Positions 1 to 64,000 of a stretch of 64,000 bases of DNA are shown one piece after another. The notes beneath the pieces were generated by a model, which was given only the letters and a program-made list of their open reading frames with translations, did not search any database and had not been told where the DNA came from. The stretch spans positions 1 to 64,000 of the forward strand of contig JAUHXA010000032.1 in NCBI GenBank assembly GCA_030427245.1, given 5' to 3'. Every line of letters starts with the position of its first letter. Position 1 is the first letter of the stretch. Position numbers and translations under genes: made by a program. The DNA comes from Bacteroidia bacterium (GTDB lineage Bacteria; Bacteroidota; Bacteroidia; Chitinophagales; UBA2359).

Positions 1-115
1 TGACATAGTTGTTCTTCTTCCCAATGACGTGCATATCTGCCATCATTTTGAAGTAGCGCTTTTCGGTGCGAGAAAGGGAGTGAATGAGGTCGAAAAGGTC
101 GGTTGGAGGAAGCAT
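1..115 (-). CDS. LFDLIHSL-family helical protein, N-terminal fragment (runs off window)
   Basis: The reverse strand opens with ATG at 115 and stays open to the window edge, so only about 38 residues are visible. They read MLPPTDLFDLIHSLSRTEKR and then YFKMMAD. This is clearly homologous to the N-terminus of the complete 519-residue protein at 58760-60319, which shares TDLFDLIHSL, then EKRYFK, then a K-rich NNYV/NYLK segment. The function is unknown. The gene is divergent from the secreted protein at 367, an arrangement that mirrors the 58760 copy beside its small-peptide genes. The fragment is too short for the usual ORF cut-off, so the call rests on the paralogue match, which I regard as strong. 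Confidence 0.85.
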   Translation of the reverse strand, partial: MLPPTDLFDLIHSLSRTEKRYFKMMADMHVIGKKNNYV

Positions 116-285
116 TTCTGTTTTGTTACAGTGTTTGAAGCCTATGTTTTTTGATTGAAAAAATGGTTAAAAAACAATAGAACTCTTTTGTAACGGCAAT
201 TCTGTTGCCTTATTATTTTCAAAGCCCTAAAAATAAAACCTATGTTTCTGAAAAACCTTGTTTCAGGCCAGCCTACTTTCACCCT

Positions 286-322
286 TATCTTTGTGGTGTA
301 ATCAAAACGAAAAAAGATTACA
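286..322 (+). promoter_or_regulatory. Bacteroidetes-type -7 box with adjacent inverted repeat, upstream of the 367 gene
   Basis: TATCTTTG at 286-293 matches TAnnTTTG exactly, with a weak TTTC about 21 nt upstream. It is followed by GGTGTAAT. TGTAATC (297-303) and GATTACA (316-322) form a 7-bp inverted repeat just after the expected start of transcription. The run TATCTTTGTGG-TGTAAT recurs in the promoter of the small-peptide genes near 58606. Confidence 0.6.
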
Positions 323-366
323 TCAAAATTTTCAAATTCAATTTTAACTTTTAAATAATTAATACC

Positions 367-930
367 ATGACAACTTCAATCAGCAAATTCAGTATCAACA
401 ACATTTTGAAAGTCTTAGCAATCGTTTTAGTATTTTGTTTTGCAACGAATAGTAGCTTTGCACAATATCAACTTCCTTCAAAATACCAGATCAAAAAAGC
501 CCCTACTTACAAGTACAATAAACCTATTTACATCCCACAACCTTCTTGCCCAGATCTGAAAGCAATGCCCATTGAATTTACAGTTCTGAGTCGCCCCACT
601 GCTTATACCGCAAGAGTTCGAGTAACCGCAACCATCAAAAACATTGGTGGAGCAGATTATATCTCAGGCAGCAATCAACAAGGAATACAATTGTATATAG
701 GCAGTAGAATCGTCCGAAATGTACCTTTCTCCAATTTGGCAAAAGGACAGACACGCACCGTCACCTATGATATGACCTTCTCGACTTCTGACGAATTTCC
801 TCCAACGATTAAGCTCTATATTTCTTATGACCCTGACATCGCTATTGACGGAAACCCTAAGAACGACGAGTGTACTTACTCCAACAACCAAAGTTCACGT
901 GACAGTAGGGAAATTGGGGGGCTGCTATAA
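367..930 (+). CDS. Secreted CARDB-like protein
   Basis: This is a 187-residue protein with a clear signal peptide: a hydrophobic core at about 14-26 and probable cleavage after FA at about residue 32. It has a short basic, proline-rich linker, then one beta-rich domain at about 58-170 (PDL at its start, VTATIKNIGG, a T-rich turn, then LYIS). This is the usual pattern of CARDB or DUF11-like Ig-fold adhesion modules. There is no sorting tail or enzyme motif. It is expected to be periplasmic or exported and probably binds something, but no partner is evident. It stands alone, with its own TAnnTTTG promoter at 286, and is divergent from the LFDLIHSL-family fragment. The family call is by pattern and is moderately secure. 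Confidence 0.8.
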   Translation: MTTSISKFSINNILKVLAIVLVFCFATNSSFAQYQLPSKYQIKKAPTYKYNKPIYIPQPSCPDLKAMPIEFTVLSRPTAYTARVRVTATIKNIGGADYISGSNQQGIQLYIGSRIVRNVPFSNLAKGQTRTVTYDMTFSTSDEFPPTIKLYISYDPDIAIDGNPKNDECTYSNNQSSRDSREIGGLL

Positions 931-1070
931 ATGGCACAGGAAGAAAGATGGTAGAATGGTTCTCAAAACCCACGATTAGACAACTCTACCGTCTTTCCAT
1001 TCCACAATTCCACAACCTCATCATTTTTACAATCACTCAAATATTTCAAACCTTTTAAAACCTCAACATC

Positions 1071-2888
1071 ATGTTAGTACAAAAAGTAAAATCCAGTTTT
1101 GTATGGCAATTCGTTTGCCTACTTTTTATCCTAAGTGCTTGGCAAACCAATAGCCTTCAAGCTCAGCCCAGCACCTTCAAACACACTGCTACAAGCAGCA
1201 ACACAACCAACAATTATACCCTCATTGACCACGCTCGCACCAACGGACAACCCAACAAAATCTTGTTCGTAACACACGACTACGGAAGTAGTCCATATAT
1301 CACCTCTCCTGTTGGCGTGTGGTACACAAACGGAAAATGGTCCATCTTCCAGCAGAATAGAAAGCCAATGCCTGCCAATGCCAAATTCAATGTATTGGTA
1401 CAAACTACAGCCGATAGAGGAGTATTCATACACCAAGCAAGTCGCAGCAATACAGGCGGTCACATCACCACGATTGACCATCCCGACACCAACGGAAAAC
1501 CCAATGCCAAAATCATGGTCACTCAACATTACGGAACAACTCGCACCTACAACAGTCACCCAATTGGAGTCTACTATGCGGGAGGCAAATGGCGCATTTT
1601 CAACCAAGACCGAGCTGCAATGGCTGATGGAGCAATGTTCAACATTTTGGTCGACCACCCCAAATCTTTCCAGCACACAGCATCTTCTTCAACCATGCAA
1701 ATGGCACATGTCACCAAACTCAATGATTCGGACACCAACAATGCACCTGACGCTTTTGTATTCGTGACCCAATATTGGACAAGCGTTTACAATCCGCATC
1801 CCGTAGGCGTATGGTATTCAAACGCAAAATGGACTGTCTATAACGAAGACCGAGCAGCGATGCCTGCCAACTCCAAATTCAACATCATCGCATTCAGCCT
1901 AAGTGAAGGAAGCACTACATCCGCACCAAAAGTAACGAGTGCAAAATTATCCGCAGTAAATTCCAATGTGACAGGAAAATGTACACAGATTATACGCTTC
2001 CGAGGAAGCATTACCTTCAATGGGAGAGGTACCGTTCAATACCGTTTTATTAGAAGCGATGGCGGAAAAGGAAGGACAGAAAGCATGACATTTGCAGCAG
2101 CAGGCACAAAATCAGTCAGCACAGAATGGCACTTAGGAAAATCCTATTCGGGTTGGGAAGCCATAGAAATCCTCTCACCCAACTCCCTTCAATCCAATCG
2201 TGCCAACTTTACCCTTCAATGTACAGACAGCGGTAGCAACTCAGATTTAACAGGTGTTTTCAAATGCACAGATGGCGGATACTATTATGTTCGACAAATC
2301 GGAAATGATGTTTATTGGTTCGGTGAACATCCCAATGGTAATTTTGCCAATGTAATGTCGGGAAGTGCCAGTGGTAACACAATCAATAGTAAATGGTGGG
2401 ATATACCAAAAGGTAAAACTCGCAGCAAGGGCGATCTTCAATTGAAGGTCAGTGCAGACAAAAACACGCTCACCTATGCTTCTGCAACAGGCGGTTTTAG
2501 TGGTCGCACTTGGACACGTACTACCTTGCCTTCCAATTTGCCCAACAAACGAGCGGCCCAATACAATGGAAGTGGATACAACAACCTTTCGGGTGTATGG
2601 AACTGCAACGACAAGGGTACTTACTATATTAACGACAAAGATGGAGAAGTCGTTTGGGTAGGAGAAGCTGCTTTCGCCAATGGACAACAACCTGCATGGA
2701 CAAACGTTTTTATTGGTACTTGCAATTCAACTACCGTAAAAGGTATTTGGGTAGATGTTCCCAAAGGCAAAACGAAAGGTAGTGGAACAATGACCATGAA
2801 AATGGAAAGAGGAGGCAATACGCTTCGAAGAACGGCTGTCACAGGTGGATTTGGCGGAAGTCTTTGGAGTCGAATCCCTGCCAACTGA
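1071..2888 (+). CDS. Secreted repeat protein: three DUF7452-like and two C-terminal beta repeats
   Basis: This is a 605-residue exported protein with a signal peptide at 1-31 (cleavage near QAQ). Three repeats of about 75 residues follow (about 35-107, 122-195, 200-275), each with FxHTA, a D-x-x-x-TNG/TNN core, I/FVTxxY, P-VGV(W/Y)Y and W-IFN. They resemble the uncharacterised DUF7452 repeat. An Ig-like segment at about 290-380 comes next. Two repeats of about 95 residues (about 393-485 and 510-603) close the protein, each starting LxGV(F/W)xC, with VxWxGE in the middle and TGGFxGxxW at the end. The repeats suggest extracellular ligand or carbohydrate binding, which is inference. No T9SS tail is seen. 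A stable hairpin lies about 100 nt downstream. Confidence 0.85.
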   Translation: MLVQKVKSSFVWQFVCLLFILSAWQTNSLQAQPSTFKHTATSSNTTNNYTLIDHARTNGQPNKILFVTHDYGSSPYITSPVGVWYTNGKWSIFQQNRKPMPANAKFNVLVQTTADRGVFIHQASRSNTGGHITTIDHPDTNGKPNAKIMVTQHYGTTRTYNSHPIGVYYAGGKWRIFNQDRAAMADGAMFNILVDHPKSFQHTASSSTMQMAHVTKLNDSDTNNAPDAFVFVTQYWTSVYNPHPVGVWYSNAKWTVYNEDRAAMPANSKFNIIAFSLSEGSTTSAPKVTSAKLSAVNSNVTGKCTQIIRFRGSITFNGRGTVQYRFIRSDGGKGRTESMTFAAAGTKSVSTEWHLGKSYSGWEAIEILSPNSLQSNRANFTLQCTDSGSNSDLTGVFKCTDGGYYYVRQIGNDVYWFGEHPNGNFANVMSGSASGNTINSKWWDIPKGKTRSKGDLQLKVSADKNTLTYASATGGFSGRTWTRTTLPSNLPNKRAAQYNGSGYNNLSGVWNCNDKGTYYINDKDGEVVWVGEAAFANGQQPAWTNVFIGTCNSTTVKGIWVDVPKGKTKGSGTMTMKMERGGNTLRRTAVTGGFGGSLWSRIPAN

Positions 2889-2989
2889 TAAATTTTTGTT
2901 TTTCTGGCCAAAAATCGGTAAATTGCTAATAAATCATTTTGCTGCAATTTACTGGATGAATAGCGTATCAGAATGAATGTAGAATTTAC

Positions 2990-3033
2990 AAATGGTATGA
3001 TTGTGAACATTTTATTTCCAATCATACCATTTT
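2990..3033 (+). terminator. Hairpin, probable terminator after the 1071 gene
   Basis: Arms 2990-3003 (AAATGGTATGATTG) and 3019-3032 pair perfectly over 14 bp around a 15-nt loop, with a short T run after. It lies about 100 nt past the stop codon. The T run is short, so termination efficiency is uncertain. Confidence 0.5.
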
Positions 3034-3116
3034 ACAATCTCACCCTTTCACACAATACTACTCAGCGACCTCCTCACCCTTTTTAGTTTAATTTCACACA
3101 TTAAAACCTTACAGTC

Positions 3117-3998
3117 ATGTATTTTTCCTTCAAAAAAATAACGTATTCCCTCACTTTCGCTTTGATTCTATTTTTGGTATCCGATGCACTTTTGGCACAA
3201 ATCAAATACAATACTAGGGATCGAGCAGTTATTAATCAGCCCACCACCAATAACAATTGTTGTCAAAATGCCCAGGGCAACTGCGTCAAGGTCGGTACAA
3301 ACACTCCTTGTCAGGGAGTAACTAACTGCGCTCCCTGTAATCAACAACCCACTAATATCACGAACAATTGGGGACAAGCAGGAACAGGCGTTGCGTGCAG
3401 CGATTGTGACAAACCTCTTTTGATGAATAAAAATGGGCAGGTTTTTATAGACAAAATGCTCACACTTGGTGGCGGTAGATTGTTGGCTGGACAGCAAGGT
3501 ATTGGCATTTCGGGAGATTTTGAACCTGTCAAAGCCAATTCCTTCAATTTGGGAAGTCCGAACAGCCCCTTCAAAGCAGTCTATGCTCAAAAAATTGTGG
3601 GACAAGTTTCCAAATATTCGGACAGAAGGCTGAAAACCAGTATTTCAAAAGTACCTTATGGGCTGCAAACGGTGATGCAATTGAAGCCAAGCATCTATCA
3701 CTACAAAAACAATATGGAAGGTAAACGAGAATTGGGTTTGATTGCCCAAGATTTGCAACAGGCAGTTCCCGAAGTAGTAGACGAAAGTGGAGAGTTTTTG
3801 AGTGTTGACTATACCGCATTGGTGCCTGTATTGATTCAAGCGATTCAGGAACAGCAAGCGATTATTGAAAACCAAAAATCCACCATTGACAGCCAGAAAA
3901 CGATGATGGAACAGACGCAAAGCGAATTGAAGGATTTGAAGGCAAATTTGGAGGAGGTGATGGATTTTCTGCAATTGAATAAAACAATTACTCAGTAA
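3117..3998 (+). CDS. Tail-fibre-type protein with S74 intramolecular chaperone domain
   Basis: This is a 293-residue protein with a signal peptide at 1-28, then an Asn/Cys-rich stretch (CCQNAQGNC and similar) and a short beta region. The C-terminal peptidase_S74 (endosialidase chaperone) domain starts near residue 163 with YSDRRLKTSI, followed by LKPSIYHYKN, LGLIAQDLQQAVPEVV, VDYTALVPVLIQAIQEQQ and a coiled coil to the end. In this family the domain trimerises fibre proteins and may cleave itself at the Ser-Asp of the SD-R-LK motif, and both residues are present. In Bacteroidota such proteins are common non-phage secreted proteins, and no phage genes are nearby. The gene is probably monocistronic. 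Confidence 0.88.
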   Translation: MYFSFKKITYSLTFALILFLVSDALLAQIKYNTRDRAVINQPTTNNNCCQNAQGNCVKVGTNTPCQGVTNCAPCNQQPTNITNNWGQAGTGVACSDCDKPLLMNKNGQVFIDKMLTLGGGRLLAGQQGIGISGDFEPVKANSFNLGSPNSPFKAVYAQKIVGQVSKYSDRRLKTSISKVPYGLQTVMQLKPSIYHYKNNMEGKRELGLIAQDLQQAVPEVVDESGEFLSVDYTALVPVLIQAIQEQQAIIENQKSTIDSQKTMMEQTQSELKDLKANLEEVMDFLQLNKTITQ

Positions 3999-4126
3999 AA
4001 CCCATGAATTGTTATTGAAGCCCTTTAATTCTTTGAAAAAGAACAAGTTTTTTACAAATAGTTAGTTATAATTAAGTAAAAGGGTCGTATATTGCTTTCA
4101 TATTATAACTTTAAAGTAATAAAAAT

Positions 4127-4534
4127 ATGAAAGACAAAACAACTGCTGGACTTTTAGCTATTTTTTTGGGCGGGCTAGGAGTTCACAAATTTTATCTTGG
4201 GCGAATGATTCAAGGAATCATTTACCTTGTTTTTTGTTGGACTACGATTCCTGCGGTTATTGGATTAATTGAAGGGATTATTTATCTCACAATGGATAAA
4301 AATGCGTTTGACTTCAAATACAATCCTCATGCAGTTATGGCAAGAGGAGGACAAGGTGTCTCTCAGAATGTTCACCAAACCTTTAATCTCTCAAACCAAG
4401 TAGAAACTCCTCAAAAAGGTGACACCCTCGCTGAATTAGAAAAGCTAAATTCCTTGTATCAATCAGGGGCTATAACAGAGGATGAATTCTACGAGATGAA
4501 ACAAAGATTATTGAACAAATTGCGAAATGAGTGA
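4127..4534 (+). CDS. TM2-domain membrane protein with C-terminal SHOCT motif
   Basis: This 135-residue protein has a TM2 domain at 1-60: KDKTTAGLLAIFLGGLGVHKFYLG, two membrane helices and a D-x-F motif. A soluble linker follows, then a SHOCT motif at about 100-132 (LAELEKLNSLYQSGAITEDEF, then KQRLL). TM2 proteins are small inner-membrane proteins of unknown role, and SHOCT is a short oligomerisation-type helix pair. The fusion is common in bacteria. It stands alone, with a strong terminator 50 nt downstream. Confidence 0.92.
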   Translation: MKDKTTAGLLAIFLGGLGVHKFYLGRMIQGIIYLVFCWTTIPAVIGLIEGIIYLTMDKNAFDFKYNPHAVMARGGQGVSQNVHQTFNLSNQVETPQKGDTLAELEKLNSLYQSGAITEDEFYEMKQRLLNKLRNE

Positions 4535-4583
4535 TATGCTATACTCTATTTTGAGTCAAAAAATGGCGTAATTTAAATTTTTG

Positions 4584-4626
4584 AAGCGCAATATTGAAGT
4601 AAATCTTTGGTATTGCGCTTTTTTTA
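4584..4626 (+). terminator. Rho-independent terminator of the TM2-SHOCT gene
   Basis: The stem AAGCGCAATA (4584-4593) pairs with TATTGCGCTT (4611-4620) and is followed by a T run. Confidence 0.85.
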
Positions 4627-4903
4627 TTCTCTCAAATACTCTTGATAACCGTGTTCTATAAGTAGCTTTTTTTTTTGAGAAAAAACCTATTGGGTATAAA
4701 AACCCAGAAAAATAAATAGAAATAAAATTGATGAACTTTTCATTTGAATCATTGAAAAATAAAGAGAAACACTTTTGAGTAATTCTGCTAACGAAAATTT
4801 TTTAAGAAAAAGCACAAAAATATTTTCTTTTTTTCCCAAACTCTTTACCCCTTCCGTCTATGAGGGCGAATCAAATATTTAACAACACTTAAAACCTTTT
4901 ATC
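4627..4903. other. AT-rich leader region, partly duplicated before the 6500 gene
   Basis: There is no coding signal. From about 4730 onward the sequence is recognisably repeated ahead of the paralogous gene at 6500. The last 80 nt (CTTCCGTCTATGAGGGCGAA, then the ATG context) are almost identical, so the promoter and leader were duplicated with the gene. Confidence 0.7.
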
Positions 4904-5821
4904 ATGACAACGATTCAAAAATTATTCGTTCTTAGTTTTTTCGCTTTTATTGCATTATTCAACCAAACAACAGCAGATGCAGCAGCTTACATCAAATTTG
5001 ATGGCATTGAAGGAGAATCCAATATAGTCGAAAGAGTAGAAGCACCTCCTGCTGACGGAGAACACCTAGTAGCTACCAACAAAAGAAGTGGCGCACAAAT
5101 TCGCTTGATTGCAAAAGGGGGTAAAATCCAACGTATGTTTGCCAAATCAAAAGAAGACAAAATCAAAGTTTTGGAAGCAACAACAGCAGGTTGTTCACAA
5201 GGCGGTTTGTGTCTGAACTTTCAAATCAAAAAATGTTTTACCACGCCTTGGGGAGATTGTTTCTGTGTGTGTGGAGCTTGGTTTGCAGATAATGGCAATA
5301 GTAGTAGCAGTAGTGCAACTGCAAATTATAAAGTAAATGTTAGCCCATCTTCAGGTTTTACTGGAGGAGTGCGTGTTGCCACAGGTGATGTGAATGGAGA
5401 TGGTCAGGTTAATATTTCAAAATTATCTGATGGTGTAAATGTAATTGCTCAGACGAGAGAACACGTACTTTTGGCTGCAATAATTGAAAAAGGCAAATTG
5501 GTAGGAATGGGAAGCATCAATCCGCAAGGAAGTTTCAACCGTTTTACTCCTGACACACCTTGTAGTGGATACATTGTTCAGCCTTGTGCAGATGGTTCTG
5601 CTCCAGGAAGTTACTATGACAACGAAGGCAAATGTGTGGCTTACTGTACTGGATTCATTGTATTAGACACGGATGTTTTCAGAGCCATCAATCCTTATGG
5701 TTTGCGTCCAAATGGCCCTTGTAGTGATTGGATTGCTGCTCCTTGTGGAAAAGGCTACACGATGGTGACATGGTATGACCATCAAACTGGAAAATGTGTA
5801 GCGATTTGTGAGCCGAACTAA
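4904..5821 (+). CDS. Secreted Cys-rich protein, tandem copy A (Hcp-like N-terminal motif)
   Basis: This 305-residue protein has a signal peptide at 1-27 (cleavage near ADAAA). The mature protein starts AYIKFDGIEGES, which recalls the first strand of Hcp-type tube proteins (YLKIDGIEGES), but the rest does not obviously continue as Hcp. A Cys-rich block (CSQGGLCLNF, CFTTPWGDCFCVCGAWF) follows. Next is a variable linker that in this copy holds an EF-hand/dockerin-like loop, DVNGDGQVNISKL. Two C-terminal repeats (PCSGYIVQPC-GKCVAYC and PCSDWIAAPC-GKCVAIC) end the protein. The function is unknown. The cysteines suggest disulfides outside the cytoplasm. The paralogue at 6500 is about 85-90 percent identical outside the linker, judged by eye. 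Confidence 0.85.
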   Translation: MTTIQKLFVLSFFAFIALFNQTTADAAAYIKFDGIEGESNIVERVEAPPADGEHLVATNKRSGAQIRLIAKGGKIQRMFAKSKEDKIKVLEATTAGCSQGGLCLNFQIKKCFTTPWGDCFCVCGAWFADNGNSSSSSATANYKVNVSPSSGFTGGVRVATGDVNGDGQVNISKLSDGVNVIAQTREHVLLAAIIEKGKLVGMGSINPQGSFNRFTPDTPCSGYIVQPCADGSAPGSYYDNEGKCVAYCTGFIVLDTDVFRAINPYGLRPNGPCSDWIAAPCGKGYTMVTWYDHQTGKCVAICEPN

Positions 5822-5877
5822 TTTTTTATGGAAGAAAGAGGAGCGAAGCGGGATTTTAATCATCACCTCTTATCGTC

Positions 5878-5917
5878 AGACATCGGAAATCGTCAAGACT
5901 TCCGATGTCTTTTTTTA
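5878..5917 (+). terminator. Rho-independent terminator, first of two after copy A
   Basis: The 11-bp stem AGACATCGGAA (5878-5888) pairs with TTCCGATGTCT (5900-5910) and is followed by seven T. It is absent after copy B, so it was inserted or retained only here. Confidence 0.9.
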
Positions 5918-5929
5918 TCAACATTCATT

Positions 5930-5970
5930 AGCTATTCTTCAATCTTCGGATTGTGGGATGGCTTTTTTTT
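5930..5970 (+). terminator. UUCG-loop terminator after copy A (duplicated after copy B)
   Basis: A long imperfect stem closes on C-TTCG-G (CAATC TTCG GATTG) and is followed by eight T. The same hairpin with its flanks follows copy B at 7379. Confidence 0.85.
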
Positions 5971-6023
5971 ATTATGCTTGCATTCAAGTCATTAATCATA
6001 CTACTGTATAAAATGATTTTTGA

Positions 6024-6105
6024 ACCACAAAAGTATCAACAGGGCACAAAAGAGATGGATGAATTTCAGTTCTGCACTTTTGTTTTCTTTGTGCCTTTTG
6101 TGGTT
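6024..6105. repeat. 82-nt imperfect inverted-repeat element
   Basis: The outer arms AACCACAAAAG (6024-6034) and CTTTTGTGGTT (6095-6105) are perfect 11-bp complements. Inner GGCACAAAAG and CTTTGTGCC segments are also partly complementary. The shape is that of a small palindromic intergenic repeat or miniature element. Only one copy is visible in the window. Confidence 0.55.
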
Positions 6106-6133
6106 GGATTAAAAATGTACTGCAGTATGGTCA

Positions 6134-6283
6134 TCAATAATACGTTTTACGATATACAAATTGTTCATAATTCATCGTCCCCAAAAATTCATTAGAATAC
6201 ACAAATCCCTCGTAGTCGTATTGAAAAGCCAATCGCATTTTTGTGTGGTAGTTTCCTTCAAAAAGCCTGCAACTTGTCACCAT
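6134..6283 (-). CDS. Possible 49-residue small ORF or gene remnant
   Basis: The reverse strand reads ATG at 6283 to TGA at 6134. The product starts MVTSCRLFEGNYHTKMRLAF and ends in a Tyr-rich FLGTMNYEQF segment. The amino-acid mix looks like protein rather than random AT-rich DNA, but there is no recognisable family, promoter or upstream continuation (an in-frame stop lies 30 nt before the ATG). It could be the tail of a lost gene between the duplicated copies. Doubtful. Confidence 0.3.
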   Translation of the reverse strand: MVTSCRLFEGNYHTKMRLAFQYDYEGFVYSNEFLGTMNYEQFVYRKTYY

Positions 6284-6499
6284 TATATTTTTAGGAGGTA
6301 AGAACAAAAATTAGCATAAAAAAGATGAAGGTTCTCATGTGAATGATTGAAATAGAGTTGAAAAGGCTTTGAAGTAATTTTACTAACGAGAAATTTTAAA
6401 GAAAAAGTGTAAAAAATATTTTCTTTTTTTCCCAAACTCCTTGCCTCTTCCGTCTATGAGGGCGAATCAAATATTTAACAACATTTAAAACCTTTTATC

Positions 6500-7357
6500 A
6501 TGACAACGATTCAAAAATTATTCGTTCTTAGTTTTTTCGCTTTTATCGCATTATTTACCCAAACAACTGCAGATGCAGCAGGCTACATCAAATTCGATGG
6601 CATTGAGGGAGAATCCAACATAGTCGAAAGAGTAGAAGCACCTCCTGCTGATGGAGAACACTTAGTAGCTACCAACAAAAGAAGTGGCGCACAAATTCGC
6701 TTGATTGCAAAAGGAGGTAAAATCCAACGTATGTTTGCCAAATCTAAAAGCGGCAAAATCAAAGTTTTGGAAGCTACTACCGCAGGTTGCTCACAAGGTG
6801 GTTTGTGTCTGAACTTTCAAATCAAAAAGTGTTTTACCACACCTTGGGGAGATTGTTTCTGTGTGTGTGGAGCTTGGTTTGCAGACAACAGCAATAATAA
6901 TAACAGTACTTCGACTCAGCCTTCTAAAACCAAAAACCCAAAAGTCAGTATTGGAAGTTTGAAAGATGGTGTAAATATAGTTGCTCAAACAAGAGAACAC
7001 GTATTGTTAGCTGCCATCGTTGAAAAAGGCAAATTGGTAGGCATGGGAAGCATCAATCCTCAAGGAAGTTTCAACCGTTTTACACCTGATACGCCTTGTA
7101 GCGGTTATATCGTTCAGCCTTGTCCTGATGGTTCTGCCCAAGGTAGTTACTACGACAACGAAGGCAAATGTGTAGCTTACTGTGATGGATTTATCGTTTT
7201 GGACCCCAACATTTTCCAACCTATCAGAGCCTACAATTTGCGTCCAAATGGCCCTTGTAGTGATTGGATTGCTGCTCCTTGTGGAAAAGGCTACACAATG
7301 GTGACATGGTATGACCATCAAACTGGAAAATGTGTAGCGATTTGTGAGCCGAACTAA
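6500..7357 (+). CDS. Secreted Cys-rich protein, tandem copy B (Hcp-like N-terminal motif)
   Basis: This 285-residue paralogue of the 4904 gene has the same signal peptide, the same GYIKFDGIEGES start to the mature protein, the same Cys block and the same two C-terminal Cys repeats. The main difference is the linker at about 132-155. Here it is a polar NNNNSTSTQPSKTKNPK run in place of the EF-hand-like loop, followed by the shared SLKDGVNIVAQTREHVLLAA. Upstream leader and downstream UUCG terminator are also duplicated, so the unit arose by tandem duplication of about 1.2 kb. Function unknown, probably extracellular. Confidence 0.85.
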   Translation: MTTIQKLFVLSFFAFIALFTQTTADAAGYIKFDGIEGESNIVERVEAPPADGEHLVATNKRSGAQIRLIAKGGKIQRMFAKSKSGKIKVLEATTAGCSQGGLCLNFQIKKCFTTPWGDCFCVCGAWFADNSNNNNSTSTQPSKTKNPKVSIGSLKDGVNIVAQTREHVLLAAIVEKGKLVGMGSINPQGSFNRFTPDTPCSGYIVQPCPDGSAQGSYYDNEGKCVAYCDGFIVLDPNIFQPIRAYNLRPNGPCSDWIAAPCGKGYTMVTWYDHQTGKCVAICEPN

Positions 7358-7378
7358 TTTTTTTAATCAACATTCATT

Positions 7379-7417
7379 AGCCATTCTTCAATCTTCGGAT
7401 TGTGGGATGGCTTTTTT
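7379..7417 (+). terminator. UUCG-loop terminator after copy B
   Basis: A stem beginning AGCCATTCTTCAATC closes on TTCG, pairs with GATTGTGGGATGGCT and is followed by T. It is the cleaner of the two duplicated copies. Confidence 0.88.
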
Positions 7418-7442
7418 GTTTTTGGAGTTTCTTGAAAATAAA

Positions 7443-7483
7443 TTTGCAGAGAAAACTTTTTTGGATTACATTTGTATATACAA
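7443..7483 (+). promoter_or_regulatory. Promoter of the marR operon overlapped by a 12-bp palindromic operator
   Basis: A TTTG -33 box (7443-7446) is separated by 20 nt from TACATTTG (7467-7474), a full match to TAnnTTTG. The perfect palindrome TTGTATATACAA (7472-7483) covers the end of the -7 box and the expected start of transcription. This is where an autorepressing MarR protein would bind. The ATG follows at 7497. The binding is inferred. Confidence 0.7.
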
Positions 7484-7496
7484 TAGTTGTTGAAAC

Positions 7497-7928
7497 ATGA
7501 ATAATCCATATTTTCAAGCCATTTTTCAAATCATCCGAACAGGACACTGGATTACAGACCAAGTGAGTCTGGAATTGAAGGACTTTGGAATTACAGAGCC
7601 TCAATACAATGTGTTGCGGATACTGAGAGGAGCAAAAGGAGAACCTTTGACTGTACAGCGAATTCTGAAAAGTATGGTGCAAAGGAGTAGTAATGTAACT
7701 CGGATTGTGGATAAATTGAAGGCAAAAGGCTACGTCAATCGAAAAGAGTGTCCAAGTAATCGCAGGAAAATGGACATCACCATCACCGAATCGGGTTTGG
7801 AAATATTGAAGGAGATGGACGAAAAACTGCAAGCTTTTCACGAGCCAATGATGGGAAATCTCAGTAACGAAGAGTTGGAAATACTTAAAAATTTAATAAT
7901 CAAATTAAAATCTCACAAACATGTCTAA
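7497..7928 (+). CDS. MarR-family transcriptional regulator
   Basis: This 143-residue winged-helix regulator carries the standard MarR core: LTVQRILKSM (helix 3 region), SSNVTRIVDKLKAKGYVNR (recognition helix), then a wing CPSNRRKMDITITESG, with dimerisation helices at both ends. Members bind short palindromes and release DNA on ligand binding or oxidation. A matching palindrome overlaps its own promoter. The last 8 nt overlap the start of the FMN-reductase gene, so the two are co-transcribed, and the oxidoreductase is the likely regulated function. Confidence 0.94.
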   Translation: MNNPYFQAIFQIIRTGHWITDQVSLELKDFGITEPQYNVLRILRGAKGEPLTVQRILKSMVQRSSNVTRIVDKLKAKGYVNRKECPSNRRKMDITITESGLEILKEMDEKLQAFHEPMMGNLSNEELEILKNLIIKLKSHKHV

Positions 7929-8457
7929 AAAAATTCTTGCTTTTGGCGCAAGTAGCAGCCGAGCTTCTATCAATAAAAAATTCGCAACCTTTGCAGCCCA
8001 TCAGATTGCGGAGGCAGAAGTCAACTTATTGGATTTGAATGATTTTGAGATGCCCATTTTCAGCGTTGATAAAGAAAACGAAACGGGTATTCCCGAACTT
8101 GCCCAGCAGTTCAAGCAACATATTTTAGATGCCGATGGATTGATTATCTCTTTTGCAGAACACAATGGGGCTTATTCGGCTGCCTTCAAAAACATCATGG
8201 ATTGGGTTTCGAGAATGGAAGGAAGTACGTGGGGAGACAAACCCATGTTGTTGCTATCTACTTCACCAGGTGGTCGGGGAGGTGCAACGGTCTTAGACAT
8301 TGCAGTGAACAAATTTCAGTGGATGGGCAAAGGCACAATTACCAGTTTTTCGCTGCCTTTTTTTGGTAGGAATTTTTCGGAAGCAGAAGGGATTGTTGAT
8401 GAAGAATTGGCGCAAGTGTTTCAGGAGAAATTGGAGCTGTTTGTAGAGAGTTTGTGA
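7921..8457 (+). CDS. NADPH-dependent FMN reductase family protein
   Basis: This 178-residue flavodoxin-fold protein starts with the phosphate-binding loop GASSSRASINKKFA and continues with DLNDFEMPIFSVD. The flavin-contacting FAEHNGAYSAAFKNIMDW corresponds to the PEYNGS-PG-LKNALDW motif of the family. SPGGRGG follows near residue 117. Such proteins reduce FMN, quinones or azo/nitro compounds with NAD(P)H. It is translationally coupled to marR by an 8-nt overlap, which points to a redox- or quinone-responsive two-gene operon. The physiological substrate is unknown. Confidence 0.92.
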   Translation: MSKKILAFGASSSRASINKKFATFAAHQIAEAEVNLLDLNDFEMPIFSVDKENETGIPELAQQFKQHILDADGLIISFAEHNGAYSAAFKNIMDWVSRMEGSTWGDKPMLLLSTSPGGRGGATVLDIAVNKFQWMGKGTITSFSLPFFGRNFSEAEGIVDEELAQVFQEKLELFVESL

Positions 8458-8594
8458 GAGCGGACTTTGTCAACAGCTGTAAGCCTTAGCCACAGCTAAA
8501 ACGAATGGAACATATACAGAGTTTTTTGCTTCACTTGATATAGAGTAGAGGTGAGACGGAGAAGTATTGAAGCTGAGGATAGGGAAATTTTCTC

Positions 8595-9365
8595 TTACTT
8601 CACCGCTACCGCCAACAAATCAAAACACTGGTCATTTGCTTTTGAAGTATAATAATCATCAACAGTAATGTCATTGACCAACTGATTGTTGCCTTTCATC
8701 AATTTGCGGCGATTCAAACGATTGAGGAGGTCATAGGGGATTTGTAGGAGGCGGCGAGGGAGGCGATATTGCAGGTTGAAGAAGTCGAAGCGGGTGATTT
8801 TTTCGACAGATTTTCTGTTGGCGTGGTAGTAATCCATCACCTTTTGATTGCCATATACCCCCTTCATTTCCACTTCCGAAAAATAGTTTTGCAGCAATCC
8901 CTTCAATTGAGAAACGGTGTATTCTCGGACGTGCCAAGGGTTTCGAGTAAGCGACATTTTGATGTTTGGGGTGGTCATAATCATCAATCCACCAGGCTTC
9001 AATACTCTGGCCATTTCTCTCACCATGCCTGCATCGTCTTCAATGTGTTCGATGACTTGAAAGGTGACAATACAATCAAAGGTATTTTCTGGAAATTCGA
9101 TGGGCGGAATGTTCATCTGTTGAAAATGAACATGTGGATATTTGGCAGCATAACTTTCTACACTCGTATTGTATTTGTCAATGGCTTGGTAGCGTTCCAC
9201 CTTTGAAGCCAACAATTCTATTCCATATCCTTCTCCACTTCCAACCTCCAGTACATTCCCGTATATTAGGTTTGCCGCTTCATTGTAAGCTACTAAGTGC
9301 CTTTGGAAAATCACATTATCTGATGCTTCGTGGGAGGATACTCGTTCTGCTGTTTGTAATGCCAT
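8595..9365 (-). CDS. Class I SAM-dependent methyltransferase
   Basis: This 256-residue protein has the Rossmann methyltransferase motifs: VLEVGSGEGYGIELLA (motif I, SAM loop), YQAIDKYNTS (acidic end of beta 2), FDCIVTFQVIEHIED (motif II) and LKPGGLMIMTTPN (motif III). It resembles UbiE/COQ5-type small-molecule methyltransferases. The C-terminal third (YHANRKSVEKITRFD, LPRRLLQIPYDLLNR) looks like a lipid- or sugar-active version used in envelope glycan genes. The substrate cannot be read. The gene is monocistronic. Confidence 0.9.
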   Translation of the reverse strand: MALQTAERVSSHEASDNVIFQRHLVAYNEAANLIYGNVLEVGSGEGYGIELLASKVERYQAIDKYNTSVESYAAKYPHVHFQQMNIPPIEFPENTFDCIVTFQVIEHIEDDAGMVREMARVLKPGGLMIMTTPNIKMSLTRNPWHVREYTVSQLKGLLQNYFSEVEMKGVYGNQKVMDYYHANRKSVEKITRFDFFNLQYRLPRRLLQIPYDLLNRLNRRKLMKGNNQLVNDITVDDYYTSKANDQCFDLLAVAVK

Positions 9366-9707
9366 TGTTTGGTTATTGGAGATTAGTTATTGGTGTTTAG
9401 TTAGACATTGAAAGGCGAGACTGTTTCACTGTGAGAGGCGAGATATAAAAAGAACCAGAAATTTAACCCAGAATAAGTAAGTTACTCAACGGTATGTTAT
9501 CCTTATCTCTCCTCTCGCTTCCCTATTCTAAGGTCTAAGATTTTGTCCGCCAAAAATCAATTGAACCCAAGCTTTTTTGGAGTGTACGAAATATTGCAAC
9601 GACAGTTTTGTGTCAATTGTTCGTAAAAACCGCTTTTATCCTCAATTAGCAGCTATTTTTACTATTTTTGTTGCGATTTTTCAGACAATCAATACTATTA
9701 TTCAATT
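9366..9707. other. Divergent promoter region
   Basis: No gene is seen. TATTTTTG at 9663-9670 matches the -7 box for the plus-strand DUF2723 gene, giving an untranslated leader of about 30 nt. The -33 box is weak. Confidence 0.5.
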
Positions 9708-12700
9708 ATGGAGTTCAAACGATTTAAACTAATCAACAATATTGGCGGTTGGTTATTGTTTTTGATAGCCACCTCTGTTTATACACTTACCATGGAATCC
9801 ACTGCAAGTTTGTGGGATTGTGGTGAGTTCATTGCGTCCGCCTACAAAATACAGGTAGTTCACCCCCCTGGTGCACCTACATTTTTGATGATTGGACGGA
9901 TATTCAGTTTGTTGGCAATGGGAGACACCGAGTTGGTGTCTGTGGCACTTAACTTTATGTCGGCGATTTGTTCGGGTTTTGCGATGATGTTTTTGTTTTG
10001 GATAACAACCTATCTTGCCAGTAAGATACTCAATATTGCGAAAGATGCCGAAAGCATCGAAATGGGGCAGGTTGTAGCCATTTTAGGAGCAGGAGCAGTG
10101 GCAGCTTTATCGGGGACATTCTTGACAAGTGTATGGTTTTCAGCCGTTGAAGGGGAAGTTTATTCGATGTCGTTGATGTTTACAGCCTTAGTATTTTGGG
10201 CGATTTTCAAATGGGAATCTAAAGCTGATGAACCTTATGGGGATAGATGGCTGCTATTCATTGCCTTTTTAGTAGGCTTTACGATTTTTATACACTGGCT
10301 AAATCTCTTGGCCATTCCTGCCGTCGTATTTGTGTATTACTTCAAGCGTTTTCCGTATTCTCGGAGAGGAGTGTTCTTTGCGATGTTGGTTTCTATTGGT
10401 ATTCTGGGCTTTATTTTGGCGGGAATCATCACGGGAATCATCGAAATTGCAGCTTTCTTTGAATTGATGTTTGTCAATGAATTTGGGATGCCCTTCAATA
10501 GTGGATTGATTTTCTTCTTGCTTATTTTGGTAGGAGGAATGACATGGGGATTGTGGCATACGTACAAAAACGAAAAAGCAGTGGCGCACAATATTTTATT
10601 GGCATTGTTATTCATTTTGATGGGGTATTCTACGGTCACTGTAACGGTGATTCGTTCTAACTCTGACCCCAATATAGATATGAACAACCCAGATGATATT
10701 GTGGCTTTGGCGACCTACCTCAAAAGAGAGCAATACGGTTCTCGTCCATTTTTGACCGGCTATTACTACAATGACCAAATTGTAAACTACAAAAAAGTAG
10801 GTACAAAGTATCAAAGAGGGGAAAAGGGCTATGATGTAGTGGGCGACAAGATTGAGTATGTTCGTAGAGGAAAATCCAAGTTCTTTCCAAGAATTTACGA
10901 CCCTTCCCCTTCTCACAAGGAGCGCTATGAAAGAGGTTTGGGATTGAAGAAAAATGAAAATCCCACTTTTTCAGACAATCTCCGCTTTTTCTTTCGATAT
11001 CAGATTGGCCACATGTATGTGCGTTATTTCATGTGGAATTTTGTAGGGCGACAAAACGATGAACAAGGAACTTGGGGAAGCGTGAAGGATGGTAACTGGG
11101 TGAGTGGGATTTCCTTTATTGATTCTATGTGGTTGGGGGCGCCTCAAGGCGATTTGCCCGATCATTTGAAGAATACACCGACTCGAAATACTTATTTTTT
11201 CATTCCCTTTTTGTTGGGGCTTTTGGGGATGGTTTTCCACTTTACCGAACGAAGAAAACACGCTTTTGTCGTGCTGTTGTTGTTTCTCTTTTCGGGAGTT
11301 GCCATTATTGTTCAAGGGAATTCTCCTCCCATCGAACCTCGTGAAAGAGATTATATTTTTGCGGCCTCGTTTTGGACCTTTTGTATATGGCTCGGCATAG
11401 GTGTTGTGGCGCTGTACGATATGTTCAAAAGAAAGGGATTGGGTGCAGCAGCGGGCGCAGTAGCGATTGGTTTGTTGGCTCCTCTTTTGATGGGAACTCA
11501 AAACTGGGACGATAACGACCGTTCAGACCGATATGCTGCAAGGGATTTTGCCGCCAATTACCTCAATTCTTGTGCGCCAAATGCCATTATTTTCACACAA
11601 GGGGACAATGATACCTACCCGCTTTGGTATGCTCAAGAAGTAGAAGGAATCCGTACAGATGTTCGGGTAGTGAATTTGAGTTTATTGGGTGTAGATTGGT
11701 ACATTAATCAATTGAAACGAAAAGTTAACGATGCTGAACCTGTTCCGATGACTTTAACTTCGGAAAATATACGAGGGACAAACCGAGACTTAGTGCCTGT
11801 TTATCCGAATCCAAACATTGCACCCGAAGGGAAATATGTTTCTTTGGTGGATGTAATGGGTTTTGTGGCAGATGATTCTAAAAACTCTAAAGTAGGAGAG
11901 GAGAGTAGTGATTACATTCCTACTCGAAATTTGGAGCTGCCCGTCAATGCACAGGAATTGATTTCACAAGGGGCTATTGCTCCAGAAGATATTCCTCTGA
12001 TAGACAGCCCTATGAGGTGGGAGTTACCTGCAAGCAAAACAAGCTTATACAAAAACGACTTGATGGTTTACGACATCGTTGCAGCGATTGCTGAACAAGG
12101 ATGGAAGCGACCTGTTTATTTTGCGATTTCGGTGAGCAATAGCAGTTATTTGGGTTTGGAAAAGTACTTTCAGTTGGAAGGCTTGGCGTATCGCATTGTG
12201 CCGATTCCTACAAAGACCGAAGGGCCTTATATGGGGCGGGTAAATCCAAGCGTCATGTATAATAACTTGATGAATCGCTTCAAGTTTGGAAACATCAACA
12301 ATCCCAAAGTACACGTAGATACCGATCTTCGACGCATGATTTTCAACTTTAGGGGCAACTATTCTCGTTTGGCAGAAGCCTTGATAGAAAGGGGTTATAA
12401 AGAGCAGGCAATCGAAGTGTTGGATCGCTCAGTCGAGGTGATGCCCGATCATGCTGCGCCCTACAATATCTATATGTATTCGACCATTCAAAATTATTAT
12501 GATGCGGGGGCTTTTGACAAGGCAAATGCTTTGGTTGATGAGGTTTCGGATAGGTTGATTGCAGAATTGAAGTATTACAATGATCTTTCTCCCTCTCAAT
12601 TGCGGGCTTATAAGCAAGACCAAGAAATGAATCAAAACTTCATAATGCTGTTTATTGGTGCGGCTCGTGAACGAGGGCAGATAGAATTTGCAGAAAAATT

Positions 12701-12725
12701 GGAAGAAAAATTAGCGAGTGTATAG
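9708..12725 (+). CDS. DUF2723 multi-pass protein, putative GT-C-type glycosyltransferase with TPR tail
   Basis: This 1005-residue protein has the diagnostic N-terminus of DUF2723: YTLTMESTASLWDCGEFIAS, then HPPGAP near residue 50. About a dozen membrane helices run to residue 600, a large soluble domain includes QGDNDTYPLWYAQEVEGIR and DVRVVNLSLL, and TPR-like helices lie near 890-1000. The acidic residues in the first loop (ES-SLWDCGE) occupy the position of the catalytic acid in GT-C mannosyltransferases. The Bacteroidota family is linked to protein O-glycosylation, with dolichol- or undecaprenol-linked sugar as the likely donor. That role follows from family knowledge. It has its own promoter at 9663 and a strong downstream terminator. 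Confidence 0.92.
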   Translation: MEFKRFKLINNIGGWLLFLIATSVYTLTMESTASLWDCGEFIASAYKIQVVHPPGAPTFLMIGRIFSLLAMGDTELVSVALNFMSAICSGFAMMFLFWITTYLASKILNIAKDAESIEMGQVVAILGAGAVAALSGTFLTSVWFSAVEGEVYSMSLMFTALVFWAIFKWESKADEPYGDRWLLFIAFLVGFTIFIHWLNLLAIPAVVFVYYFKRFPYSRRGVFFAMLVSIGILGFILAGIITGIIEIAAFFELMFVNEFGMPFNSGLIFFLLILVGGMTWGLWHTYKNEKAVAHNILLALLFILMGYSTVTVTVIRSNSDPNIDMNNPDDIVALATYLKREQYGSRPFLTGYYYNDQIVNYKKVGTKYQRGEKGYDVVGDKIEYVRRGKSKFFPRIYDPSPSHKERYERGLGLKKNENPTFSDNLRFFFRYQIGHMYVRYFMWNFVGRQNDEQGTWGSVKDGNWVSGISFIDSMWLGAPQGDLPDHLKNTPTRNTYFFIPFLLGLLGMVFHFTERRKHAFVVLLLFLFSGVAIIVQGNSPPIEPRERDYIFAASFWTFCIWLGIGVVALYDMFKRKGLGAAAGAVAIGLLAPLLMGTQNWDDNDRSDRYAARDFAANYLNSCAPNAIIFTQGDNDTYPLWYAQEVEGIRTDVRVVNLSLLGVDWYINQLKRKVNDAEPVPMTLTSENIRGTNRDLVPVYPNPNIAPEGKYVSLVDVMGFVADDSKNSKVGEESSDYIPTRNLELPVNAQELISQGAIAPEDIPLIDSPMRWELPASKTSLYKNDLMVYDIVAAIAEQGWKRPVYFAISVSNSSYLGLEKYFQLEGLAYRIVPIPTKTEGPYMGRVNPSVMYNNLMNRFKFGNINNPKVHVDTDLRRMIFNFRGNYSRLAEALIERGYKEQAIEVLDRSVEVMPDHAAPYNIYMYSTIQNYYDAGAFDKANALVDEVSDRLIAELKYYNDLSPSQLRAYKQDQEMNQNFIMLFIGAARERGQIEFAEKLEEKLASV

Positions 12726-12885
12726 TTTTTATTGGGCTGATTATCAGCCTGATTCATTTTTCTTTCAAAAAAAGTAAAAAATAAATGAAAAAAGTTCTTT
12801 TTCAAGGCAGCACTTTTGGAAGAGGCTTCGTCTTATAGGTGAGTCTTTTAAAACACAAATGCAAGTCTTAGGAAGTATTTTATCC

Positions 12886-12932
12886 AGCACCGTCAATATC
12901 ATACGAATGATACATATTGGCGGTGCTTTTTT
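12886..12932 (+). terminator. Rho-independent terminator after the DUF2723 gene
   Basis: AGCACCG-TCAATAT pairs with ATATTG-GCGGTGCT over about 15 bp, followed by seven T. It lies about 160 nt past the stop codon. Confidence 0.88.
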
Positions 12933-12970
12933 TATGGGGTTTTTGAAAAAATAATCAACAAATAGGACAT

Positions 12971-13010
12971 AAAAAAAAGCGACACTGATATAAAATCAAT
13001 GCCGCTTTTT
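12971..13010 (-). terminator. Terminator of the tRNA-Gln transcript (bidirectional hairpin)
   Basis: On the minus strand an AAAGCG-stem with CATTGAT/ATCAGTG wobble pairing is followed by eight T. The hairpin begins only a few nt after the tRNA 3' end. It also has T on the other side, so it can act both ways. Confidence 0.75.
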
Positions 13011-13016
13011 GTTTTG

Positions 13017-13089
13017 TTGGCTTACTAGGGCTCGAACCTAGACTCTTCTGGACCAAAACCAGACGTGTTGCCAGTTACACCATAAGCCA
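13017..13089 (-). tRNA. tRNA-Gln (anticodon UUG)
   Basis: The minus strand folds as a full cloverleaf. The acceptor stem is TGGCTTA/TAAGCCA, the D arm contains GTGTAACTGGCAACAC, the anticodon stem is TCTGG/CCAGA with loop TTTTGGT (anticodon TTG), the T arm is CTAGG-TTCGAGC-CCTAG, and the discriminator is A. CCA is not encoded. Anticodon UUG reads CAA/CAG, giving glutamine. Confidence 0.96.
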
Positions 13090-13368
13090 TTCCAGCTCTT
13101 TTGTAAAGCGATGCAAATTTACAAACAATGTATTTTCTATGCAACAGATTGGTTGTTTTTTTTACATTTTTATAAAATAAGCATCCCTTGAGAGGTATTA
13201 TAATAAACCCATTTGAAGTAAAAAAAGTTCTTTCAAAGAGCAAAGAATTACATTTTTCTTAAAATACTCTCCTATCAACACACGGTTTGTTGTGTATTAC
13301 GGCATCTTCAATAGCAGGGGAATCTAAGCCAACTATTATTCAAGTTTTTTGAATATTTGAGCACTATC

Positions 13369-14514
13369 CTATTTAAAAAAACTTCTCACACACTCGACAA
13401 CCCTCTTCTGCTCCTCTTCGGTTAGTTCAAAAAACAAGGGCAAACGCACCAAACAATCTGCAAAACGTTCGCAATTGGGTAGTTTTCGTCCATCGTGTTT
13501 GGAAGCATAAAAAGGGCTTTGGTGGAGGGATAGGTAATGGAAAACAGCGTGAATGTCGTTTTTGCGGAGGTGTTGAATCAATGCTGTTCGTTCTGAAAGG
13601 TTATTGCAGATGAGGTAAAAAAGGTGTCCATTGTTGGTGGCGAAATCGGGAATATAGGGTAATTGCAGTTGGCCTTGTTGTTGGAGGGGTTGCAATTCAT
13701 CAAAATACCGTTGCCATATTGCTTTTCGTTTTGTTTGGATTTGAGGCAATTCTTCAATTTGAGCATAGAGAAAAGCGGCAACAATCTCAGAAGGCAGGAA
13801 AGAAGAGCCTACATCCATCCAACCATACTTATCCACTTCTCCCCTAAAAAATGCCGAGCGATTCGTCCCTTTTTCCCAAATTATTTCGGCACGCTTAAGA
13901 AATCGTTCATCATTCACCACCAACATTCCTCCTTCTCCTGCAATGATGTTTTTGGTTTCGTGAAAAGAAAAGGTGGCTAAATTTCCAATTCCTCCGAGCG
14001 GTTTTCCTTTGTAAAAAGAGTCAATACTTTGGGCTGCATCTTCAATGATATACAAACCATATTTGTCTGCAATAGCTTGAATGGCATCCATATCACAGGC
14101 GATTCCTGCATAATGTACTACAACGATTGCTTTGGTTTTGGAGCTTATCAAGGCTTCAATTTGGCTTGGGTCTATGTTGGGGTGATTGGGCAAGCTGTCT
14201 GCGAACACGATTTTTGCGCCCCGCAATACGAAGGCATTGGCAGTAGAAACGAAGGTGTAAGCGGGTATAATGATTTCATCCTCTGGCTGAATATCCAACA
14301 AAATGGCCGACATTTCGAGGGCATCGGTGCAGGAAGTGGTCAATAGTGTTTTTTTGAACTGGTATTGGTTTTCAAAGAATTGTTGGGATTTCTGTGTAAA
14401 ATGCCCATTGCCCGAAATTTTGCCTGTTTGGATGGCTTGTTGGATGTATTGGAGTTCATTGCCGATGATGAAAGGGCGATTGAAAGGTATGTGGTTGGTC
14501 ATTGCTGTTATCAA
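13369..14514 (-). CDS. wecE: dTDP-4-amino-4,6-dideoxygalactose transaminase (WecE/RffA type)
   Basis: This 381-residue DegT/DnrJ/EryC1/StrS PLP aminotransferase tracks E. coli WecE along its length: IPFNRPFIIGNELQYIQQA, TTSCTDALEMSAILLDIQP, YTFVSTANAFVLRGAKIVF, VVHYAGIACDMD, EDAAQS and FSFHETKNIIAGEGG (the Lys is the PLP Schiff base). EKGTNRSAFFRGEVDKYGW, HLFYL and VFHYLSLHQSP follow. It aminates dTDP-4-keto-6-deoxyglucose to give dTDP-Fuc4N for surface glycans. The start may be the second Met (14502), which gives MTNHIPFNRP. It stands alone, 2 kb from the main polysaccharide operon. Enzymes for making the dTDP-ketosugar are not in the window. Confidence 0.92.
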   Translation of the reverse strand: MITAMTNHIPFNRPFIIGNELQYIQQAIQTGKISGNGHFTQKSQQFFENQYQFKKTLLTTSCTDALEMSAILLDIQPEDEIIIPAYTFVSTANAFVLRGAKIVFADSLPNHPNIDPSQIEALISSKTKAIVVVHYAGIACDMDAIQAIADKYGLYIIEDAAQSIDSFYKGKPLGGIGNLATFSFHETKNIIAGEGGMLVVNDERFLKRAEIIWEKGTNRSAFFRGEVDKYGWMDVGSSFLPSEIVAAFLYAQIEELPQIQTKRKAIWQRYFDELQPLQQQGQLQLPYIPDFATNNGHLFYLICNNLSERTALIQHLRKNDIHAVFHYLSLHQSPFYASKHDGRKLPNCERFADCLVRLPLFFELTEEEQKRVVECVRSFFK

Positions 14515-14551
14515 GGGGTAAAAGGTTGTCTATTGGATATGTGGTGAAATT

Positions 14552-14592
14552 AAAAAAAAACTGCCAACAAATCAATAATGACTTGTTGGCAG
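14552..14592 (-). terminator. Terminator of the 14642-15907 gene
   Basis: On the minus strand CTGCCAACAA pairs with TTGTTGGCAG over 10 bp around a 12-nt loop and is followed by nine T. Confidence 0.9.
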
Positions 14593-14641
14593 TATGAAAC
14601 ACTTTTCAAGTGCTAAAACCAGTATAAACTAAACAGAGTTG

Positions 14642-15907
14642 TTATTTTTCTAATTGTTGTACTTTTTGCTCTAATTCTTTGATTTTTCCGCTTAACTGAA
14701 TAATATATAGTTTACTTTCTTCAATTTGCTGCAATAACATTGCATCCATTTTAGCTACATCAATACCTTTATCTGCCACTTCTTTTGCAGAAGGCATACC
14801 TGGTAAATGTCCATATTCTGCAATAAACTCTGCCATTGCATCTATGGTAATGAGTTTGTATCCTTTTTTGAATACAAAATCTGCCCAATCTCCACTACCT
14901 TCAATCGCTACTTTTAATCTTTCGGTCATAATACCTTTTTCTACAAACAGATTGTAGTCATCACTACTTATATCCAATGCTTCATTTCCGATGAATACTT
15001 TTCCATCACTGTACCGAATATCACCTTCTGTTTGCATCCAAACAGAAGGCCCTCCACCACTGCAATTATTGGTAGGATCATTGGTTGTGTCGTCACAGTC
15101 TGTGTTGTCTAATACATAGCCTACTGGCTGTTCACACTGTGTTTGACTAATAGCAGGGTTTCCAAAACTATCTGCATCACTATCTTGATACCAAACTGTA
15201 TTGGGATTGATAGCAGAATCTGTGTCGTCACAGTCTGTATTGTCTACTACGTATCCTTCAGGGTTTGTACAATCTACTATAGATGAATTGGGATTTCCAA
15301 AACCGTCACTATCAGTGTCGGCGTATAGGGTTGTTGAACAGCCGCCACTGTTCTCAATATGAAACTGGGCATTATAGATAGTTCCTCCAACTGATTTAAT
15401 ACTAACGTCTCCAATTAAACTTGCTTGAGTTGTTGCCGTAGATTGATATATTAATGTGCCGTTTTTCTTATATTGAATATTTCCATTAAGAGTCCTTTCC
15501 ACTCTTAAAACATCATTGTTCTCATATGTACTTTGAAGTCCTTTATAAGAGCCGTTTTCGTATATTTTCACCCCCCCACCAGTTAAATAAATAGCAAAAC
15601 CTATGGAGTTATAATTTGCATTAGGATTAGATGTAGAAAATCCAAACATTCTAAGTGTATTGGTTTGCGAAGCTGTAACCTCTATCCAACCTGGAGTATT
15701 TGCAGGTAATACTTCTTGAGATGCAGCTCCTCCATTCCAAGAATTTCCTCCACTTGTTTTGGTTAATGTAGTTTGCCCATTAATTGTTACAGTAGTATTT
15801 TCTAAATCTATCCAATTTACATTAGAAGTTTGTCCATTTAGAAAAATACTAAATAAAATAAAAATAGAAAATTTTAATACAAAATTAATATTAAGAATTT
15901 GTCTCAT
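14642..15907 (-). CDS. Secreted lectin-like/metal-binding-motif protein with tail-fibre-type coiled-coil end
   Basis: This 421-residue protein has a signal peptide at 1-26, then a beta-sandwich of about 160 residues with weak lectin-like features (GFSTSNPNANYNSIGFAIYL, VLRVERTLNG). Two MopE-type repeats rich in acidic residues (YADTDSDGFGNPNSS, DNTDCDDTDSAINPNT) are typical calcium- or metal-binding motifs. The last about 150 residues (YSDGKVFIGNEALDISSDDY, HLPGMPSAKEVADKGID, coiled-coil LSGKIKELEQKVQQLEK) match the C-terminal module common in Bacteroidota tail-fibre-like surface proteins. The GHLPGMPSA motif is characteristic of that module. Probably displayed or secreted. No T9SS tail. Confidence 0.88.
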   Translation of the reverse strand: MRQILNINFVLKFSIFILFSIFLNGQTSNVNWIDLENTTVTINGQTTLTKTSGGNSWNGGAASQEVLPANTPGWIEVTASQTNTLRMFGFSTSNPNANYNSIGFAIYLTGGGVKIYENGSYKGLQSTYENNDVLRVERTLNGNIQYKKNGTLIYQSTATTQASLIGDVSIKSVGGTIYNAQFHIENSGGCSTTLYADTDSDGFGNPNSSIVDCTNPEGYVVDNTDCDDTDSAINPNTVWYQDSDADSFGNPAISQTQCEQPVGYVLDNTDCDDTTNDPTNNCSGGGPSVWMQTEGDIRYSDGKVFIGNEALDISSDDYNLFVEKGIMTERLKVAIEGSGDWADFVFKKGYKLITIDAMAEFIAEYGHLPGMPSAKEVADKGIDVAKMDAMLLQQIEESKLYIIQLSGKIKELEQKVQQLEK

Positions 15908-16284
15908 AACACTTTATTTTTTAAAAAACATGGTAGATTGTGCAAATATCTTCAATAAAACCTATTTTTACAAAGATTGTTCCTTGACCTTAGAGTTCTT
16001 TACATAATAATGGGACTAATTGAAAAAAAGGTACAACTAAAGACATTTTATAAATTTATACGCAAATTTCAGAAATAAAGTTTACCTATATTGTTTTCCA
16101 AACAACACAAATTAAGTTTTAAGAAAAAAATATAAAGGTTTAACGAAGGCTCTTAGTGAGAAGAGGTTTTTGAAGTATATTCTCAAAAGCATAAGAGACT
16201 TAAAAGCTAGTGCTTTCTTAAAAGGAAACGTCAAAAGTCTTAGAATCTCCACTATATAGTTGAGTTAAAATAACATCTATTATA
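15908..16284. other. AT-rich divergent intergenic region
   Basis: I see no gene, RNA or clear promoter box. It separates the divergent 14642 and 16285 genes and begins the most AT-rich part of the window. Confidence 0.4.
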
Positions 16285-18672
16285 ATGTCTAAAAAAGAAA
16301 ACCCCAAAAGAATAAATTTATTTAATAAGTATTTTGGTAAGTATGGCGTGTTTTTTACGCTAATATTAATATTGATATTGTCAATTGTAGTTTTTCGTGA
16401 TTATCTTTTTTTTAGAAACCTCTATTTATTTAAAGACATAGGTAGTGATTCTCTCAATATTGTGTTTCCAAAATTTATACACCTTGCTGATTATTTGCGA
16501 AATGAGGGTATTCCTAAATGGTCTTTCAACCAGGGAATGGGGCAGTATATATATCCCTTTAGCTTGAGTGACCCTTTTTATTGGATAGAATATATTTTAG
16601 GTAGAGACTATTTAGCCTATGGTTTCGCTTATGTTGAAGTAGTTAAAATTACTTTGAGTAGCATATGTGTATATTTTTATTTAAAATACTTAGGATTATA
16701 TAGATATACATTAAGTATAGGTGTTTTATTATTTTGCTTTTCTAGTTTCATGGTATTAGGAGGTGGATGGTGGGTTTTCTCAACTCAGGCGTTTCATCTT
16801 TCTCTTTTACTTTTAGCTTTTGAAAAACTCTTTAAGCAAAATTCTTGGTGGTTATTTCCCATACCTATTTTACTAATAGTATCTTACCAACCTTTTAATT
16901 TATACATATTTACCTTGTTTTTATTTGTGTATTCTACTGTTAGGTATATAGTTAGTAGGCAAAAAGGATTAAAAGGATATACTGTTTTATTACTTAGAAT
17001 GAGTTTTTTAGGACTAATAGGAATTGGACTTTCTTCTGTTTTTCTTTTTAGCAACATCTACGAATTACTTCAAAGTCCTAGAGTCGGAGGGGATTCAACT
17101 TATTTCCAAAAACTTTACTCTACTCCATTATTTAGCACTGTATCTCCAATTGAAGGTATGACTATAATAATGCGGTTTTTTTCAAGTGATTTATTAGGAA
17201 CTGGGAGTAATTTTAGAGGTTTCCTTAACTATTTGGAGGCACCCATGTTTTATATTGGTTTATTTAGTTTATTATTAGCTCCACAATTATTCTATCATTT
17301 GAAAAAGACTCAAATTAGTTATTACACAGTAATTCCTGTCTTAGCAATAATATTCCTTGTCTTTCCATTTTTCCGATATGCTTTTTGGTTATTTACAGGT
17401 AATTACTATAGGACTTTTTCCTTTTTCATAAGTTTCCTGATATTATTATATGCTTTAAAAGCATTAAATTATATTCTCAGAAAGGGTTCTATAAGTATTG
17501 GTATATTGATAGTTACCTTACTGTTTTTATTAGGAGGCTTATTTTATCCTTATCAATTAAGTGGTTATATTGATAAGGATTTAAGAGTAATTATTGTAGG
17601 TTTTTTGATTGTATATACGTTTCTAACTTACGGACTGACTATACGCAAATTTAAATTTCTTTCTCAGATTTCATTAATTTTAGTGATATGTATTGAATTG
17701 AGTTGGTTCTCATATATAACTACCAGTCATAGAAGTGTTTTATCTGTAAAAGAGTATAAAGAAAAAACAGGATATAATGATTACTCTAATGATGTAGTGG
17801 CCTACTTAAAGAGTATTGATGATGGGTTTTATAGAATAATAAAAGATTATCATTCTAGCCCCGCAATACATAGTAGTATAAATGATGGGAAAATTCAAAA
17901 CTATTATGGCACATCATCCTACCATTCTTTTAATCAAAGATACTACATTGATTTCTTACAGGCTACTAATATAATTAAAACTGGTATAGAACATCAAACT
18001 CGATGGGCTCCTGGGTTATTAGGGCGTCCTCTTTTACAGTCTTTAGGTAGTGTTAAATATGGATTAACAAAAGGAGATGGAGGAAGAAATAGCTTACAAG
18101 GATATTCTTTTGTAAAAAAAATAGAAGATGTATCTGTTTATAAAAATGATTATTTCTTGCCATTGGGGTTTACCTATGAAAGCTACATTTTAAGAACAGA
18201 TTTTGATAAGCTATCAAATTTACAAAAAGACATTGTGTTACTAAGCTCTTTTGTTTTAGATGATAAATCATTGCTTTTAAATAGGGAATTTGAAAGATTT
18301 AATATTGATTCCATTCCTATGGATTACACTAATATTCTTTATAGGAAGGATGTACAGAAAAGGCGCGAAGGTCAATTAAATATACTAAAACATGGACAAA
18401 ATATTATTGAAGGAACCATCACAATAAAGAATAAAAGCCTGCTTTTCTTATCAATTCCATATGATAAAGGATGGAAGGCAATTGTCAATGGAAAAGAGGT
18501 CCCGTTGCATCTAGCAAATATTGGATTTATGGGAATAGTGCTTGATAAAGGACACTACAATATAAAATTAGAGTTTGAAGCATTTTATTTTTACTATGGT
18601 GCTTTTGTATCCCTCTTTTTTATTGTGTTTTTTGTAGGTATTATTGCAGTAAAAAAAAGAAAATATGCATAA
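16285..18672 (+). CDS. YfhO-family multi-pass membrane protein
   Basis: This 795-residue protein has a cytoplasmic start, then 12 or more membrane helices. Between the first two helices is the family signature LFKDIGSDSLNIVFPKFIHL, then GIPKWSFNQGMGQYIYPFS. A soluble extracytoplasmic domain at about 500-765 contains FLSIPYDKGWKAIVNGKEVPL near the end, and a final helix follows. YfhO proteins are GT-C-like and are linked to glycosylation of envelope polymers, as in lipoteichoic acid glycosylation in Firmicutes. That link is family knowledge. The gene overlaps the next gene by 8 nt and belongs to the AT-rich polysaccharide region. Confidence 0.9.
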   Translation: MSKKENPKRINLFNKYFGKYGVFFTLILILILSIVVFRDYLFFRNLYLFKDIGSDSLNIVFPKFIHLADYLRNEGIPKWSFNQGMGQYIYPFSLSDPFYWIEYILGRDYLAYGFAYVEVVKITLSSICVYFYLKYLGLYRYTLSIGVLLFCFSSFMVLGGGWWVFSTQAFHLSLLLLAFEKLFKQNSWWLFPIPILLIVSYQPFNLYIFTLFLFVYSTVRYIVSRQKGLKGYTVLLLRMSFLGLIGIGLSSVFLFSNIYELLQSPRVGGDSTYFQKLYSTPLFSTVSPIEGMTIIMRFFSSDLLGTGSNFRGFLNYLEAPMFYIGLFSLLLAPQLFYHLKKTQISYYTVIPVLAIIFLVFPFFRYAFWLFTGNYYRTFSFFISFLILLYALKALNYILRKGSISIGILIVTLLFLLGGLFYPYQLSGYIDKDLRVIIVGFLIVYTFLTYGLTIRKFKFLSQISLILVICIELSWFSYITTSHRSVLSVKEYKEKTGYNDYSNDVVAYLKSIDDGFYRIIKDYHSSPAIHSSINDGKIQNYYGTSSYHSFNQRYYIDFLQATNIIKTGIEHQTRWAPGLLGRPLLQSLGSVKYGLTKGDGGRNSLQGYSFVKKIEDVSVYKNDYFLPLGFTYESYILRTDFDKLSNLQKDIVLLSSFVLDDKSLLLNREFERFNIDSIPMDYTNILYRKDVQKRREGQLNILKHGQNIIEGTITIKNKSLLFLSIPYDKGWKAIVNGKEVPLHLANIGFMGIVLDKGHYNIKLEFEAFYFYYGAFVSLFFIVFFVGIIAVKKRKYA

Positions 18673-20392
18673 TAAAATAAGTAGAGTTTTAAAAAAAAAT
18701 ACATTGTTAGTATCTATGCTATTTAATTTGTTGTTATTTGCGATAATATATAGCATATACACCCCTCATTTCATGACAAATGATGATGTCAAGATGATGT
18801 TAAGGGTTGCAGGAATGAATAGGGTTTTAGAACCGTCTGCATATATACATAGTAATATTATTCTTGGAAATTTTCTCACTTGGCTTTATGCTTTAGATAA
18901 ATCGATACCCTGGTATGCAATTTATACAATATTAAGTTTGTTTATTGCCCATGTTGCTTTTCTGTACAGAATATTAAGAAATAGCCCGCTCATTAGAAGT
19001 ATGTTTATGTATTTGGTTTATTTTATAATTGTTGGTGTTCAGATTCTTCTTAATTTACAATTTACTATAACAGCAGGTATTCTAAGTTTTGCAGGTGTTG
19101 TTCTATTGTTTTTTGAGCCTAAGAAAATGAGAAGGTATTACACTCTTCAAGGTTTCTTTGAAAGAGTTTTTACAATAAGAAATTTCATAGGAGTTTTATT
19201 AATCTTTTTTGGAAGTTTGGTAAGATGGTACTCTACATTGTTAGTTTTTGGCCTATTTTTGCCTGTTGTTTTTATTCAATATGTATTTAGGCCATTTTAC
19301 AATGCTAGGGTCAAAGTTGCTTTATTCGTGTTGACTTTTTTTCTATGTTATAGTGGAGTAAAGTATGAAAAGTATAAATATAGACAGGATATTGGCTGGA
19401 AAAAGCACTTAGAGAACATTCCTTCATTAGTTAGTTTTATAGATTATCAAGTACTCGAAAACGTTCCTATTCAAAAAAAGGTTGAGATATTAGCCACCGC
19501 AGATTGGAGTCTAAATGATTATTACATGCTTATGCATTGGTTTTCAATGAATGAAGATTTATATAATAAAGTTAATTTTGAGAAAATATTATCACAAGTT
19601 CCAAAGGTGAAAACCAACTTACCTTTTAAAAGAGTTTATGAAATTACTATGAGTATACTTACCAATCAATATTCGATTAGTTGTATCTTTCTTTGGTTTT
19701 TTGTAAGCTTGATGATTAATTTAAGGTTAAGTAAAATATTACAGCTATTTGTTTCCTTAATTCTTCCTATTATAGCGATATTGTATCTAATTTTTTTTAG
19801 AAAACCTCCTCCTCCCAGAGTTTGGTATATTATTATGATATTTATTACTTGGATACCTTTATTGTTATTATCTAAAAAAAACAATTTTCGTTCATTCCTA
19901 AAAGTCAAGTTATACAAAAAAATAATATTATGCCTATTTGCTTTTTTGTTGTTATATAATTGTTTTTTAAGTATTCAAATAAATAGCAATAACTCTAAAA
20001 TAAATTATGAAAGTAACATATGGTTTCATAACCTAATGGATGTATTCAATCCCAATCCCAACAATCTTTATATAGTATGGGGAGAGGGCTTTCCTTATCC
20101 ATTAATATCACCATTTGATAATTTGGAGTATTTAGAAAATCTTAATACTATAGGTGTAGGAGTACCTCCCACACCCACTACGAAAGAAGTATTAGCAAAA
20201 TATAATATTAAAGATGTTTATATGGCAATGTTAGAGAAAAATAATGTTTTCTTGTGCTTGCATCCTGCTCATAAGTATAAGCAGGAAATGCTAGAAAAAT
20301 ATATGCTTGAACACTATAATTTATCGATAAATTATAACCCGATTTTTAGATCAGGAGCATTTAATGTATATAAAATAACAGAAATGAAATGA
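18665..20392 (+). CDS. Polytopic membrane protein of unknown family, GT-C-like
   Basis: This 575-residue protein has about ten hydrophobic helices. The loop after the first helix reads HFMTNDDVKMMLRVAG. An acidic pair at this position is what one sees in many GT-C glycosyltransferases, but no named family is recognised. The last about 140 residues are soluble (YNLYIVWGEGFPYPL, TKEVLAKYNIKDVYMAML). It starts 8 nt inside the yfhO-like gene, so the two are translationally coupled and probably act in the same surface-glycan step. The stop codon is only 2 nt from the convergent GT2 gene. An alternative is an O-antigen polymerase-like role. Confidence 0.85.
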   Translation: MHNKISRVLKKNTLLVSMLFNLLLFAIIYSIYTPHFMTNDDVKMMLRVAGMNRVLEPSAYIHSNIILGNFLTWLYALDKSIPWYAIYTILSLFIAHVAFLYRILRNSPLIRSMFMYLVYFIIVGVQILLNLQFTITAGILSFAGVVLLFFEPKKMRRYYTLQGFFERVFTIRNFIGVLLIFFGSLVRWYSTLLVFGLFLPVVFIQYVFRPFYNARVKVALFVLTFFLCYSGVKYEKYKYRQDIGWKKHLENIPSLVSFIDYQVLENVPIQKKVEILATADWSLNDYYMLMHWFSMNEDLYNKVNFEKILSQVPKVKTNLPFKRVYEITMSILTNQYSISCIFLWFFVSLMINLRLSKILQLFVSLILPIIAILYLIFFRKPPPPRVWYIIMIFITWIPLLLLSKKNNFRSFLKVKLYKKIILCLFAFLLLYNCFLSIQINSNNSKINYESNIWFHNLMDVFNPNPNNLYIVWGEGFPYPLISPFDNLEYLENLNTIGVGVPPTPTTKEVLAKYNIKDVYMAMLEKNNVFLCLHPAHKYKQEMLEKYMLEHYNLSINYNPIFRSGAFNVYKITEMK

Positions 20393-20394
20393 AT

Positions 20395-21342
20395 TTATTT
20401 GTATATATTTTCTATAATATATTGCGATCTACCCCGAACCTGGTCTAAAATTCGCCACAAGTATTCACCTATTACTCCAAGCATCAACATTTGAATTCCT
20501 GAAAGTATTAATATGACTATCATCATTGGTGCCCACCCTTTTACTGGAGTATTTCCCATTAAACGACCGTAAAGAATTACTATTGCGTATAAGAATCCAA
20601 TTAATGATACAACAAAACCAGTAACAGACATAAAACGAAGCGGAAAAAAAGAATAGCTTAGTACCCCATCAATTAAAAATTTCAATTTTTTACTGAAAGT
20701 CCACATAGATTTACCAACTAACCTTTTACGTCTTTTATAGGGTATGAACTTTATATCATAACCAGTCCAAAGAACCTGTCCTTGAAAAAAAGGATTAAGT
20801 TCTTTATTTTTCATAATAATATCTTTGACTTCTCTACTAATAAGTAAGTAGTCAAACCCTCCTTGAGGCATATTGGGGAAACTCAATTTTTTGATGAGGT
20901 AGTAAAAAATCTTTGATGTTATTTGTCTATAAGAAGATTCATCTCTAGCGTCCCTAGTACAAACAACAACGTTATAATTTTCATTAAAGTGATAATTAAG
21001 CATATCATTTATCAATTCAGGAGGGTCTTGTGAATCAGCAGAAATGTGAACCAAGCATTTTCCCTTGGCAATTTCATAACCTGACATTCGTGCACAAGCT
21101 TGCCCAAAATTCCTAGTCAGTTTTATTACCTTTATCAATAATGGATTCTCTGCTCTCAGTTCTAGCAATTCCTGTAAAGAGTTGTCTCCAGAACCATCAT
21201 CTACAAAAATTATTTCTCCTTTCTTATCAGGGTTTTTATTTATAACTAATTCTTTAATATCTGTCAATGTCTTTCTTAAGGCCCCTTCATTATAATATAC
21301 AGGAATTATTATAGAATAGTCGATAAGGTCAGTATTATTCAT
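20395..21342 (-). CDS. GT2 glycosyltransferase with two C-terminal membrane helices
   Basis: This is a 315-residue GT-A-fold enzyme. YSIIIPVYYNEGALRKTL opens the nucleotide-binding domain, EIIFVDDGSGDNS gives the first DD, and HISADSQDPPELI is the metal-binding DxD equivalent. QGQVLWTGYDIKFIPYKRRKR follows, and two C-terminal helices lie at about 230-290. This is the DPM1/GtrB/ArnC architecture, in which a sugar is transferred from a nucleotide to undecaprenyl phosphate. It is the last gene of the minus-strand operon that starts at 27571, and the gap to the preceding gene is 10 nt. It is paralogous in layout to the 25576 gene but clearly divergent and more AT-rich. Confidence 0.92.
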   Translation of the reverse strand: MNNTDLIDYSIIIPVYYNEGALRKTLTDIKELVINKNPDKKGEIIFVDDGSGDNSLQELLELRAENPLLIKVIKLTRNFGQACARMSGYEIAKGKCLVHISADSQDPPELINDMLNYHFNENYNVVVCTRDARDESSYRQITSKIFYYLIKKLSFPNMPQGGFDYLLISREVKDIIMKNKELNPFFQGQVLWTGYDIKFIPYKRRKRLVGKSMWTFSKKLKFLIDGVLSYSFFPLRFMSVTGFVVSLIGFLYAIVILYGRLMGNTPVKGWAPMMIVILILSGIQMLMLGVIGEYLWRILDQVRGRSQYIIENIYK

Positions 21343-21352
21343 TTATACTCTT

Positions 21353-22156
21353 TTATATAGTGTTGCTTAAGATAAATATCGGTCTTTTATAAAATTCGCT
21401 TAATCCTTCTTGTTTCTCACTAAGAAACTTCAGATCTTCACTTTTAATAGGATATTCATAATAATCATATACAATTTTTTCTTCCTCCCTTTTAGAGAGA
21501 CCAATACTATCAATTTCCCATCCAGATTTTTGGCATATCCGTTCTACACCTTCAATCATTTGTATTCCATCTATAGCAGAAAAGATAGGAGTACTTTTAT
21601 TCCCCCCCCAATTATATCCCATTTGATAAACGATAGTTTTTGCTTTTTCTCTCAACTGTTTCAAATAGTTGATAGCATAGTTTTCCAAATCGGATATGTT
21701 TTTCACATAATTACTATCAAAATCATGTCCAGCATGATGCATAACATTAAAATGTAGTAGAATATCTGTTTTTTCCAAGGTACTTAATTTATCTAAATCA
21801 ACCCCTTCATATAAGGTTTTTAAATTATTAAGTTCAAAAAACTTTGCTAACATTGTAATAATTTTCCCATGATTTTCATTAGGCTCGTAAGCAATCACAT
21901 TTTTTGCAAAATGATTAGCAATATTTAATGAAAAATAACCTGTATTTGCTCCAATATCCATTACTATTTTATTACTAAAATCAAGATGCTTAATCAAGTA
22001 GTGATAACGTTCTACATCCCCACGCCAATCTTGGTTTACCTTTACCTCTATATCTAGGGCTTCTTGTACGAAATTGGGCATACTTTGATAGACAGAATGT
22101 TTAGATTCATCATGATAGAGGTCTAAAATAATTTCTCGCAATTGTTTCTTTAACAT
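21353..22156 (-). CDS. SAM-dependent methyltransferase of the polysaccharide operon
   Basis: This 267-residue protein has motif I VMDIGANTGYFSLNIA, followed by VIAYEPNENHGKI (beta 2 acidic end) and DILLHFNVMHHAGHD (motif II region). It resembles FkbM-like or tRNA-mo5U34-like class I methyltransferases acting on sugars. The substrate is unknown. It sits 6 nt after the ATP-grasp gene and 10 nt before the GT2 gene in the same operon, so O- or N-methylation of a sugar or its acyl group is plausible. Base composition is as AT-rich as its neighbours. Confidence 0.88.
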   Translation of the reverse strand: MLKKQLREIILDLYHDESKHSVYQSMPNFVQEALDIEVKVNQDWRGDVERYHYLIKHLDFSNKIVMDIGANTGYFSLNIANHFAKNVIAYEPNENHGKIITMLAKFFELNNLKTLYEGVDLDKLSTLEKTDILLHFNVMHHAGHDFDSNYVKNISDLENYAINYLKQLREKAKTIVYQMGYNWGGNKSTPIFSAIDGIQMIEGVERICQKSGWEIDSIGLSKREEEKIVYDYYEYPIKSEDLKFLSEKQEGLSEFYKRPIFILSNTI

Positions 22157-22162
22157 ACTAAA

Positions 22163-23317
22163 CTATTGTTTTCTTAAATATTTTTTGATTATTTGAATAA
22201 ATTCTGCATAAAATATTCCAAAAGTATCTTTATGGAAGTAAACTTCATGAAAAGGGAGTTTCAATATCTTTTTCCAAAACATTGATTTTCCATATTTAAA
22301 CCAAGTAATTGGATTTTTAGAAAAAATAGCATCTAAATAACCATTGAACCAAAAATAAGGAATTCCTATTTTTACTTTAAAATTCTTTGGAGGAATTTTT
22401 ACGCTTAAATATTCTTCGATATAACACATAATTAAATTGAAATGACTATCAGACGTTAACTGAATTGGCCCCCATGCCCTTGGGTTTGCTTCAATCATGC
22501 AATAATGTTTGTCTCCTCCTTTTAACTCTACCATTACCAAACCTTGATAGCTAACAGATTTAAAAAGTTCTACGAACTTGTCTATCTGCATTCTATTATC
22601 AGGTAGCCTACTCCAAGCAAAAAAAATAGATTTTCCATTTGGTTGTTGCCCCCCATTTTGTTGAACCATTAATTTATATGACCCATCTTTGTAAAAATAA
22701 AACAACAAATATACGCTATTCCCTCCGATAAATTCTTGAAAGTAATAATCTTCAATATTCTGGAGTTTAAGAAAATTAGATATATCTTCCTTAGAAAAAA
22801 TCAGATATGGATAAGTTCTTTTATTTTCCTTATTGAATTCTTTCTTCGGCTTAGCTACAAAAGGCAATGGAGTCTTTTCATTCAAAAGATATGTTTTAGG
22901 AATGTGAATATTAAACCTATCACACAATAAAGCAAAACTTTCTTTATCCGAAATCTGCTCATAAGTAGATTGATCTACCAACGGAATTTCACAACCTCCT
23001 TGTGTTTCTAATAATAATCTATGCTTTAATAAAAAACGATTCAAGTATTCGGTTGTTGGTAAAATGATGACAGTTTTTATATTATAATTAAGTTTTATTT
23101 TTTCTAAAACTTGAGATACCTCGTTAATGTCCAACCTTTGGTTAGCTAAAGAATGAAAAATCTTATCTTTATAAATAGATTTAGAAAGAAACCCGTTCTC
23201 ACCATTTGCAATTATACAATAATCAACATTTAGCTTTTCCAATGTCCGGCAAATTGTAATTACAGCTCTATTGTTATAACCTGAAAATAATAAGAATTTT
23301 TTTTTCTCATACAACAT
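22163..23317 (-). CDS. ATP-grasp enzyme of the polysaccharide operon
   Basis: This is a 384-residue protein. The N-terminal Rossmann-like domain begins KFLLFSGYNNRAVI. It is followed by the ATP-grasp fold: FVAKPKKEFNKE (ATP-binding Lys), YYFQEFIGGNSVYLLFYF (EFI-G strand), VMVELKGGDKHYCMIEANPRAWGP (metal-binding E and N of the MIEANPR motif). This is the carbamoyl-phosphate-synthase-like branch of ATP-grasp ligases, which join an acid to an amine or similar nucleophile. Because a DegT aminotransferase lies just upstream in the operon, a likely job is attaching an amino acid or other acid to an amino sugar. That is inference. A gap of 95 nt separates it from the aminotransferase. Confidence 0.88.
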   Translation of the reverse strand: MLYEKKKFLLFSGYNNRAVITICRTLEKLNVDYCIIANGENGFLSKSIYKDKIFHSLANQRLDINEVSQVLEKIKLNYNIKTVIILPTTEYLNRFLLKHRLLLETQGGCEIPLVDQSTYEQISDKESFALLCDRFNIHIPKTYLLNEKTPLPFVAKPKKEFNKENKRTYPYLIFSKEDISNFLKLQNIEDYYFQEFIGGNSVYLLFYFYKDGSYKLMVQQNGGQQPNGKSIFFAWSRLPDNRMQIDKFVELFKSVSYQGLVMVELKGGDKHYCMIEANPRAWGPIQLTSDSHFNLIMCYIEEYLSVKIPPKNFKVKIGIPYFWFNGYLDAIFSKNPITWFKYGKSMFWKKILKLPFHEVYFHKDTFGIFYAEFIQIIKKYLRKQ

Positions 23318-23412
23318 AAAAATCGCAAGTTATTTTATGAAATTTATGAAAACTCTAAAACATACCTAAATCTCCAATCGTATGTTTTATGAAATTAAAA
23401 TTACATGTATAA

Positions 23413-24525
23413 TTACCATTTTTCTCTTAAAATTTGCGTTATTTTAGTAACTACTTGTTTTTCCAAGGATGCATATATTGGCAAGCATAATACTTGTTCT
23501 GCAATTTGCTCTGCAATGGGTAAGTTCGATGCAGTAGAAGAAGGTAAACTTCTATAAGTTGGAAAATGGCTAATTAAAGGATAAAAATATCGTCTAGAAT
23601 AAATGTTTTGGAGTTTGAGGTATTCATACACCTCATCTCTTGACTTACCATACGTTTTATGATTAATCAAAATGGGGAAATAGGAATGGTTTGGAGTAAC
23701 ATTTTTTATATCCTCAAAGTAAGAAATTCCTATAATATCATCAAGTAATTCTCTATAAAGCAACGCAACTTTTCGTCGATTTTGAATCTGTTCATCTATG
23801 TACTTTAGCTGTACTAAACCATAAGCTGCTTGTAATTCATTCATTTTTGCATTTATACCAGGAGCAACAACTGTCACTTCATCTGCAAAACCAAAATTCT
23901 TCAAAAAGTCAATACGTTTTTTTAGTTTGATATCATTTGTAATAATAGCTCCTCCTTCTATAGTATTAAAAACTTTAGTTGCATGAAAACTAAGTATTGA
24001 CATGTTTCCATAGTTTAAAATTGACTTTCCACTTAAATCTACTTTAAAAGCATGGGCTGCATCATACAATACATCTAAGCCGTATGTATCAGCAATTTTT
24101 TCTATTCTGTCCAAATTACATGGATGCCCATAAACATGAACAGGCATAATTGCTGTTGTTTGTGGAGTAATTAATGACTCTATCTTATCCACGTTAATGT
24201 TACAAGTACGAGCTTCTATATCACAGAAAACAGGTTTTATTCCATTCCAGTACAAAGCGTGAGTGGTCGCAACAAAACTAAAAGGAGTGGTAATAACTTC
24301 TCCTGTTACTCTTAATGCTTGAAGGCCTACTATTAAAGCCAATGTTGCGTTAGAAAACAAACTACAATACTTTACTCCTAGGTAATCACATAACTCTTGT
24401 TCAAGTTGTTGATGATATTTACCATTATTTGTCAACCATTTGGTCTTCCATATATCCTCTAAATATGGAGCAAATTCTTCTAAAGGTGGAAGACTAGGTT
24501 GTGTAACATAGATTTTTTTATCCAT
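23413..24525 (-). CDS. DegT/DnrJ/EryC1/StrS aminotransferase (VioA-like)
   Basis: This 370-residue PLP sugar aminotransferase starts IYVTQPSLPPLEEF and continues KTKWLTNNGKYHQQLEQEL, SNATLALIVGLQAL, TTPFSFVATTHALYWNGIKP, PVHVYGHPCNLDRI, DAAHAF and SILSFHATKVFNTIEGGAI (Lys for PLP). NEAQ-type GINAKMNELQAAYGLVQL and RRYFYPL follow. The N-terminus and TKWLTNNG are typical of the dTDP-4-amino-4,6-dideoxyglucose (Qui4N) subgroup, so that product is likely but not proven. It is the fourth gene of the minus-strand operon, 32 nt after the flippase-like gene. It differs clearly from the WecE-type enzyme at 13369. Confidence 0.92.
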   Translation of the reverse strand: MDKKIYVTQPSLPPLEEFAPYLEDIWKTKWLTNNGKYHQQLEQELCDYLGVKYCSLFSNATLALIVGLQALRVTGEVITTPFSFVATTHALYWNGIKPVFCDIEARTCNINVDKIESLITPQTTAIMPVHVYGHPCNLDRIEKIADTYGLDVLYDAAHAFKVDLSGKSILNYGNMSILSFHATKVFNTIEGGAIITNDIKLKKRIDFLKNFGFADEVTVVAPGINAKMNELQAAYGLVQLKYIDEQIQNRRKVALLYRELLDDIIGISYFEDIKNVTPNHSYFPILINHKTYGKSRDEVYEYLKLQNIYSRRYFYPLISHFPTYRSLPSSTASNLPIAEQIAEQVLCLPIYASLEKQVVTKITQILREKW

Positions 24526-24557
24526 GATTTTCTAATTAAAGAACTTTAGTGAGTATA

Positions 24558-25544
24558 TTAAGTTATAATATGGGTGTTTTGTCTTAGCATCAAAACCTTT
24601 ATTAAAGATAGTCCTCCCACCATGATGAATAAAACCATGGAAGAAGTATGGATAATAGTTGCTACAACAAAACCTTCTATTGATGGCATTCCAAAAAGCA
24701 TCAATGTTTCGGTTACCATCCAATGATATGCACCTATACCTCCTTGAACAGGTGCAATCATTGCTAAGCCACTTGCTGCAAAAACAAAAATGCCTTGTAC
24801 AAGAGTTATATGAGTTGAGTTATTTAAAGCAAATAGATAAACATAAAACCCTATGAAATATAGTCCCCATATAGCCAAAGTATATGCTATAAATTGTTTT
24901 TTCTTTTTCAATAGTTTTATTGATACCACTCCCTCCCACATCCTTTTTATAAAATCGAATGTTTTTTTAAATTGAATATTTTTTTTAAAAATAATAAATA
25001 TAATAGGAACAGCAATAATGAATAGTATCCCAAAAATATTAAGGAGACTTATTGTTTGTAATTTTGAGCTTAAAAACAAAAAAATATTTTCATATAAAAA
25101 ATCACTAACTAACTGGTAGTTAAAAATGTATGCTAAAAGAATGATTGAGAATAGCATTACAAAATCAAAAACTCTTCCTAAAACAACTGCTCCTAAAGAA
25201 AAACTAATAGGGATAGAATCGGTTTTCTTTAATACCCAACAACGCATAAATTCTCCTGAACGCAGTACGACTAAGTTTGATAAATTCATAATCATTATGG
25301 CATAGAATAAGTTTGCTTTTTTAGGACGAAAACCTAAAGGCTCGATTAATATCCCCCATCTGATTGCTCTCACATAATTTGATAATGTGCTAATAAACAT
25401 TCCTATGAATACCCAAATATAATTAATGTCTGATAATTTTTGTCTTACAACAGTGAAGTCTTTGTCTTTAAATACAAAAAAAAGTATTACTAACCCTAAG
25501 ATTAAAAAAAAAATATTTTTAAGTAAAAATAATAATTTGGACAT
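24558..25544 (-). CDS. UPF0104/AglD2-type flippase-like membrane protein
   Basis: This polytopic protein of about 328 residues (start taken at MSKLLFLLKN) is of the lysylphosphatidylglycerol synthase transmembrane-region family, with about eight helices. Family marks are RAIRWGILIEPLG near residue 58, VLRSGEFMRCWVLKK, FSLGAVVLGRVFDFV and the final APVQGGIGAYHWMVTETLMLFG. Such proteins are proposed to move lipid-linked sugars across the membrane or to serve glycan synthesis. An upstream in-frame ATG at 25628 would run 53 nt back into the preceding GT2 gene, so the start at 25544, 31 nt after that stop, is preferred. The sharp change to AT-rich sequence begins at this gene. Confidence 0.88.
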   Translation of the reverse strand: MSKLLFLLKNIFFLILGLVILFFVFKDKDFTVVRQKLSDINYIWVFIGMFISTLSNYVRAIRWGILIEPLGFRPKKANLFYAIMIMNLSNLVVLRSGEFMRCWVLKKTDSIPISFSLGAVVLGRVFDFVMLFSIILLAYIFNYQLVSDFLYENIFLFLSSKLQTISLLNIFGILFIIAVPIIFIIFKKNIQFKKTFDFIKRMWEGVVSIKLLKKKKQFIAYTLAIWGLYFIGFYVYLFALNNSTHITLVQGIFVFAASGLAMIAPVQGGIGAYHWMVTETLMLFGMPSIEGFVVATIIHTSSMVLFIMVGGLSLIKVLMLRQNTHIIT

Positions 25545-25575
25545 TTTTATTATACGGTTATGAAAAATAATATAT

Positions 25576-26505
25576 CTATTGTTCCATAATATTTTTAACG
25601 CTATAATAACTTCCTTCACTCTGTTCATAATAGCCCTTCACCAATATATCTGCCAAAATTCCACCGACAAACATATTCAAACCACTCAAAAACAATAGAA
25701 TGGTCAAAATAGGCCAAGTAGTATCCGAAATATCTTGACCACTAAAAAACAAAAAGGAAGTAAAGAGCATACAAAAGACACTCAATAAAATAAGCACCAA
25801 GCCAATTCCACCCAACAAATGCAAGGGACGCATAGCGTATTTATTCCAAAACCACACCGCAATCATATCAATGAATCCTTTGACTGTTCGATGCCAATTG
25901 TATTTTGTCACTCCTGCTATTCTCGCTCGGTGATTGACCACTACTTCCCCTACCTTAAATCCCTTTATTTTCAATAGAGCAGGAATAAACCTGTGCATTT
26001 CTCCATAAAGCGAAAGTCCTTCAAAACATTCTCGTCTGTAAATTTTCAAGGAACAACCGCTGTCGTGAATCCCATCGTGAATCAACATTTTCCGCAAAAA
26101 ATTAGCTCCTCTTGATACAAATCGCTTCATGAAGGTATCTTTTCTGTTTTTCCTCCAACCCGAAACGATGTCTAAATCATTTGCTTCGATATACTCAATG
26201 AGTTTTGGAATATCCATTGGATCATTTTGCCTATCTCCATCCATCGTAATGATATAAGGATATTGTGCAGCTTTGATTCCTGCATCCATTGCAGCCGTTT
26301 GTCCAAAATTTTTACGCAATTCAATGACCTTTACAGGGCTTAATTTTTTAGCCAATTCGACCGTTTTATCGCTCGAACCATCATCCACTAAAATAATTTC
26401 ATAAACATATTTATTATCTTCACAAACAGCTACAATTTCTTCGTGCAATTCTGCTACGTTCCCTTCTTCATTGTAAAGAGGAATCACAATAGAAACCTTA
26501 TCCAT
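25576..26505 (-). CDS. GT2 polyprenyl-phosphate glycosyltransferase (DPM1/ArnC-like)
   Basis: This is a 309-residue protein: [63 protein letters not shown] (DxD with QNDP), [23 protein letters not shown], and two C-terminal helices at about 225-290. These are the hallmarks of enzymes that load a sugar onto undecaprenyl phosphate. It overlaps the upstream UDP-glucuronate epimerase gene by 8 nt, so the pair is translationally coupled. That suggests glucuronate- or galacturonate-derived sugar transfer, which is inference. GC content is like the epimerase and unlike the genes downstream. Confidence 0.93.
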
Positions 26506-27571
26506 AAACCATTAATTTGTAATATTCCTTATACCAATCCACAAACTGCTTTATTCCATAAGTCACAGATGTTTTGGGTTGATATCCTAAATCTTCCACC
26601 AAGTCGTCCACATTTGCCCAATTCATGGGCACATCTCCTGGCTGCATCTCCATAAAATTCTTCTTTGCCTCCTGCCCCAGCGCTTTTTCGATAGCCTCAA
26701 TAAAATCCATCAAAGCCACAGGACTGCTATTGCCAATATTATACACCTTGTAAGGTGACTTTGCAGTGCTGGGATCTGGATTCATAGCCGACCAATTGGG
26801 ATTTCCCTTTGGAGGATTGTCAATCACACGAATGACTCCTTCCACGATATCATCAATATAAGTAAAGTCACGCTGCATATTGCCGTGATTGAAGATATTG
26901 ATAGGTTTGTTTTCGAGGATGGCTTTGGTGAAGAGAAACAGAGCCATGTCGGGTCGACCCCAAGGACCATATACCGTAAAAAATCGAAGTCCCGTGGTTG
27001 GAAGGTTGAACAAATGACTGTAAGAATGAGCCATCAATTCATTGGATTTTTTGGTAGCAGCATAGAGGCTAATTGGGTGGTCAATATTGTCGGATGTCGA
27101 AAAAGGCATTTTCTCGTTCAGGCCATACACACTCGAGCTACTTGCATACGCCAAATGCTGTACTTTGGTATGACGACAGCCTTCCAACACGTTCACAAAT
27201 CCAACAATATTGCTATTGATATAGGCATGAGGATTGATCAAGCTGTATCGAACACCTGCTTGGGCTGCCAAATGACAAACTTTATCAAAACGCTGTTCTT
27301 CAAAAAGTTGTGCAACTGTTTTTTGGTCTTCCAGTTGGAGTTGGATAAATTTATAATTGGAGTGAGTCTCGCTTTGCACCAAACGATTGTACTCAATTGC
27401 TTTACGAGGGATTCCCGTTTTTGCCAAACGATCATACTTTAGATTGACATCGTAATAATCGTTGATGTTATCTAACCCAATCACTTCGTCTCCACGAGCT
27501 ATCAATTGTTTTGCCAAGTGAAAGCCAATAAAGCCTGCTGTGCCTGTTACCAAAATTCGCATGAGAGTCAT
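26498..27571 (-). CDS. UDP-glucuronate 4-epimerase-like NAD-dependent epimerase
   Basis: This 357-residue extended SDR enzyme has the NAD-binding GTAGFIGFH, then [17 protein letters not shown] (characteristic of the UDP-glucuronate epimerase group), [20 protein letters not shown] (Ser) and [11 protein letters not shown] (catalytic YxxxK). [16 protein letters not shown] and YNIGNSSPV follow. It interconverts UDP-glucuronate and UDP-galacturonate for surface polysaccharide. An internal Met at 27562 (MRILVTG) is the more usual start. It is the first gene of the seven-gene operon running to 20395. A palindromic or promoter signal was not obvious upstream. Confidence 0.93.
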
Positions 27572-27671
27572 TTAAATAAAAAAAGGGCTATAAGCCAAAC
27601 ACAAAGCTAAGAGATTGTAGACTAATTTGAAGGATAAAAATTGTTTTTTTGAAGTCTTGCAGCCAAAAAAC

Positions 27672-27702
27672 TTGCTATGCGCTAAAATATAGGCTATTTT
27701 TG
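27672..27702 (+). promoter_or_regulatory. Promoter of the RRM-protein gene
   Basis: TTG (27672-27674), a 20-nt spacer and TATTTTTG (27695-27702) match the Bacteroidetes consensus well. The start codon follows 38 nt later. Confidence 0.7.
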
Positions 27703-27740
27703 CATTAGTTTTTTCTCATTTTTCAATCTATTTTTTTCTT

Positions 27741-28061
27741 ATGAACATTTATGTCGGTAATCTTGATTACCAAATTACTGAGGATGATTTGCGTGATATA
27801 TTTGAAGAATATGGCGAAGTAAAATCCGCAAAAATTGTTATTGACCGAGACTCCAATCGATCTAAAGGTTTTGGTTTTGTTGAAATGCAAGAACAAGCAG
27901 AGGGACAAAAAGCAATTGACGAATTGGACGGTGCTGAATTGGAAGGCAGAACCATGCGTGTGAATATGGCGCGTGAACGTACGGATAGAAGAGGTGGTGA
28001 TAGACGTGGAGGTAGTCGAAGGGGCTATCGGTCTAATGATAGAGACAACAATCGTTATTAA
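27741..28061 (+). CDS. RRM-type RNA-binding protein
   Basis: This 106-residue protein has a single RNA recognition motif at 1-77: RNP2 IYVGNL (3-8), TEDDLRDIFEEYGEV, and RNP1 KGFGFVEM (42-49). A basic Arg/Gly tail (77-106, RGGDRRGGSRRGYRSNDRD) follows. Proteins of this type in Bacteroidota and cyanobacteria are small cold- or stress-related RNA chaperones with glycine-arginine tails. It is monocistronic, with a good promoter and its own terminator. No RNA targets can be read from sequence. Confidence 0.95.
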   Translation: MNIYVGNLDYQITEDDLRDIFEEYGEVKSAKIVIDRDSNRSKGFGFVEMQEQAEGQKAIDELDGAELEGRTMRVNMARERTDRRGGDRRGGSRRGYRSNDRDNNRY

Positions 28062-28090
28062 TATTCAATCCATATTCAAAATTTTTTGGC

Positions 28091-28122
28091 GGTGCTATGC
28101 TTTGGGTATAGCATCGTTTTTT
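28091..28122 (+). terminator. Rho-independent terminator of the RRM gene
   Basis: GGTGCTATGC pairs with GTATAGCATC (with G-T pairs) over 10 bp around a 5-nt loop, followed by six T. Confidence 0.85.
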
Positions 28123-28156
28123 ATTTATAGTCATTCGATTTATTTTACAGATTTTT

Positions 28157-29224
28157 ATGAAAAAATACAATTTTAGTTCTGGCCCGGCTACTTTGCCACA
28201 GCCTCTTTTTGAAGAAGCGGCAAAGGCGGTTTTGGATTACCAAGACTCAGGACTGTCTATTCTCGAAATCTCTCATCGAAGCGATACTTTTGTAGAAATA
28301 CTTGAAGGAGCAAAAAGTTTGGTGGTCGAGCTATTGGGCTTGGAGGATGATTTTGAAGTTTTGTTTTTGACAGGTGGAGCAAGTATGCAGTTTTGTCAAG
28401 TTCCCTTCAATTTGCTGTCCTCCAATGGTACCGGCTTGTATTTAGATACAGGTACTTGGTCAGAAAAAGCGATTGCAGAAGCAAAACTGTTTGGGAATGT
28501 TCAAGTGTTGGCTTCTTCCAAATCAAGTACTTTCAATCACATTCCTAAGGGCTATGCGATTCCACAGCAAGGGGATTATTTTCACATCACCACTAATAAT
28601 ACCATTTACGGCACCCAAATCCACGACATTCCCCAGGCTTCCATCCCTATTGTAGCAGATATGTCTTCTGATATTTTCTCCAAAAAAATAGATACGAATC
28701 AGTTTGGGCTGGTCTATGCAGGAGCGCAAAAAAACTTGGGACCCGCAGGAACGACTTTGGTATTGGTTCGGAAAAGTTTGTTGGGTAAAACAGGGCGAGC
28801 CATTCCAAGCATGTTGGACTATCAAGTGCATATTGCCAAACAATCTGCCTTCAATACACCGCCCGTTTTTCCGATTTACTGCTGCTATTTAGGGCTTCAA
28901 TGGATTAAGAAACAGGGAATTGCCCAACTGGAGAAAATCAATCGTCAGAAAGCACAATTGATTTACCAAGAAATTGATCGCAATTCTCTCACCAAAGGAC
29001 ACACAACGGTAGAAGATCGTTCGATGATGAACGCTACATTTACGCTCACCAATCCTGAATTGGAAGAATCGTTTGTAGATTTGGCGGAGCAAGCCAATTG
29101 TGTGGCTATTCAAGGACATCGTTCTGTGGGTGGTTTTCGGGCTTCTATTTACAATGCGATGCCTATTGAAGGCGTACAAACATTGGTGGAGGTAATGCAG
29201 GAATTTGAGAGGCAATTTGGTTGA
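28157..29224 (+). CDS. serC: Phosphoserine aminotransferase
   Basis: This 355-residue class V PLP enzyme starts YNFSSGPATLPQPLFEEAA, with SGLSILEISHRS, LFLTGGASMQFCQVPFNLL, DTGTWSEKAI, VADMSSDIFSKKID and YAGAQKNLGPAG, whose Lys binds PLP. HRSVGGFRASIYNAMPIEGV closes the protein. It converts 3-phosphohydroxypyruvate plus glutamate to phosphoserine in serine synthesis, and also acts in pyridoxal phosphate synthesis. The length is normal for the family. It starts 35 nt after the RRM terminator. The usual partner serA is not in the window. Confidence 0.97.
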   Translation: MKKYNFSSGPATLPQPLFEEAAKAVLDYQDSGLSILEISHRSDTFVEILEGAKSLVVELLGLEDDFEVLFLTGGASMQFCQVPFNLLSSNGTGLYLDTGTWSEKAIAEAKLFGNVQVLASSKSSTFNHIPKGYAIPQQGDYFHITTNNTIYGTQIHDIPQASIPIVADMSSDIFSKKIDTNQFGLVYAGAQKNLGPAGTTLVLVRKSLLGKTGRAIPSMLDYQVHIAKQSAFNTPPVFPIYCCYLGLQWIKKQGIAQLEKINRQKAQLIYQEIDRNSLTKGHTTVEDRSMMNATFTLTNPELEESFVDLAEQANCVAIQGHRSVGGFRASIYNAMPIEGVQTLVEVMQEFERQFG

Positions 29225-29238
29225 TTTGTGATTTTATT

Positions 29239-29811
29239 TCAATTATCGCTGCTTACGACTTCGTCTCCTCCTTGTGTCATAATCACTTCAATCGGTTCTT
29301 TGAAGTTGGTTTGATAAAATCGGGTAAGGCGGAAAAGTTTTTGCTCCAAACTTTGATTGAAGGAAGCCAAATCCTTTGATTTGTATTTACCATTCAGCAA
29401 GTCTTTTTTAAGCCCACTCAACACTTTGTTAAACTCCGTTGCAGTGGTACGATAGGCGATTCTGATTTGGGAAATATCTTCGGAACTATACAGGTGTTGA
29501 TTTGATTTTACCAATTTAATGGTCTCCTCAATTTCTATTTGCATTGCCACATACTCTTGCATAAATCGGGTATTCTTCAATTGCTGCATATTAGAGACTA
29601 CTTTCTCCGAAACGCCTGCAAGCGGGTGCGAGTAATTTGATGAAGCACTGTTGTTGTAAGAGTTGTTTTGATCGTAGGGATTGTTTGGATCGTACTCGTT
29701 GTAGGAGTTGTAATCCTCATATTGACCATATTGGTCGTTTTGTGCGGACAAGGAGAAATACATGACCAATAGTAAAAAAACAGATAAGATATGTGATTTT
29801 GAAATTTTCAT
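29239..29811 (-). CDS. Exported protein of unknown function with Asn/Tyr/Asp-rich linker
   Basis: This 190-residue protein has a signal peptide at 1-23 (cleavage near SAQ). A low-complexity stretch follows at about 24-60, made of repeated Y-N-S/D and DPNNPYDQNNSYN units. A helical domain at about 65-180 begins HPLAGVSEKVVSNMQQLKNT and contains IRIAYRTTATEFNKVLSGLKKDLLN. I recognise no family. The helical part could be a periplasmic binding or scaffold domain. It is convergent with serC (14 nt apart) and stands alone. Confidence 0.8.
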   Translation of the reverse strand: MKISKSHILSVFLLLVMYFSLSAQNDQYGQYEDYNSYNEYDPNNPYDQNNSYNNSASSNYSHPLAGVSEKVVSNMQQLKNTRFMQEYVAMQIEIEETIKLVKSNQHLYSSEDISQIRIAYRTTATEFNKVLSGLKKDLLNGKYKSKDLASFNQSLEQKLFRLTRFYQTNFKEPIEVIMTQGGDEVVSSDN

Positions 29812-30141
29812 GGTAGCAAGTATTTTGAATGTTAGTTGATGTTTGTTAAAATGTTGTTTCTTAACAACACTTACAAATATATAGGAAGTAAGAGAAGGTT
29901 GAAAGCCATTTTTTATACAAACATAGGAGTCTGACTTACCACAATCTCATACATATATTTGAGCGAGACAGAACTGTATAAAGGGTCGAAAATATGATTT
30001 GGGGAGTTGTGTTTACCTTTTTGTAGTTGCTTTGAATCAACTTCAGTTACTCTATTAGACGAAAGGAAAGAGGTATTTTGGAAAGGTTGAAGGCATTGAT
30101 AAAAAAAATAGCCCTATTGTATTGTTTTTCAGAAGTTCACT

Positions 30142-30738
30142 TCAAAAAGGCATGTGCTCGTCCTCCTCCTTTGTTTGCGATTTTGCACCCTTATATTCTT
30201 TGAGTGCTTTTTCAGAATCTTCGCTAACTTGCTTTCTCAAAACGGCCATCTTGATGGCTGCAATGGCTGTTTCTACCCCTTTGTTTCCATGCTTTCCGCC
30301 AGCCCTATCTTTAGCTTGTTGGTGGGTTTGTGGAGTGAGAACTCCAAAAATAACAGGGCAATCAGTGTTTGTGTCAGCATCATAAGGACGGAGGTTCAAC
30401 TGCATGATGCCTTGTGCAACGGCTTGATTGATGTATTCATCGTGTCGAGTTTCGCCTGTAATGACACAACCCAAACAAATAATTGCATCAACTTTGGGAT
30501 ACTGAACCTCTTGCATTAAGCGAGCAGCATAAGGAAGCTCGTAAGTGCCAGGAGCATGATATACTTCAATGTCTTCGGCAAGTACGCCATGCTGCAATAG
30601 GGTTGATTGACAACCTTCAAATAGAGCAAAAGTAATGTCGGTATGATAATCTGTAACTATGATACCAAAACGATAACCGCTTGCATTGGGTACGGCATTA
30701 TAGTCGTAATCGGATAGACTTTTGAGATTACTCGCCAT
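30142..30738 (-). CDS. ribH: 6,7-dimethyl-8-ribityllumazine synthase with charged C-terminal tail
   Basis: This 198-residue protein has all the lumazine synthase motifs: FGIIVTDYHTDIT, YHAPGTYELPYAARLM, IICLGCVITGETRHDEYI (the His is the proton donor), PVIFGVLTPQTHQQAKDRAG and NKGVETAIAAIKMA. It condenses ribulose-derived 3,4-dihydroxybutanone phosphate with the ribitylamino-pyrimidine in riboflavin synthesis. The family is usually about 155-165 residues. Here a Glu/Lys-rich tail of about 30 residues (SEDSEKALKEYKGAKSQTK and beyond) is added. The upstream neighbour on the same strand is the TPR protein at 30910, 170 nt away. Confidence 0.96.
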   Translation of the reverse strand: MASNLKSLSDYDYNAVPNASGYRFGIIVTDYHTDITFALFEGCQSTLLQHGVLAEDIEVYHAPGTYELPYAARLMQEVQYPKVDAIICLGCVITGETRHDEYINQAVAQGIMQLNLRPYDADTNTDCPVIFGVLTPQTHQQAKDRAGGKHGNKGVETAIAAIKMAVLRKQVSEDSEKALKEYKGAKSQTKEEDEHMPF

Positions 30739-30909
30739 AAATCATTGATTGAGAAATTAGAGATTAGTGCAGTAGAAACGAAAAATTAGAAGTTGGGCAT
30801 AATAAAAACATCTGTTAAATTTTCAAAATCTAACAGATGTTGCGAACAAGGTGTCATTAACATTCTCGTCTTTGGTCTAACTTTTCTCTTCTGTCTTTTT
30901 AACTTTAAA

Positions 30910-31629
30910 TTACATTTTGGCTTCTACACGAGCGATGTATTTGTCAATGCTTTGACCCGTCTCAGAATTTGGGTATTCTCTTTTAATGGTTTCGTAAGCC
31001 GATTTTGCACCACTGTTATCGCCTTGTAGTTCCATCGCTTGACCTGCTCGTAGCCAATACATAGTCGCTGTAAATTCATTGGGGCTATTGCTAGCCGCTT
31101 TTTTGTAGTAGCTAATAGCATTGGACATATCCCCCAATTCGGAATAAGCATCCCCCAAAGCACCCAAAGCCATCGTACTAATGACTTGATCGTCCCCATC
31201 AAACTTTTTAAGATAAGTCACTGCATTGTCATAGTCTCCCAAGTTCAAGTAGCTGATACCTGCATAGTAGCTTGCCAAGTTGGTTGCATCTGTCATGCCG
31301 CTATAAGAATCAATGATTTCCAAGAAACCAGGAAAGTTGCCATCGCCATTTAGCGCTAATTGGAATGAGTCCTGTTTGAAGTATCGTTCTGCAACATACA
31401 TCTCTGACTGGGCTTCTTTTTCTTGACCAGGTATGTAAAGATTGTTGAATGCTAAAAATGCCAAAATCAATACAAGAATACCCCCAACAATACCTAACAC
31501 AACATTGCGGTTATCTTCTACAAATCTCTCCGCTTTACCATAGGTTTCCTGCAATTGGATTTCCTGCTCAAGTATGTCGCCTTTAGGTTGGGTGTTCTTA
31601 ACTTTTCTTCCCTTGTTGTACGTTGCCAT
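30910..31629 (-). CDS. Membrane-anchored TPR protein (YfgM/YbgF-like)
   Basis: This is a 239-residue protein with a basic N-terminus, one membrane helix at about 43-64 (VVLGIVGGILVLILAFLAF) and a periplasmic part with at least three TPR units (YYAGISYLNLGDYDNAVTYL, LGALGDAYSELGDMSNAISY, YWLRAGQAMELQGDNSGAKS). The layout matches the tetratricopeptide proteins that in Bacteroidota sit next to ribH and are likened to YfgM, which works with the Sec translocon and periplasmic chaperones. It probably forms a transcription unit with ribH downstream. Confidence 0.9.
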   Translation of the reverse strand: MATYNKGRKVKNTQPKGDILEQEIQLQETYGKAERFVEDNRNVVLGIVGGILVLILAFLAFNNLYIPGQEKEAQSEMYVAERYFKQDSFQLALNGDGNFPGFLEIIDSYSGMTDATNLASYYAGISYLNLGDYDNAVTYLKKFDGDDQVISTMALGALGDAYSELGDMSNAISYYKKAASNSPNEFTATMYWLRAGQAMELQGDNSGAKSAYETIKREYPNSETGQSIDKYIARVEAKM

Positions 31630-32127
31630 CTTTTTATTCTAAAACGTTTAATGTAAAAAGGTATGAAAGCGCGTCAAAAATCGGCACGCTATTTTTTTGG
31701 AGGGCAAAGATAGTGAATTTAAAAATTTTGTTCACTATATCTTTTTTTATTCTTGTTTTTCGATGGAATTTCTTAGTTAATTTTTGGTTATAAATGAATC
31801 TATTTGGTCAAAAAGTATCGGATACCTTGATTTGAAGTGAATCGACGAATCAAAAATGCAAAATCATAATTTTAAAACTTAGGTATCCGATATCTAACAT
31901 CTCCAAACCAAATCATCGAGAGCCTAATTTTTTGATTGACCATGTTTTTTTGAAGTAAATAACTAATAACAACCTATTTAGTTTGTGCATTTGTCATTTG
32001 AATCTAAGGTTTCTTAATCGAGTTAAGCAGCACTTTGACTGGTCAACAAGTCATTATAAAAATAAAATGAATGTAACCTACAAAACGAAGAAAACAGATG
32101 AAACGTCCATGATTAAATCATTATTAA
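31630..32127. other. Gene-free stretch before the truncated T9SS gene
   Basis: There are no convincing ORFs. A 12-bp perfect inverted repeat (TATCGGATACCT at 31816-31827 and its complement at 31881-31892) is the only clear structure. The region probably marks the deletion or decay that removed the 5' part of the next gene. Confidence 0.5.
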
Positions 32128-33360
32128 AACACAAAGGGAAATGATTACTTAATTCATGGTAAGTTCCATCTGACCTATGGTTCACTTCAATGGACACCTT
32201 CCACAGGTATCGACAATCCAACTACTGCAAATCCCATCATTTCAGCTACCGAAACTACCATTTACACCCTTACTGCCACCAATGATTTTGGCTGTGAAGC
32301 CATTGCTGAGACGACCATTGACATCACTAATGAATGTGTATTTCCTGGTGATGCGGACAACAATGGAGAGGTCAACATGTTCGACCTTTTCCCGATGGGC
32401 GCAAATTTTGGAGCGAGCGAGTTTGCACGAAACAGCGTCAGCAATGAATGGCAAGGATTTGGCGTATGGGACTGGTCTGCAACGCAAAGCAATGGCCAAA
32501 ACTTGAAGTATGTGGACTGTAATGGAAACGGTTCGATTGGTTTTGAAGACACGACAGCGATTATCCAAAACTTCGATTTGTTCCAAAAAAGCAAAGGTTT
32601 TGTGAAGGGAAGTTTGGCAGATCCTGAACTTCGATTCGTACCATCAGCGAATCTCATTGGGGCGGGAGAAACGCTTGAAATGCAAGTTTGGTTGGGCAGT
32701 GTCGAAAATCCTGCAATCGACCTCTATGCCATTGCTTTTGAAACCACTTTTGACATCAGTTTGATTGACCCCAATTCTATTTCGATGGACTTTAGTGGCA
32801 GTGATTTGGGAACGCACAATGTGGATTTGTTGGCGGTAAGTTTGGTGAATGAAGAAACGGGACGGGTGAACGTGTCTATGAGTAGAACGGCAAGCCCTGG
32901 CGCAAATGGTGAAATTTATCTGCTCACAATTCGCATGAGAACTTTGGAAAATCTTGTAAGCCCGAATAACCTGACCTTCAATATTTCCGATTTTGGAGCG
33001 ACCAACTCCAATGAAGAAACCGTATTGGCAAATACAGATGACCTTCCTACGATAACGATTGACCCCGATATTGTTGATATTGAAGGAGTCGCTTCTTTTT
33101 CCAAACCTTACACACTTTACCCTACTTTTACAATAGAAGGTTTTCAATTGACTTATACGCTTCAAAAAAGCCCTACAATTGAAGTCAATCTATTTGATTT
33201 GTCGGGGCAAAAAGTAGGTGTTTTATTGAAGGGAAATCAAACTTTGGGCAGTCACCAAGAAGAGGTCGATTTGACCAAATGGAGCTTGGCAGCAGGTGTT
33301 TATATTGTCGAATTGCAGTTGGACGGAAAAGTGTATCGAGAGAAGGTGGTTGTTTTTTAG
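32128..33360 (+). pseudogene. 5'-truncated T9SS-secreted protein (PKD-like, dockerin-like, cohesin-like, sorting tail)
   Basis: The frame is open from 32128 to 33360, but its first ATG is at 32377, inside a domain. Translation upstream of that ATG is plainly protein-like: LQWTPSTGIDNPTTANPIIS, then YTLTATNDFGCEAIAETTID, as in PKD/SprB-type repeats. It runs straight into a dockerin-like pair (FPGDADNNGEVNMFDLFPMG and DCNGNGSIGFEDTTAIIQNF). A beta domain at about 32640-33040 follows. The T9SS type A sorting domain (YTLYPTF, VNLFDLSGQKV, LAAGVYIVEL, YREKVVVF) ends the protein. There is no signal peptide, so the product could not reach the T9SS. The N-terminal part has been lost. Alternatively, a short cytoplasmic protein starts at 32377. 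Confidence 0.8.
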
Positions 33361-34170
33361 TTAAAAAACTTCAATCCTATCTCCAACCGACACTTCAAAA
33401 GTTTCGTCACCCTGCAATTTGAAATAATGTCCAAATGCAATTCTATGCCCTTGCTTTCGGTAGGTCGCTAAAGTTCGCAAGGGCTCTTTGTTCACTACGC
33501 CCGTTTCTTGGTCTGTTGTCGTGACTTGACATCGACCACAAGGTTTGATGGCTTCAAATGCTGCATTTCCGATTTTGAAGGACTTCCAAGTGTCCTCGAT
33601 ATGCGGCGTTCCCCCTTCAAAAATAACATTGGCTCGAAACCGATTGATGGGAATGGATTTTTCCAATTTGCCATTGAGGTGTTCTAAGGCGCTCTCTCCT
33701 AAGAACAAATAAGGGGCAGCATCGGGAAAGTTAATGGGAATATTGGGGTCATTGCCGAGTTTTCGCTGTTGGTCTGAATCTGGTAAAAACACCAAATAGA
33801 CTTCAAAACCCATCAAGTTCGAAAACCAATCGTTGATTTCATTACTTTCTACTACTGCTTCTACTTCATCATTCCAAATAGTTACCTTCATTTTGCGGTC
33901 GCTTTCGTTGGCATTTCGAGCAGGAATAAAAAGGTCGTTTGCTGCATCTTTGTGCGAAACCACTAAACCTTTTTTGTCTTCTGCAAGGGCAATTTTGAAA
34001 AACACCAATTCGGGCATTTTTCGTTGGGTGATGAACATTCCGTTTGTATCGGTTAGCAGCCATCGCCTATCATACTGCAATCCTTTGGGAGTCAGTGTTG
34101 ACGTTTGGACTTGGATGCGCCCCAATGATTTGATGGGGTAAATGTAGAGTTCTGTAATTTTGAAGGACAT
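33361..34170 (-). CDS. MOSC-domain protein
   Basis: Starting at MSFKITELYIYPIKSLG the protein has 269 residues: an N-terminal MOSC_N beta-barrel (LTPKGLQYDRRWLLTDTNG, FITQRKMPEL) and a C-terminal MOSC domain with ALEHLN, IPINRFRANVIFEG and KPCGRCQVTTTDQETG, whose Cys is the proposed molybdenum-cofactor ligand. Such proteins (YcbX/mARC type) reduce N-hydroxylated compounds using Moco. An in-frame ATG at 34230 adds 20 unlikely residues, so 34170 is preferred. The stop codon abuts the stop of the convergent T9SS gene. No Moco synthesis genes are nearby. Confidence 0.92.
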   Translation of the reverse strand: MSFKITELYIYPIKSLGRIQVQTSTLTPKGLQYDRRWLLTDTNGMFITQRKMPELVFFKIALAEDKKGLVVSHKDAANDLFIPARNANESDRKMKVTIWNDEVEAVVESNEINDWFSNLMGFEVYLVFLPDSDQQRKLGNDPNIPINFPDAAPYLFLGESALEHLNGKLEKSIPINRFRANVIFEGGTPHIEDTWKSFKIGNAAFEAIKPCGRCQVTTTDQETGVVNKEPLRTLATYRKQGHRIAFGHYFKLQGDETFEVSVGDRIEVF

Positions 34171-34339
34171 TTTTTGATTGTTTTTAGGTTGATAATTGTG
34201 TTTATGTTGATAGTCGTAGAGACATTTCACTAAAACGTCTTTACCTGTTTAGATTTTAGAGGTTTGAGGTGCAAACTATTACAACTCTACCCAAAATTCG
34301 TTCAATCTCATTCTATTTTCTACATGAAATCCAAATCAA

Positions 34340-36538
34340 TTACATCCCTATTTCCCTCAAAGAATCTATTTGGCTCTCTTTCAGGCTACTCCAATCTGCA
34401 GTAAAGGTGCTTTTTAGGTAACTAACAATATCAAGAATATCCTGATTTGACATATTGGGGTCATTCATATAAGCGGGCATCATCATTTGGTAGTCTTTGG
34501 AAGAGGATTGATAACCATTCAAAATGATGTCGGCAATTTTGATGTCTTTACCCTTCAAAATATCTGAATCTGCCAACGAAGGAGCAACTTTTTTCTGACC
34601 CCTCCCATCCATACCATGACAAGAAGCGCAATAAGATTTGAAGATGTTGAGTCCATTGGTTCGGTCATCATTGGCAGCGATGGAACTAATTTGAGGAGCT
34701 TGGAGGAGGTTTTTTTGTTGGTTTTCAATGGTTTGATTTAACAATAACTGCAAATAAGTAGATTGACTTTCTTTCTTCAATTTCTTCAAAAAATCCATTT
34801 CCTTTCCTGCAATACCACTCACCAACGCTTCCGCCAAAATAGAATCGGTTGGAAAACGCTGTGCAAAGTTCCACCAAAAAGGTTCCAGAACGGGATGTTG
34901 TCCTGCAATATGCGCCAATAAGTAGTTGGATTCGGGGTGATTGGCTGCAAAGACTTGTTCGTAAAAAATCTTGAACTGCTCGATTTCCTCCGAAAAATTT
35001 TTACTCAACAATAAAAGGTGACTCCATACGCTTTTGTCCGTATTTTCCTGTGCTGCAATGGTTAGCAAGGTTGAAGCATCTAACAAGTCCAAGCCCTGCA
35101 AAGTCCACAAAGCGTGAATTTGACCTTTGGGGTGTTGGTAATCTTTGGCGATTTTCAAAACAATTGGTTTCAGAACTCTTCGCTGAGAATGAACAAGTGT
35201 TTTTTGGGCGTACATTCGTACTTGAAGGTTAGGATGTTGCAATAGGTAGGGCATTTGAATGAGAAATACAGTATCCAAATTAAGCGGTTTGACAGAAGGT
35301 TTTGAAGACTCGGTTATTTTATAGATTCGCCCTTTTCGGTTCACTCTTTGAAGTCCTTTTTCCAGTATTTTTTCACGGAGATAACTCGACATATAAGCAC
35401 TGTGCTGAATGATGCCCTTTCGCATGTCCACGATATACAATGCTCCGTCAAAGCCTGTCAGCATACCAACAGGTCGAAAAGTTTCGTCCTTAGAGACCAA
35501 AAATTCACTATCGGGAAATATTCGCTCGGCTTTGGGGTCAAAGCTATCTGCAATATCGTAGGCTGCAATGAGATTGGCTTCAGGCGCACACACAAAAGCA
35601 CTCCCAGTGTATTTGCTGGGCAGCATGGATTCGCCATAATAAAGGTGGGGTGAACAAGCAGAAGTGTAATCTGTCACCTTGCCCGAACTGTCCAAAACAT
35701 TGGGCAAATATCCCCGATTGACGGCTGTGGCTTGAATCGGAAAAATGCGGGTATTTTCGGTGTAAAACGCTCCTGTGCTGTGTTCGATTTCTAGATAAGG
35801 GTTTTGGATGACCACATTCGGCAAGGTATAATCTCCCATCAATGGAGTGGAATTGTGGTTATAAACCAAACGACCATTTTTGTCCATCGAAATACCCCAT
35901 TGACCTCGAAAAGTCGTGGCTTCCTTTTGCCACTCACCTTTGTATTTTCGGTAGCGTACATTCGATTTGGCGCTGTAAATCCAGTTATCTATGTTGTAGA
36001 GCAAGCCGTTGGGCTGGTGTTCGATATTGCCGCCATTGATGTAAAGTGAATCAACGATTTCTATGTTTTCTGCCAAAATATCAGAGCTTTCTCCATTGGG
36101 AATACTCACCCACTTCAAAGCATTGCCATCTGTAAACAACAACCCTTCATACACCAAGCACAAAGCTCTTGGGTTCAATAAACTGTCTAAAAAAATAGTG
36201 CGGCGATTGAGTATTCCGTCCTGATTGTCGTCTTCCAATACCACAATTCGACCATCCGCCAAATCTTCTTCACTGCCATTGATGTCTCGCATATAACCAG
36301 GCATTTCGACCACCCAAAATCTGCCTTTTTCGTCTTGAGCCATGGCTACGGGTAGAATGACGTTAGGTTCTGCGGCAATCAGTTGTATCTGCAATTCTTC
36401 ATCCGCCAAAATGAATTGCTCCACATCTGCTACATAATCAAAGGGCAACTTTGCAGGTTGGTTGCAGGATAGGATGAAAAGGAATAGGAGGCAGAAGAAG
36501 GAAACCAATAAATAATTTTTGAAGAGTGGGTTTGACAT
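34340..36538 (-). CDS. Lipoprotein with beta-propeller dehydrogenase-like, HEAT-like and cytochrome c domains
   Basis: The start at 36538 gives 732 residues and an excellent lipobox (FLFILSC, Cys25). The upstream ATG at 36634 would hide it. The N-terminal half is a propeller of the kind in membrane-bound sugar/PQQ-type dehydrogenases (MAQDEKGRFWVVEMPGYMRD, VVLEDDNQDGILNR, NIDNWIYSAKSNVRYRKYKG, GFDGALYIVDMRKGIIQHS). A helical HEAT-like middle follows. Near residue 637 is a C-terminal cytochrome c module with CASCH and a distal Met in MMMPAYM. It is likely a periplasmic electron-transferring oxidase of carbohydrates. It follows the DUF1080 lipoprotein gene on the same strand, and the two probably work on the same glycan-derived substrate. 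Confidence 0.85.
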   Translation of the reverse strand: MSNPLFKNYLLVSFFCLLFLFILSCNQPAKLPFDYVADVEQFILADEELQIQLIAAEPNVILPVAMAQDEKGRFWVVEMPGYMRDINGSEEDLADGRIVVLEDDNQDGILNRRTIFLDSLLNPRALCLVYEGLLFTDGNALKWVSIPNGESSDILAENIEIVDSLYINGGNIEHQPNGLLYNIDNWIYSAKSNVRYRKYKGEWQKEATTFRGQWGISMDKNGRLVYNHNSTPLMGDYTLPNVVIQNPYLEIEHSTGAFYTENTRIFPIQATAVNRGYLPNVLDSSGKVTDYTSACSPHLYYGESMLPSKYTGSAFVCAPEANLIAAYDIADSFDPKAERIFPDSEFLVSKDETFRPVGMLTGFDGALYIVDMRKGIIQHSAYMSSYLREKILEKGLQRVNRKGRIYKITESSKPSVKPLNLDTVFLIQMPYLLQHPNLQVRMYAQKTLVHSQRRVLKPIVLKIAKDYQHPKGQIHALWTLQGLDLLDASTLLTIAAQENTDKSVWSHLLLLSKNFSEEIEQFKIFYEQVFAANHPESNYLLAHIAGQHPVLEPFWWNFAQRFPTDSILAEALVSGIAGKEMDFLKKLKKESQSTYLQLLLNQTIENQQKNLLQAPQISSIAANDDRTNGLNIFKSYCASCHGMDGRGQKKVAPSLADSDILKGKDIKIADIILNGYQSSSKDYQMMMPAYMNDPNMSNQDILDIVSYLKSTFTADWSSLKESQIDSLREIGM

Positions 36539-36635
36539 ATTTTTTGGGTTTGTAAAGAGGTTAGAGAATAACAGGAGATCATTCTTATATTTGCTCAATA
36601 GCAGTGGATTTCGAAAGCTACCGCTATTGAGCAAG

Positions 36636-38066
36636 TTAGTTACCTAGCTCTCTAATCTTAATACTCCTAAAATGCACTTCATTTCCGTGGTCTTGCAGTA
36701 AAATAGGTGCTTCGTTCAACTGTCCAAAGCCTTCCCAATTTTTGTACTTACTTTGAGCAACCAAATTTTTGAATTCTTCACTAAACCTATTGTACTCCAA
36801 TACTTTCACATTGTTGAGCCAATGTTCAACCTGTCCATTTTTAGACACAATTCGGGCTTTGTTCCATTTGCCGACTCCTTCAAAACGTTTGGTCGTTCGA
36901 TTGGCTTCCGACAAATTGCCTGCGGGAATCAAATCATAGAGAGAGCCTAAAGTACGATTGCCATTTGTGCCGTTTTGAGCATCGGGATGATTTTCGTCGT
37001 CAAGCAGTTGAAATTCCAACCCGATGGCAGAACCTTCTCCTTTATTGAGATTTGGATCTACATAGTATTTGATGCCACTGTTTGCGCCTTTGGTAAGACT
37101 AAAATCCAGTTCCAATTCAAAATTTCCATATTTCTTGGTCGTAATAATATCACCGCCATTGCTTGATTCTCCACCGTCAGCTCCCATTACCGTCAATACA
37201 CCCCCTTTGATTTGCCAACCTTTTGTAGGAAAACTATCAAGCTTTGCACCCTTCCAATCCTTTGTTGAAGCTCCATCCCAAAGCAATTTCCAGCCATGTT
37301 CTTTTTCATAGTCGGTGAGTTCATTGTGCAAATAGCTGATTTCTCTTACCGTTTCGGGCATGGATTTTCGCTCTTTGTCAAGGTTTTGAGTTTTAATGCG
37401 GATATTACGCCAACGCACTTTTTTGTTGGCTTGTTTGGGGTCTCCAATAGCATGAACTTGAAAAGCAATGATGCCTTCGGCAGTTAGATCGTCTTTTAGT
37501 CTTGCACAAGGAATGTCATTCACCCAAGTTTGGATATCCGAACCAATCGCTTCAATGCGGTATTTGTTCCACTTGTCGGGCTGAAATGCTTCTTGACCTT
37601 CGGGATTGACAGATAAAGGGTAGAGCCATCCTCTTCTTGCTTCATCATAGATGCCCCCAGCCCATTTTCGAGGACTGCTTTCTATTTCACATTGATAACC
37701 ATGCACTCGCCCATTTTGAAAAGAGGCATCGCTGATGCTGCGAAACTGAACACCAGAATTTAGGAGGGTATCTACCCATACTTCAAATTCTAAAATGAAG
37801 TCGCTGTATTTTTCTTTGGTTGCCAAGAAAGTGTTGGGGGTATTCAATTGGCTGACTCCCACAATGCTGTTACCTTCAATATGGTATTCCGCAGTTCCAT
37901 TCAATTTGACAAAATTATGGAAATCTTTGCCGTTGAAGAGAGGAATCCATTCATCGGTATTGACCGTATTTGGAGTCGTACAACTTATCGCTAAAAAGAG
38001 GACAAGTAAACCTATTTGGCTGAAAAGGAGCAGATACGTTTTTGAAGTAGCAGTAGAAGTGTTCAT
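36636..38066 (-). CDS. Lipoprotein with two DUF1080 (3-keto-disaccharide hydrolase) domains
   Basis: From the Met at 38066 (38072 is equally possible) the protein has about 476 residues, with lipobox LFLAISC. Two DUF1080 beta-sandwich domains follow. The first is WIPLFNGKDFHNFVKL, then FLATKEKYSDFILEFEVWVD, NSGVQFRS and YQCEIESSPRKWAGGIYDE. The second is WKLLWDGASTKDWKGAKL, then GDIITTKKYGNFELELDFSL, NSGIKYYV and IGLEFQLLDDENHPDA. Characterised members hydrolyse 3-keto-disaccharides. The domain is also common in PVC and Bacteroidota lipoproteins that break down glycans. The longer ATG at 38153 adds a second hydrophobic stretch and is less likely. It is divergent from the VWA gene. Confidence 0.87.
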   Translation of the reverse strand: MNTSTATSKTYLLLFSQIGLLVLFLAISCTTPNTVNTDEWIPLFNGKDFHNFVKLNGTAEYHIEGNSIVGVSQLNTPNTFLATKEKYSDFILEFEVWVDTLLNSGVQFRSISDASFQNGRVHGYQCEIESSPRKWAGGIYDEARRGWLYPLSVNPEGQEAFQPDKWNKYRIEAIGSDIQTWVNDIPCARLKDDLTAEGIIAFQVHAIGDPKQANKKVRWRNIRIKTQNLDKERKSMPETVREISYLHNELTDYEKEHGWKLLWDGASTKDWKGAKLDSFPTKGWQIKGGVLTVMGADGGESSNGGDIITTKKYGNFELELDFSLTKGANSGIKYYVDPNLNKGEGSAIGLEFQLLDDENHPDAQNGTNGNRTLGSLYDLIPAGNLSEANRTTKRFEGVGKWNKARIVSKNGQVEHWLNNVKVLEYNRFSEEFKNLVAQSKYKNWEGFGQLNEAPILLQDHGNEVHFRSIKIRELGN

Positions 38067-38180
38067 GGTCATTGCAGAAATATGAAGGAAAGCAGCTAAA
38101 ATACAAAATAAAAACTTCAAGAGAATTTTTCTATATTTACAAACGTTTACCATTTTTTCCCTTTTGCTCTAATAACATCT

Positions 38181-40229
38181 ATGAAATTACTCAAATATTC
38201 TTTAATCTTTAGCCTTTTTTGGGTTCATGCACTTCAACTCACCGCTCAAGACAGAGCCGTAGCCGTAGTCTATGATAACTCAGGGAGTATGACACAAGCT
38301 GGTCAATGTGAAGGGATTAACTACGCATTGCAGGTGATGATGGGCTTATTGCATCCCGAAGATGAATTGTCTGTATATCGAATGTTGCCCGCAAAAGAGG
38401 ACAAAATAGATTTGAACAGTAAAAAAGGAGCGATGCAATCGGCACGTAAAAGTTATGACTGTAATGCCCGAAATACACCTTTTGAAGCAGCGATATATGC
38501 CAAAGAGCAGTTGGCGAAAAGCAACAAACCTTACAAAACCCTTATCATTCTTTCGGATGGCGGAATTACCGATATTGATTTTGCGACCAAATATCCCGAT
38601 GAACTGCGTACTCTTGTAGAACAAACGGGAACTCGCATCTTTTTTCTGAATGTCAGCACAGTGCAAAGCGTATTGGATGCCTACCTCGAAAACAGCCAAA
38701 CGCCCAACAAAACCCTTCGCACGCAAGGCAGTTTCGAGCAGATTATCAAGCAGATGGAAGAAATTGCGGCGGGAATCATGACCCTTTCGGGAAGCGGCAT
38801 TACCATTCAGCCCAAAGACAAAACCATTGATTGGGAGTCTCCTGTGCCTTTGAAGAGGGTGATTGTATTGCAGCAAGATGCAGAAACAAATGCAAAATTA
38901 CCTCGATTGGTTTCTGCTAAATCGGAGGGGAGTCATTTGCGTTTGGGGGAATCTTTTGAAGCCCAAAAGTCAAGAGGAATTTACACGATGACGGGCTTAA
39001 TCAACCACATTGAAGCGACCCAAAAAGGGCAGGTGATTCCAAAAGGAAAAGTCGAATTGGGCTTCAATGAATCCATAAATGCCAGCAAAATCAAAATTTT
39101 GCCAGAGGTGGCTGCCCGACTCGAAATCATGGTCAATAGCCCAACTCGTTCACAAAGAGGGAATCAATATGTGGTTTGTGATACGGTTCAGACTTTGGAG
39201 ATTGGCGCAAAATTGGTGGACTTCAATGGCAAAATGTTGGATATGCCTGTATTGAAGGCGAGCAAGGTGGTATTTATTGACGAAACGACACAGCAAAAAA
39301 TTCGCATGAAACTGGACGAAAAAACAGGTGCTTTTTTTGCGAATGTACCCTTCAAAGGTGAAAAATTGATTGTATCCGTTGCCGCAGAATTTTCGGGTTA
39401 CTTCAATTTTCAGAGTAAGGTTTTGATTGTCACCAAAGACAATTGCCCTCGCCCGAAAGCGTTTATACAAGCAGACAAAAAGGCACTGAAGGCAAAGGTG
39501 ACGGCAATGGGAGATGGTGACCAAATTGTGATTACGCCTCAAATCATCGTCGAAAATGAAGCTCCGAGAGAACCGACTCCAAAGGAATTGGAGGATATGT
39601 ATATGGAGCAACTCAACGATGTGAATATTGGTATTGAAGTAGAAAAACGAGATGGAAAAATGTATTTGCGCCCAACAACTTTTATCTGTGCGTGTTTTAC
39701 TAAGACAGGCAAAGACCAATTGCAGATACAATTGAAGTCCACAAATCCAAATCTGATTATCACCGAACGTGGCAAATTGACAGTTGACGTGGAGATTGAA
39801 GATGTGGGGTTTTGGGAAAAATGTGGCTGGTTGGTGATTGCTGCAATTATTACGCTGATTCTACTTTGGTACATTATTGGTATCATTAGAAAACCGAGGT
39901 TTTGTAAAGGAACGGAGGTGATTGTGACCAAACAAAGTCGGGTGATGACCCGCAAGCCCAAAAGTTATCCATTGCCGACTGGTTTTTTCAATCGTTATTT
40001 TGTGCCTTACATTCCCGAAAAACGGACGGTTGGCAGCGTTACCTTCAAGGCAGGCGCTCGTTGCAGTCATATTTTGATTGCAGCCAACACTCAAAACGAT
40101 AAAATGTATATTTCTGGTTTTCCATTAGACAATCCAGGAAAAAAGGATATGCGTTTGAGCAATGCCGAAAAATTGGAAATTAGCCGCCAAAATGGAAAAG
40201 AAATTTATGAATATCATAGGTTGAATTAG
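38181..40229 (+). CDS. Exported, membrane-anchored VWA-domain protein
   Basis: This 682-residue protein has a signal peptide at 1-22. A von Willebrand factor A domain at about 24-200 carries an intact MIDAS: YDNSGSM (D32, S34, S36), T at NARNTPFEAA, and LSDGGI. A long periplasmic beta-rich region follows, then one membrane helix at about 549-570 (LVIAAIITLILLWYIIGI) and a basic cytoplasmic tail of about 110 residues (KPRFCKGTEVIV, ending near YEYHRLN). VWA proteins of this form bind protein ligands through a metal ion. No partner such as a MoxR ATPase is adjacent. The next gene also encodes a membrane protein and may be co-transcribed, 92 nt downstream. Confidence 0.88.
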   Translation: MKLLKYSLIFSLFWVHALQLTAQDRAVAVVYDNSGSMTQAGQCEGINYALQVMMGLLHPEDELSVYRMLPAKEDKIDLNSKKGAMQSARKSYDCNARNTPFEAAIYAKEQLAKSNKPYKTLIILSDGGITDIDFATKYPDELRTLVEQTGTRIFFLNVSTVQSVLDAYLENSQTPNKTLRTQGSFEQIIKQMEEIAAGIMTLSGSGITIQPKDKTIDWESPVPLKRVIVLQQDAETNAKLPRLVSAKSEGSHLRLGESFEAQKSRGIYTMTGLINHIEATQKGQVIPKGKVELGFNESINASKIKILPEVAARLEIMVNSPTRSQRGNQYVVCDTVQTLEIGAKLVDFNGKMLDMPVLKASKVVFIDETTQQKIRMKLDEKTGAFFANVPFKGEKLIVSVAAEFSGYFNFQSKVLIVTKDNCPRPKAFIQADKKALKAKVTAMGDGDQIVITPQIIVENEAPREPTPKELEDMYMEQLNDVNIGIEVEKRDGKMYLRPTTFICACFTKTGKDQLQIQLKSTNPNLIITERGKLTVDVEIEDVGFWEKCGWLVIAAIITLILLWYIIGIIRKPRFCKGTEVIVTKQSRVMTRKPKSYPLPTGFFNRYFVPYIPEKRTVGSVTFKAGARCSHILIAANTQNDKMYISGFPLDNPGKKDMRLSNAEKLEISRQNGKEIYEYHRLN

Positions 40230-40321
40230 GGACGATGAGCCAAGTGTCAGGGTTCAGAATAAGGTGTATCTGACTCCTGAGCCTTCGCTCCCGACACCTT
40301 TAAATAAAAAAAAATAAAAAC

Positions 40322-41089
40322 ATGGCAGAAGATAGTAACAAATCGTTTTTTCAAACTCTCCCAGGCATGATGACTGCTACGGCTACCCTGATTACTGCAA
40401 TGGTGGGTTTGATAACCGTCTTAAATCAAGTGGGCTTGATTGGAGACAAAAACAAAGACAAACCAAAGACGGAACAAATCGCTGATGATTCTAATTCGGA
40501 AAATGTCAATGTAGCTAATACAGCTGATTTGGAGAAGATTATCAAAAAAGTCATGGCGGAGGAAAAGGCTACAAAAGGCAAAAGTGAACAGGATATTGAG
40601 GCAACGGTCAAGAAGATTGTGAAAGATGTCAAAAAGGAAGAAACCTCCAAAAAGACTTCAAATGAAACGATTGAAAAAATTACAAAGGCTTATTTATCGA
40701 ATAATAAGAAGTTTGATAGTGATGAAGATGTGTATCATGGAGAACCCGATGATGATTACGGTGGAAGTTATGGTAGCAACAATACGGGGTCAATGGTCAA
40801 TGTCTCTGGTACATGGACGGATAGCAATACAGGAGCTTCCTATGTATTCAATCAAAACGGCAATAGCATTGCTTTTCAGGAACACAGCATCAATAATTTT
40901 GGTGTGCCTATTGTATCAGCGGAAGGCTCTGGCACGATTTCAAGTCGCAACATCAGCGTTAATTATGTCACAATGTTCAATACTACAGGAACGGCAAATA
41001 TGACCGTTTCGCCAGATGGCAGCAATATTACAGGGTCATTTCGGGACAATGTTTCGGGGGCAGTGATGAGAATGAATTTGTGGAGATAA
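40322..41089 (+). CDS. Membrane protein with TLPG-type helix, charged linker and beta-barrel-like end
   Basis: This is a 255-residue protein. Near the N-terminus SFFQTLPGMMTATATLITAM, continuing VGLITVLNQVGLIG, is a membrane helix of a kind seen at the start of many bacterial signalling and effector-type proteins. A very charged Lys/Glu coiled region at about 45-130 follows. A Gly/Asp linker leads into a C-terminal beta domain of about 95 residues (VSGTWTDSNTGASYVFNQNG, GSGTISSRNISVNYV, SPDGSNITGSFRD) that resembles small lipocalin-like stress proteins. The function is unknown. It lies between the VWA gene and a DUF234 ATPase. Confidence 0.8.
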   Translation: MAEDSNKSFFQTLPGMMTATATLITAMVGLITVLNQVGLIGDKNKDKPKTEQIADDSNSENVNVANTADLEKIIKKVMAEEKATKGKSEQDIEATVKKIVKDVKKEETSKKTSNETIEKITKAYLSNNKKFDSDEDVYHGEPDDDYGGSYGSNNTGSMVNVSGTWTDSNTGASYVFNQNGNSIAFQEHSINNFGVPIVSAEGSGTISSRNISVNYVTMFNTTGTANMTVSPDGSNITGSFRDNVSGAVMRMNLWR

Positions 41090-41185
41090 AGCGGGGTAAA
41101 GCATCACTAATTCGCTCTAAGTGTCGAAAAAAGTGAGATAAAGCGGAATAAAGGTCTTTTATTTCGCTCGAAATGCTTATTTTTG
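41090..41185 (+). promoter_or_regulatory. Twin 27-nt palindromic repeat overlapping the promoter of the DUF234 ATPase gene
   Basis: Two units of 27 nt (41090-41116 and 41142-41168) share AGCGGnnTAAAG at the left and TTCGCT at the right. In each unit the ends are complementary (AGCG/CGCT), and in the second the match extends to AATAAA/TTTATT. The second unit lies just before a perfect -7 box TATTTTTG (41178-41185), where -33 contacts are expected. The start codon is at 41206. This looks like a tandem operator, perhaps for autoregulation (inference). Confidence 0.6.
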
Positions 41186-41205
41186 TCATAAACGGCTTTA
41201 TTAGC

Positions 41206-42639
41206 ATGAATAATCTCATTACTGGTCGACAAGAAGAAATAAAAACATTGGAGACGCTCCTTCAATCCAATCAACCTGAAATGGTGGCAATTATAGGTAG
41301 AAGAAGGGTTGGAAAAACCTTTTTGGTCAAACAAACTTACCAAAACCACCTCAATTTTATTTTGACAGGTATTCAACATGCCACAAAATCGGAGCAACTG
41401 CAAAACTTCACTTTTGCGATGCGAAATTATTTTCCCGATTTTGAAATGGAGAAAAAAATCACTTCTTGGTTGGATGCCTTCTTTCATTTGTCTAAGGCTT
41501 TGGAGGAATTGAATTTGACAGAGAAAATGGTGGTTTTTTTGGATGAATTACCTTGGTTGGGCTCTAAGCGTTCTGGCTTTATCAAGGGATTAAGCTGGTT
41601 TTGGAACAGTTGGGCGGTCAATCAAAATATTGTATTGGTTATTTGCGGGTCAGCTGCTTCGTGGATGATAGATAAAGTAATCAATGACAGAGGTGGCTTA
41701 CACAATCGAGTGACCAATCTTATCTCCCTTTATCCCTTCACCTTGGGGGAAACTCAAACTTTTCTGCGCTCCAGAAATGTTCATTTGAATCCATACCAAA
41801 TCACTCAATTGTATATGGCGATGGGGGGGATTCCGATGTATCTCAATCAAGTAAAGCCAGGACTCTCTGCTATTCAAAATATTCAAGCGATTTGTTTTCA
41901 ACGAAATGGGTATCTGCGTAGAGAATTTGATAGATTATTTTCATCTTTGTTTGACAACCCCGAAAATCATATTGAAGCCATCAGAGCTTTGGCTTCTAAG
42001 AGAATGGGAATGACAAGAGAAGAAATCATTGCTAAAACCAACTTCAAGAATGGTGGCGGTTTGACCAAAGTTTTGAACGAATTGAATCAATCGGGCTTTA
42101 TAGAACCCTACAATGGCTATGGTAAAAAGAAACGCCAAAACCTTTATCGGCTTACAGATCCTTATTCGTTGTTTTACCTCACCTTTATAGAGTCTTTAGG
42201 TGCTAATGCCAAAACAGACTTTACCAAATTGAGCGACCTACCCAATTACAAATCATGGAGTGGTTATTCTTTTGAAAATGTGTGTTTGATGCACATAGAC
42301 CAAATCCGAAAAGCACTTGGAATTTCTGGTATTTTCACCACAATTTCTTCTTTTTTTACCAAGCCCAAAGATGGATTTTCAGGGGCACAAATAGATTTAA
42401 TCATAGATAGAGGTGACAACTCTATTAATATTTGTGAAATCAAATACAGCAATTCAGACTACGAAGTGACCAAACGAGATGTGACCAATTTGGAAAACAA
42501 AAAACGAGTTTTTCGATACCACACCAAAACTAAGAAACACCTATTTACCTCACTTATTACAACCTATGGTGTGGTAGAAAATACAAACCGACTCAATTCT
42601 ATTGACCAAGTAGTCTCTCTAAATCAATTGTTTGAATAA
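41206..42639 (+). CDS. AAA ATPase with C-terminal DUF234 nuclease-like domain
   Basis: The start at 41206 gives 477 residues, because the -7 box at 41178 lies inside the longer frame that opens at 41173. The family signature comes first (LITGRQEEIKTLETLL), then Walker A GRRRVGKTFL (31-40), Walker B MVVFLDELPWL, and sensor-like VICGSAASWM. A winged-helix segment (MTREEIIAKTNFKNGGGLTK) follows. A C-terminal DUF234 domain carries a PD-(D/E)xK-like core, AQIDLIIDRGDNSINICEIKY. These archaeal-ATPase/DUF234 proteins are often mobile or toxin-like, with no settled role. The gene is monocistronic, with paired palindromes in its promoter. Confidence 0.92.
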   Translation: MNNLITGRQEEIKTLETLLQSNQPEMVAIIGRRRVGKTFLVKQTYQNHLNFILTGIQHATKSEQLQNFTFAMRNYFPDFEMEKKITSWLDAFFHLSKALEELNLTEKMVVFLDELPWLGSKRSGFIKGLSWFWNSWAVNQNIVLVICGSAASWMIDKVINDRGGLHNRVTNLISLYPFTLGETQTFLRSRNVHLNPYQITQLYMAMGGIPMYLNQVKPGLSAIQNIQAICFQRNGYLRREFDRLFSSLFDNPENHIEAIRALASKRMGMTREEIIAKTNFKNGGGLTKVLNELNQSGFIEPYNGYGKKKRQNLYRLTDPYSLFYLTFIESLGANAKTDFTKLSDLPNYKSWSGYSFENVCLMHIDQIRKALGISGIFTTISSFFTKPKDGFSGAQIDLIIDRGDNSINICEIKYSNSDYEVTKRDVTNLENKKRVFRYHTKTKKHLFTSLITTYGVVENTNRLNSIDQVVSLNQLFE

Positions 42640-42702
42640 GCCCTTTCAAGTTTACTTTGAATTGGTTATATTTACGCACAACGAATTCAAACTCCTATCC
42701 CT

Positions 42703-44229
42703 ATGCTCGGACACCTAAAACCTTCTCTTTGCAGCCTTGGAAATGAAAACAAAGTAGCCTACCGTACGCTTTACTGCTCGATATGTGCCAGTTTGCGAGA
42801 CCAATACAGTTTGCCATATAGTCTGTTCATCAACAATGAATTGACGCTTGTTTTATTGGCATTGAAGCCCTTCTATGAAGGAGAATTGATTGCCAAACAA
42901 ACACCTTGCCCAGCTGCAGCATTTACCCAAAAAAATCCAGCCGCCAGCCACCCCGCCATTGATATTGCCGCAAAGTTATCCGTTCTGTTGGGTTGGATAA
43001 AAGTCGTGGATTGGGAAACCGACCAACCCAAATTCTACAAAAAATACCTCCGAAAAATTCTCCATCGAAAGGTACAACAAACCATTCCCCAAATCAGTGA
43101 GGGTTTCCAAAAAGTCATTGAGGAATACCTATTTCTTACCAAAACCAATGCGACGAACGAACAGCAAGTGCGCCATTATTCGGGATTGCTTTCACGCCAT
43201 GTAGTATTGGAAGTTGGAAGGGAGACAGCAGTGGGAGAGGAGGGATTGAAGGAATTGGCGGCTTTGTTTGAAATGAGTGGAGAGGTGATTGCCATTGCAG
43301 ATCACCTGATTGACCTGGATGAGGATATGCTTCAAAATCAACACAACCCCATTGTATTTCGGTCAGAACAAGAAAAAATCAGCCTTGCAGAAGCCTATTA
43401 TTACTACCTCCAAACCTGCAACCGCATTACAATTGGCTGTTTGGAACAGTTGGCAATTCTTTCTAAAAAAGGCATCATTGAAGATTCCTTCAAGGTAGCT
43501 ATGCAGCAATCTTTCCGAAGTATTGACCGCCAAATTCGACAAAAACGCCCCGCTTTTTTAGCCGATACTACCGAATTTGTAGGAGGATTGAAAATAGCTC
43601 ATCAGGATTGTGGCAGTGCTGCAATGGAAGGGTGTAGTTGTGCCACACAGCAAGGCGAAATGGCGACTTCTTACATAGCAGGAGCTTGCCCCTGTGACCA
43701 ATGCTGCAATGCCTGTGGAGGCTGCTGCAAAGGAGGAGGCGATTGCTGCAATGGTTGTGGAAATGGCTGTGGGCAGTGTTGTGGAAACTGCAATAACTGT
43801 TGCAGCGGGTGTAATAATTCTTGTGGAAGTTGCGGCAAAAGTTGTGACGGTTTGTGTGGAGGCTGCAATAGTTGTTGTGACAGTTGCAATGACTGTTTGG
43901 GAGTTTGTGACAACGGTTGTTGCAGAACTTGTGATACCTGTACGAGCTGCAATTGCTGCGATAACTCACCCACAACTACCCCGCCGGAGGGTTTTGAAAT
44001 GCCTACTTCTACTACTGATACCCTACAAGTTAGTCAGATGGAATTTCGTCAAATTATCCAAAAAATTGAAGGGAAAACCTCCAAAGATATCATCGAATGG
44101 AAAAATGTTTTCGACAGTTTGCAGCAATATGACCCCGCTGCTCTTCGACCTGTTTTTGATCACCTTCAAAGTATGCAAGATGTCAGCGTAGAGGAAATGA
44201 ATGATTTGATGAACCGATTGAAGAAGTAA
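42703..44229 (+). CDS. DUF5685-like protein with extreme Cys-rich insertion
   Basis: This is a 508-residue protein. The N-terminal about 290 residues are helical and start LGHLKPSLCSLGNENKVAYR, then TLYCSICASLRDQYSLPYSL, as in the DUF5685 family (CxxC near residue 26, HP near 85). A region at residues 329-419 holds 34 cysteines in 91 residues, as CC, CxxC and CxxxC units separated by Gly, Asn and Asp. No long hydrophobic or signal segment is present, so the protein is probably cytoplasmic, where this many thiols suggests metal binding. An acidic helical tail (MEFRQIIQKIEGKTSKDI and beyond) ends it. The function is not known. Confidence 0.85.
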   Translation: MLGHLKPSLCSLGNENKVAYRTLYCSICASLRDQYSLPYSLFINNELTLVLLALKPFYEGELIAKQTPCPAAAFTQKNPAASHPAIDIAAKLSVLLGWIKVVDWETDQPKFYKKYLRKILHRKVQQTIPQISEGFQKVIEEYLFLTKTNATNEQQVRHYSGLLSRHVVLEVGRETAVGEEGLKELAALFEMSGEVIAIADHLIDLDEDMLQNQHNPIVFRSEQEKISLAEAYYYYLQTCNRITIGCLEQLAILSKKGIIEDSFKVAMQQSFRSIDRQIRQKRPAFLADTTEFVGGLKIAHQDCGSAAMEGCSCATQQGEMATSYIAGACPCDQCCNACGGCCKGGGDCCNGCGNGCGQCCGNCNNCCSGCNNSCGSCGKSCDGLCGGCNSCCDSCNDCLGVCDNGCCRTCDTCTSCNCCDNSPTTTPPEGFEMPTSTTDTLQVSQMEFRQIIQKIEGKTSKDIIEWKNVFDSLQQYDPAALRPVFDHLQSMQDVSVEEMNDLMNRLKK

Positions 44230-44276
44230 ATTGAAGCCTATATCTCATATCTTACTTCTGACTTCATTTACTCAGG

Positions 44277-44984
44277 TCAAATAAAATTCAATTTCTTCAT
44301 CAATGATTCCTTACTGCGTCGACTGATGGGAAGTATTTTGTCTTTTATCAAAACGGAATGGTCTTCAATGTCCACAATCCTACTCAAATTAATGATGTAT
44401 TTACGATGAATTTTGTGGAATCTTTCGGACGGAAGGCGTGCTTCAATTTTCTTCAAAGTTGAGTGAACTGTGTACACTTCTTTCAGCGTGATAAATTTTG
44501 CATAATCTCCCACAGATTCAATCCATAGAATATCACTCATATTGAGTTTGGTAAGTCTGCCTTCTTCCTTCAAAAACAGGCTTTCATGTTCGGTGTTCGA
44601 TAAAGTTGAGGTGCTTGGAGAAGAGTTATTTTTCTCGTAAATAGCATTTGCTTTGTGGACTGCTTTCAAAAAACGAGGATAGGAAACGGGTTTTATTAAA
44701 TAGTCTGTTACATTATGTTCAAAAGCCTCTAATGCAAAGGTTTTGTCAGAAGTAGTAAAAATGATTTGAGGAAGTTGTCGCATAGTTCGGACAAACTCAA
44801 TGCCCGTTAGATTGGGCATGTGTATATCCAAGAAGATTAAATCAATGTCGTGGTTTTGAAGATGTATAAGAGCTTCCGTAGCATTGTTACATTCTCCTAC
44901 AATCGTAATAAAATCGACCTTTGTACACATTTTTAGAAGCATGCAACGAGAAATAGACTCATCATCAACAATTAAACAATTCAT
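44277..44984 (-). CDS. LytTR-family response regulator
   Basis: This 235-residue protein has an N-terminal receiver at 1-118: acidic pair D7-D8, phosphoacceptor D53 in LIFLDIHMP, TTSDKTFALEA and the conserved Lys in YLIKPVSY. The C-terminal LytTR DNA-binding domain lies at about 132-235 (LFLKEEGRLTKLNMSDILWI, ERFHKIHRKYIINL, LPISRRSKESLMKKL). Such regulators bind paired direct repeats upstream of target genes. Its start overlaps the HPt gene stop by 4 nt (ATGA), so the two are co-translated. No histidine kinase is adjacent. Confidence 0.95.
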   Translation of the reverse strand: MNCLIVDDESISRCMLLKMCTKVDFITIVGECNNATEALIHLQNHDIDLIFLDIHMPNLTGIEFVRTMRQLPQIIFTTSDKTFALEAFEHNVTDYLIKPVSYPRFLKAVHKANAIYEKNNSSPSTSTLSNTEHESLFLKEEGRLTKLNMSDILWIESVGDYAKFITLKEVYTVHSTLKKIEARLPSERFHKIHRKYIINLSRIVDIEDHSVLIKDKILPISRRSKESLMKKLNFI

Positions 44985-45364
44985 TTGGTGTGTTTTAATA
45001 GTTCAGTATTGGCTAAGAATACACTTTTGCGTAATATTTTAAAGAAGAGGTTGATTTTTTTTGGAAGTTGAGAAAGGTTTGTTCTTTTTCTTAAACTGAC
45101 TTCAATAAAATCAGCCAATCGCCAAGCTTGCTTTACTCCAAGAACGCGAATTTTTGACTTCAATTCATGGACTAAATCAGCTGCAACTTTATACTTTCTT
45201 GCTTTCAATGCGTGTTGAATATTATGTGCCAAACTGGGAACTTCACGCAAGTAAATGACCAATACTTCACACTCAAAAGCAATATCTCCTTCGGATATTT
45301 GATGGAGATAGCTTAAGTCCAAATAGCTGGAGTTTGCTCCTGAATTTGTAGTTTGAATAGGCAT
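44981..45364 (-). CDS. HPt-domain phosphotransfer protein
   Basis: This 127-residue all-helical protein has the HPt core LVHELKSKIRVLGVKQAW. His66 is the likely phospho-accepting residue, followed by the K-x-x-x-x-x-LG spacing of the family. The N-terminal YLHQISEGDIAFECEVLVIY is also standard. It would carry phosphate between a hybrid histidine kinase and the LytTR regulator encoded directly downstream with a 4-nt overlap. The kinase must be elsewhere in the genome. Confidence 0.9.
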   Translation of the reverse strand: MPIQTTNSGANSSYLDLSYLHQISEGDIAFECEVLVIYLREVPSLAHNIQHALKARKYKVAADLVHELKSKIRVLGVKQAWRLADFIEVSLRKRTNLSQLPKKINLFFKILRKSVFLANTELLKHTK

Positions 45365-45793
45365 ATTTTGAATACTTTTGTGTGATGCATTTTGTGTGTA
45401 TATATTTAACCGTCAATTCCTATGCCATAACGCCTAAAGCTTTGACAGAGAAAAGTCATTTTTTTGAGCATAGTAAAACTTTTGATGGGTTTTTTCGTAT
45501 TCAAGCTTACCTTCTGAAAACATATAAATATTAATGTAGTGCATATAGCTATGTTTGTTATTTTTTTATGCAAACATCGCTTGTTCTGTATATACAGCGT
45601 AACATCATAGTGGCAAGGAAAAATAATAACACAAAAAGTCTTAAATATATAATATTGCGGATGTTCAAATGTCATGAAAATATCAAAATAATGTCATTAA
45701 AAAGTATTTGTGGTATGGAAATTGTGTATGCAAGCATAGACCACTGAATGAAAATGTATTCCTAAAACCCTAAAATCCATCTCTTGATTAAAA
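45365..45793. other. Gene-free divergent region
   Basis: I see no convincing gene. A 12-bp palindrome, CTGTATATACAG (45586-45597), is present but isolated. An 89-codon minus-strand frame (45406-45675) has a random-looking composition and was rejected. Promoters for the HPt operon and for the kinase-LRR gene must lie here. Confidence 0.4.
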
Positions 45794-48700
45794 TTGTGTC
45801 ATGTGAATCAATCTACTCAAAATCTCGCAATAGGAACTACTTTATACAATGGCAAATATCGCATCGAAAGTGTGATGGAAGAAGGGGGACTGGGTATCAC
45901 TTACAAAGCGACTTCTATACAGTTAGGGATATATGTTACGGTCAAAGAATTGTATTTGGTAGGCAAGTGTAATAGGAACGAAAATCAGGAAGTAGTTGTC
46001 AAAAGCAACTTAGCCTCCAAAAGATTTGAAGACTACAAAGTGAAATTTGTAGCAGAGGGGCGTGCTTTAGCCCAATTCAAACATCCCAACTTAATCCAAG
46101 TAAGAGACATTGTAGAAGAAAACAACACGGTCTATCTTATTATGGATTATGTAGAAGAACAAACGCTTGAAGTGTATGTTCGAGAACGAGAGAACCTGCC
46201 AGAAGAAGAAGCCCTTATTCATATTCGACAAGTTGCCAATGCCCTTCAAGAAGTACACAAAAAAGGGCTACTTCACAAAGATGTGCGTCCTTCCAATATA
46301 TTGATTACAAAAAAAGGGAAACCCGTCTTAGTAGGCATGGGAATGACAGGACAGTTCGTCCAACAACCTGAAGAAACAGGCGTACAAGCTCCCAATTATG
46401 CTCCAATGGAGCAGTACATTGCTCAATATACAAAAAAAGACGATTCTGGACCTTATTCTGATGTATATGGAATCGCTGCGACATTGTACTATTGTCTCAT
46501 CGGCGAACACCCGAGTAGTGCTATCAATAGACAACACGAAGATCTAACTCCCCCCAAACACATTAATGATTCCATATCGGATGCCACCAATCAAGCTGTA
46601 TTGAAAGGAATGGCGGAGAAAGCAGAGAATCGTTACCAAACAATGGAGGAGTTTATCAATGCTATTACGGATAAAAACAACCTTCAGAATCAATCCGCAT
46701 TGCCAACTGGGACTCGTTTGTTGGGCGGAAAATATCGTATAGACAAAGTAATGGGATATGGAGGCTTTGGTATCACCTACCAAGCTACACTCCTTAGTCT
46801 CAATTCTCGATTGGTCATCAAAGAGTTATTCTTGCCAGGCTATTGTGCAAGAGACGAACAAAACAAGGTGGTCTTGTTGTCTTTGTCTCAATTTGATTTT
46901 AACGAATTCAAGCGAAATTTTGCAGAAGAAGGAAAGAAGCTTGCGCAAGTCAGCCATCCCAATATTGTAAAGGTACAGGATGTCATTGAAGAAAACAATA
47001 CGGTTTATTTAGTAACCGACTATGTGGAAGGACATCCTCTTCAAGACTACATTGACAAAAAAGGCCCTATTTCTGAAGCCGAAGGGTTGATCTATATTCG
47101 ACAAATAGGAGAAGGCTTAGCAGCTCTTCATAACATAGGGGTGTTGCACAAAGATATACGACCCGCTAACCTCATTATCACTCGCTCCAAACAAGCGGTA
47201 TTGGTGGGATTGGGAATCAATAAAGAAAAGTTTCCGAACAATAACAATTCGCAAGCCATGGGATTTGCTCCATTGGAGCATTATTCCGCCGAAATGAATT
47301 TGGACCGTTATTCTGATGTCTATTCTTTGGCAGCTACTTTGTATTATGCGCTTATAGGCGCACGTCCTGTGAGTGCCTTTGATCGTTACTACAAGAATGT
47401 CTCACTGCTAAAAGACCTCAATCCCGAAATCAGCGACAAGACGAGTAATGCCGTAAACAAAGGCATTGCCATGAAAGCTTCGGAAAGGTATCAACAAATA
47501 GAAGACTTTCTGTCAGACTTGGAGGAGATAAATCCTGCTGTACTGTATAGAAAGCGTCGTCTTCAATGGGCGATTGCTGCTTCCTTGATACTGCTAATAA
47601 GCACTGTCTTGTACTTCGTGAACAAAGAAGAACCCATCCCAAAAATCACTCTTGAAGAGTACGGCAAGTACATGGAAGTGGCAGAAGGGTTGGTAGAAAA
47701 TGGGCATTATCACAAGGCTGTGAGGTATTACGATGGAATTTTGAAGGTCAAAAAAAATGACAAAGAAGTATTAGAGGCCAAATCTTATGCTCAATATGGA
47801 GAAAGCTTCAATGAAGTTTGGTGGAAAGAATTGGATAAAGAATGGCAAGAAATATTTCGGAAAAAGGCGGGTTTTGAAGGAGATCCTACCGAGCAAGATT
47901 TGAAAACTCTCTTTGAACTGCAAGAATTGTATTGCTACGATACCAGCATCAAAACGTTGGATCCTCTGAAAAACATGATCAATTTGCAACGATTGGGATG
48001 TTACAATACGCCTATCAAAAATTTGGAGGCATTGAAGCAGCTCAAAGAATTGGTCGTATTGGATTGTTCCAATACACTGATCAACAACTTAGACCCGATT
48101 GTGAATCTTCGAAAACTTAAAACGGTAGATTTTTCTAATACCCAAATCAAAGACCTCGAACCTCTCGAAAGTTTGGTTGAGTTGGAGGAAGTTTATGCCA
48201 TTAGCACAGCAGTAGAAGACATCAGTTCTCTATCTAACCTAGTAAATTTGAAAAAATTACACATTCCCAAAACGCCTGTTAGTAGTCTTCAACCTATTGA
48301 AGGACTGAAAAATCTTCAAGAACTCTACTGCTACAATACACAAATAAGCGATTTGACTCCTCTATCAAGTTTAGAACAATTACATACACTTCACTGCTAT
48401 AAGACCTCTATAAACGAATTGCAGCCTCTTGCCAATTTGACTAATTTGAAGGAATTACACTGCTACAATACGCCAGTGAACAATTTAGAACCTTTGAAGG
48501 GGCTTCAAAATTTGCGGGTATTGTATGTTCAAAATACACAAATCAACGATATTAGTGCAATAGGTTCTTTGACCAATTTGATTTACCTTAAAAGCTACAA
48601 TACTTTGGTGAGTAATCTGCAACCTTTGGTAAACTTGAAGAAATTAAAGGAATTGAATTGTTCTAAAACTCAAATAAGCAGTTTGGCTCCCTTGAAATCT

Positions 48701-49093
48701 TTGACAAGTTTAGAGCGGTTGGATATTTCAAAATCGCAAGTGAACAGTCTCAAGGATTTGAAAAACTTGAAGAACCTTATGAACCTTCAATGTAACAGCA
48801 CTCGCATCACCAAATTAGATCCTATCCGCAACTTGACCAACCTACAAGAATTAAACTGCTCTAATACAGCTATTACGAGTATTGAAGCGATTGGAAGTTT
48901 GGTAAACCTTCAAAAATTGTCGACTGCCAATACACAGATTACCAGCTTTGAACCCATCAGCAATCTCCGCAATTTGCAGACATTAAGGTGTGAGGGAACT
49001 GCTGTAACCAATCTGACTCCCCTCGAAAATTTACCCAATTTGAAAGATGTAGATTGTGTAGGAAAAGAAGCGATTACTGACAATTTGGATTAG
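45794..49093 (+). CDS. Tandem kinase-like (pseudokinase) receptor with TM helix and LRR domain
   Basis: This is a 1099-residue protein with two Ser/Thr-kinase-fold domains (about 20-290 and 310-580). Each has a Gly-loop (EEGGLGITY; GYGGFGITY), the VAIK Lys (K51, K343), an alpha-C Glu and a catalytic loop HKDVRPSN or HKDIRPAN (D163, D454). In both, the DFG motif at the expected place is GMG (181-183) or GLG (472-474), so the metal-binding Asp is gone. APMEQY/APLEHY and DVYGIAATLYY or DVYSLAATLYY follow. Next come a TM helix at about 592-611, a TPR-like pair, and about 17 internalin-type 22-residue LRRs (L-PL-xL-xLxxLxCxNTxI). The LRRs would be outside the membrane. The 3' end overlaps the convergent DUF4249 gene by 20 nt. 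Confidence 0.9.
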   Translation: MCHVNQSTQNLAIGTTLYNGKYRIESVMEEGGLGITYKATSIQLGIYVTVKELYLVGKCNRNENQEVVVKSNLASKRFEDYKVKFVAEGRALAQFKHPNLIQVRDIVEENNTVYLIMDYVEEQTLEVYVRERENLPEEEALIHIRQVANALQEVHKKGLLHKDVRPSNILITKKGKPVLVGMGMTGQFVQQPEETGVQAPNYAPMEQYIAQYTKKDDSGPYSDVYGIAATLYYCLIGEHPSSAINRQHEDLTPPKHINDSISDATNQAVLKGMAEKAENRYQTMEEFINAITDKNNLQNQSALPTGTRLLGGKYRIDKVMGYGGFGITYQATLLSLNSRLVIKELFLPGYCARDEQNKVVLLSLSQFDFNEFKRNFAEEGKKLAQVSHPNIVKVQDVIEENNTVYLVTDYVEGHPLQDYIDKKGPISEAEGLIYIRQIGEGLAALHNIGVLHKDIRPANLIITRSKQAVLVGLGINKEKFPNNNNSQAMGFAPLEHYSAEMNLDRYSDVYSLAATLYYALIGARPVSAFDRYYKNVSLLKDLNPEISDKTSNAVNKGIAMKASERYQQIEDFLSDLEEINPAVLYRKRRLQWAIAASLILLISTVLYFVNKEEPIPKITLEEYGKYMEVAEGLVENGHYHKAVRYYDGILKVKKNDKEVLEAKSYAQYGESFNEVWWKELDKEWQEIFRKKAGFEGDPTEQDLKTLFELQELYCYDTSIKTLDPLKNMINLQRLGCYNTPIKNLEALKQLKELVVLDCSNTLINNLDPIVNLRKLKTVDFSNTQIKDLEPLESLVELEEVYAISTAVEDISSLSNLVNLKKLHIPKTPVSSLQPIEGLKNLQELYCYNTQISDLTPLSSLEQLHTLHCYKTSINELQPLANLTNLKELHCYNTPVNNLEPLKGLQNLRVLYVQNTQINDISAIGSLTNLIYLKSYNTLVSNLQPLVNLKKLKELNCSKTQISSLAPLKSLTSLERLDISKSQVNSLKDLKNLKNLMNLQCNSTRITKLDPIRNLTNLQELNCSNTAITSIEAIGSLVNLQKLSTANTQITSFEPISNLRNLQTLRCEGTAVTNLTPLENLPNLKDVDCVGKEAITDNLD

Positions 49094-50141
49094 GATTTTC
49101 GGGGTCCCGAGCAAAATTCAAATGTCCTGTTACATCGCCACAAGCAATCAAATCAATTGTAGTTGCCAATACAGGAACGTCATTAATCTCTTTTCTGAAT
49201 CGAGAAGTGAATAAACCTACGCCATTTTCAACATTGGTGTAAGTGGGTTGTGCTTGACTGGAAGTAATTCCAAACTGAGCAAGAGCGACTTGATTGAAGG
49301 TGAGAAAATCTTCTGAGCCTGCCCAAATTGTAAAATCTAAGTCTCCAACAACTCTTTCGATGACTTCTGAATCTGCTTCAATGTTGTTTGCCAAGAAGGA
49401 CAAAAAGCGATCTGAAGACAATTCTACTTTTATGGCACCTCCTGTGGTGGCAAGGTCATCTGTTTGACCATTTGTGAGTGCATCCCACTTGATGCGTTTT
49501 GATTCTGTTACATCTTCGCCATTTATCTTGCGAGTTTCGGTGTAATTGAAGTACAAGTCAACATCATAGATTGCAGCATTTTCGGCAGGAGTCCAAAACA
49601 AATTGTAATCGGTCAAAAAGCTCACACTGATTTCTGGATTGGGCCGAGAGACAGCGAAATCTTTAACCATATTGGTTTCGCTGCTGACCACATTTCCAGC
49701 AGGAGTGTTGATAACCAAACGATACGTGCGGTTTTCATTGATAGGAGTGGTGGTTTTGTAGAGAAAATAGGGGCTGGTAGCAAATACTCCTCCCTCTTTT
49801 ACAATTCCCTCATCGTCTGCACTTACCTTTTGAAGCGTAATGGTCTTGTCGAGAATAAGATTGCCATTGCTCTGTGTTCGATATTCTTCTAAAGTAGCTC
49901 TAAGCGCTTCGCCATTTGAGTTGTGGTAAAGTGAATCTCCTATTTGTGCGAGTTCTAAGGCATTGGTGTCTTCACTCAAAAAAGCTTTTTGGATGCGAAT
50001 GTACTGCACATCGTCTTGTGGATTGAGCAGTCCATAAACAATAGTGATTTCTTTCCAGTCAGAATTTACATCAAAGTCAGTAGAGCAAGCACTTATACCC
50101 AAGATAAGAGTTAAAATAAGAGGGATAAACAATTTTTTCAT
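49074..50141 (-). CDS. DUF4249 lipoprotein
   Basis: This is a 355-residue protein with a lipobox at LILGISACS. The DUF4249 pattern follows: EITIVYGLLNPQDDVQYIRI, then KAFLSEDTNALELAQIGDSL, YHNSNGEALRATLEEYR and TYRLVINTPAGNVVSSET, then a beta-sandwich and YTNVENGVGLFTSRFRKE. Family members are outer-membrane-associated and usually encoded just after a TonB-dependent receptor, whose uptake they are thought to assist. Here no receptor is adjacent, and the gene stands alone between the kinase-LRR gene and panB. Confidence 0.92.
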   Translation of the reverse strand: MKKLFIPLILTLILGISACSTDFDVNSDWKEITIVYGLLNPQDDVQYIRIQKAFLSEDTNALELAQIGDSLYHNSNGEALRATLEEYRTQSNGNLILDKTITLQKVSADDEGIVKEGGVFATSPYFLYKTTTPINENRTYRLVINTPAGNVVSSETNMVKDFAVSRPNPEISVSFLTDYNLFWTPAENAAIYDVDLYFNYTETRKINGEDVTESKRIKWDALTNGQTDDLATTGGAIKVELSSDRFLSFLANNIEADSEVIERVVGDLDFTIWAGSEDFLTFNQVALAQFGITSSQAQPTYTNVENGVGLFTSRFRKEINDVPVLATTIDLIACGDVTGHLNFARDPENPNPNCQ

Positions 50142-50379
50142 GTCGAAAGACGGATTTTTATTACTTTGTGAAATAAAAGCAAACAGTTAAAAAAAATAAA
50201 TTTGCGATTTGGTTGTCAACCTTTCCCTTGGTAATTCAATGAGATTTTAATTCACTATTAATTCTGTCTCAAAGATAACAGGATTATGTAGATTCTCAAT
50301 TGCCTAATTTCGTTAAAATTGGTTAAGCAGCCATTTAGCAAGTAAACTAACAATTCATTAGACTACAAGAATTCTAAAC

Positions 50380-51201
50380 ATGTCTGTACACAGAAAAATA
50401 CAAACGAAGAGAGTAACCACCAATACCCTATTGGCAATGAAGGAAGTAGGTGAAAAAATTTCGATGCTTACCGCTTATGATTATTCCTTGGCGAAGATAG
50501 TAGATGCCGCAGGAGTGGATGTAATATTGGTCGGAGACTCGGCTTCCAACGTAATGGCAGGTCACGAAACGACCTTGCCGATAACCCTCGACCAAATGAT
50601 TTATCACGCTTCGTCGGTTGTCAAGGCGGTCAAAAGAGCCTTGGTTGTAGTGGATTTGCCTTTTGGTTCTTATCAGGGGGATTCTAAAAAAGCCCTAAGT
50701 TCAGCGGTTCAAATCATGAAGGAATCGGGTGGTCATGCCATCAAAATGGAAGGAGGGAAGGAAATTAAGGATTCTATCGAACGAGTATTGTCGGCAGGTG
50801 TGCCTGTGATGGGACATTTAGGACTGACCCCTCAATCAATTTACAAGTTCGGTACTTATGCAGTGAGAGCTAAAAAACGAGACGAGGCGGAACAACTGCT
50901 CAAGGATGCCAAAATGCTCGAAAAAACGGGTTGTTTTGGAATCGTATTGGAGAAAATTCCTGCTGAATTGGGTAAAAAAGTGGCCGAATTGGTGTCTATT
51001 CCTGTGATAGGTATTGGAGGAGGAGGTCATGTCGACGGACAGGTTTTAGTACTACACGATATGTTGGGTATCACCGTTGATTTTTCTCCCCGATTTTTGC
51101 GTCGCTATCTGAACTTATTTGAGGATATAAAAGGTGCCGTTGGAAGCTATATTGAAGATGTGAAATCGGGCGATTTTCCGAATGAAAAGGAGCAGTATTA
51201 A
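50380..51201 (+). CDS. panB: 3-methyl-2-oxobutanoate hydroxymethyltransferase
   Basis: This 273-residue TIM-barrel enzyme has [40 protein letters not shown] (Mg-binding Asp), [11 protein letters not shown] (second Asp), AIKMEGG (Glu), [24 protein letters not shown] (catalytic Glu), PVIGIGGGG and [11 protein letters not shown]. It adds a hydroxymethyl group from methylene-THF to ketoisovalerate, the first committed step to pantothenate and CoA. The length is normal. It is monocistronic, with a perfect 15-bp terminator stem downstream. panC and panD are not in the window. Confidence 0.97.
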
Positions 51202-51264
51202 AAACTTCTTTCGTCGAAAGTCCAAAATAATCATTCAAGTAATCTACCTACATTTCGCAGCTCT

Positions 51265-51302
51265 AAACATAAAATTTTGTTTATCAAAATTTTATGTTTT
51301 TG
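51265..51302 (+). terminator. Rho-independent terminator of panB
   Basis: AAACATAAAATTTTG (51265-51279) and CAAAATTTTATGTTT (51285-51299) form a perfect 15-bp AT-rich stem with a 5-nt loop, followed by T. Confidence 0.8.
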
Positions 51303-51372
51303 CCTTCCAATATTTCAACTACCCAAATGATTGTTTATCTGTGACATTTGAAATATCTGCGAAATCTGTGAT

Positions 51373-52299
51373 CTAATCTGCCCTTGCGCCTTTCTTGCCT
51401 TCTGTTCGATTATCGTAGTGTCGAAGCGTAGGATAAGCAAAGTCAATATTGTCGTGTTTGGCAAATTCATCGAGAATGGACTCCCAAAGTAATTCTGAAC
51501 TGCCCCTTCGGTTGCGAGGGGGAGTTAGGTAGCGAATAGTCAGCAAGATGCCACTATCTTTGACCGTCATATAAACCCTTGGAGTTAGCTTAGTGTACAT
51601 AATCATATATTTTTCAGCCGCTTTGCGAAGTTTGTAACGAGCCTGTTCACTCACATCCAGCGTTTGATCATTTACAATTGTTTCGAGAATCTCCTTTGCT
51701 TTTTTCCAATCACTTTCAAAGGTGACTAGGATGGGAATCTCGTGCCATATATAGGTAAAACCTCTGGTATAGTTAGCAACCGAATCATAGAAAACTTTTG
51801 CATTTGGAATGTGTATAATTCGTCCTGTACTTTGGTCGGCATCTACCCAATTCCCAATTTCATTGAGTGTAAACTGAAAAATACGTAGGTCAATGACATC
51901 GCCAGCGTGCCCAGAAATTTCTATTCTATCTCCGACTTCAAAAGGTTTGCGAAACAGGATAAAAACCCAGCCTGCAATGTTTACGATTGGGTCTTTTAAG
52001 GCAATCGCAATGCCCGCCGAAAGCAAACCCAAATAAGTCGCCACCAATTCAAAGCCCTGAAACCAAATATGCCCCACACCTATAATTCCTATAAAAAACA
52101 AGAAATAGGTAATCGTATTGCGTAACCAATAGCTTGAACGAACATCCTTATTGAAGCGAGTGACCAATTTAATCAACCCCTTGCGAATAAGCATCAAGAC
52201 CAAAATAATGAGGATGGATTTGAAGATGTTTTGCTGCATGTCAAAGCTGAAACCAAGTATGGTTTCTATCCACTTGCTGATCTGTGTAACGGTTTGCAT
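51373..52299 (-). CDS. MscS-family mechanosensitive channel
   Basis: This is a 308-residue protein with three N-terminal membrane helices. The pore-lining helix and its follow-on read LGLLSAGIAIALKDPIVNIAG, the beta domain FRKPFEVGDRIEISGHAGDV, then IDLRIFQFTLNEI and RIIHIPNAKVF, followed by a C-terminal alpha/beta domain. This is the core MscS layout and would release osmolytes on hypo-osmotic shock. It is the last gene of a RidA-DUF1295-MscS operon and begins 5 nt after the DUF1295 stop. Confidence 0.94.
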   Translation of the reverse strand: MQTVTQISKWIETILGFSFDMQQNIFKSILIILVLMLIRKGLIKLVTRFNKDVRSSYWLRNTITYFLFFIGIIGVGHIWFQGFELVATYLGLLSAGIAIALKDPIVNIAGWVFILFRKPFEVGDRIEISGHAGDVIDLRIFQFTLNEIGNWVDADQSTGRIIHIPNAKVFYDSVANYTRGFTYIWHEIPILVTFESDWKKAKEILETIVNDQTLDVSEQARYKLRKAAEKYMIMYTKLTPRVYMTVKDSGILLTIRYLTPPRNRRGSSELLWESILDEFAKHDNIDFAYPTLRHYDNRTEGKKGARAD

Positions 52300-52304
52300 A
52301 AAAT

Positions 52305-53150
52305 TTATTTTTTAGGAAACCACGGGAAGAATACAGGCGTTTTTTCGATGTACTCTTTGTATTTCGGTTTGGTTTTCTTCAAAGTGCTTTCCAATAATGC
52401 TGCACCTGAAACCCGCATCAATAAGAAGGTCATCAAAATCGGACTGAAAACATAGACCCATCCTCCCTCAGTTGAAAGGGCAAACAGAAAAAGTCCCCAC
52501 CACATCACCGCATTTCCAAAATAGTTGGGATGCCGAGTATATCGCCACAAACCTTGATCCATCACCTTCCCTTTATTGGCTGGATTTTTCTTGAAATTCG
52601 CCAACTGCCAATCTCCCACTGCTTCAAACAAAAAACCAATTATCCAGAGAATAATTCCTACATAATCAAGTGACTGCAAAATACTTTCGTCGCTTGACTG
52701 AGCTACTAATAGAACCGAACTCACTATCCACAGCAGTAATCCCTGCAATAAAAATACCCGCAAATAAGAAATCCACCAATAGTTTTTACCCCCATCTTTT
52801 CGCCATTGCTGATAGCGAAAATCTTCACCATTTCCATGATTCCGAATGAAAATATATCCTCCCAATCGCACCGCCCAAATCGTCACCAAACTACACAAAA
52901 CAAGGTTGCGAATATTGGAGGTATCAGAAGTGATGGAAAAATAATACCAAGCCAAAATCGCAAAACCTGGTCCCCAAAAAATATCAATAATACTGGCATC
53001 TTTGATAACCAAACTATATGCCCAAAGCAAGGTCAGGCAGGACATAATTACCAAAAAACCATTACCGAAGGGATAAGGACTCATCAACAAAAAGGTTGTG
53101 CCTCCAATGATAAATGCGAGCAGAATGAGGAGTAAAGTTTTGCGAGTCAT
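52305..53150 (-). CDS. DUF1295/steroid-5-alpha-reductase-like membrane protein
   Basis: The start at 53150 (MTRKTLLLILLAFIIGG) gives 281 residues. The longer frame from 53240 would overlap the RidA gene. There are about seven membrane helices, and the family marks are IDIFWGPGFAILAWYYF, VTIWAVRLGGYIFIRNHGNG, EDFRYQQWRK and the C-terminal NAD(P)H/SAM-binding LWRYTRHPNYFGNAVMWWGL. DUF1295 proteins reduce or methylate lipid or steroid-like substrates, and the exact reaction here is unknown. It lies between a RidA-type gene and MscS, with short gaps. Confidence 0.9.
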   Translation of the reverse strand: MTRKTLLLILLAFIIGGTTFLLMSPYPFGNGFLVIMSCLTLLWAYSLVIKDASIIDIFWGPGFAILAWYYFSITSDTSNIRNLVLCSLVTIWAVRLGGYIFIRNHGNGEDFRYQQWRKDGGKNYWWISYLRVFLLQGLLLWIVSSVLLVAQSSDESILQSLDYVGIILWIIGFLFEAVGDWQLANFKKNPANKGKVMDQGLWRYTRHPNYFGNAVMWWGLFLFALSTEGGWVYVFSPILMTFLLMRVSGAALLESTLKKTKPKYKEYIEKTPVFFPWFPKK

Positions 53151-53220
53151 ACTGTATTTTTTATTTACCCACCCCAAAGGAATACTATTGAAGTTGAGTT
53201 TGTATTTTAAATTTGAAGTT

Positions 53221-53640
53221 TTACAATGGCTTGTAGGCAATCGCTTTTACCTCAATCAACAAATTGGGATGCGGTAATTGGTGAACTGCAACCGTCGTTC
53301 GAGTAGGGCCTGTTTCCTTATTGAAGAAAGTACCGTATACCTCATTGTAGCCGTTGAAGTCTTTCATGTCCACCAAAAAAGTGGTGATGTCAATAACATC
53401 CGAAAGATTTGCTCCTACACTGTGCAGATAGCCTTCAATATTTTCGATAACCGCTTTGGTTTGCGCTCGAATGTCTAATTGCCAGTTGCCTTTTTCGTCC
53501 TGTTCTGCGCCAATGTGCGTATTGTCAGGTTTTCGGCTGCTGGTGCCTGAAATGTATAGAAAATCTCCCACTCGTTTGATGTGTGGGTAGTTGCCAAGTG
53601 GTTTGGCTTTGTTTGTAAGAATGGTATTTTTTGAAGACAT
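53221..53640 (-). CDS. RidA-family protein, 2-aminomuconate deaminase-like subgroup
   Basis: This 139-residue protein has the YjgF/RidA fold: LGNYPHIKRVGDFLYISGTS, SRKPDNTHIGAEQDEKGNWQ, LDIRAQTKAVIENIEGYLHS, ITTFLVDMKDFNGYNEVYG and TRTTVAVHQLPHPNLLIEVK. The SGTSSRKPDNT and HQLPHPNLLIE stretches are those of the 2-aminomuconate deaminase (kynurenine pathway) subgroup, not of generic RidA. It would hydrolyse an enamine/imine. No other kynurenine-pathway gene is in the window, so the assignment stays provisional. It is the first gene of the operon ending with MscS. Confidence 0.9.
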   Translation of the reverse strand: MSSKNTILTNKAKPLGNYPHIKRVGDFLYISGTSSRKPDNTHIGAEQDEKGNWQLDIRAQTKAVIENIEGYLHSVGANLSDVIDITTFLVDMKDFNGYNEVYGTFFNKETGPTRTTVAVHQLPHPNLLIEVKAIAYKPL

Positions 53641-54028
53641 GGTATTTTTGAAGTTTTAGCTTACAACCATCTAATAGTAAAGATAGAATTTCTGATTATA
53701 ACGAATTTCTGTGATAATAAAAAAGCCATTGAAAATGCTGAGGAGCATATTCAATGGCTTCTAAAATTAAGAAAAATTGTACGATTGTATTACCTATTTT
53801 GGAAAATAAATACAATTCACTTGTAAAATGATAAAGAACAACTGTATTCATGTTTCTCTTAATGGTCAAAACAGAATAATGTGTTTTAGGAGGAGTATAG
53901 GGTTTTATATTGTTGGTATATAAGTCAGTAACAGGAAATATCAAACCATAATCATTCCAATACAATTTTTTAATCATATCACTTATAGTGAAAGAAACAA
54001 AAGTAGGCTTCTGAAAGTTTCATCACTC
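53641..54028. other. Region downstream of the TonB receptor gene, with terminator
   Basis: It holds a strong minus-strand terminator (53716-53760) about 270 nt after the receptor stop. Between them lies a 93-codon frame (53696-53977) that contains the terminator itself and is not believed. The stretch may be a long 3' untranslated region or a small RNA. Confidence 0.4.
53716..53760 (-). terminator. Rho-independent terminator on the minus strand
   Basis: AAGCCATTGAA pairs with TTCAATGGCTT over 11 bp around a 16-nt loop with its own ATGCT/AGCAT pairing, and T follows on the minus strand. Confidence 0.85.
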
Positions 54029-56482
54029 TCAAAACCTCACCTTCACCCCCATCAAAAAATTCGTTCCCGCTTGCGGATAGTAGTAATTGTAATTCGTAGG
54101 AGCAACATTGGGATTAAAAATCGGGTCTGGAAGCAGGCCGGCACTTTCTCCTTCAAATAAAATGAAATAAGTATAACCATTCGGCTCATACAAAACATCG
54201 AATACATTGTTGACCAACAAATTAAAAGCAATTTCTTCAAAAAAGACATCCTTCAATTTGTATTCCAATTGCAGATTGTTCACAAAAAACGCATCCAGTT
54301 TACGGCTATCATCAGCAGTATTGTCCAAGAATTGTTCATCCACATATTTGCTCAACAAACGTACATCTAAGTTTTTGACAGGTGAAAAAGTCAGCGTAGA
54401 AGCGGCAATGATGTTGGGCGAAAAGGCGATTTCGGTGTCGGTGTAGGTAATCGTAGTATCTCCCACATAACCAAAAGACAGAGGGTCTGTAAAAATGCTG
54501 GTGAATAGATTGAACTCCGAAATGTTGCTCGTCCCGAAAGTCGCATTGGCTTCCCACTTCAATTTGCTGCTCAACTGAATGCCGCCTGAAAGCTCGATTC
54601 CTGCTCGGTAACTTTCCGCTACATTTTCTTGAATCGGTGCGCCCACATCATTGAGATTTCCCGTCGGCACAAGTTGGTCTTTGTAATTCATGTAATAGAC
54701 ATTGGCATTGAAGGCAGTGCGGTTTCCTTGAAACTGATAGCCCAATTCAATGTCCTGCAATTCTTCCGCCAAGGGTTCTACTGCATTGTCCACAATATTG
54801 GTGCGAGTCGGTTCTCGGTGTGCGATGGCATAAGAAGCATATAAGTTACTCCGTTTATTCAATTGGTAATTCACCCCCACTTTTGGATTAAAGAAATTGT
54901 AGTCCTTTTGGATATTGACCATTCCTTGGTCTTCATCCACTCCTTCCATGAGGTAGTTGATAGTACGGTATTGAAGGTCAATGAAAGAGTTGAGTTTTGG
55001 AGAATGTTGAAACTCACTTTTGAGATACACATTGAAGTCTTTTTTGTCACCCACATTGTCGTAGTAACGTTGGCGAATTTCACCATTTGCTCCCATGAAT
55101 TGCGCCCAAATCACCTCTCCAAAATGGTCGCCATCATAGCGATTCCAAGCCCCTCCAAGTGTCGCATTGAGGCGGTCTTTGCGATAATTTAGGCTGGAAG
55201 TGAATCCGTAAAAATCATTGTCCAACCATTTGCGGCGAATCAAATCTGTTTCTTCAATCAGCACCATTTCACCTTCGACTTCTTCAAAAACAGTCGTATT
55301 CTCCAATCCATAATCCGCCAAATCTTCACCATCTTTATACTGTTCGTAAAAGCCTCGCCCATAGGTGTAATGCCCTGCCAAATTGAAGTTCAAATTAGCG
55401 TTCAAAGCTTGAGCAAAATGCAGTTGGTAGTGATTTTGTGCATAATCATCTACTTGATTGTCATAAGTGTAGGTATTGAAGGTACGGTTGTTTTCCAATT
55501 GAAATTCATCTATGCCTTCCCAAGATTGATAGGTGACTTCGTGACCTGCAAAGGCATTGAAGCGTACCAAAGTATTTTTACCGTAGTAAGCCGCCGACAC
55601 AAACCACGAATCCAAATCCGAACTCGCTCTGTCGACATATCCATCCGAACTGATTTTGGACAATCGCCCTTCGACCACAAATTTGTCGTTCAGCAGTCCC
55701 GAACCAAAAGCGACATTGTGCTTGCGGGTATTGAAAGAGCCAAAAGTATGGTTGGTTTCACCATATCCGTCCTTGTTCAGTTTGCCCGTTTGTATATTGA
55801 TGCTTCCTCCAAAAGCTCCTGCACCATTTGTTGAAGTTCCGACTCCTCTTTGGATTTGGATATTGTCAATCGAAGAGCCCAAATCGGGTGAATTGACCCA
55901 ATACAAGGCGTGTGATTCGGAATCGTTGAGTGGAATACCATTGATAGTCACATTGATGCGGGTAGCGTCAGTGCCTCGTATGCGGATGCCTGTATAACCT
56001 ACTCCTGCGCCTGCATCGGAGTTGATGACCGTTGAAGGGGTTTGCTGCAACAGAAAAGGAATATCCTGTCCCAAATTCATTCGGTCGATTTCTTCTTTTT
56101 TCAAAGTCGAAAAAGTCGTTGCGGAATTTTTAGAGGCTCGTGTAGCGGCAACAATCACCTCGTCGGACAAAATATCTGCCATCGGTAAGGCAATCCTCAA
56201 TTCAATGTCTTCAAAAAGGTCAATTTCTTTGGTGTAGGTTTTGAAGCCAATGAAGCTGATTTGGAGTTTGTACGTCCCCGACTTCAAGTTTTCTAACCGA
56301 AATTGCCCCTTTTCGTCCGTTATTGTTCCACCAAAAGTGTTGGTCAAAACCACGTTTGCGCCTACAATAGGTTCGACTTTTTTTGTGGTGACTGTTCCGA
56401 ATATGGAGTGTTGGGCGAAAGCTGGAGAGGTGAACAGCAATGTGAAAAATATTGCAGTGGAAATTTGGAATATGTATTTCAT
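54029..56482 (-). CDS. TonB-dependent receptor under TPP-riboswitch control (probable thiamine importer)
   Basis: This is an 817-residue protein with a signal peptide at 1-23. A carboxypeptidase-D-like regulatory domain at about 25-105 (FGTVTTKKVEPIVGANVVLT) is followed by a plug at about 120-235 (PFLLQQTPSTVINSDAGAGV, YTGIRIRGTDATRINVTING, TNGAGAFGGSINIQTG). A 22-strand-type barrel ends in an aromatic-terminated strand (FLMGVKVRF). A TPP riboswitch lies 208 nt upstream on the same strand. Thiamine-regulated outer-membrane receptors are an established theme in Bacteroidetes, so thiamine or a precursor is the likely cargo. No inner-membrane PnuT or kinase partner is adjacent. Confidence 0.93.
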   Translation of the reverse strand: MKYIFQISTAIFFTLLFTSPAFAQHSIFGTVTTKKVEPIVGANVVLTNTFGGTITDEKGQFRLENLKSGTYKLQISFIGFKTYTKEIDLFEDIELRIALPMADILSDEVIVAATRASKNSATTFSTLKKEEIDRMNLGQDIPFLLQQTPSTVINSDAGAGVGYTGIRIRGTDATRINVTINGIPLNDSESHALYWVNSPDLGSSIDNIQIQRGVGTSTNGAGAFGGSINIQTGKLNKDGYGETNHTFGSFNTRKHNVAFGSGLLNDKFVVEGRLSKISSDGYVDRASSDLDSWFVSAAYYGKNTLVRFNAFAGHEVTYQSWEGIDEFQLENNRTFNTYTYDNQVDDYAQNHYQLHFAQALNANLNFNLAGHYTYGRGFYEQYKDGEDLADYGLENTTVFEEVEGEMVLIEETDLIRRKWLDNDFYGFTSSLNYRKDRLNATLGGAWNRYDGDHFGEVIWAQFMGANGEIRQRYYDNVGDKKDFNVYLKSEFQHSPKLNSFIDLQYRTINYLMEGVDEDQGMVNIQKDYNFFNPKVGVNYQLNKRSNLYASYAIAHREPTRTNIVDNAVEPLAEELQDIELGYQFQGNRTAFNANVYYMNYKDQLVPTGNLNDVGAPIQENVAESYRAGIELSGGIQLSSKLKWEANATFGTSNISEFNLFTSIFTDPLSFGYVGDTTITYTDTEIAFSPNIIAASTLTFSPVKNLDVRLLSKYVDEQFLDNTADDSRKLDAFFVNNLQLEYKLKDVFFEEIAFNLLVNNVFDVLYEPNGYTYFILFEGESAGLLPDPIFNPNVAPTNYNYYYPQAGTNFLMGVKVRF

Positions 56483-56690
56483 TTTGAAAATAATATGGAA
56501 TAGGGATGATTGCTTCTTGTCGTGTTATGAGAAGAAACAAAATAACCTATCGAATATTAAGAAATGAAATTGGAGTAAGAAGGAGAGTATATGATAGTGG
56601 TAATTAAAGTGCTATGCAATGCGACAAAGAGCAATTGGATTCTATTAAGTAAACCAATCACCCGTCACCATTCAATCAATCACTATTCAA

Positions 56691-56781
56691 GTAGTTTCCC
56701 TGCGTCGGTATTATCCGCATCAGGTTCAATGGGTATCATCTCAGCCTCAATTTTGTGAATGATTGAAGCACCCCTTACTAC
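56691..56781 (-). promoter_or_regulatory. TPP riboswitch (THI element)
   Basis: The minus strand carries GGGGTGCTTC, then GGCTGAGATGATACCC, TTGAACCTGATGCGGATAAT and ACCGACGCAGGGAA, which are the conserved core of the thiamine pyrophosphate aptamer. GTAGT (56781-56777) and ACTAC (56695-56691) close helix P1. The aptamer lies between the desaturase stop and the TonB receptor start. It would lower receptor expression when TPP is plentiful. The expression platform in the 208-nt leader is not obvious. Confidence 0.95.
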
Positions 56782-56799
56782 AATTTTTAATTGTCGGTG

Positions 56800-56807
56800 C
56801 AAAGTTA
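56800..56807 (-). promoter_or_regulatory. -7 box of the riboswitch-receptor transcript
   Basis: TAACTTTG on the minus strand is a full match to TAnnTTTG and ends 18 nt before the aptamer, placing the start of transcription just ahead of helix P1. The -33 region is weak. Confidence 0.6.
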
Positions 56808-56845
56808 CGCAAAAAGACAACAATCCTTGTTTTGTTTTAATCAAA

Positions 56846-57961
56846 TTAGTTCATAGCCAATCGGTCTTTTGTTTTGCTTTTTCCTTCCCCAAACTCCTTC
56901 AATTGGCGAAAATGCGACTTCAATGCACTCCAAAAAGTGGGGTATTCGTGGTATGGCAGTCCAAATTCACGAGCCGTTTTTTTGACAATCGGTGCAATGG
57001 CGGGGTAGTGAATGTGGCAGATGTGGGGAAAAAGATGGTGTTCGATTTGGGAGTTGAGTCCACCACATAAGAAATTAACCACTGGATTTTGTACAGCAAA
57101 ATTGGCGGTGGTCTTCAATTGGTGTGTTGCCCAAGTGTGCTGCAATTCTCCGCTTTCATTGGGCGTGGGAAAATCCACTTTTTCGACAATGTGCGCCAAC
57201 TGAAAAACCATCCCCAAAAACAATCCTTCAACAAACATCATCGCCATAAACAATCCCAATACTTGCCACCAAGGAAGCGACAGCCGTATCAGCGGCACGC
57301 CTAAAAACAAGGTATAGAACAAAAACCGCCAAAAAAACAGATGGAAATACTCTTTTCGTTCTGGTGTAGGACATTCATAACTCCCCAATTTTTTACTGAA
57401 AAACTTGACATATTCTTGCCGAAATGCTCGAAAAACGGCTGATAAACCGTACAATATAAACGCATAATATTGTTGGAAGCGCATGTGGGAAAGTAGAATG
57501 CCATTGGGCGACATCCGCAGCAATTTGGGCGACACTTCAATGTCGTAGTCGTGTTCGGGAATGTTGGTGTAGGTGTGATGAACAATGTTGTGGGTGATGC
57601 GCCATGTGTAGGGATTGACTCCCAAAAGGTCGAAAATGCGCCCCAAGATTTCGTTTGATTTTGGAGAAGAGCTAAACGCTCCGTGAATCGCATCGTGTCC
57701 GATGTTGATGCCTGTCAATGCTTTGAACCAGCCGAGCAAGAGGACAATGGGCAATAACTGCCAAAAGGTGAACCAATTGGAGATGAATAAGCCGTAAAGT
57801 ATGATTGTTCCGACAAAAAATAAACTGCATTTGAACCACATTTGGGCATTGGCGTGCTTGCCTTTTTGATGGTTTTGAAAGTGGGCGTTGACCCGTTTTT
57901 GAAGGGTTTTGTAGAATTTTTGTTGGGATTTGGAGGGTGATTTGAATTGAATGTTGGTCAT
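56846..57961 (-). CDS. Membrane fatty-acid desaturase (acyl-lipid/acyl-CoA type)
   Basis: The start at 57961 (MTNIQFKSPSKSQQKFYK) gives 371 residues. A longer frame to 58099 runs into the terminator of the peptide genes and is rejected. Four membrane helices carry the three histidine boxes: GHDAIHGAFS, THNIVHHTYTN and SQIEHHLFPHICH. The last, with Gln before the paired His, is typical of front-end/delta-6-like desaturases. It inserts a double bond using a di-iron centre with an external electron donor, since no cytochrome b5 domain is fused. It is monocistronic. Confidence 0.93.
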   Translation of the reverse strand: MTNIQFKSPSKSQQKFYKTLQKRVNAHFQNHQKGKHANAQMWFKCSLFFVGTIILYGLFISNWFTFWQLLPIVLLLGWFKALTGINIGHDAIHGAFSSSPKSNEILGRIFDLLGVNPYTWRITHNIVHHTYTNIPEHDYDIEVSPKLLRMSPNGILLSHMRFQQYYAFILYGLSAVFRAFRQEYVKFFSKKLGSYECPTPERKEYFHLFFWRFLFYTLFLGVPLIRLSLPWWQVLGLFMAMMFVEGLFLGMVFQLAHIVEKVDFPTPNESGELQHTWATHQLKTTANFAVQNPVVNFLCGGLNSQIEHHLFPHICHIHYPAIAPIVKKTAREFGLPYHEYPTFWSALKSHFRQLKEFGEGKSKTKDRLAMN

Positions 57962-58042
57962 GAGGTTTCCTTGGTTTTGTATTGGACAAAAATAAGGAAA
58001 GCTACTAAAAAAAGCGTGAGGATAAAATGGTGTTGGTGATAA

Positions 58043-58083
58043 GTAAAAATATCCAGCTTGCTTTTTGCAGAAGGCAAGCTGGA
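58043..58083 (-). terminator. Terminator of the small-peptide gene pair
   Basis: TCCAGCTTGC (58052-58061) and GCAAGCTGGA (58074-58083) pair perfectly over 10 bp, and the minus strand continues into a T run. It separates the peptide genes from the desaturase. Confidence 0.85.
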
Positions 58084-58140
58084 CATTAAAAAATAGCATT
58101 TCGCAACTGTTTGTTCATCAAAAAGTTGCCTATATGCTCT

Positions 58141-58299
58141 TTAAGGATTTTTTTCTTCAGTTTTTGGGTCAGAGTTGTCAATCCCTAAGCCTCCTGACCA
58201 CAATCCTCCTCCTTTGACAAATTGAGTTTTTTGAATTTGATGTTGTGCTAATTTTCCAAAGTTGAATGTCGATTGGTTTTTTGAATTTGTTGTTTGCAT
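58141..58299 (-). CDS. 52-residue GG-leader-type small peptide, copy 1
   Basis: The minus strand, ATG at 58299 to TAA at 58141, encodes 52 residues starting MQTTNSKNQSTFNFGKLAQH. It continues QIQKTQFVKGGGLWSGGLG and ends IDNSDPKTEEKNP. The layout is a polar helix-prone leader with FGKL and I/F/V at helical spacing, a triple glycine at 30-32 and a short C-terminal part without Cys. This recalls the leader-GG-core precursors of Bacteroidota natural products. It is a tandem duplicate of the gene at 58354, 50 of 52 residues identical with mostly silent base changes. Both share one promoter (58606) and one terminator (58043). No modification enzyme or exporter is adjacent, so product and role are unknown. 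Confidence 0.75.
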   Translation of the reverse strand: MQTTNSKNQSTFNFGKLAQHQIQKTQFVKGGGLWSGGLGIDNSDPKTEEKNP

Positions 58300-58353
58300 G
58301 TTAAAAATGTGTTTTTTGATTAATTGAAAATTATTTAAGTATAAGTTACTTGT

Positions 58354-58512
58354 CTAAGGATTTTTTTCTTCCGTTTTTGGGTCAGAGTTGTCAATTCCTA
58401 AGCTCCCTGACCACAATCCTCCTCCTTTGACAAATTGAGTTTTTTGAATTTGATGTTGTGCTAATTTTCCAAAGTTGGATGTTGATTGGTTTTTTGAATT
58501 TGTTGTTTGCAT
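58354..58512 (-). CDS. 52-residue GG-leader-type small peptide, copy 2
   Basis: The minus strand, ATG at 58512 to TAG at 58354, encodes 52 residues differing from copy 1 only at positions 12 (Ser for Phe) and 37 (Ser for Gly). The leader, triple glycine and the acidic end IDNSDPKTEEKNP are the same. It is the promoter-proximal gene, with a leader of about 80 nt after the TATCTTTG box at 58599-58606. The excess of silent over replacement differences from copy 1 supports translation of both. A secreted signal, bacteriocin-like product or modified peptide are all open. Confidence 0.75.
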   Translation of the reverse strand: MQTTNSKNQSTSNFGKLAQHQIQKTQFVKGGGLWSGSLGIDNSDPKTEEKNP

Positions 58513-58588
58513 GTTAAAAATGTTTTAAAAATTAAGTAATTTAGACCTTGAGTGAGAAGTCCAAAAGCAACAAGATGTTTGTTGTCTT

Positions 58589-58619
58589 ATTACACCCACA
58601 AAGATACAGGCAGTGTAAT
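58589..58619 (-). promoter_or_regulatory. Promoter of the small-peptide genes, flanked by an inverted repeat
   Basis: On the minus strand TATCTTTG (58606-58599) is a full -7 box, followed by TGG and GTGTAAT. ATTACAC (58589-58595) and GTGTAAT (58613-58619) on the plus strand are perfect complements that bracket the box. TATCTTTGTGG and TGTAAT also occur in the promoter at 286. The -33 position is only TTTT. Confidence 0.65.
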
Positions 58620-58759
58620 ACCTACTAAAACCAAAAAAATGCTATTTTTAGAAAGCTAAAAAGGAGAGTATTGGCTGATAAACCATGAAGTTGTCTCTGT
58701 ATTCGTCTGGTTAACAACACTTAACACAAAAACACATTGAAGGCAAAAATGGAAGGCTA

Positions 58760-60319
58760 ATGGCAAAAAATACAGATTTATTTGACCTAATTCATTCTTT
58801 AAATCAAAGCGAAAAAAGGTATTTTAAGTTGGAAGCGAGCAAACAACAGGGAGAGAAAAACTATCTCAAGCTTTTTGATGCAATAGATAAACAGTCGAAT
58901 TATGACGAAGACAAATTACTTAGAAAATTTAAGACCCAAGCATTTTCTAAGCAGTTTTCCTCTGCTAAAAACTATCTCTACAATCTCATTTTGAAGTCTT
59001 TGAGTAACTACCACAGCGACAAATCTGTTGCAGATAAACTTCAAAGTGAGTATGTTCGCATTTCGCTGCTACACATCAAGGGACTCCATGAACAATGTTA
59101 TAAACTTTTGAAAAAAGTCAAAAAGGAAGCTTATCGCATCGAAAATTTCGGGTTGTTGGTCAATATCATAGAGCTTGAAATGAAAATCATTGCCGAAAAA
59201 TCTCCCAAACGCTACAACCAAATGTTGTTGCAGCTAACAGATGATCGGATGGACTGTATGAATAAATACGCCAATAGCATCGCTTATCACAATCTCATTT
59301 GGAAAGCCATTTATTGGATTTCGAAAAAAGGAATAGCTCGAAATGAAAACGAAAACCGCCAGACTAAAATTCAAGAATTGATGGCAAATGACTTGCTACA
59401 ATCAGAGTCAAAAGCGCTAAGTGTGACAGCCAAACTGCACTTCAACAATATCTGGTTTTTGTATGAATACTATCAAGGAAACTATGCACAGAGTCTGCAA
59501 TACAAAGAAAGAGAAATTGAAGTGTTGGAAAATCACCCTCTCCTCGAAGAACAATATCCTGAATATGTCAAAAAACTATCGAATGCCATTACCATTATCA
59601 ATCACCTGAGGTTGCATACAAAATTGTTCACTTATTTGGATAAGTTGAAGCAGCTACTATCCAGTAAACTGACGGCCGAACTCAAACCCATTGTATTTAT
59701 TTCGTACTACAATGCGGCCCTTATATCGTATGCTCAAATGGGAGTGGTGGACAAACCCTTGAATCTAATTCCTGAAATCAACGAAGGACTTAAGAAATAC
59801 CAAAAACGACTACACACAAGTAGGTTATTGGATTTATTTTTGAACATTTGCATACTCTACTTCAAAACGGAGCAATTTGAAAAAGCGCAGATATGGTTGG
59901 AAAAAGTACTCTCTCAGAGTGACCTAATACGAGAAGATGTTCACTGTTTTGCTCGAGTATTCGACTTGTTGATTCACTTTGAATTAGACAATGATTTGCT
60001 GTTGGAAAGCTTAATACGCAATTACAAACGGTACTTAAAAAAACGTGAAAAATACTACCTTTTTGAGGACATCATACTGCAATTTTTGAAAAAGAGCTTG
60101 GAAGTAGTCAATCTAAAAGAACTTCAATTACTCTACCAAAACCTACACAACGAATTATTGAAACTCCAGCAAAACGCTTATGAAAAACACCTCCTTCAAT
60201 ACTTTGACTTCATTGCTTGGGTAGAGGCAAAGATTCAGAGAAAGCCACTAATAGAAATACTTCGACTAAGGCAAATTCAAATTAAAGACTCAAGTGAAGA
60301 TTCAAGCAACGCTTTATAA
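58760..60319 (+). CDS. LFDLIHSL-family helical protein of unknown function (complete)
   Basis: This is a 519-residue protein with no signal peptide or membrane helix, probably cytoplasmic. The N-terminal about 75 residues (TDLFDLIHSLNQSEKRYFKL, LFDAIDKQSNYDEDKLLRKF) are the conserved family mark. The rest is a long run of helical hairpins with TPR-like spacing (ILYFKTEQFEKAQIWLEKVL), suggesting a protein- or peptide-binding superhelix. A second family member is cut by the left window edge. Both are divergent from a gene for an exported or leader-type product with a shared promoter element, so a regulatory or sensing role is suspected. That is inference. No DNA-binding domain is recognised. 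Confidence 0.88.
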   Translation: MAKNTDLFDLIHSLNQSEKRYFKLEASKQQGEKNYLKLFDAIDKQSNYDEDKLLRKFKTQAFSKQFSSAKNYLYNLILKSLSNYHSDKSVADKLQSEYVRISLLHIKGLHEQCYKLLKKVKKEAYRIENFGLLVNIIELEMKIIAEKSPKRYNQMLLQLTDDRMDCMNKYANSIAYHNLIWKAIYWISKKGIARNENENRQTKIQELMANDLLQSESKALSVTAKLHFNNIWFLYEYYQGNYAQSLQYKEREIEVLENHPLLEEQYPEYVKKLSNAITIINHLRLHTKLFTYLDKLKQLLSSKLTAELKPIVFISYYNAALISYAQMGVVDKPLNLIPEINEGLKKYQKRLHTSRLLDLFLNICILYFKTEQFEKAQIWLEKVLSQSDLIREDVHCFARVFDLLIHFELDNDLLLESLIRNYKRYLKKREKYYLFEDIILQFLKKSLEVVNLKELQLLYQNLHNELLKLQQNAYEKHLLQYFDFIAWVEAKIQRKPLIEILRLRQIQIKDSSEDSSNAL

Positions 60320-60447
60320 GCAAGCGGATTATGTTTTACGAATAACTAATTTAATATTTTAGTTTTCCTAAGACTGAATATTCAGTGAGGCAAATTCAAT
60401 ACGGTGAGAATAGATGTATTGGCCCATTGTTTAACTTCTTCCTCTAC

Positions 60448-61530
60448 TTACATTTTAGGCTTCCCCATCACCCTTCTCAACCAATACCGCAGCACTATCA
60501 TTCCCAAAAACAAATACAGCATGTAACTGATAAATCGCCAAACGGTAATCACAATCAAGCGCAAACCATCATCTACTTGTCCTGTACCATTCATGAAAAA
60601 ATCGGAGAGCAAACTATGAACCGAGCCTTCTGCTACGCCACTACCGCCAGGAGTTGGGGCGAGAATCATCAAAATAAAGATGATTAATTGACGACCAAAA
60701 AGGAGCAACTGACTTCCCACAGTGGTTAAGCCAATCAATACGCAGTTGAGAATCAAAAATCGCAGTGACCATCCTGCAAATGTTGCGCCCATACTACCTG
60801 CCCAAAAAGTGAGTTTTTTACCTCTCAATCCATTGGAGGCAACAATCATATCATCGCCTACCTGTACTGCTTTGTCACTCCACCGATTGAAGAAAGGGAG
60901 TTTGGTTACTTTGATTAACAGCCATTTGAAGCTTTTAGGGCTGATGAATAAGCCATACCCAATTGCAGCCGTATAAGCCACCATGACTCCATACGCCAAA
61001 AGAAAAGAATACAGCCACGCAGCACTCACTGCAATTTCTCCATCCTCTATGGGGGTCAGTAAGGTGCTACCCAAAACCATCCACAAAAAAGGAATCCCTA
61101 TCAAGAAAAACAAGCCATCTAAAAAGAGAGTGGATAAAATAACGGAGAGTGTTTCGCCACCACTGATTTTCTCTTTGGTAATCAAGAACAAGGAAATTGC
61201 CGTACCGCCTACTACCGAAGGAGTAACCGCAGAACCAAATTCCCAAAGGCTGATAATGTCAAAACTTTGTTTCCAGCTCAGTTTATTCCCTGTCAGTAAA
61301 CGAATGCGGTACATCAATGCAAAATGCCTTACGATTACGCACAATACAGCCACTCCAAACCAGAATGCCGTCCCTAAGTTCCACTGAATGTTATTGAAAG
61401 CACCAAATTCAAAATCTTTGATGAACAAAAATACCACGATTGCCACACTAATAAGTATGGGGAGAATCACTTTGTTAGGGTTGAGTGTTTCTAAAGCTTC
61501 AGAAGATACTTGCTGTTTGGATATGGACAT
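60448..61530 (-). CDS. UPF0104/AglD2-type flippase-like membrane protein
   Basis: This is a 360-residue polytopic protein of the lysylphosphatidylglycerol-synthase TM family, with about eight helices. YRIRLLTGNKLSWKQSFDII, then SLWEFGSAVTPSVVGGTAIS is the first signature. FLDGLFFLIGIPFLW follows, and ILAPTPGGSGVAEGSVHSLL is the second, with its PGG-G-AE motif. It lacks the soluble catalytic domain of MprF, so a transport or lipid-linked-sugar role is more likely than lysyl transfer. It lies 57 nt after scpA on the same strand. It is distant from the 24558 family member. Confidence 0.9.
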   Translation of the reverse strand: MSISKQQVSSEALETLNPNKVILPILISVAIVVFLFIKDFEFGAFNNIQWNLGTAFWFGVAVLCVIVRHFALMYRIRLLTGNKLSWKQSFDIISLWEFGSAVTPSVVGGTAISLFLITKEKISGGETLSVILSTLFLDGLFFLIGIPFLWMVLGSTLLTPIEDGEIAVSAAWLYSFLLAYGVMVAYTAAIGYGLFISPKSFKWLLIKVTKLPFFNRWSDKAVQVGDDMIVASNGLRGKKLTFWAGSMGATFAGWSLRFLILNCVLIGLTTVGSQLLLFGRQLIIFILMILAPTPGGSGVAEGSVHSLLSDFFMNGTGQVDDGLRLIVITVWRFISYMLYLFLGMIVLRYWLRRVMGKPKM

Positions 61531-61587
61531 GAATAAAGACTAAAAATTAAAATCAATTTGTTAATGTTGATATTTGTTTATCATTCT

Positions 61588-62331
61588 CTAAGCTTCCACA
61601 ACATTTTTACGCACCCAAAAGTTGTTCATTCCTAAGCCAATTCTTAAGAACAACAGCTTTTCTTGTGTCATTTCTAAAAGAGCTAACAATCGAAAAATGG
61701 CGTGTACACGATTTTCGCAAACTATGAAAAGTTGTTGAAAACTCAGTTCTTTTTGTGTCTTAATTAATTGTGACAAGGCTTCCTTTTGATTTCTTATCGT
61801 ATAAGGGTATCGTACTACTTCATGTTTCACCTCTTTTTTTCGATCTTCAAAACGCTGCAAAACCAAATGAAAGACGTTCATGAGTTTGTAAAGGTTGATA
61901 GCCTCTAAGTCATTTTCACTACTATATTGCTGATAAATTTGCTGGGCTTCGTATTCGGTATTTCCTCTTTCAAACCGTTCTGCCCTTGCAGCTTCCAATA
62001 CTCGCAATTCCTCTACAACAGCTTTGTATTTTTTATATTCCAATAATCGTTGCACCAATTCCTCACGAGGGTCAATTTCTTCTCCATCTTCATTGAGTTC
62101 CTTTCTTGGAATCAACATTTTGGCTTTTATCCGCATCAAGGTAGCTGCCACCAAAATAAATTCACTTGCCAATTCAATATTCAACTGTTCCATTTGGCGC
62201 ATATAGTCCAAAAAATCCCTCGTTAATTCGGCAATAGGAATGTCGTAAATATCTAGTTCATCTCTTTCTATGAAAAATAAGAGTAAATCGAAAGGGCCTT
62301 CAAATTGCGGCAGTTTTATTTGATAATCCAA
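61588..62331 (-). CDS. scpA: Segregation and condensation protein A
   Basis: This 247-residue kleisin begins YQIKLPQFEGPFDLLLFFIE, then RDELDIYDIPIAELTRDFLDY, then SEFILVAATLMRIKAKMLIP, with an acidic stretch (NEDGEEIDPREELVQRLLEY), all standard for ScpA. The C-terminal winged helix is ATQEKLLFLRIGLGMNNFWV-like. It bridges the two heads of SMC with ScpB in chromosome condensation. scpB is not in the window. It may be co-transcribed with the downstream flippase-like gene. Confidence 0.96.
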   Translation of the reverse strand: MDYQIKLPQFEGPFDLLLFFIERDELDIYDIPIAELTRDFLDYMRQMEQLNIELASEFILVAATLMRIKAKMLIPRKELNEDGEEIDPREELVQRLLEYKKYKAVVEELRVLEAARAERFERGNTEYEAQQIYQQYSSENDLEAINLYKLMNVFHLVLQRFEDRKKEVKHEVVRYPYTIRNQKEALSQLIKTQKELSFQQLFIVCENRVHAIFRLLALLEMTQEKLLFLRIGLGMNNFWVRKNVVEA

Positions 62332-62594
62332 GGCTGATAATTAAAATGCAAATAACTATTTTGCTAAAAATTAAAGCATTGTAAGACAAAGCTTATACAA
62401 GTTTTTATTAACGAACTGCAAAGGTACTTTAAATTGAGGGATTGAAAATCGGAAAATTGGAGTTTTGAGAAGTTTCTCATCATCTTTTATTTATTCAATA
62501 TTCTATTTCCACAATTTCAAACTACTTGATTAAGATGAGTTTTTCATTTTCAAGCTATTTGAGTTTTCATTTACTACTTTTCATTCTTTAGTAG

Positions 62595-62602
62595 TATTTT
62601 TG
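62595..62602 (+). promoter_or_regulatory. -7 box immediately before the 62607 start codon
   Basis: TATTTTTG (62595-62602) fits TAnnTTTG and ends 4 nt before the ATG, so transcription would begin at or next to the start codon. No good -33 box is seen. Confidence 0.45.
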
Positions 62603-62606
62603 CACC

Positions 62607-62960
62607 ATGACAAATGAAGAGTTACAAATATTGGAGCAAGATTGGAACAAACTGTTGGAAAGCTTGGCAGAAAATCTGGGACAAAAACCTGACTTACAAT
62701 CGCTTTTGTTTTTGATTGGCATTCAAGAACTGGGTCAGTTACACCGCAAATTTTCTAAAGAACAAAAACAGGACTTGATGCACATTGCAGTTTGTCACCT
62801 GATGAGCCTAAGAGGTTACTTTGAACTTACCCACAGAGACGAAGAAGGATGGCCTCACTACCAAGCCATTCGTCCTGCTCCTGAATTGAATGAAGGAGTT
62901 GAAAAACAAGAGATTTTATTGAAGCAACTTGTATTGAGGTACTTCGAGATAAATGATTAA
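62607..62960 (+). CDS. Small conserved-looking helical protein of unknown function
   Basis: This is a 117-residue, acidic, mostly helical protein: NEELQILEQDWNKLLESLAE, then KPDLQSLLFLIGIQELGQLH, KEQKQDLMHIAVCHLMSLRG, WPHYQAIRPAPELN and a final helix. No signal peptide and no recognised domain. It resembles short hypothetical proteins that precede peptidyl-prolyl isomerase genes in other Bacteroidota, from memory only. It lies 105 nt before the cyclophilin gene and is probably co-transcribed with it. Confidence 0.85.
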   Translation: MTNEELQILEQDWNKLLESLAENLGQKPDLQSLLFLIGIQELGQLHRKFSKEQKQDLMHIAVCHLMSLRGYFELTHRDEEGWPHYQAIRPAPELNEGVEKQEILLKQLVLRYFEIND

Positions 62961-63065
62961 ATGGCTAAATGGTTTCATTGCTACAAAATAAACCACACCA
63001 GCAAACAATTCAACGGCAAAGTAATTCAACCATAAAAACAGTTTAACAATTCAACAATATAAAAA

Positions 63066-64000
63066 ATGAAACAACTATTTTACACTTTTTTGGTATGCTT
63101 GGTTTTTATGAGCTGTAAAAGCAATCAAGCACCTACGGCGGCGGATGACAGTGCCAAAACGGATCAAGGAGTGACCATTACAACGGATGTTTTGGCAAAC
63201 GATAAGGATGCCGATGGAGGTTTGGATATCAGTAGTCTGAAAGTCACACAAGCTCCTGCAAATGGCACTGCAACGACTTGGAATGGCAAAGTTCGTTACG
63301 CTCCAAAAGCAGGATTTACAGGTTCGGACGAATTAACTTACGAAGTTTGTGACAAAGATGAATCAAAACCTATTTGTGTCACAGCAAAGGTTGCATACAC
63401 TGTTGAAGCAACCAAAAAAGTAAAAATCAGTACCGATTTTGGAGATATGATTGTAGCCCTCTACAATCGTACCCCTCAACACCGTGATAACTTCCTTAAA
63501 TTGGCAAAAGAAGGTTTCTTCAATGATTTGTTGTTCCACAGAGTCATCAATCAATTCATGATTCAAGGTGGCGATCCCAAGTCAAAAGATGCTCCTGCTG
63601 GACAACAATTGGGCAACGGCGGACCTGGCTATACTATTCCTGCCGAGTTTGATTTCCCCGATTTGTACCACAAAAAAGGGGCCTTATCGGCTGCTCGTCA
63701 GGGTGACCAGGTAAACCCTCAAAAAGAGTCCTCTGGTTCGCAGTTTTATGTAGTCCAAGGCAAAAAAGTCATGCCACAAGAATTACAGCAATTGGAACAA
63801 AGGGCAAAAATCAAATATACTCCTGAGCAGATTGAAACGTACCGCTCAATTGGAGGTACTCCATTCTTAGATGCGAGCTACACCGTATTTGGAGAAGTAG
63901 TGGAAGGTTTGGATGTGATTGATAAAATTGCAGTAGTACCAACGGCTAAAGGCGACCGTCCATTGGAAGATGTGAAAATGACCGTTACTGTAGTGGAGTA
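63066..64000 (+). CDS. Cyclophilin-type peptidyl-prolyl isomerase lipoprotein with Ig/cadherin-like domain
   Basis: The frame from ATG 63066 is open to the window edge (311 codons) and the last two bases are TA, so the stop is probably the next base. The N-terminus has a lipobox (VFMSCKS). At about 32-105 is a tandem-cadherin-like domain (VTITTDVLANDKDADGGLDI, APKAGFTGSDELTYEVCD). The cyclophilin domain starts near 118: ISTDFGDMIVALYNRTPQHR, LLFHRVINQFMIQGGDP, SAARQGDQVNPQKESSGSQF and YVVQGKKVMP, with the active-site Arg in FHRV and Phe-Met in QFMIQGG. It catalyses proline isomerisation during folding of envelope proteins. The Ig-like fusion is less usual. Confidence 0.93.
   Translation, partial: MKQLFYTFLVCLVFMSCKSNQAPTAADDSAKTDQGVTITTDVLANDKDADGGLDISSLKVTQAPANGTATTWNGKVRYAPKAGFTGSDELTYEVCDKDESKPICVTAKVAYTVEATKKVKISTDFGDMIVALYNRTPQHRDNFLKLAKEGFFNDLLFHRVINQFMIQGGDPKSKDAPAGQQLGNGGPGYTIPAEFDFPDLYHKKGALSAARQGDQVNPQKESSGSQFYVVQGKKVMPQELQQLEQRAKIKYTPEQIETYRSIGGTPFLDASYTVFGEVVEGLDVIDKIAVVPTAKGDRPLEDVKMTVTVVE

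Follow-up and report, generated by a model that had tools for sequence, protein, structure and literature searches.

Why should two related genes, near opposite ends of one stretch of bacterial DNA, each stand back to back with an unrelated gene, and is the facing gene under their control? The stretch (the window, 64,000 nt) begins where contig C100 begins and belongs to a draft genome of 7.58 Mb from the phylum Bacteroidota. An initial annotation, made from the letters alone, recognized two members of one helical family at 58760 and at 1-115, and suggested that the helical protein might sense or regulate its opposing gene, as a repeated two-part module.

Two related genes and the genes they face

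The complete member of what is called here the LFDLIHSL family, C100R, occupies 58760..60319 on the plus strand (by ORF call) and encodes 519 amino acids, starting with MAKNTDLFDLIHSLNQSEKRYFK. The second, C100L, enters the window on the minus strand at 1..115 (ORF 115-1), encodes MLPPTDLFDLIHSLSRTEKRYFK in its 38 N-terminal codons and then runs off the contig. The two ORFs are homologous, as had been claimed. The remainder of C100L lies on contig C28 (L031), whose end shares an exact 127-nt overlap with that of C100, joining the halves into a protein of 507 amino acids that begins MLPPTDLFDLIHSL. Exact overlaps of this length split three family genes, at contig ends C100/C28, C81/C14 and C185/C103, an artefact of the assembly graph.

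Facing C100L is a gene (367..930, plus strand) for an exported protein of 187 amino acids, with a signal peptide and a CARDB domain (Pfam PF07705, E 9e-6, above the cut-off). Downstream of it, and possibly in one unit with it, is a gene at 1071-2888 for a secreted protein of 605 amino acids with DUF7452 repeats (Pfam E 8e-78). The product of 3117..3998 (plus strand) is a secreted protein similar to S74 (endosialidase chaperone) proteins, with 38.5% identity (E 8e-24) to the divergent partner of another family gene, C156, in which Pfam S74 was found. C156 is the closest paralogue of C100L in the tree. Each of these sister paralogues thus neighbors an S74-type secreted gene homologous to the other's, an arrangement consistent with co-duplication of regulator and target.

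Facing C100R are two ORFs on the minus strand, each for a peptide of 52 amino acids, the proximal at 58354..58512 and the distal at 58141..58299. They are the product of a tandem duplication (58141-58512), about 96% identical over 172 aligned nt, and occur in this genome alone, with no relatives elsewhere among 299 genomes of the order. Searches of NCBIfam and Pfam gave the peptides no match up to E 1, GG-leader families included. The initial annotation was right about the partners, a secreted CARDB-like protein on one side and twin small peptides on the other, and it had also considered GG-peptides; that character is rejected here, since the canonical leader positions do not fit and no leader family matches. 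Between the peptides and a fatty-acid desaturase gene downstream (about 56846-57961, minus strand) lies a strong hairpin (58046..58087, minus strand; fold z -4.1) that probably terminates the peptide unit. A simple terminator scan did not flag it.

Both facing genes have the same -7 box, TATCTTTG, at 286..293 (plus strand) for the CARDB protein and at 58599..58606 (minus strand) for the twin peptides. The box fits TAnnTTTG, the -7 consensus of Bacteroidota (sigma-ABfr promoters; PMC7366714). From the ATG of C100L to the opposing box is 170 nt and from that of C100R 153 nt, one less in each case than first counted (171 and about 154), and the similarity of the divergent spacing stands.

The family and its neighbors

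Pfam holds no family for LFDLIHSL proteins, giving TPR matches below threshold only, yet the family is found throughout the Bacteroidota. Its nearest named relative is NCBIfam profile NF058569, for the ribose utilization protein BT2802 of Bacteroides thetaiotaomicron, which I take to be RusR. C100R matches that profile with 216 bits (E 9e-64), its residues 1-501 aligning with positions 1-502 of 502, and so shares full-length homology with the superfamily of RusR-like proteins. All scores lie below the curated cut-off of 550 bits: 216 for C100R, 123 for C100L and 429 for L238, a member linked to ribose genes. RusR regulates the ribose genes BT2803-2809 (PMC12596196). The neighborhood of L238, found in genome G162 and the best scorer against the profile, agrees with that precedent, in that it faces genes for a ribokinase, a transporter and nucleoside-hydrolase-like proteins, as in the described ribose locus.

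The window's own genome gives 19 family matches, about 15 genes after contig-split pieces are joined. Genomes of the same family carry up to a dozen strong copies, and most other genomes with a match carry one or two. The roughly 15 paralogues here are a lineage expansion, paired mostly with exported proteins. One of them (C128; L036, 7035-10360) is split by an apparent IS607-type element, carrying a recombinase and a TnpB-like ORF, and the operator-like element beside that gene looks decayed too.

An AlphaFold2 model of C100R is all-helical (pLDDT 89.7) and, together with the fold search, divides into an N-terminal helical domain (residues 1 to about 114) and a TPR superhelix. Among solved structures, the TPR part of the predicted model lies closest to the Rap/NprR receptors (Z 18-19.6 over about 300 residues), followed by LGN (Z 17.9) and MalT domain III (Z 16.9). 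Most of the invariant residues (E18, K19, R20, F22, K70) are within the N-terminal 114. Searched alone, that domain, where regulators of the RRNPP group carry an HTH or a Rap-type three-helix bundle, found no PDB match above Z 3.5, which is not evidence of a new fold, and neither Pfam nor the fold searches recognized a helix-turn-helix or other known DNA-binding domain.

If the window's arrangement is typical, family genes should be divergent from their upstream neighbors more often than other genes are. For 80 named loci, with ORFs picked in a simple way and signal peptides predicted heuristically, I compared the upstream neighbor of each family gene with those of the remaining genes in the stretches concerned. 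Divergent cases make up 74% for family genes and 37% for controls (p 2e-8), and cases both divergent and facing an exported product 46% and 11% (p 8e-11); these figures come from heuristic gene calls and signal-peptide predictions, a fragmented draft genome and related loci that are not independent samples. The same comparison within the host's family gives 55% and 37% for divergence and 21% and 7% for divergence with export; within the window's own genome, 73% and 45%, 36% and 11%. When partners were clustered by homology, with a coverage limit, divergence remained enriched (42/62 against 165/423 controls, p 2.8e-5), as did divergence with export (20/62 against 58/423, p 6e-4). Single-linkage clustering was dropped, since it lumped together secreted proteins with no relation to one another, probably because of T9SS tails that they share. 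The initial annotation's expectation that the divergent neighbor would be enriched for exported products is thus borne out for the two properties together, but not for export given divergence, where 48% against 35% in the dereplicated set is not significant (p 0.16). About a third of family genes run codirectionally with the upstream gene.

Nor are exported proteins or GG-peptides the defining partner type, as had been supposed: exported proteins are one class, and leuA, ribokinase, glyoxalase and other genes are faced as well. The phylum sample contains 57 family genes, of which 52 are divergent and 42 face leuA or leuC, a pairing kept across families and classes. About 15 loci face a secreted M1-like peptidase (named from its sequence, with no profile scan), others face large secreted proteins whose tails resemble those of T9SS cargo, and others small lipoproteins. 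A glyoxalase is the partner at C128, and a glyoxalase-like protein at a locus in G103. At L103, L107 and L109 the divergent partners are tiny secreted proteins of 118-138 amino acids, consisting almost entirely of a domain that resembles a sorting tail.

Elements upstream of the partner's -7 box

What might such a protein recognize? The initial annotation pointed to TATCTTTGTGG followed by TGTAAT at both opposing promoters. The two are indeed there, directly adjoining on the left and with one G between them on the right. TATCTTTGTGG-N0-2-TGTAAT occurs three times in 7.58 Mb, its reversed pattern not at all, and TATCTTTGTGG alone occurs 15 times against 6 for its control, so the combination is not due to chance. 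It is an ordinary Bacteroidota -7 box with a TGTAAT flank. The third copy, at C172:199966, precedes a secreted-protein gene with no adjoining family gene, contrary to the expectation that the element would recur at family loci only. Nor does TGTAAT serve as a family-wide operator, with no significant enrichment over controls in 50 intergenic regions of family genes outside the group that faces M1-like peptidases. A 7-bp inverted repeat at both -7 boxes had also been described. The repeats exist, TGTAATC-N12-GATTACA at 297..322 (plus strand; arms 297-303 and 316-322) and ATTACAC-N17-GTGTAAT at 58589..58619 (arms 58589-58595 and 58613-58619), and the left one recurs at C172:199936-199971. They do not share a layout: both left arms follow the -7 box and the right arms flank it.

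A better candidate emerges from the leucine pairs. An unsupervised search of 25 representative pairs, which made no use of position, returned the motif TTAC[GA]AyrTyyA on the regulator strand, with a log-likelihood of 87 against 35-38 in shuffled sequences. Most pairs have it at -71 to -73 from the regulator's ATG, and one family at -83 to -94. Of 23 footprints checked, 20 are separated by 39-41 bp from the -7 box on the leu side, including that of the leucine copy in the window's own genome. The leu-type weight matrix gives a weak signal in non-leu members (p about 0.02). The M1-like group has a footprint of its own, TTGTA[AT]TCCT, about 54 bp from a -7-like box.

At exported partners a related motif was first spotted by eye, in windows anchored on the partner's -7 box, and tested afterwards. 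Its core, TAG[GA][AT][ATG]TC[CT], has 12 matches in the 15.2 kb of intergenic DNA at family genes and none, on either strand, in 17.8 kb of control (87 divergent regions). Where a strict -7 box is present, the distance is 42 or 43 bp in six cases of six. These promoters also share a TGGTTTTCA-like stretch near -33; the set was chosen by the motif, so that only conservation in the flanks, this stretch included, is independent. An unanchored search of all family upstream regions outside the M1 group gave a blurred motif, which anchoring on the partner's -7 box resolved. In partner sense, the leu and exported types resemble variants of a single site (TTTGGACTCCTAC, from L153, and TTTGGACACCGTAG, from the genome's own leu copy). 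A better family element is TTGGAnnCCTA or TTGGAyryCGTAA, which precedes the -7 box of the partner by about 40-43 bp and is strong in leu pairs and in many exported pairs. The p-values here and below apply each to its stated test and are not corrected for the exploration as a whole.

At the window's own two promoters the element is recognizable but weak. Scored by a matrix trained solely on other genomes, the operator-like element TAGAAAGCT (58649..58657, plus strand) lies 42 bp from the opposing -7 box, with one mismatch to TAG[GA]WDTCY (corrected p 0.008), and TAGGTTTTA (234..242, minus strand), the weaker, lies 43 bp from its box (corrected p 0.046). The same search found no such element at C88, C26a, C26b and C185.

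Are there similar sites away from family genes? Scanning the genome with CAAANNTA-N35-50-TAGRWDTCY gave 17 matches, seven of them at a spacing of 42 or 43. Five of these seven are intergenic and before secreted-protein genes, whereas the ten with other spacings include no such case (p 0.003). Two of the five, at C35 and C156, adjoin family genes; the others, at C172:199975, C88:73821 and window positions 29874-29932, do not. The last is a perfect element, CAAATATA-N42-TAGGAGTCT (29874..29932, plus strand, with its promoter on the minus strand; p 4.5e-5), and the gene downstream of it, for a secreted protein of 190 amino acids (29239..29811, minus strand), is a probable distant target. The C172 match coincides with the third copy of TATCTTTGTGG-TGTAAT.

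Within the host's family, 7 of 25 exact matches are upstream of family genes, some at loci that had fed the motif; those in G203, G214 and G216 had not, though their genera had contributed loci. In the phylum sample a match (G103:C1:1139680) falls just upstream of the family gene that faces the glyoxalase-like protein, as at C128. Over 198 genomes across the phylum, the exact pattern shows no overall excess over its reversed control, so that the claim for the element rests on its position beside family genes, not on counts. Element-like sites at spacings of 40 and 42 also precede apparently orthologous nucleotide-sugar dehydrogenase genes in two genera (L299, C40:443-499; L323, G216:C16:42862-42920), which are possible further members of the regulon.

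A proposed regulator of the facing gene

Homology, divergence, conserved partners, conserved elements at a fixed spacing and a resemblance of fold are established, and from these I infer DNA binding, activation, a signal and the assignment of regulator to site. I propose that LFDLIHSL proteins are one-component transcription regulators, members of a Bacteroidota-wide family that includes RusR, each divergent from its main target and probably activating it at the spaced element. On balance I consider this probable. The protein would act at an element whose center lies about 45-50 bp before the target's -7 box. In partner sense this element reads TTTGGA-[C/A][T/A]-CCTA where the partner is of exported type and TTTGGAyryCGTAA in front of leu operons, and its position, at a constant distance ahead of the -33 region, is that of an activator site. 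The conserved N-terminal domain would probably contact DNA or RNA polymerase and the variable TPR superhelix would probably bind a signal: perhaps a metabolite for the leu and ribose members and, given the Rap/NprR-like fold, conceivably a peptide for members paired with exported proteins. C100L would then probably control the gene for the CARDB protein and perhaps those that follow, C100R would likewise probably control the twin peptides, and some paralogues appear to control distant secreted-protein genes too. A signal-responsive activator of the divergent gene is the most likely reading, given the element's geometry, the back-to-back layout, the precedent of the ribose genes and the conservation of the N-terminal domain; against it, NCBIfam names BT2802 a ribose utilization protein, not a regulator. 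The module first suggested thus gains in credibility from enriched divergence, conserved leu and ribose pairs and spaced elements at partner promoters, while the element originally chosen for it does not survive. A fuller version, that these are phylum-wide activators with an N-terminal domain of new fold touching DNA or polymerase and a Rap/NprR-like TPR sensor, a conserved regulator of the leucine operon whose repeated duplicates control secreted proteins from an element fixed about 42 bp before the -7 box, I put forward tentatively, as possible but short of probable.

Such a regulator would resemble several known systems. With RusR/BT2802 the window's proteins share a full-length family, and a member is divergent from ribose-type genes in G162, but the scores are well below the cut-off and the window's members face exported proteins or peptides instead of ribose genes. 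Like MalT and other activators with TPR sensors, the family has a TPR sensor domain and a proposed activator geometry, but neither an ATPase (STAND) module nor a LuxR-type HTH was seen. The layout recalls classic divergent pairs, e.g. those of LysR type, with the regulator back to back with its target and, in between, an element whose distance from the target promoter is constant, though the protein is unrelated, its N-terminal domain matches no known fold and the promoter is of the Bacteroidota -7/-33 kind. To my knowledge few transcription factors of Bacteroidota are understood, and this family is large and almost unstudied. If the proposal holds, a family absent from Pfam controls leucine synthesis in much of the phylum and, by way of duplicates, many secreted proteins; the sensing mechanism of RusR becomes addressable; and the window's pair is one case of a phylum-wide arrangement of regulator and target. 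The operator and its spacing are now specific enough for testing.

The same geometry could serve another factor. The element might be bound by a different, unlinked protein or mark an extended promoter class, with the family protein a cofactor that makes no contact with DNA, e.g. a TPR sensor acting on RNA polymerase or on a sigma or anti-sigma factor. The N-terminal domain's lack of a match to any DNA-binding fold speaks for this, as do the element's nearness to the -33 region, where exported-type promoters share TGGTTTTCA-like sequence, and the copies far from any family gene. Against it, variants of the element track the class of partner (leu-type at leu, another type at M1), and none of the 87 control divergent regions contains the core; this comparative evidence would fit specific binding of the operator by the family protein itself. 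I judge the cofactor explanation rather unlikely. Less likely still is signaling in the manner of the RRNPP proteins (Rap, NprR, PlcR, Rgg), where the TPR domain would bind a peptide encoded by the partner gene (one of the twin peptides or a piece of an exported protein) and each pair would unite a sensor with its own signal. The model does have a C-terminal TPR superhelix, a candidate peptide binder, nearest in fold to Rap/NprR, and expanded paralogues are paired with small or secreted proteins; but TPR folds are common and the lead over LGN is under 2 in Z, neither an HTH nor a phosphatase feature was seen, the partners are for the most part not propeptides (leuA, ribokinase, M1-like peptidase, secreted proteins of 800-1400 amino acids), the targets include metabolic operons, a short SP-type propeptide is not the rule, the twin peptides have no recognizable leader and are confined to one genome, and the family belongs to Bacteroidota, not Firmicutes. 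Mere coincidence, in a phylum rich in divergent pairs and secreted proteins, can appeal to the 37% of control genes that are divergent and to the lack of a significant rise in export given divergence. It is very improbable, with divergence itself so strongly enriched and the leu pairing, with its spaced footprint, conserved across families and classes.

A larger share of doubt concerns TATCTTTGTGG-TGTAAT and its inverted repeats, which might serve a separate repressor as its operator, at the start sites of a few secreted-protein genes and with no relation to the LFDLIHSL family. The motif sits at or just after the -7 box, as a repressor's site would, one copy (C172:199966) has no family neighbor and TGTAAT is not family-enriched outside the M1 group. 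I regard this as a serious possibility, though I would not expect it to be correct, for all three copies have a family-type element 42-43 bp upstream, strong at C172 and weak at the window's promoters, so that both layers could be one regulon. The TGTAAT repeat at the -7 box of the three promoters may be a second, repressor-type layer. An inverted repeat at C26b (GGTGTAATC...GATTACACC) was not counted with these, since it resembles a dispersed palindrome of the same genome, TGTAATCTTGATGCGGTCGCCTTGAGATTACA. That 32-nt palindrome and its variants account for most of 19 places in the genome, on contigs C6, C12, C18, C19, C31, C71, C91, C123, C126 and others.
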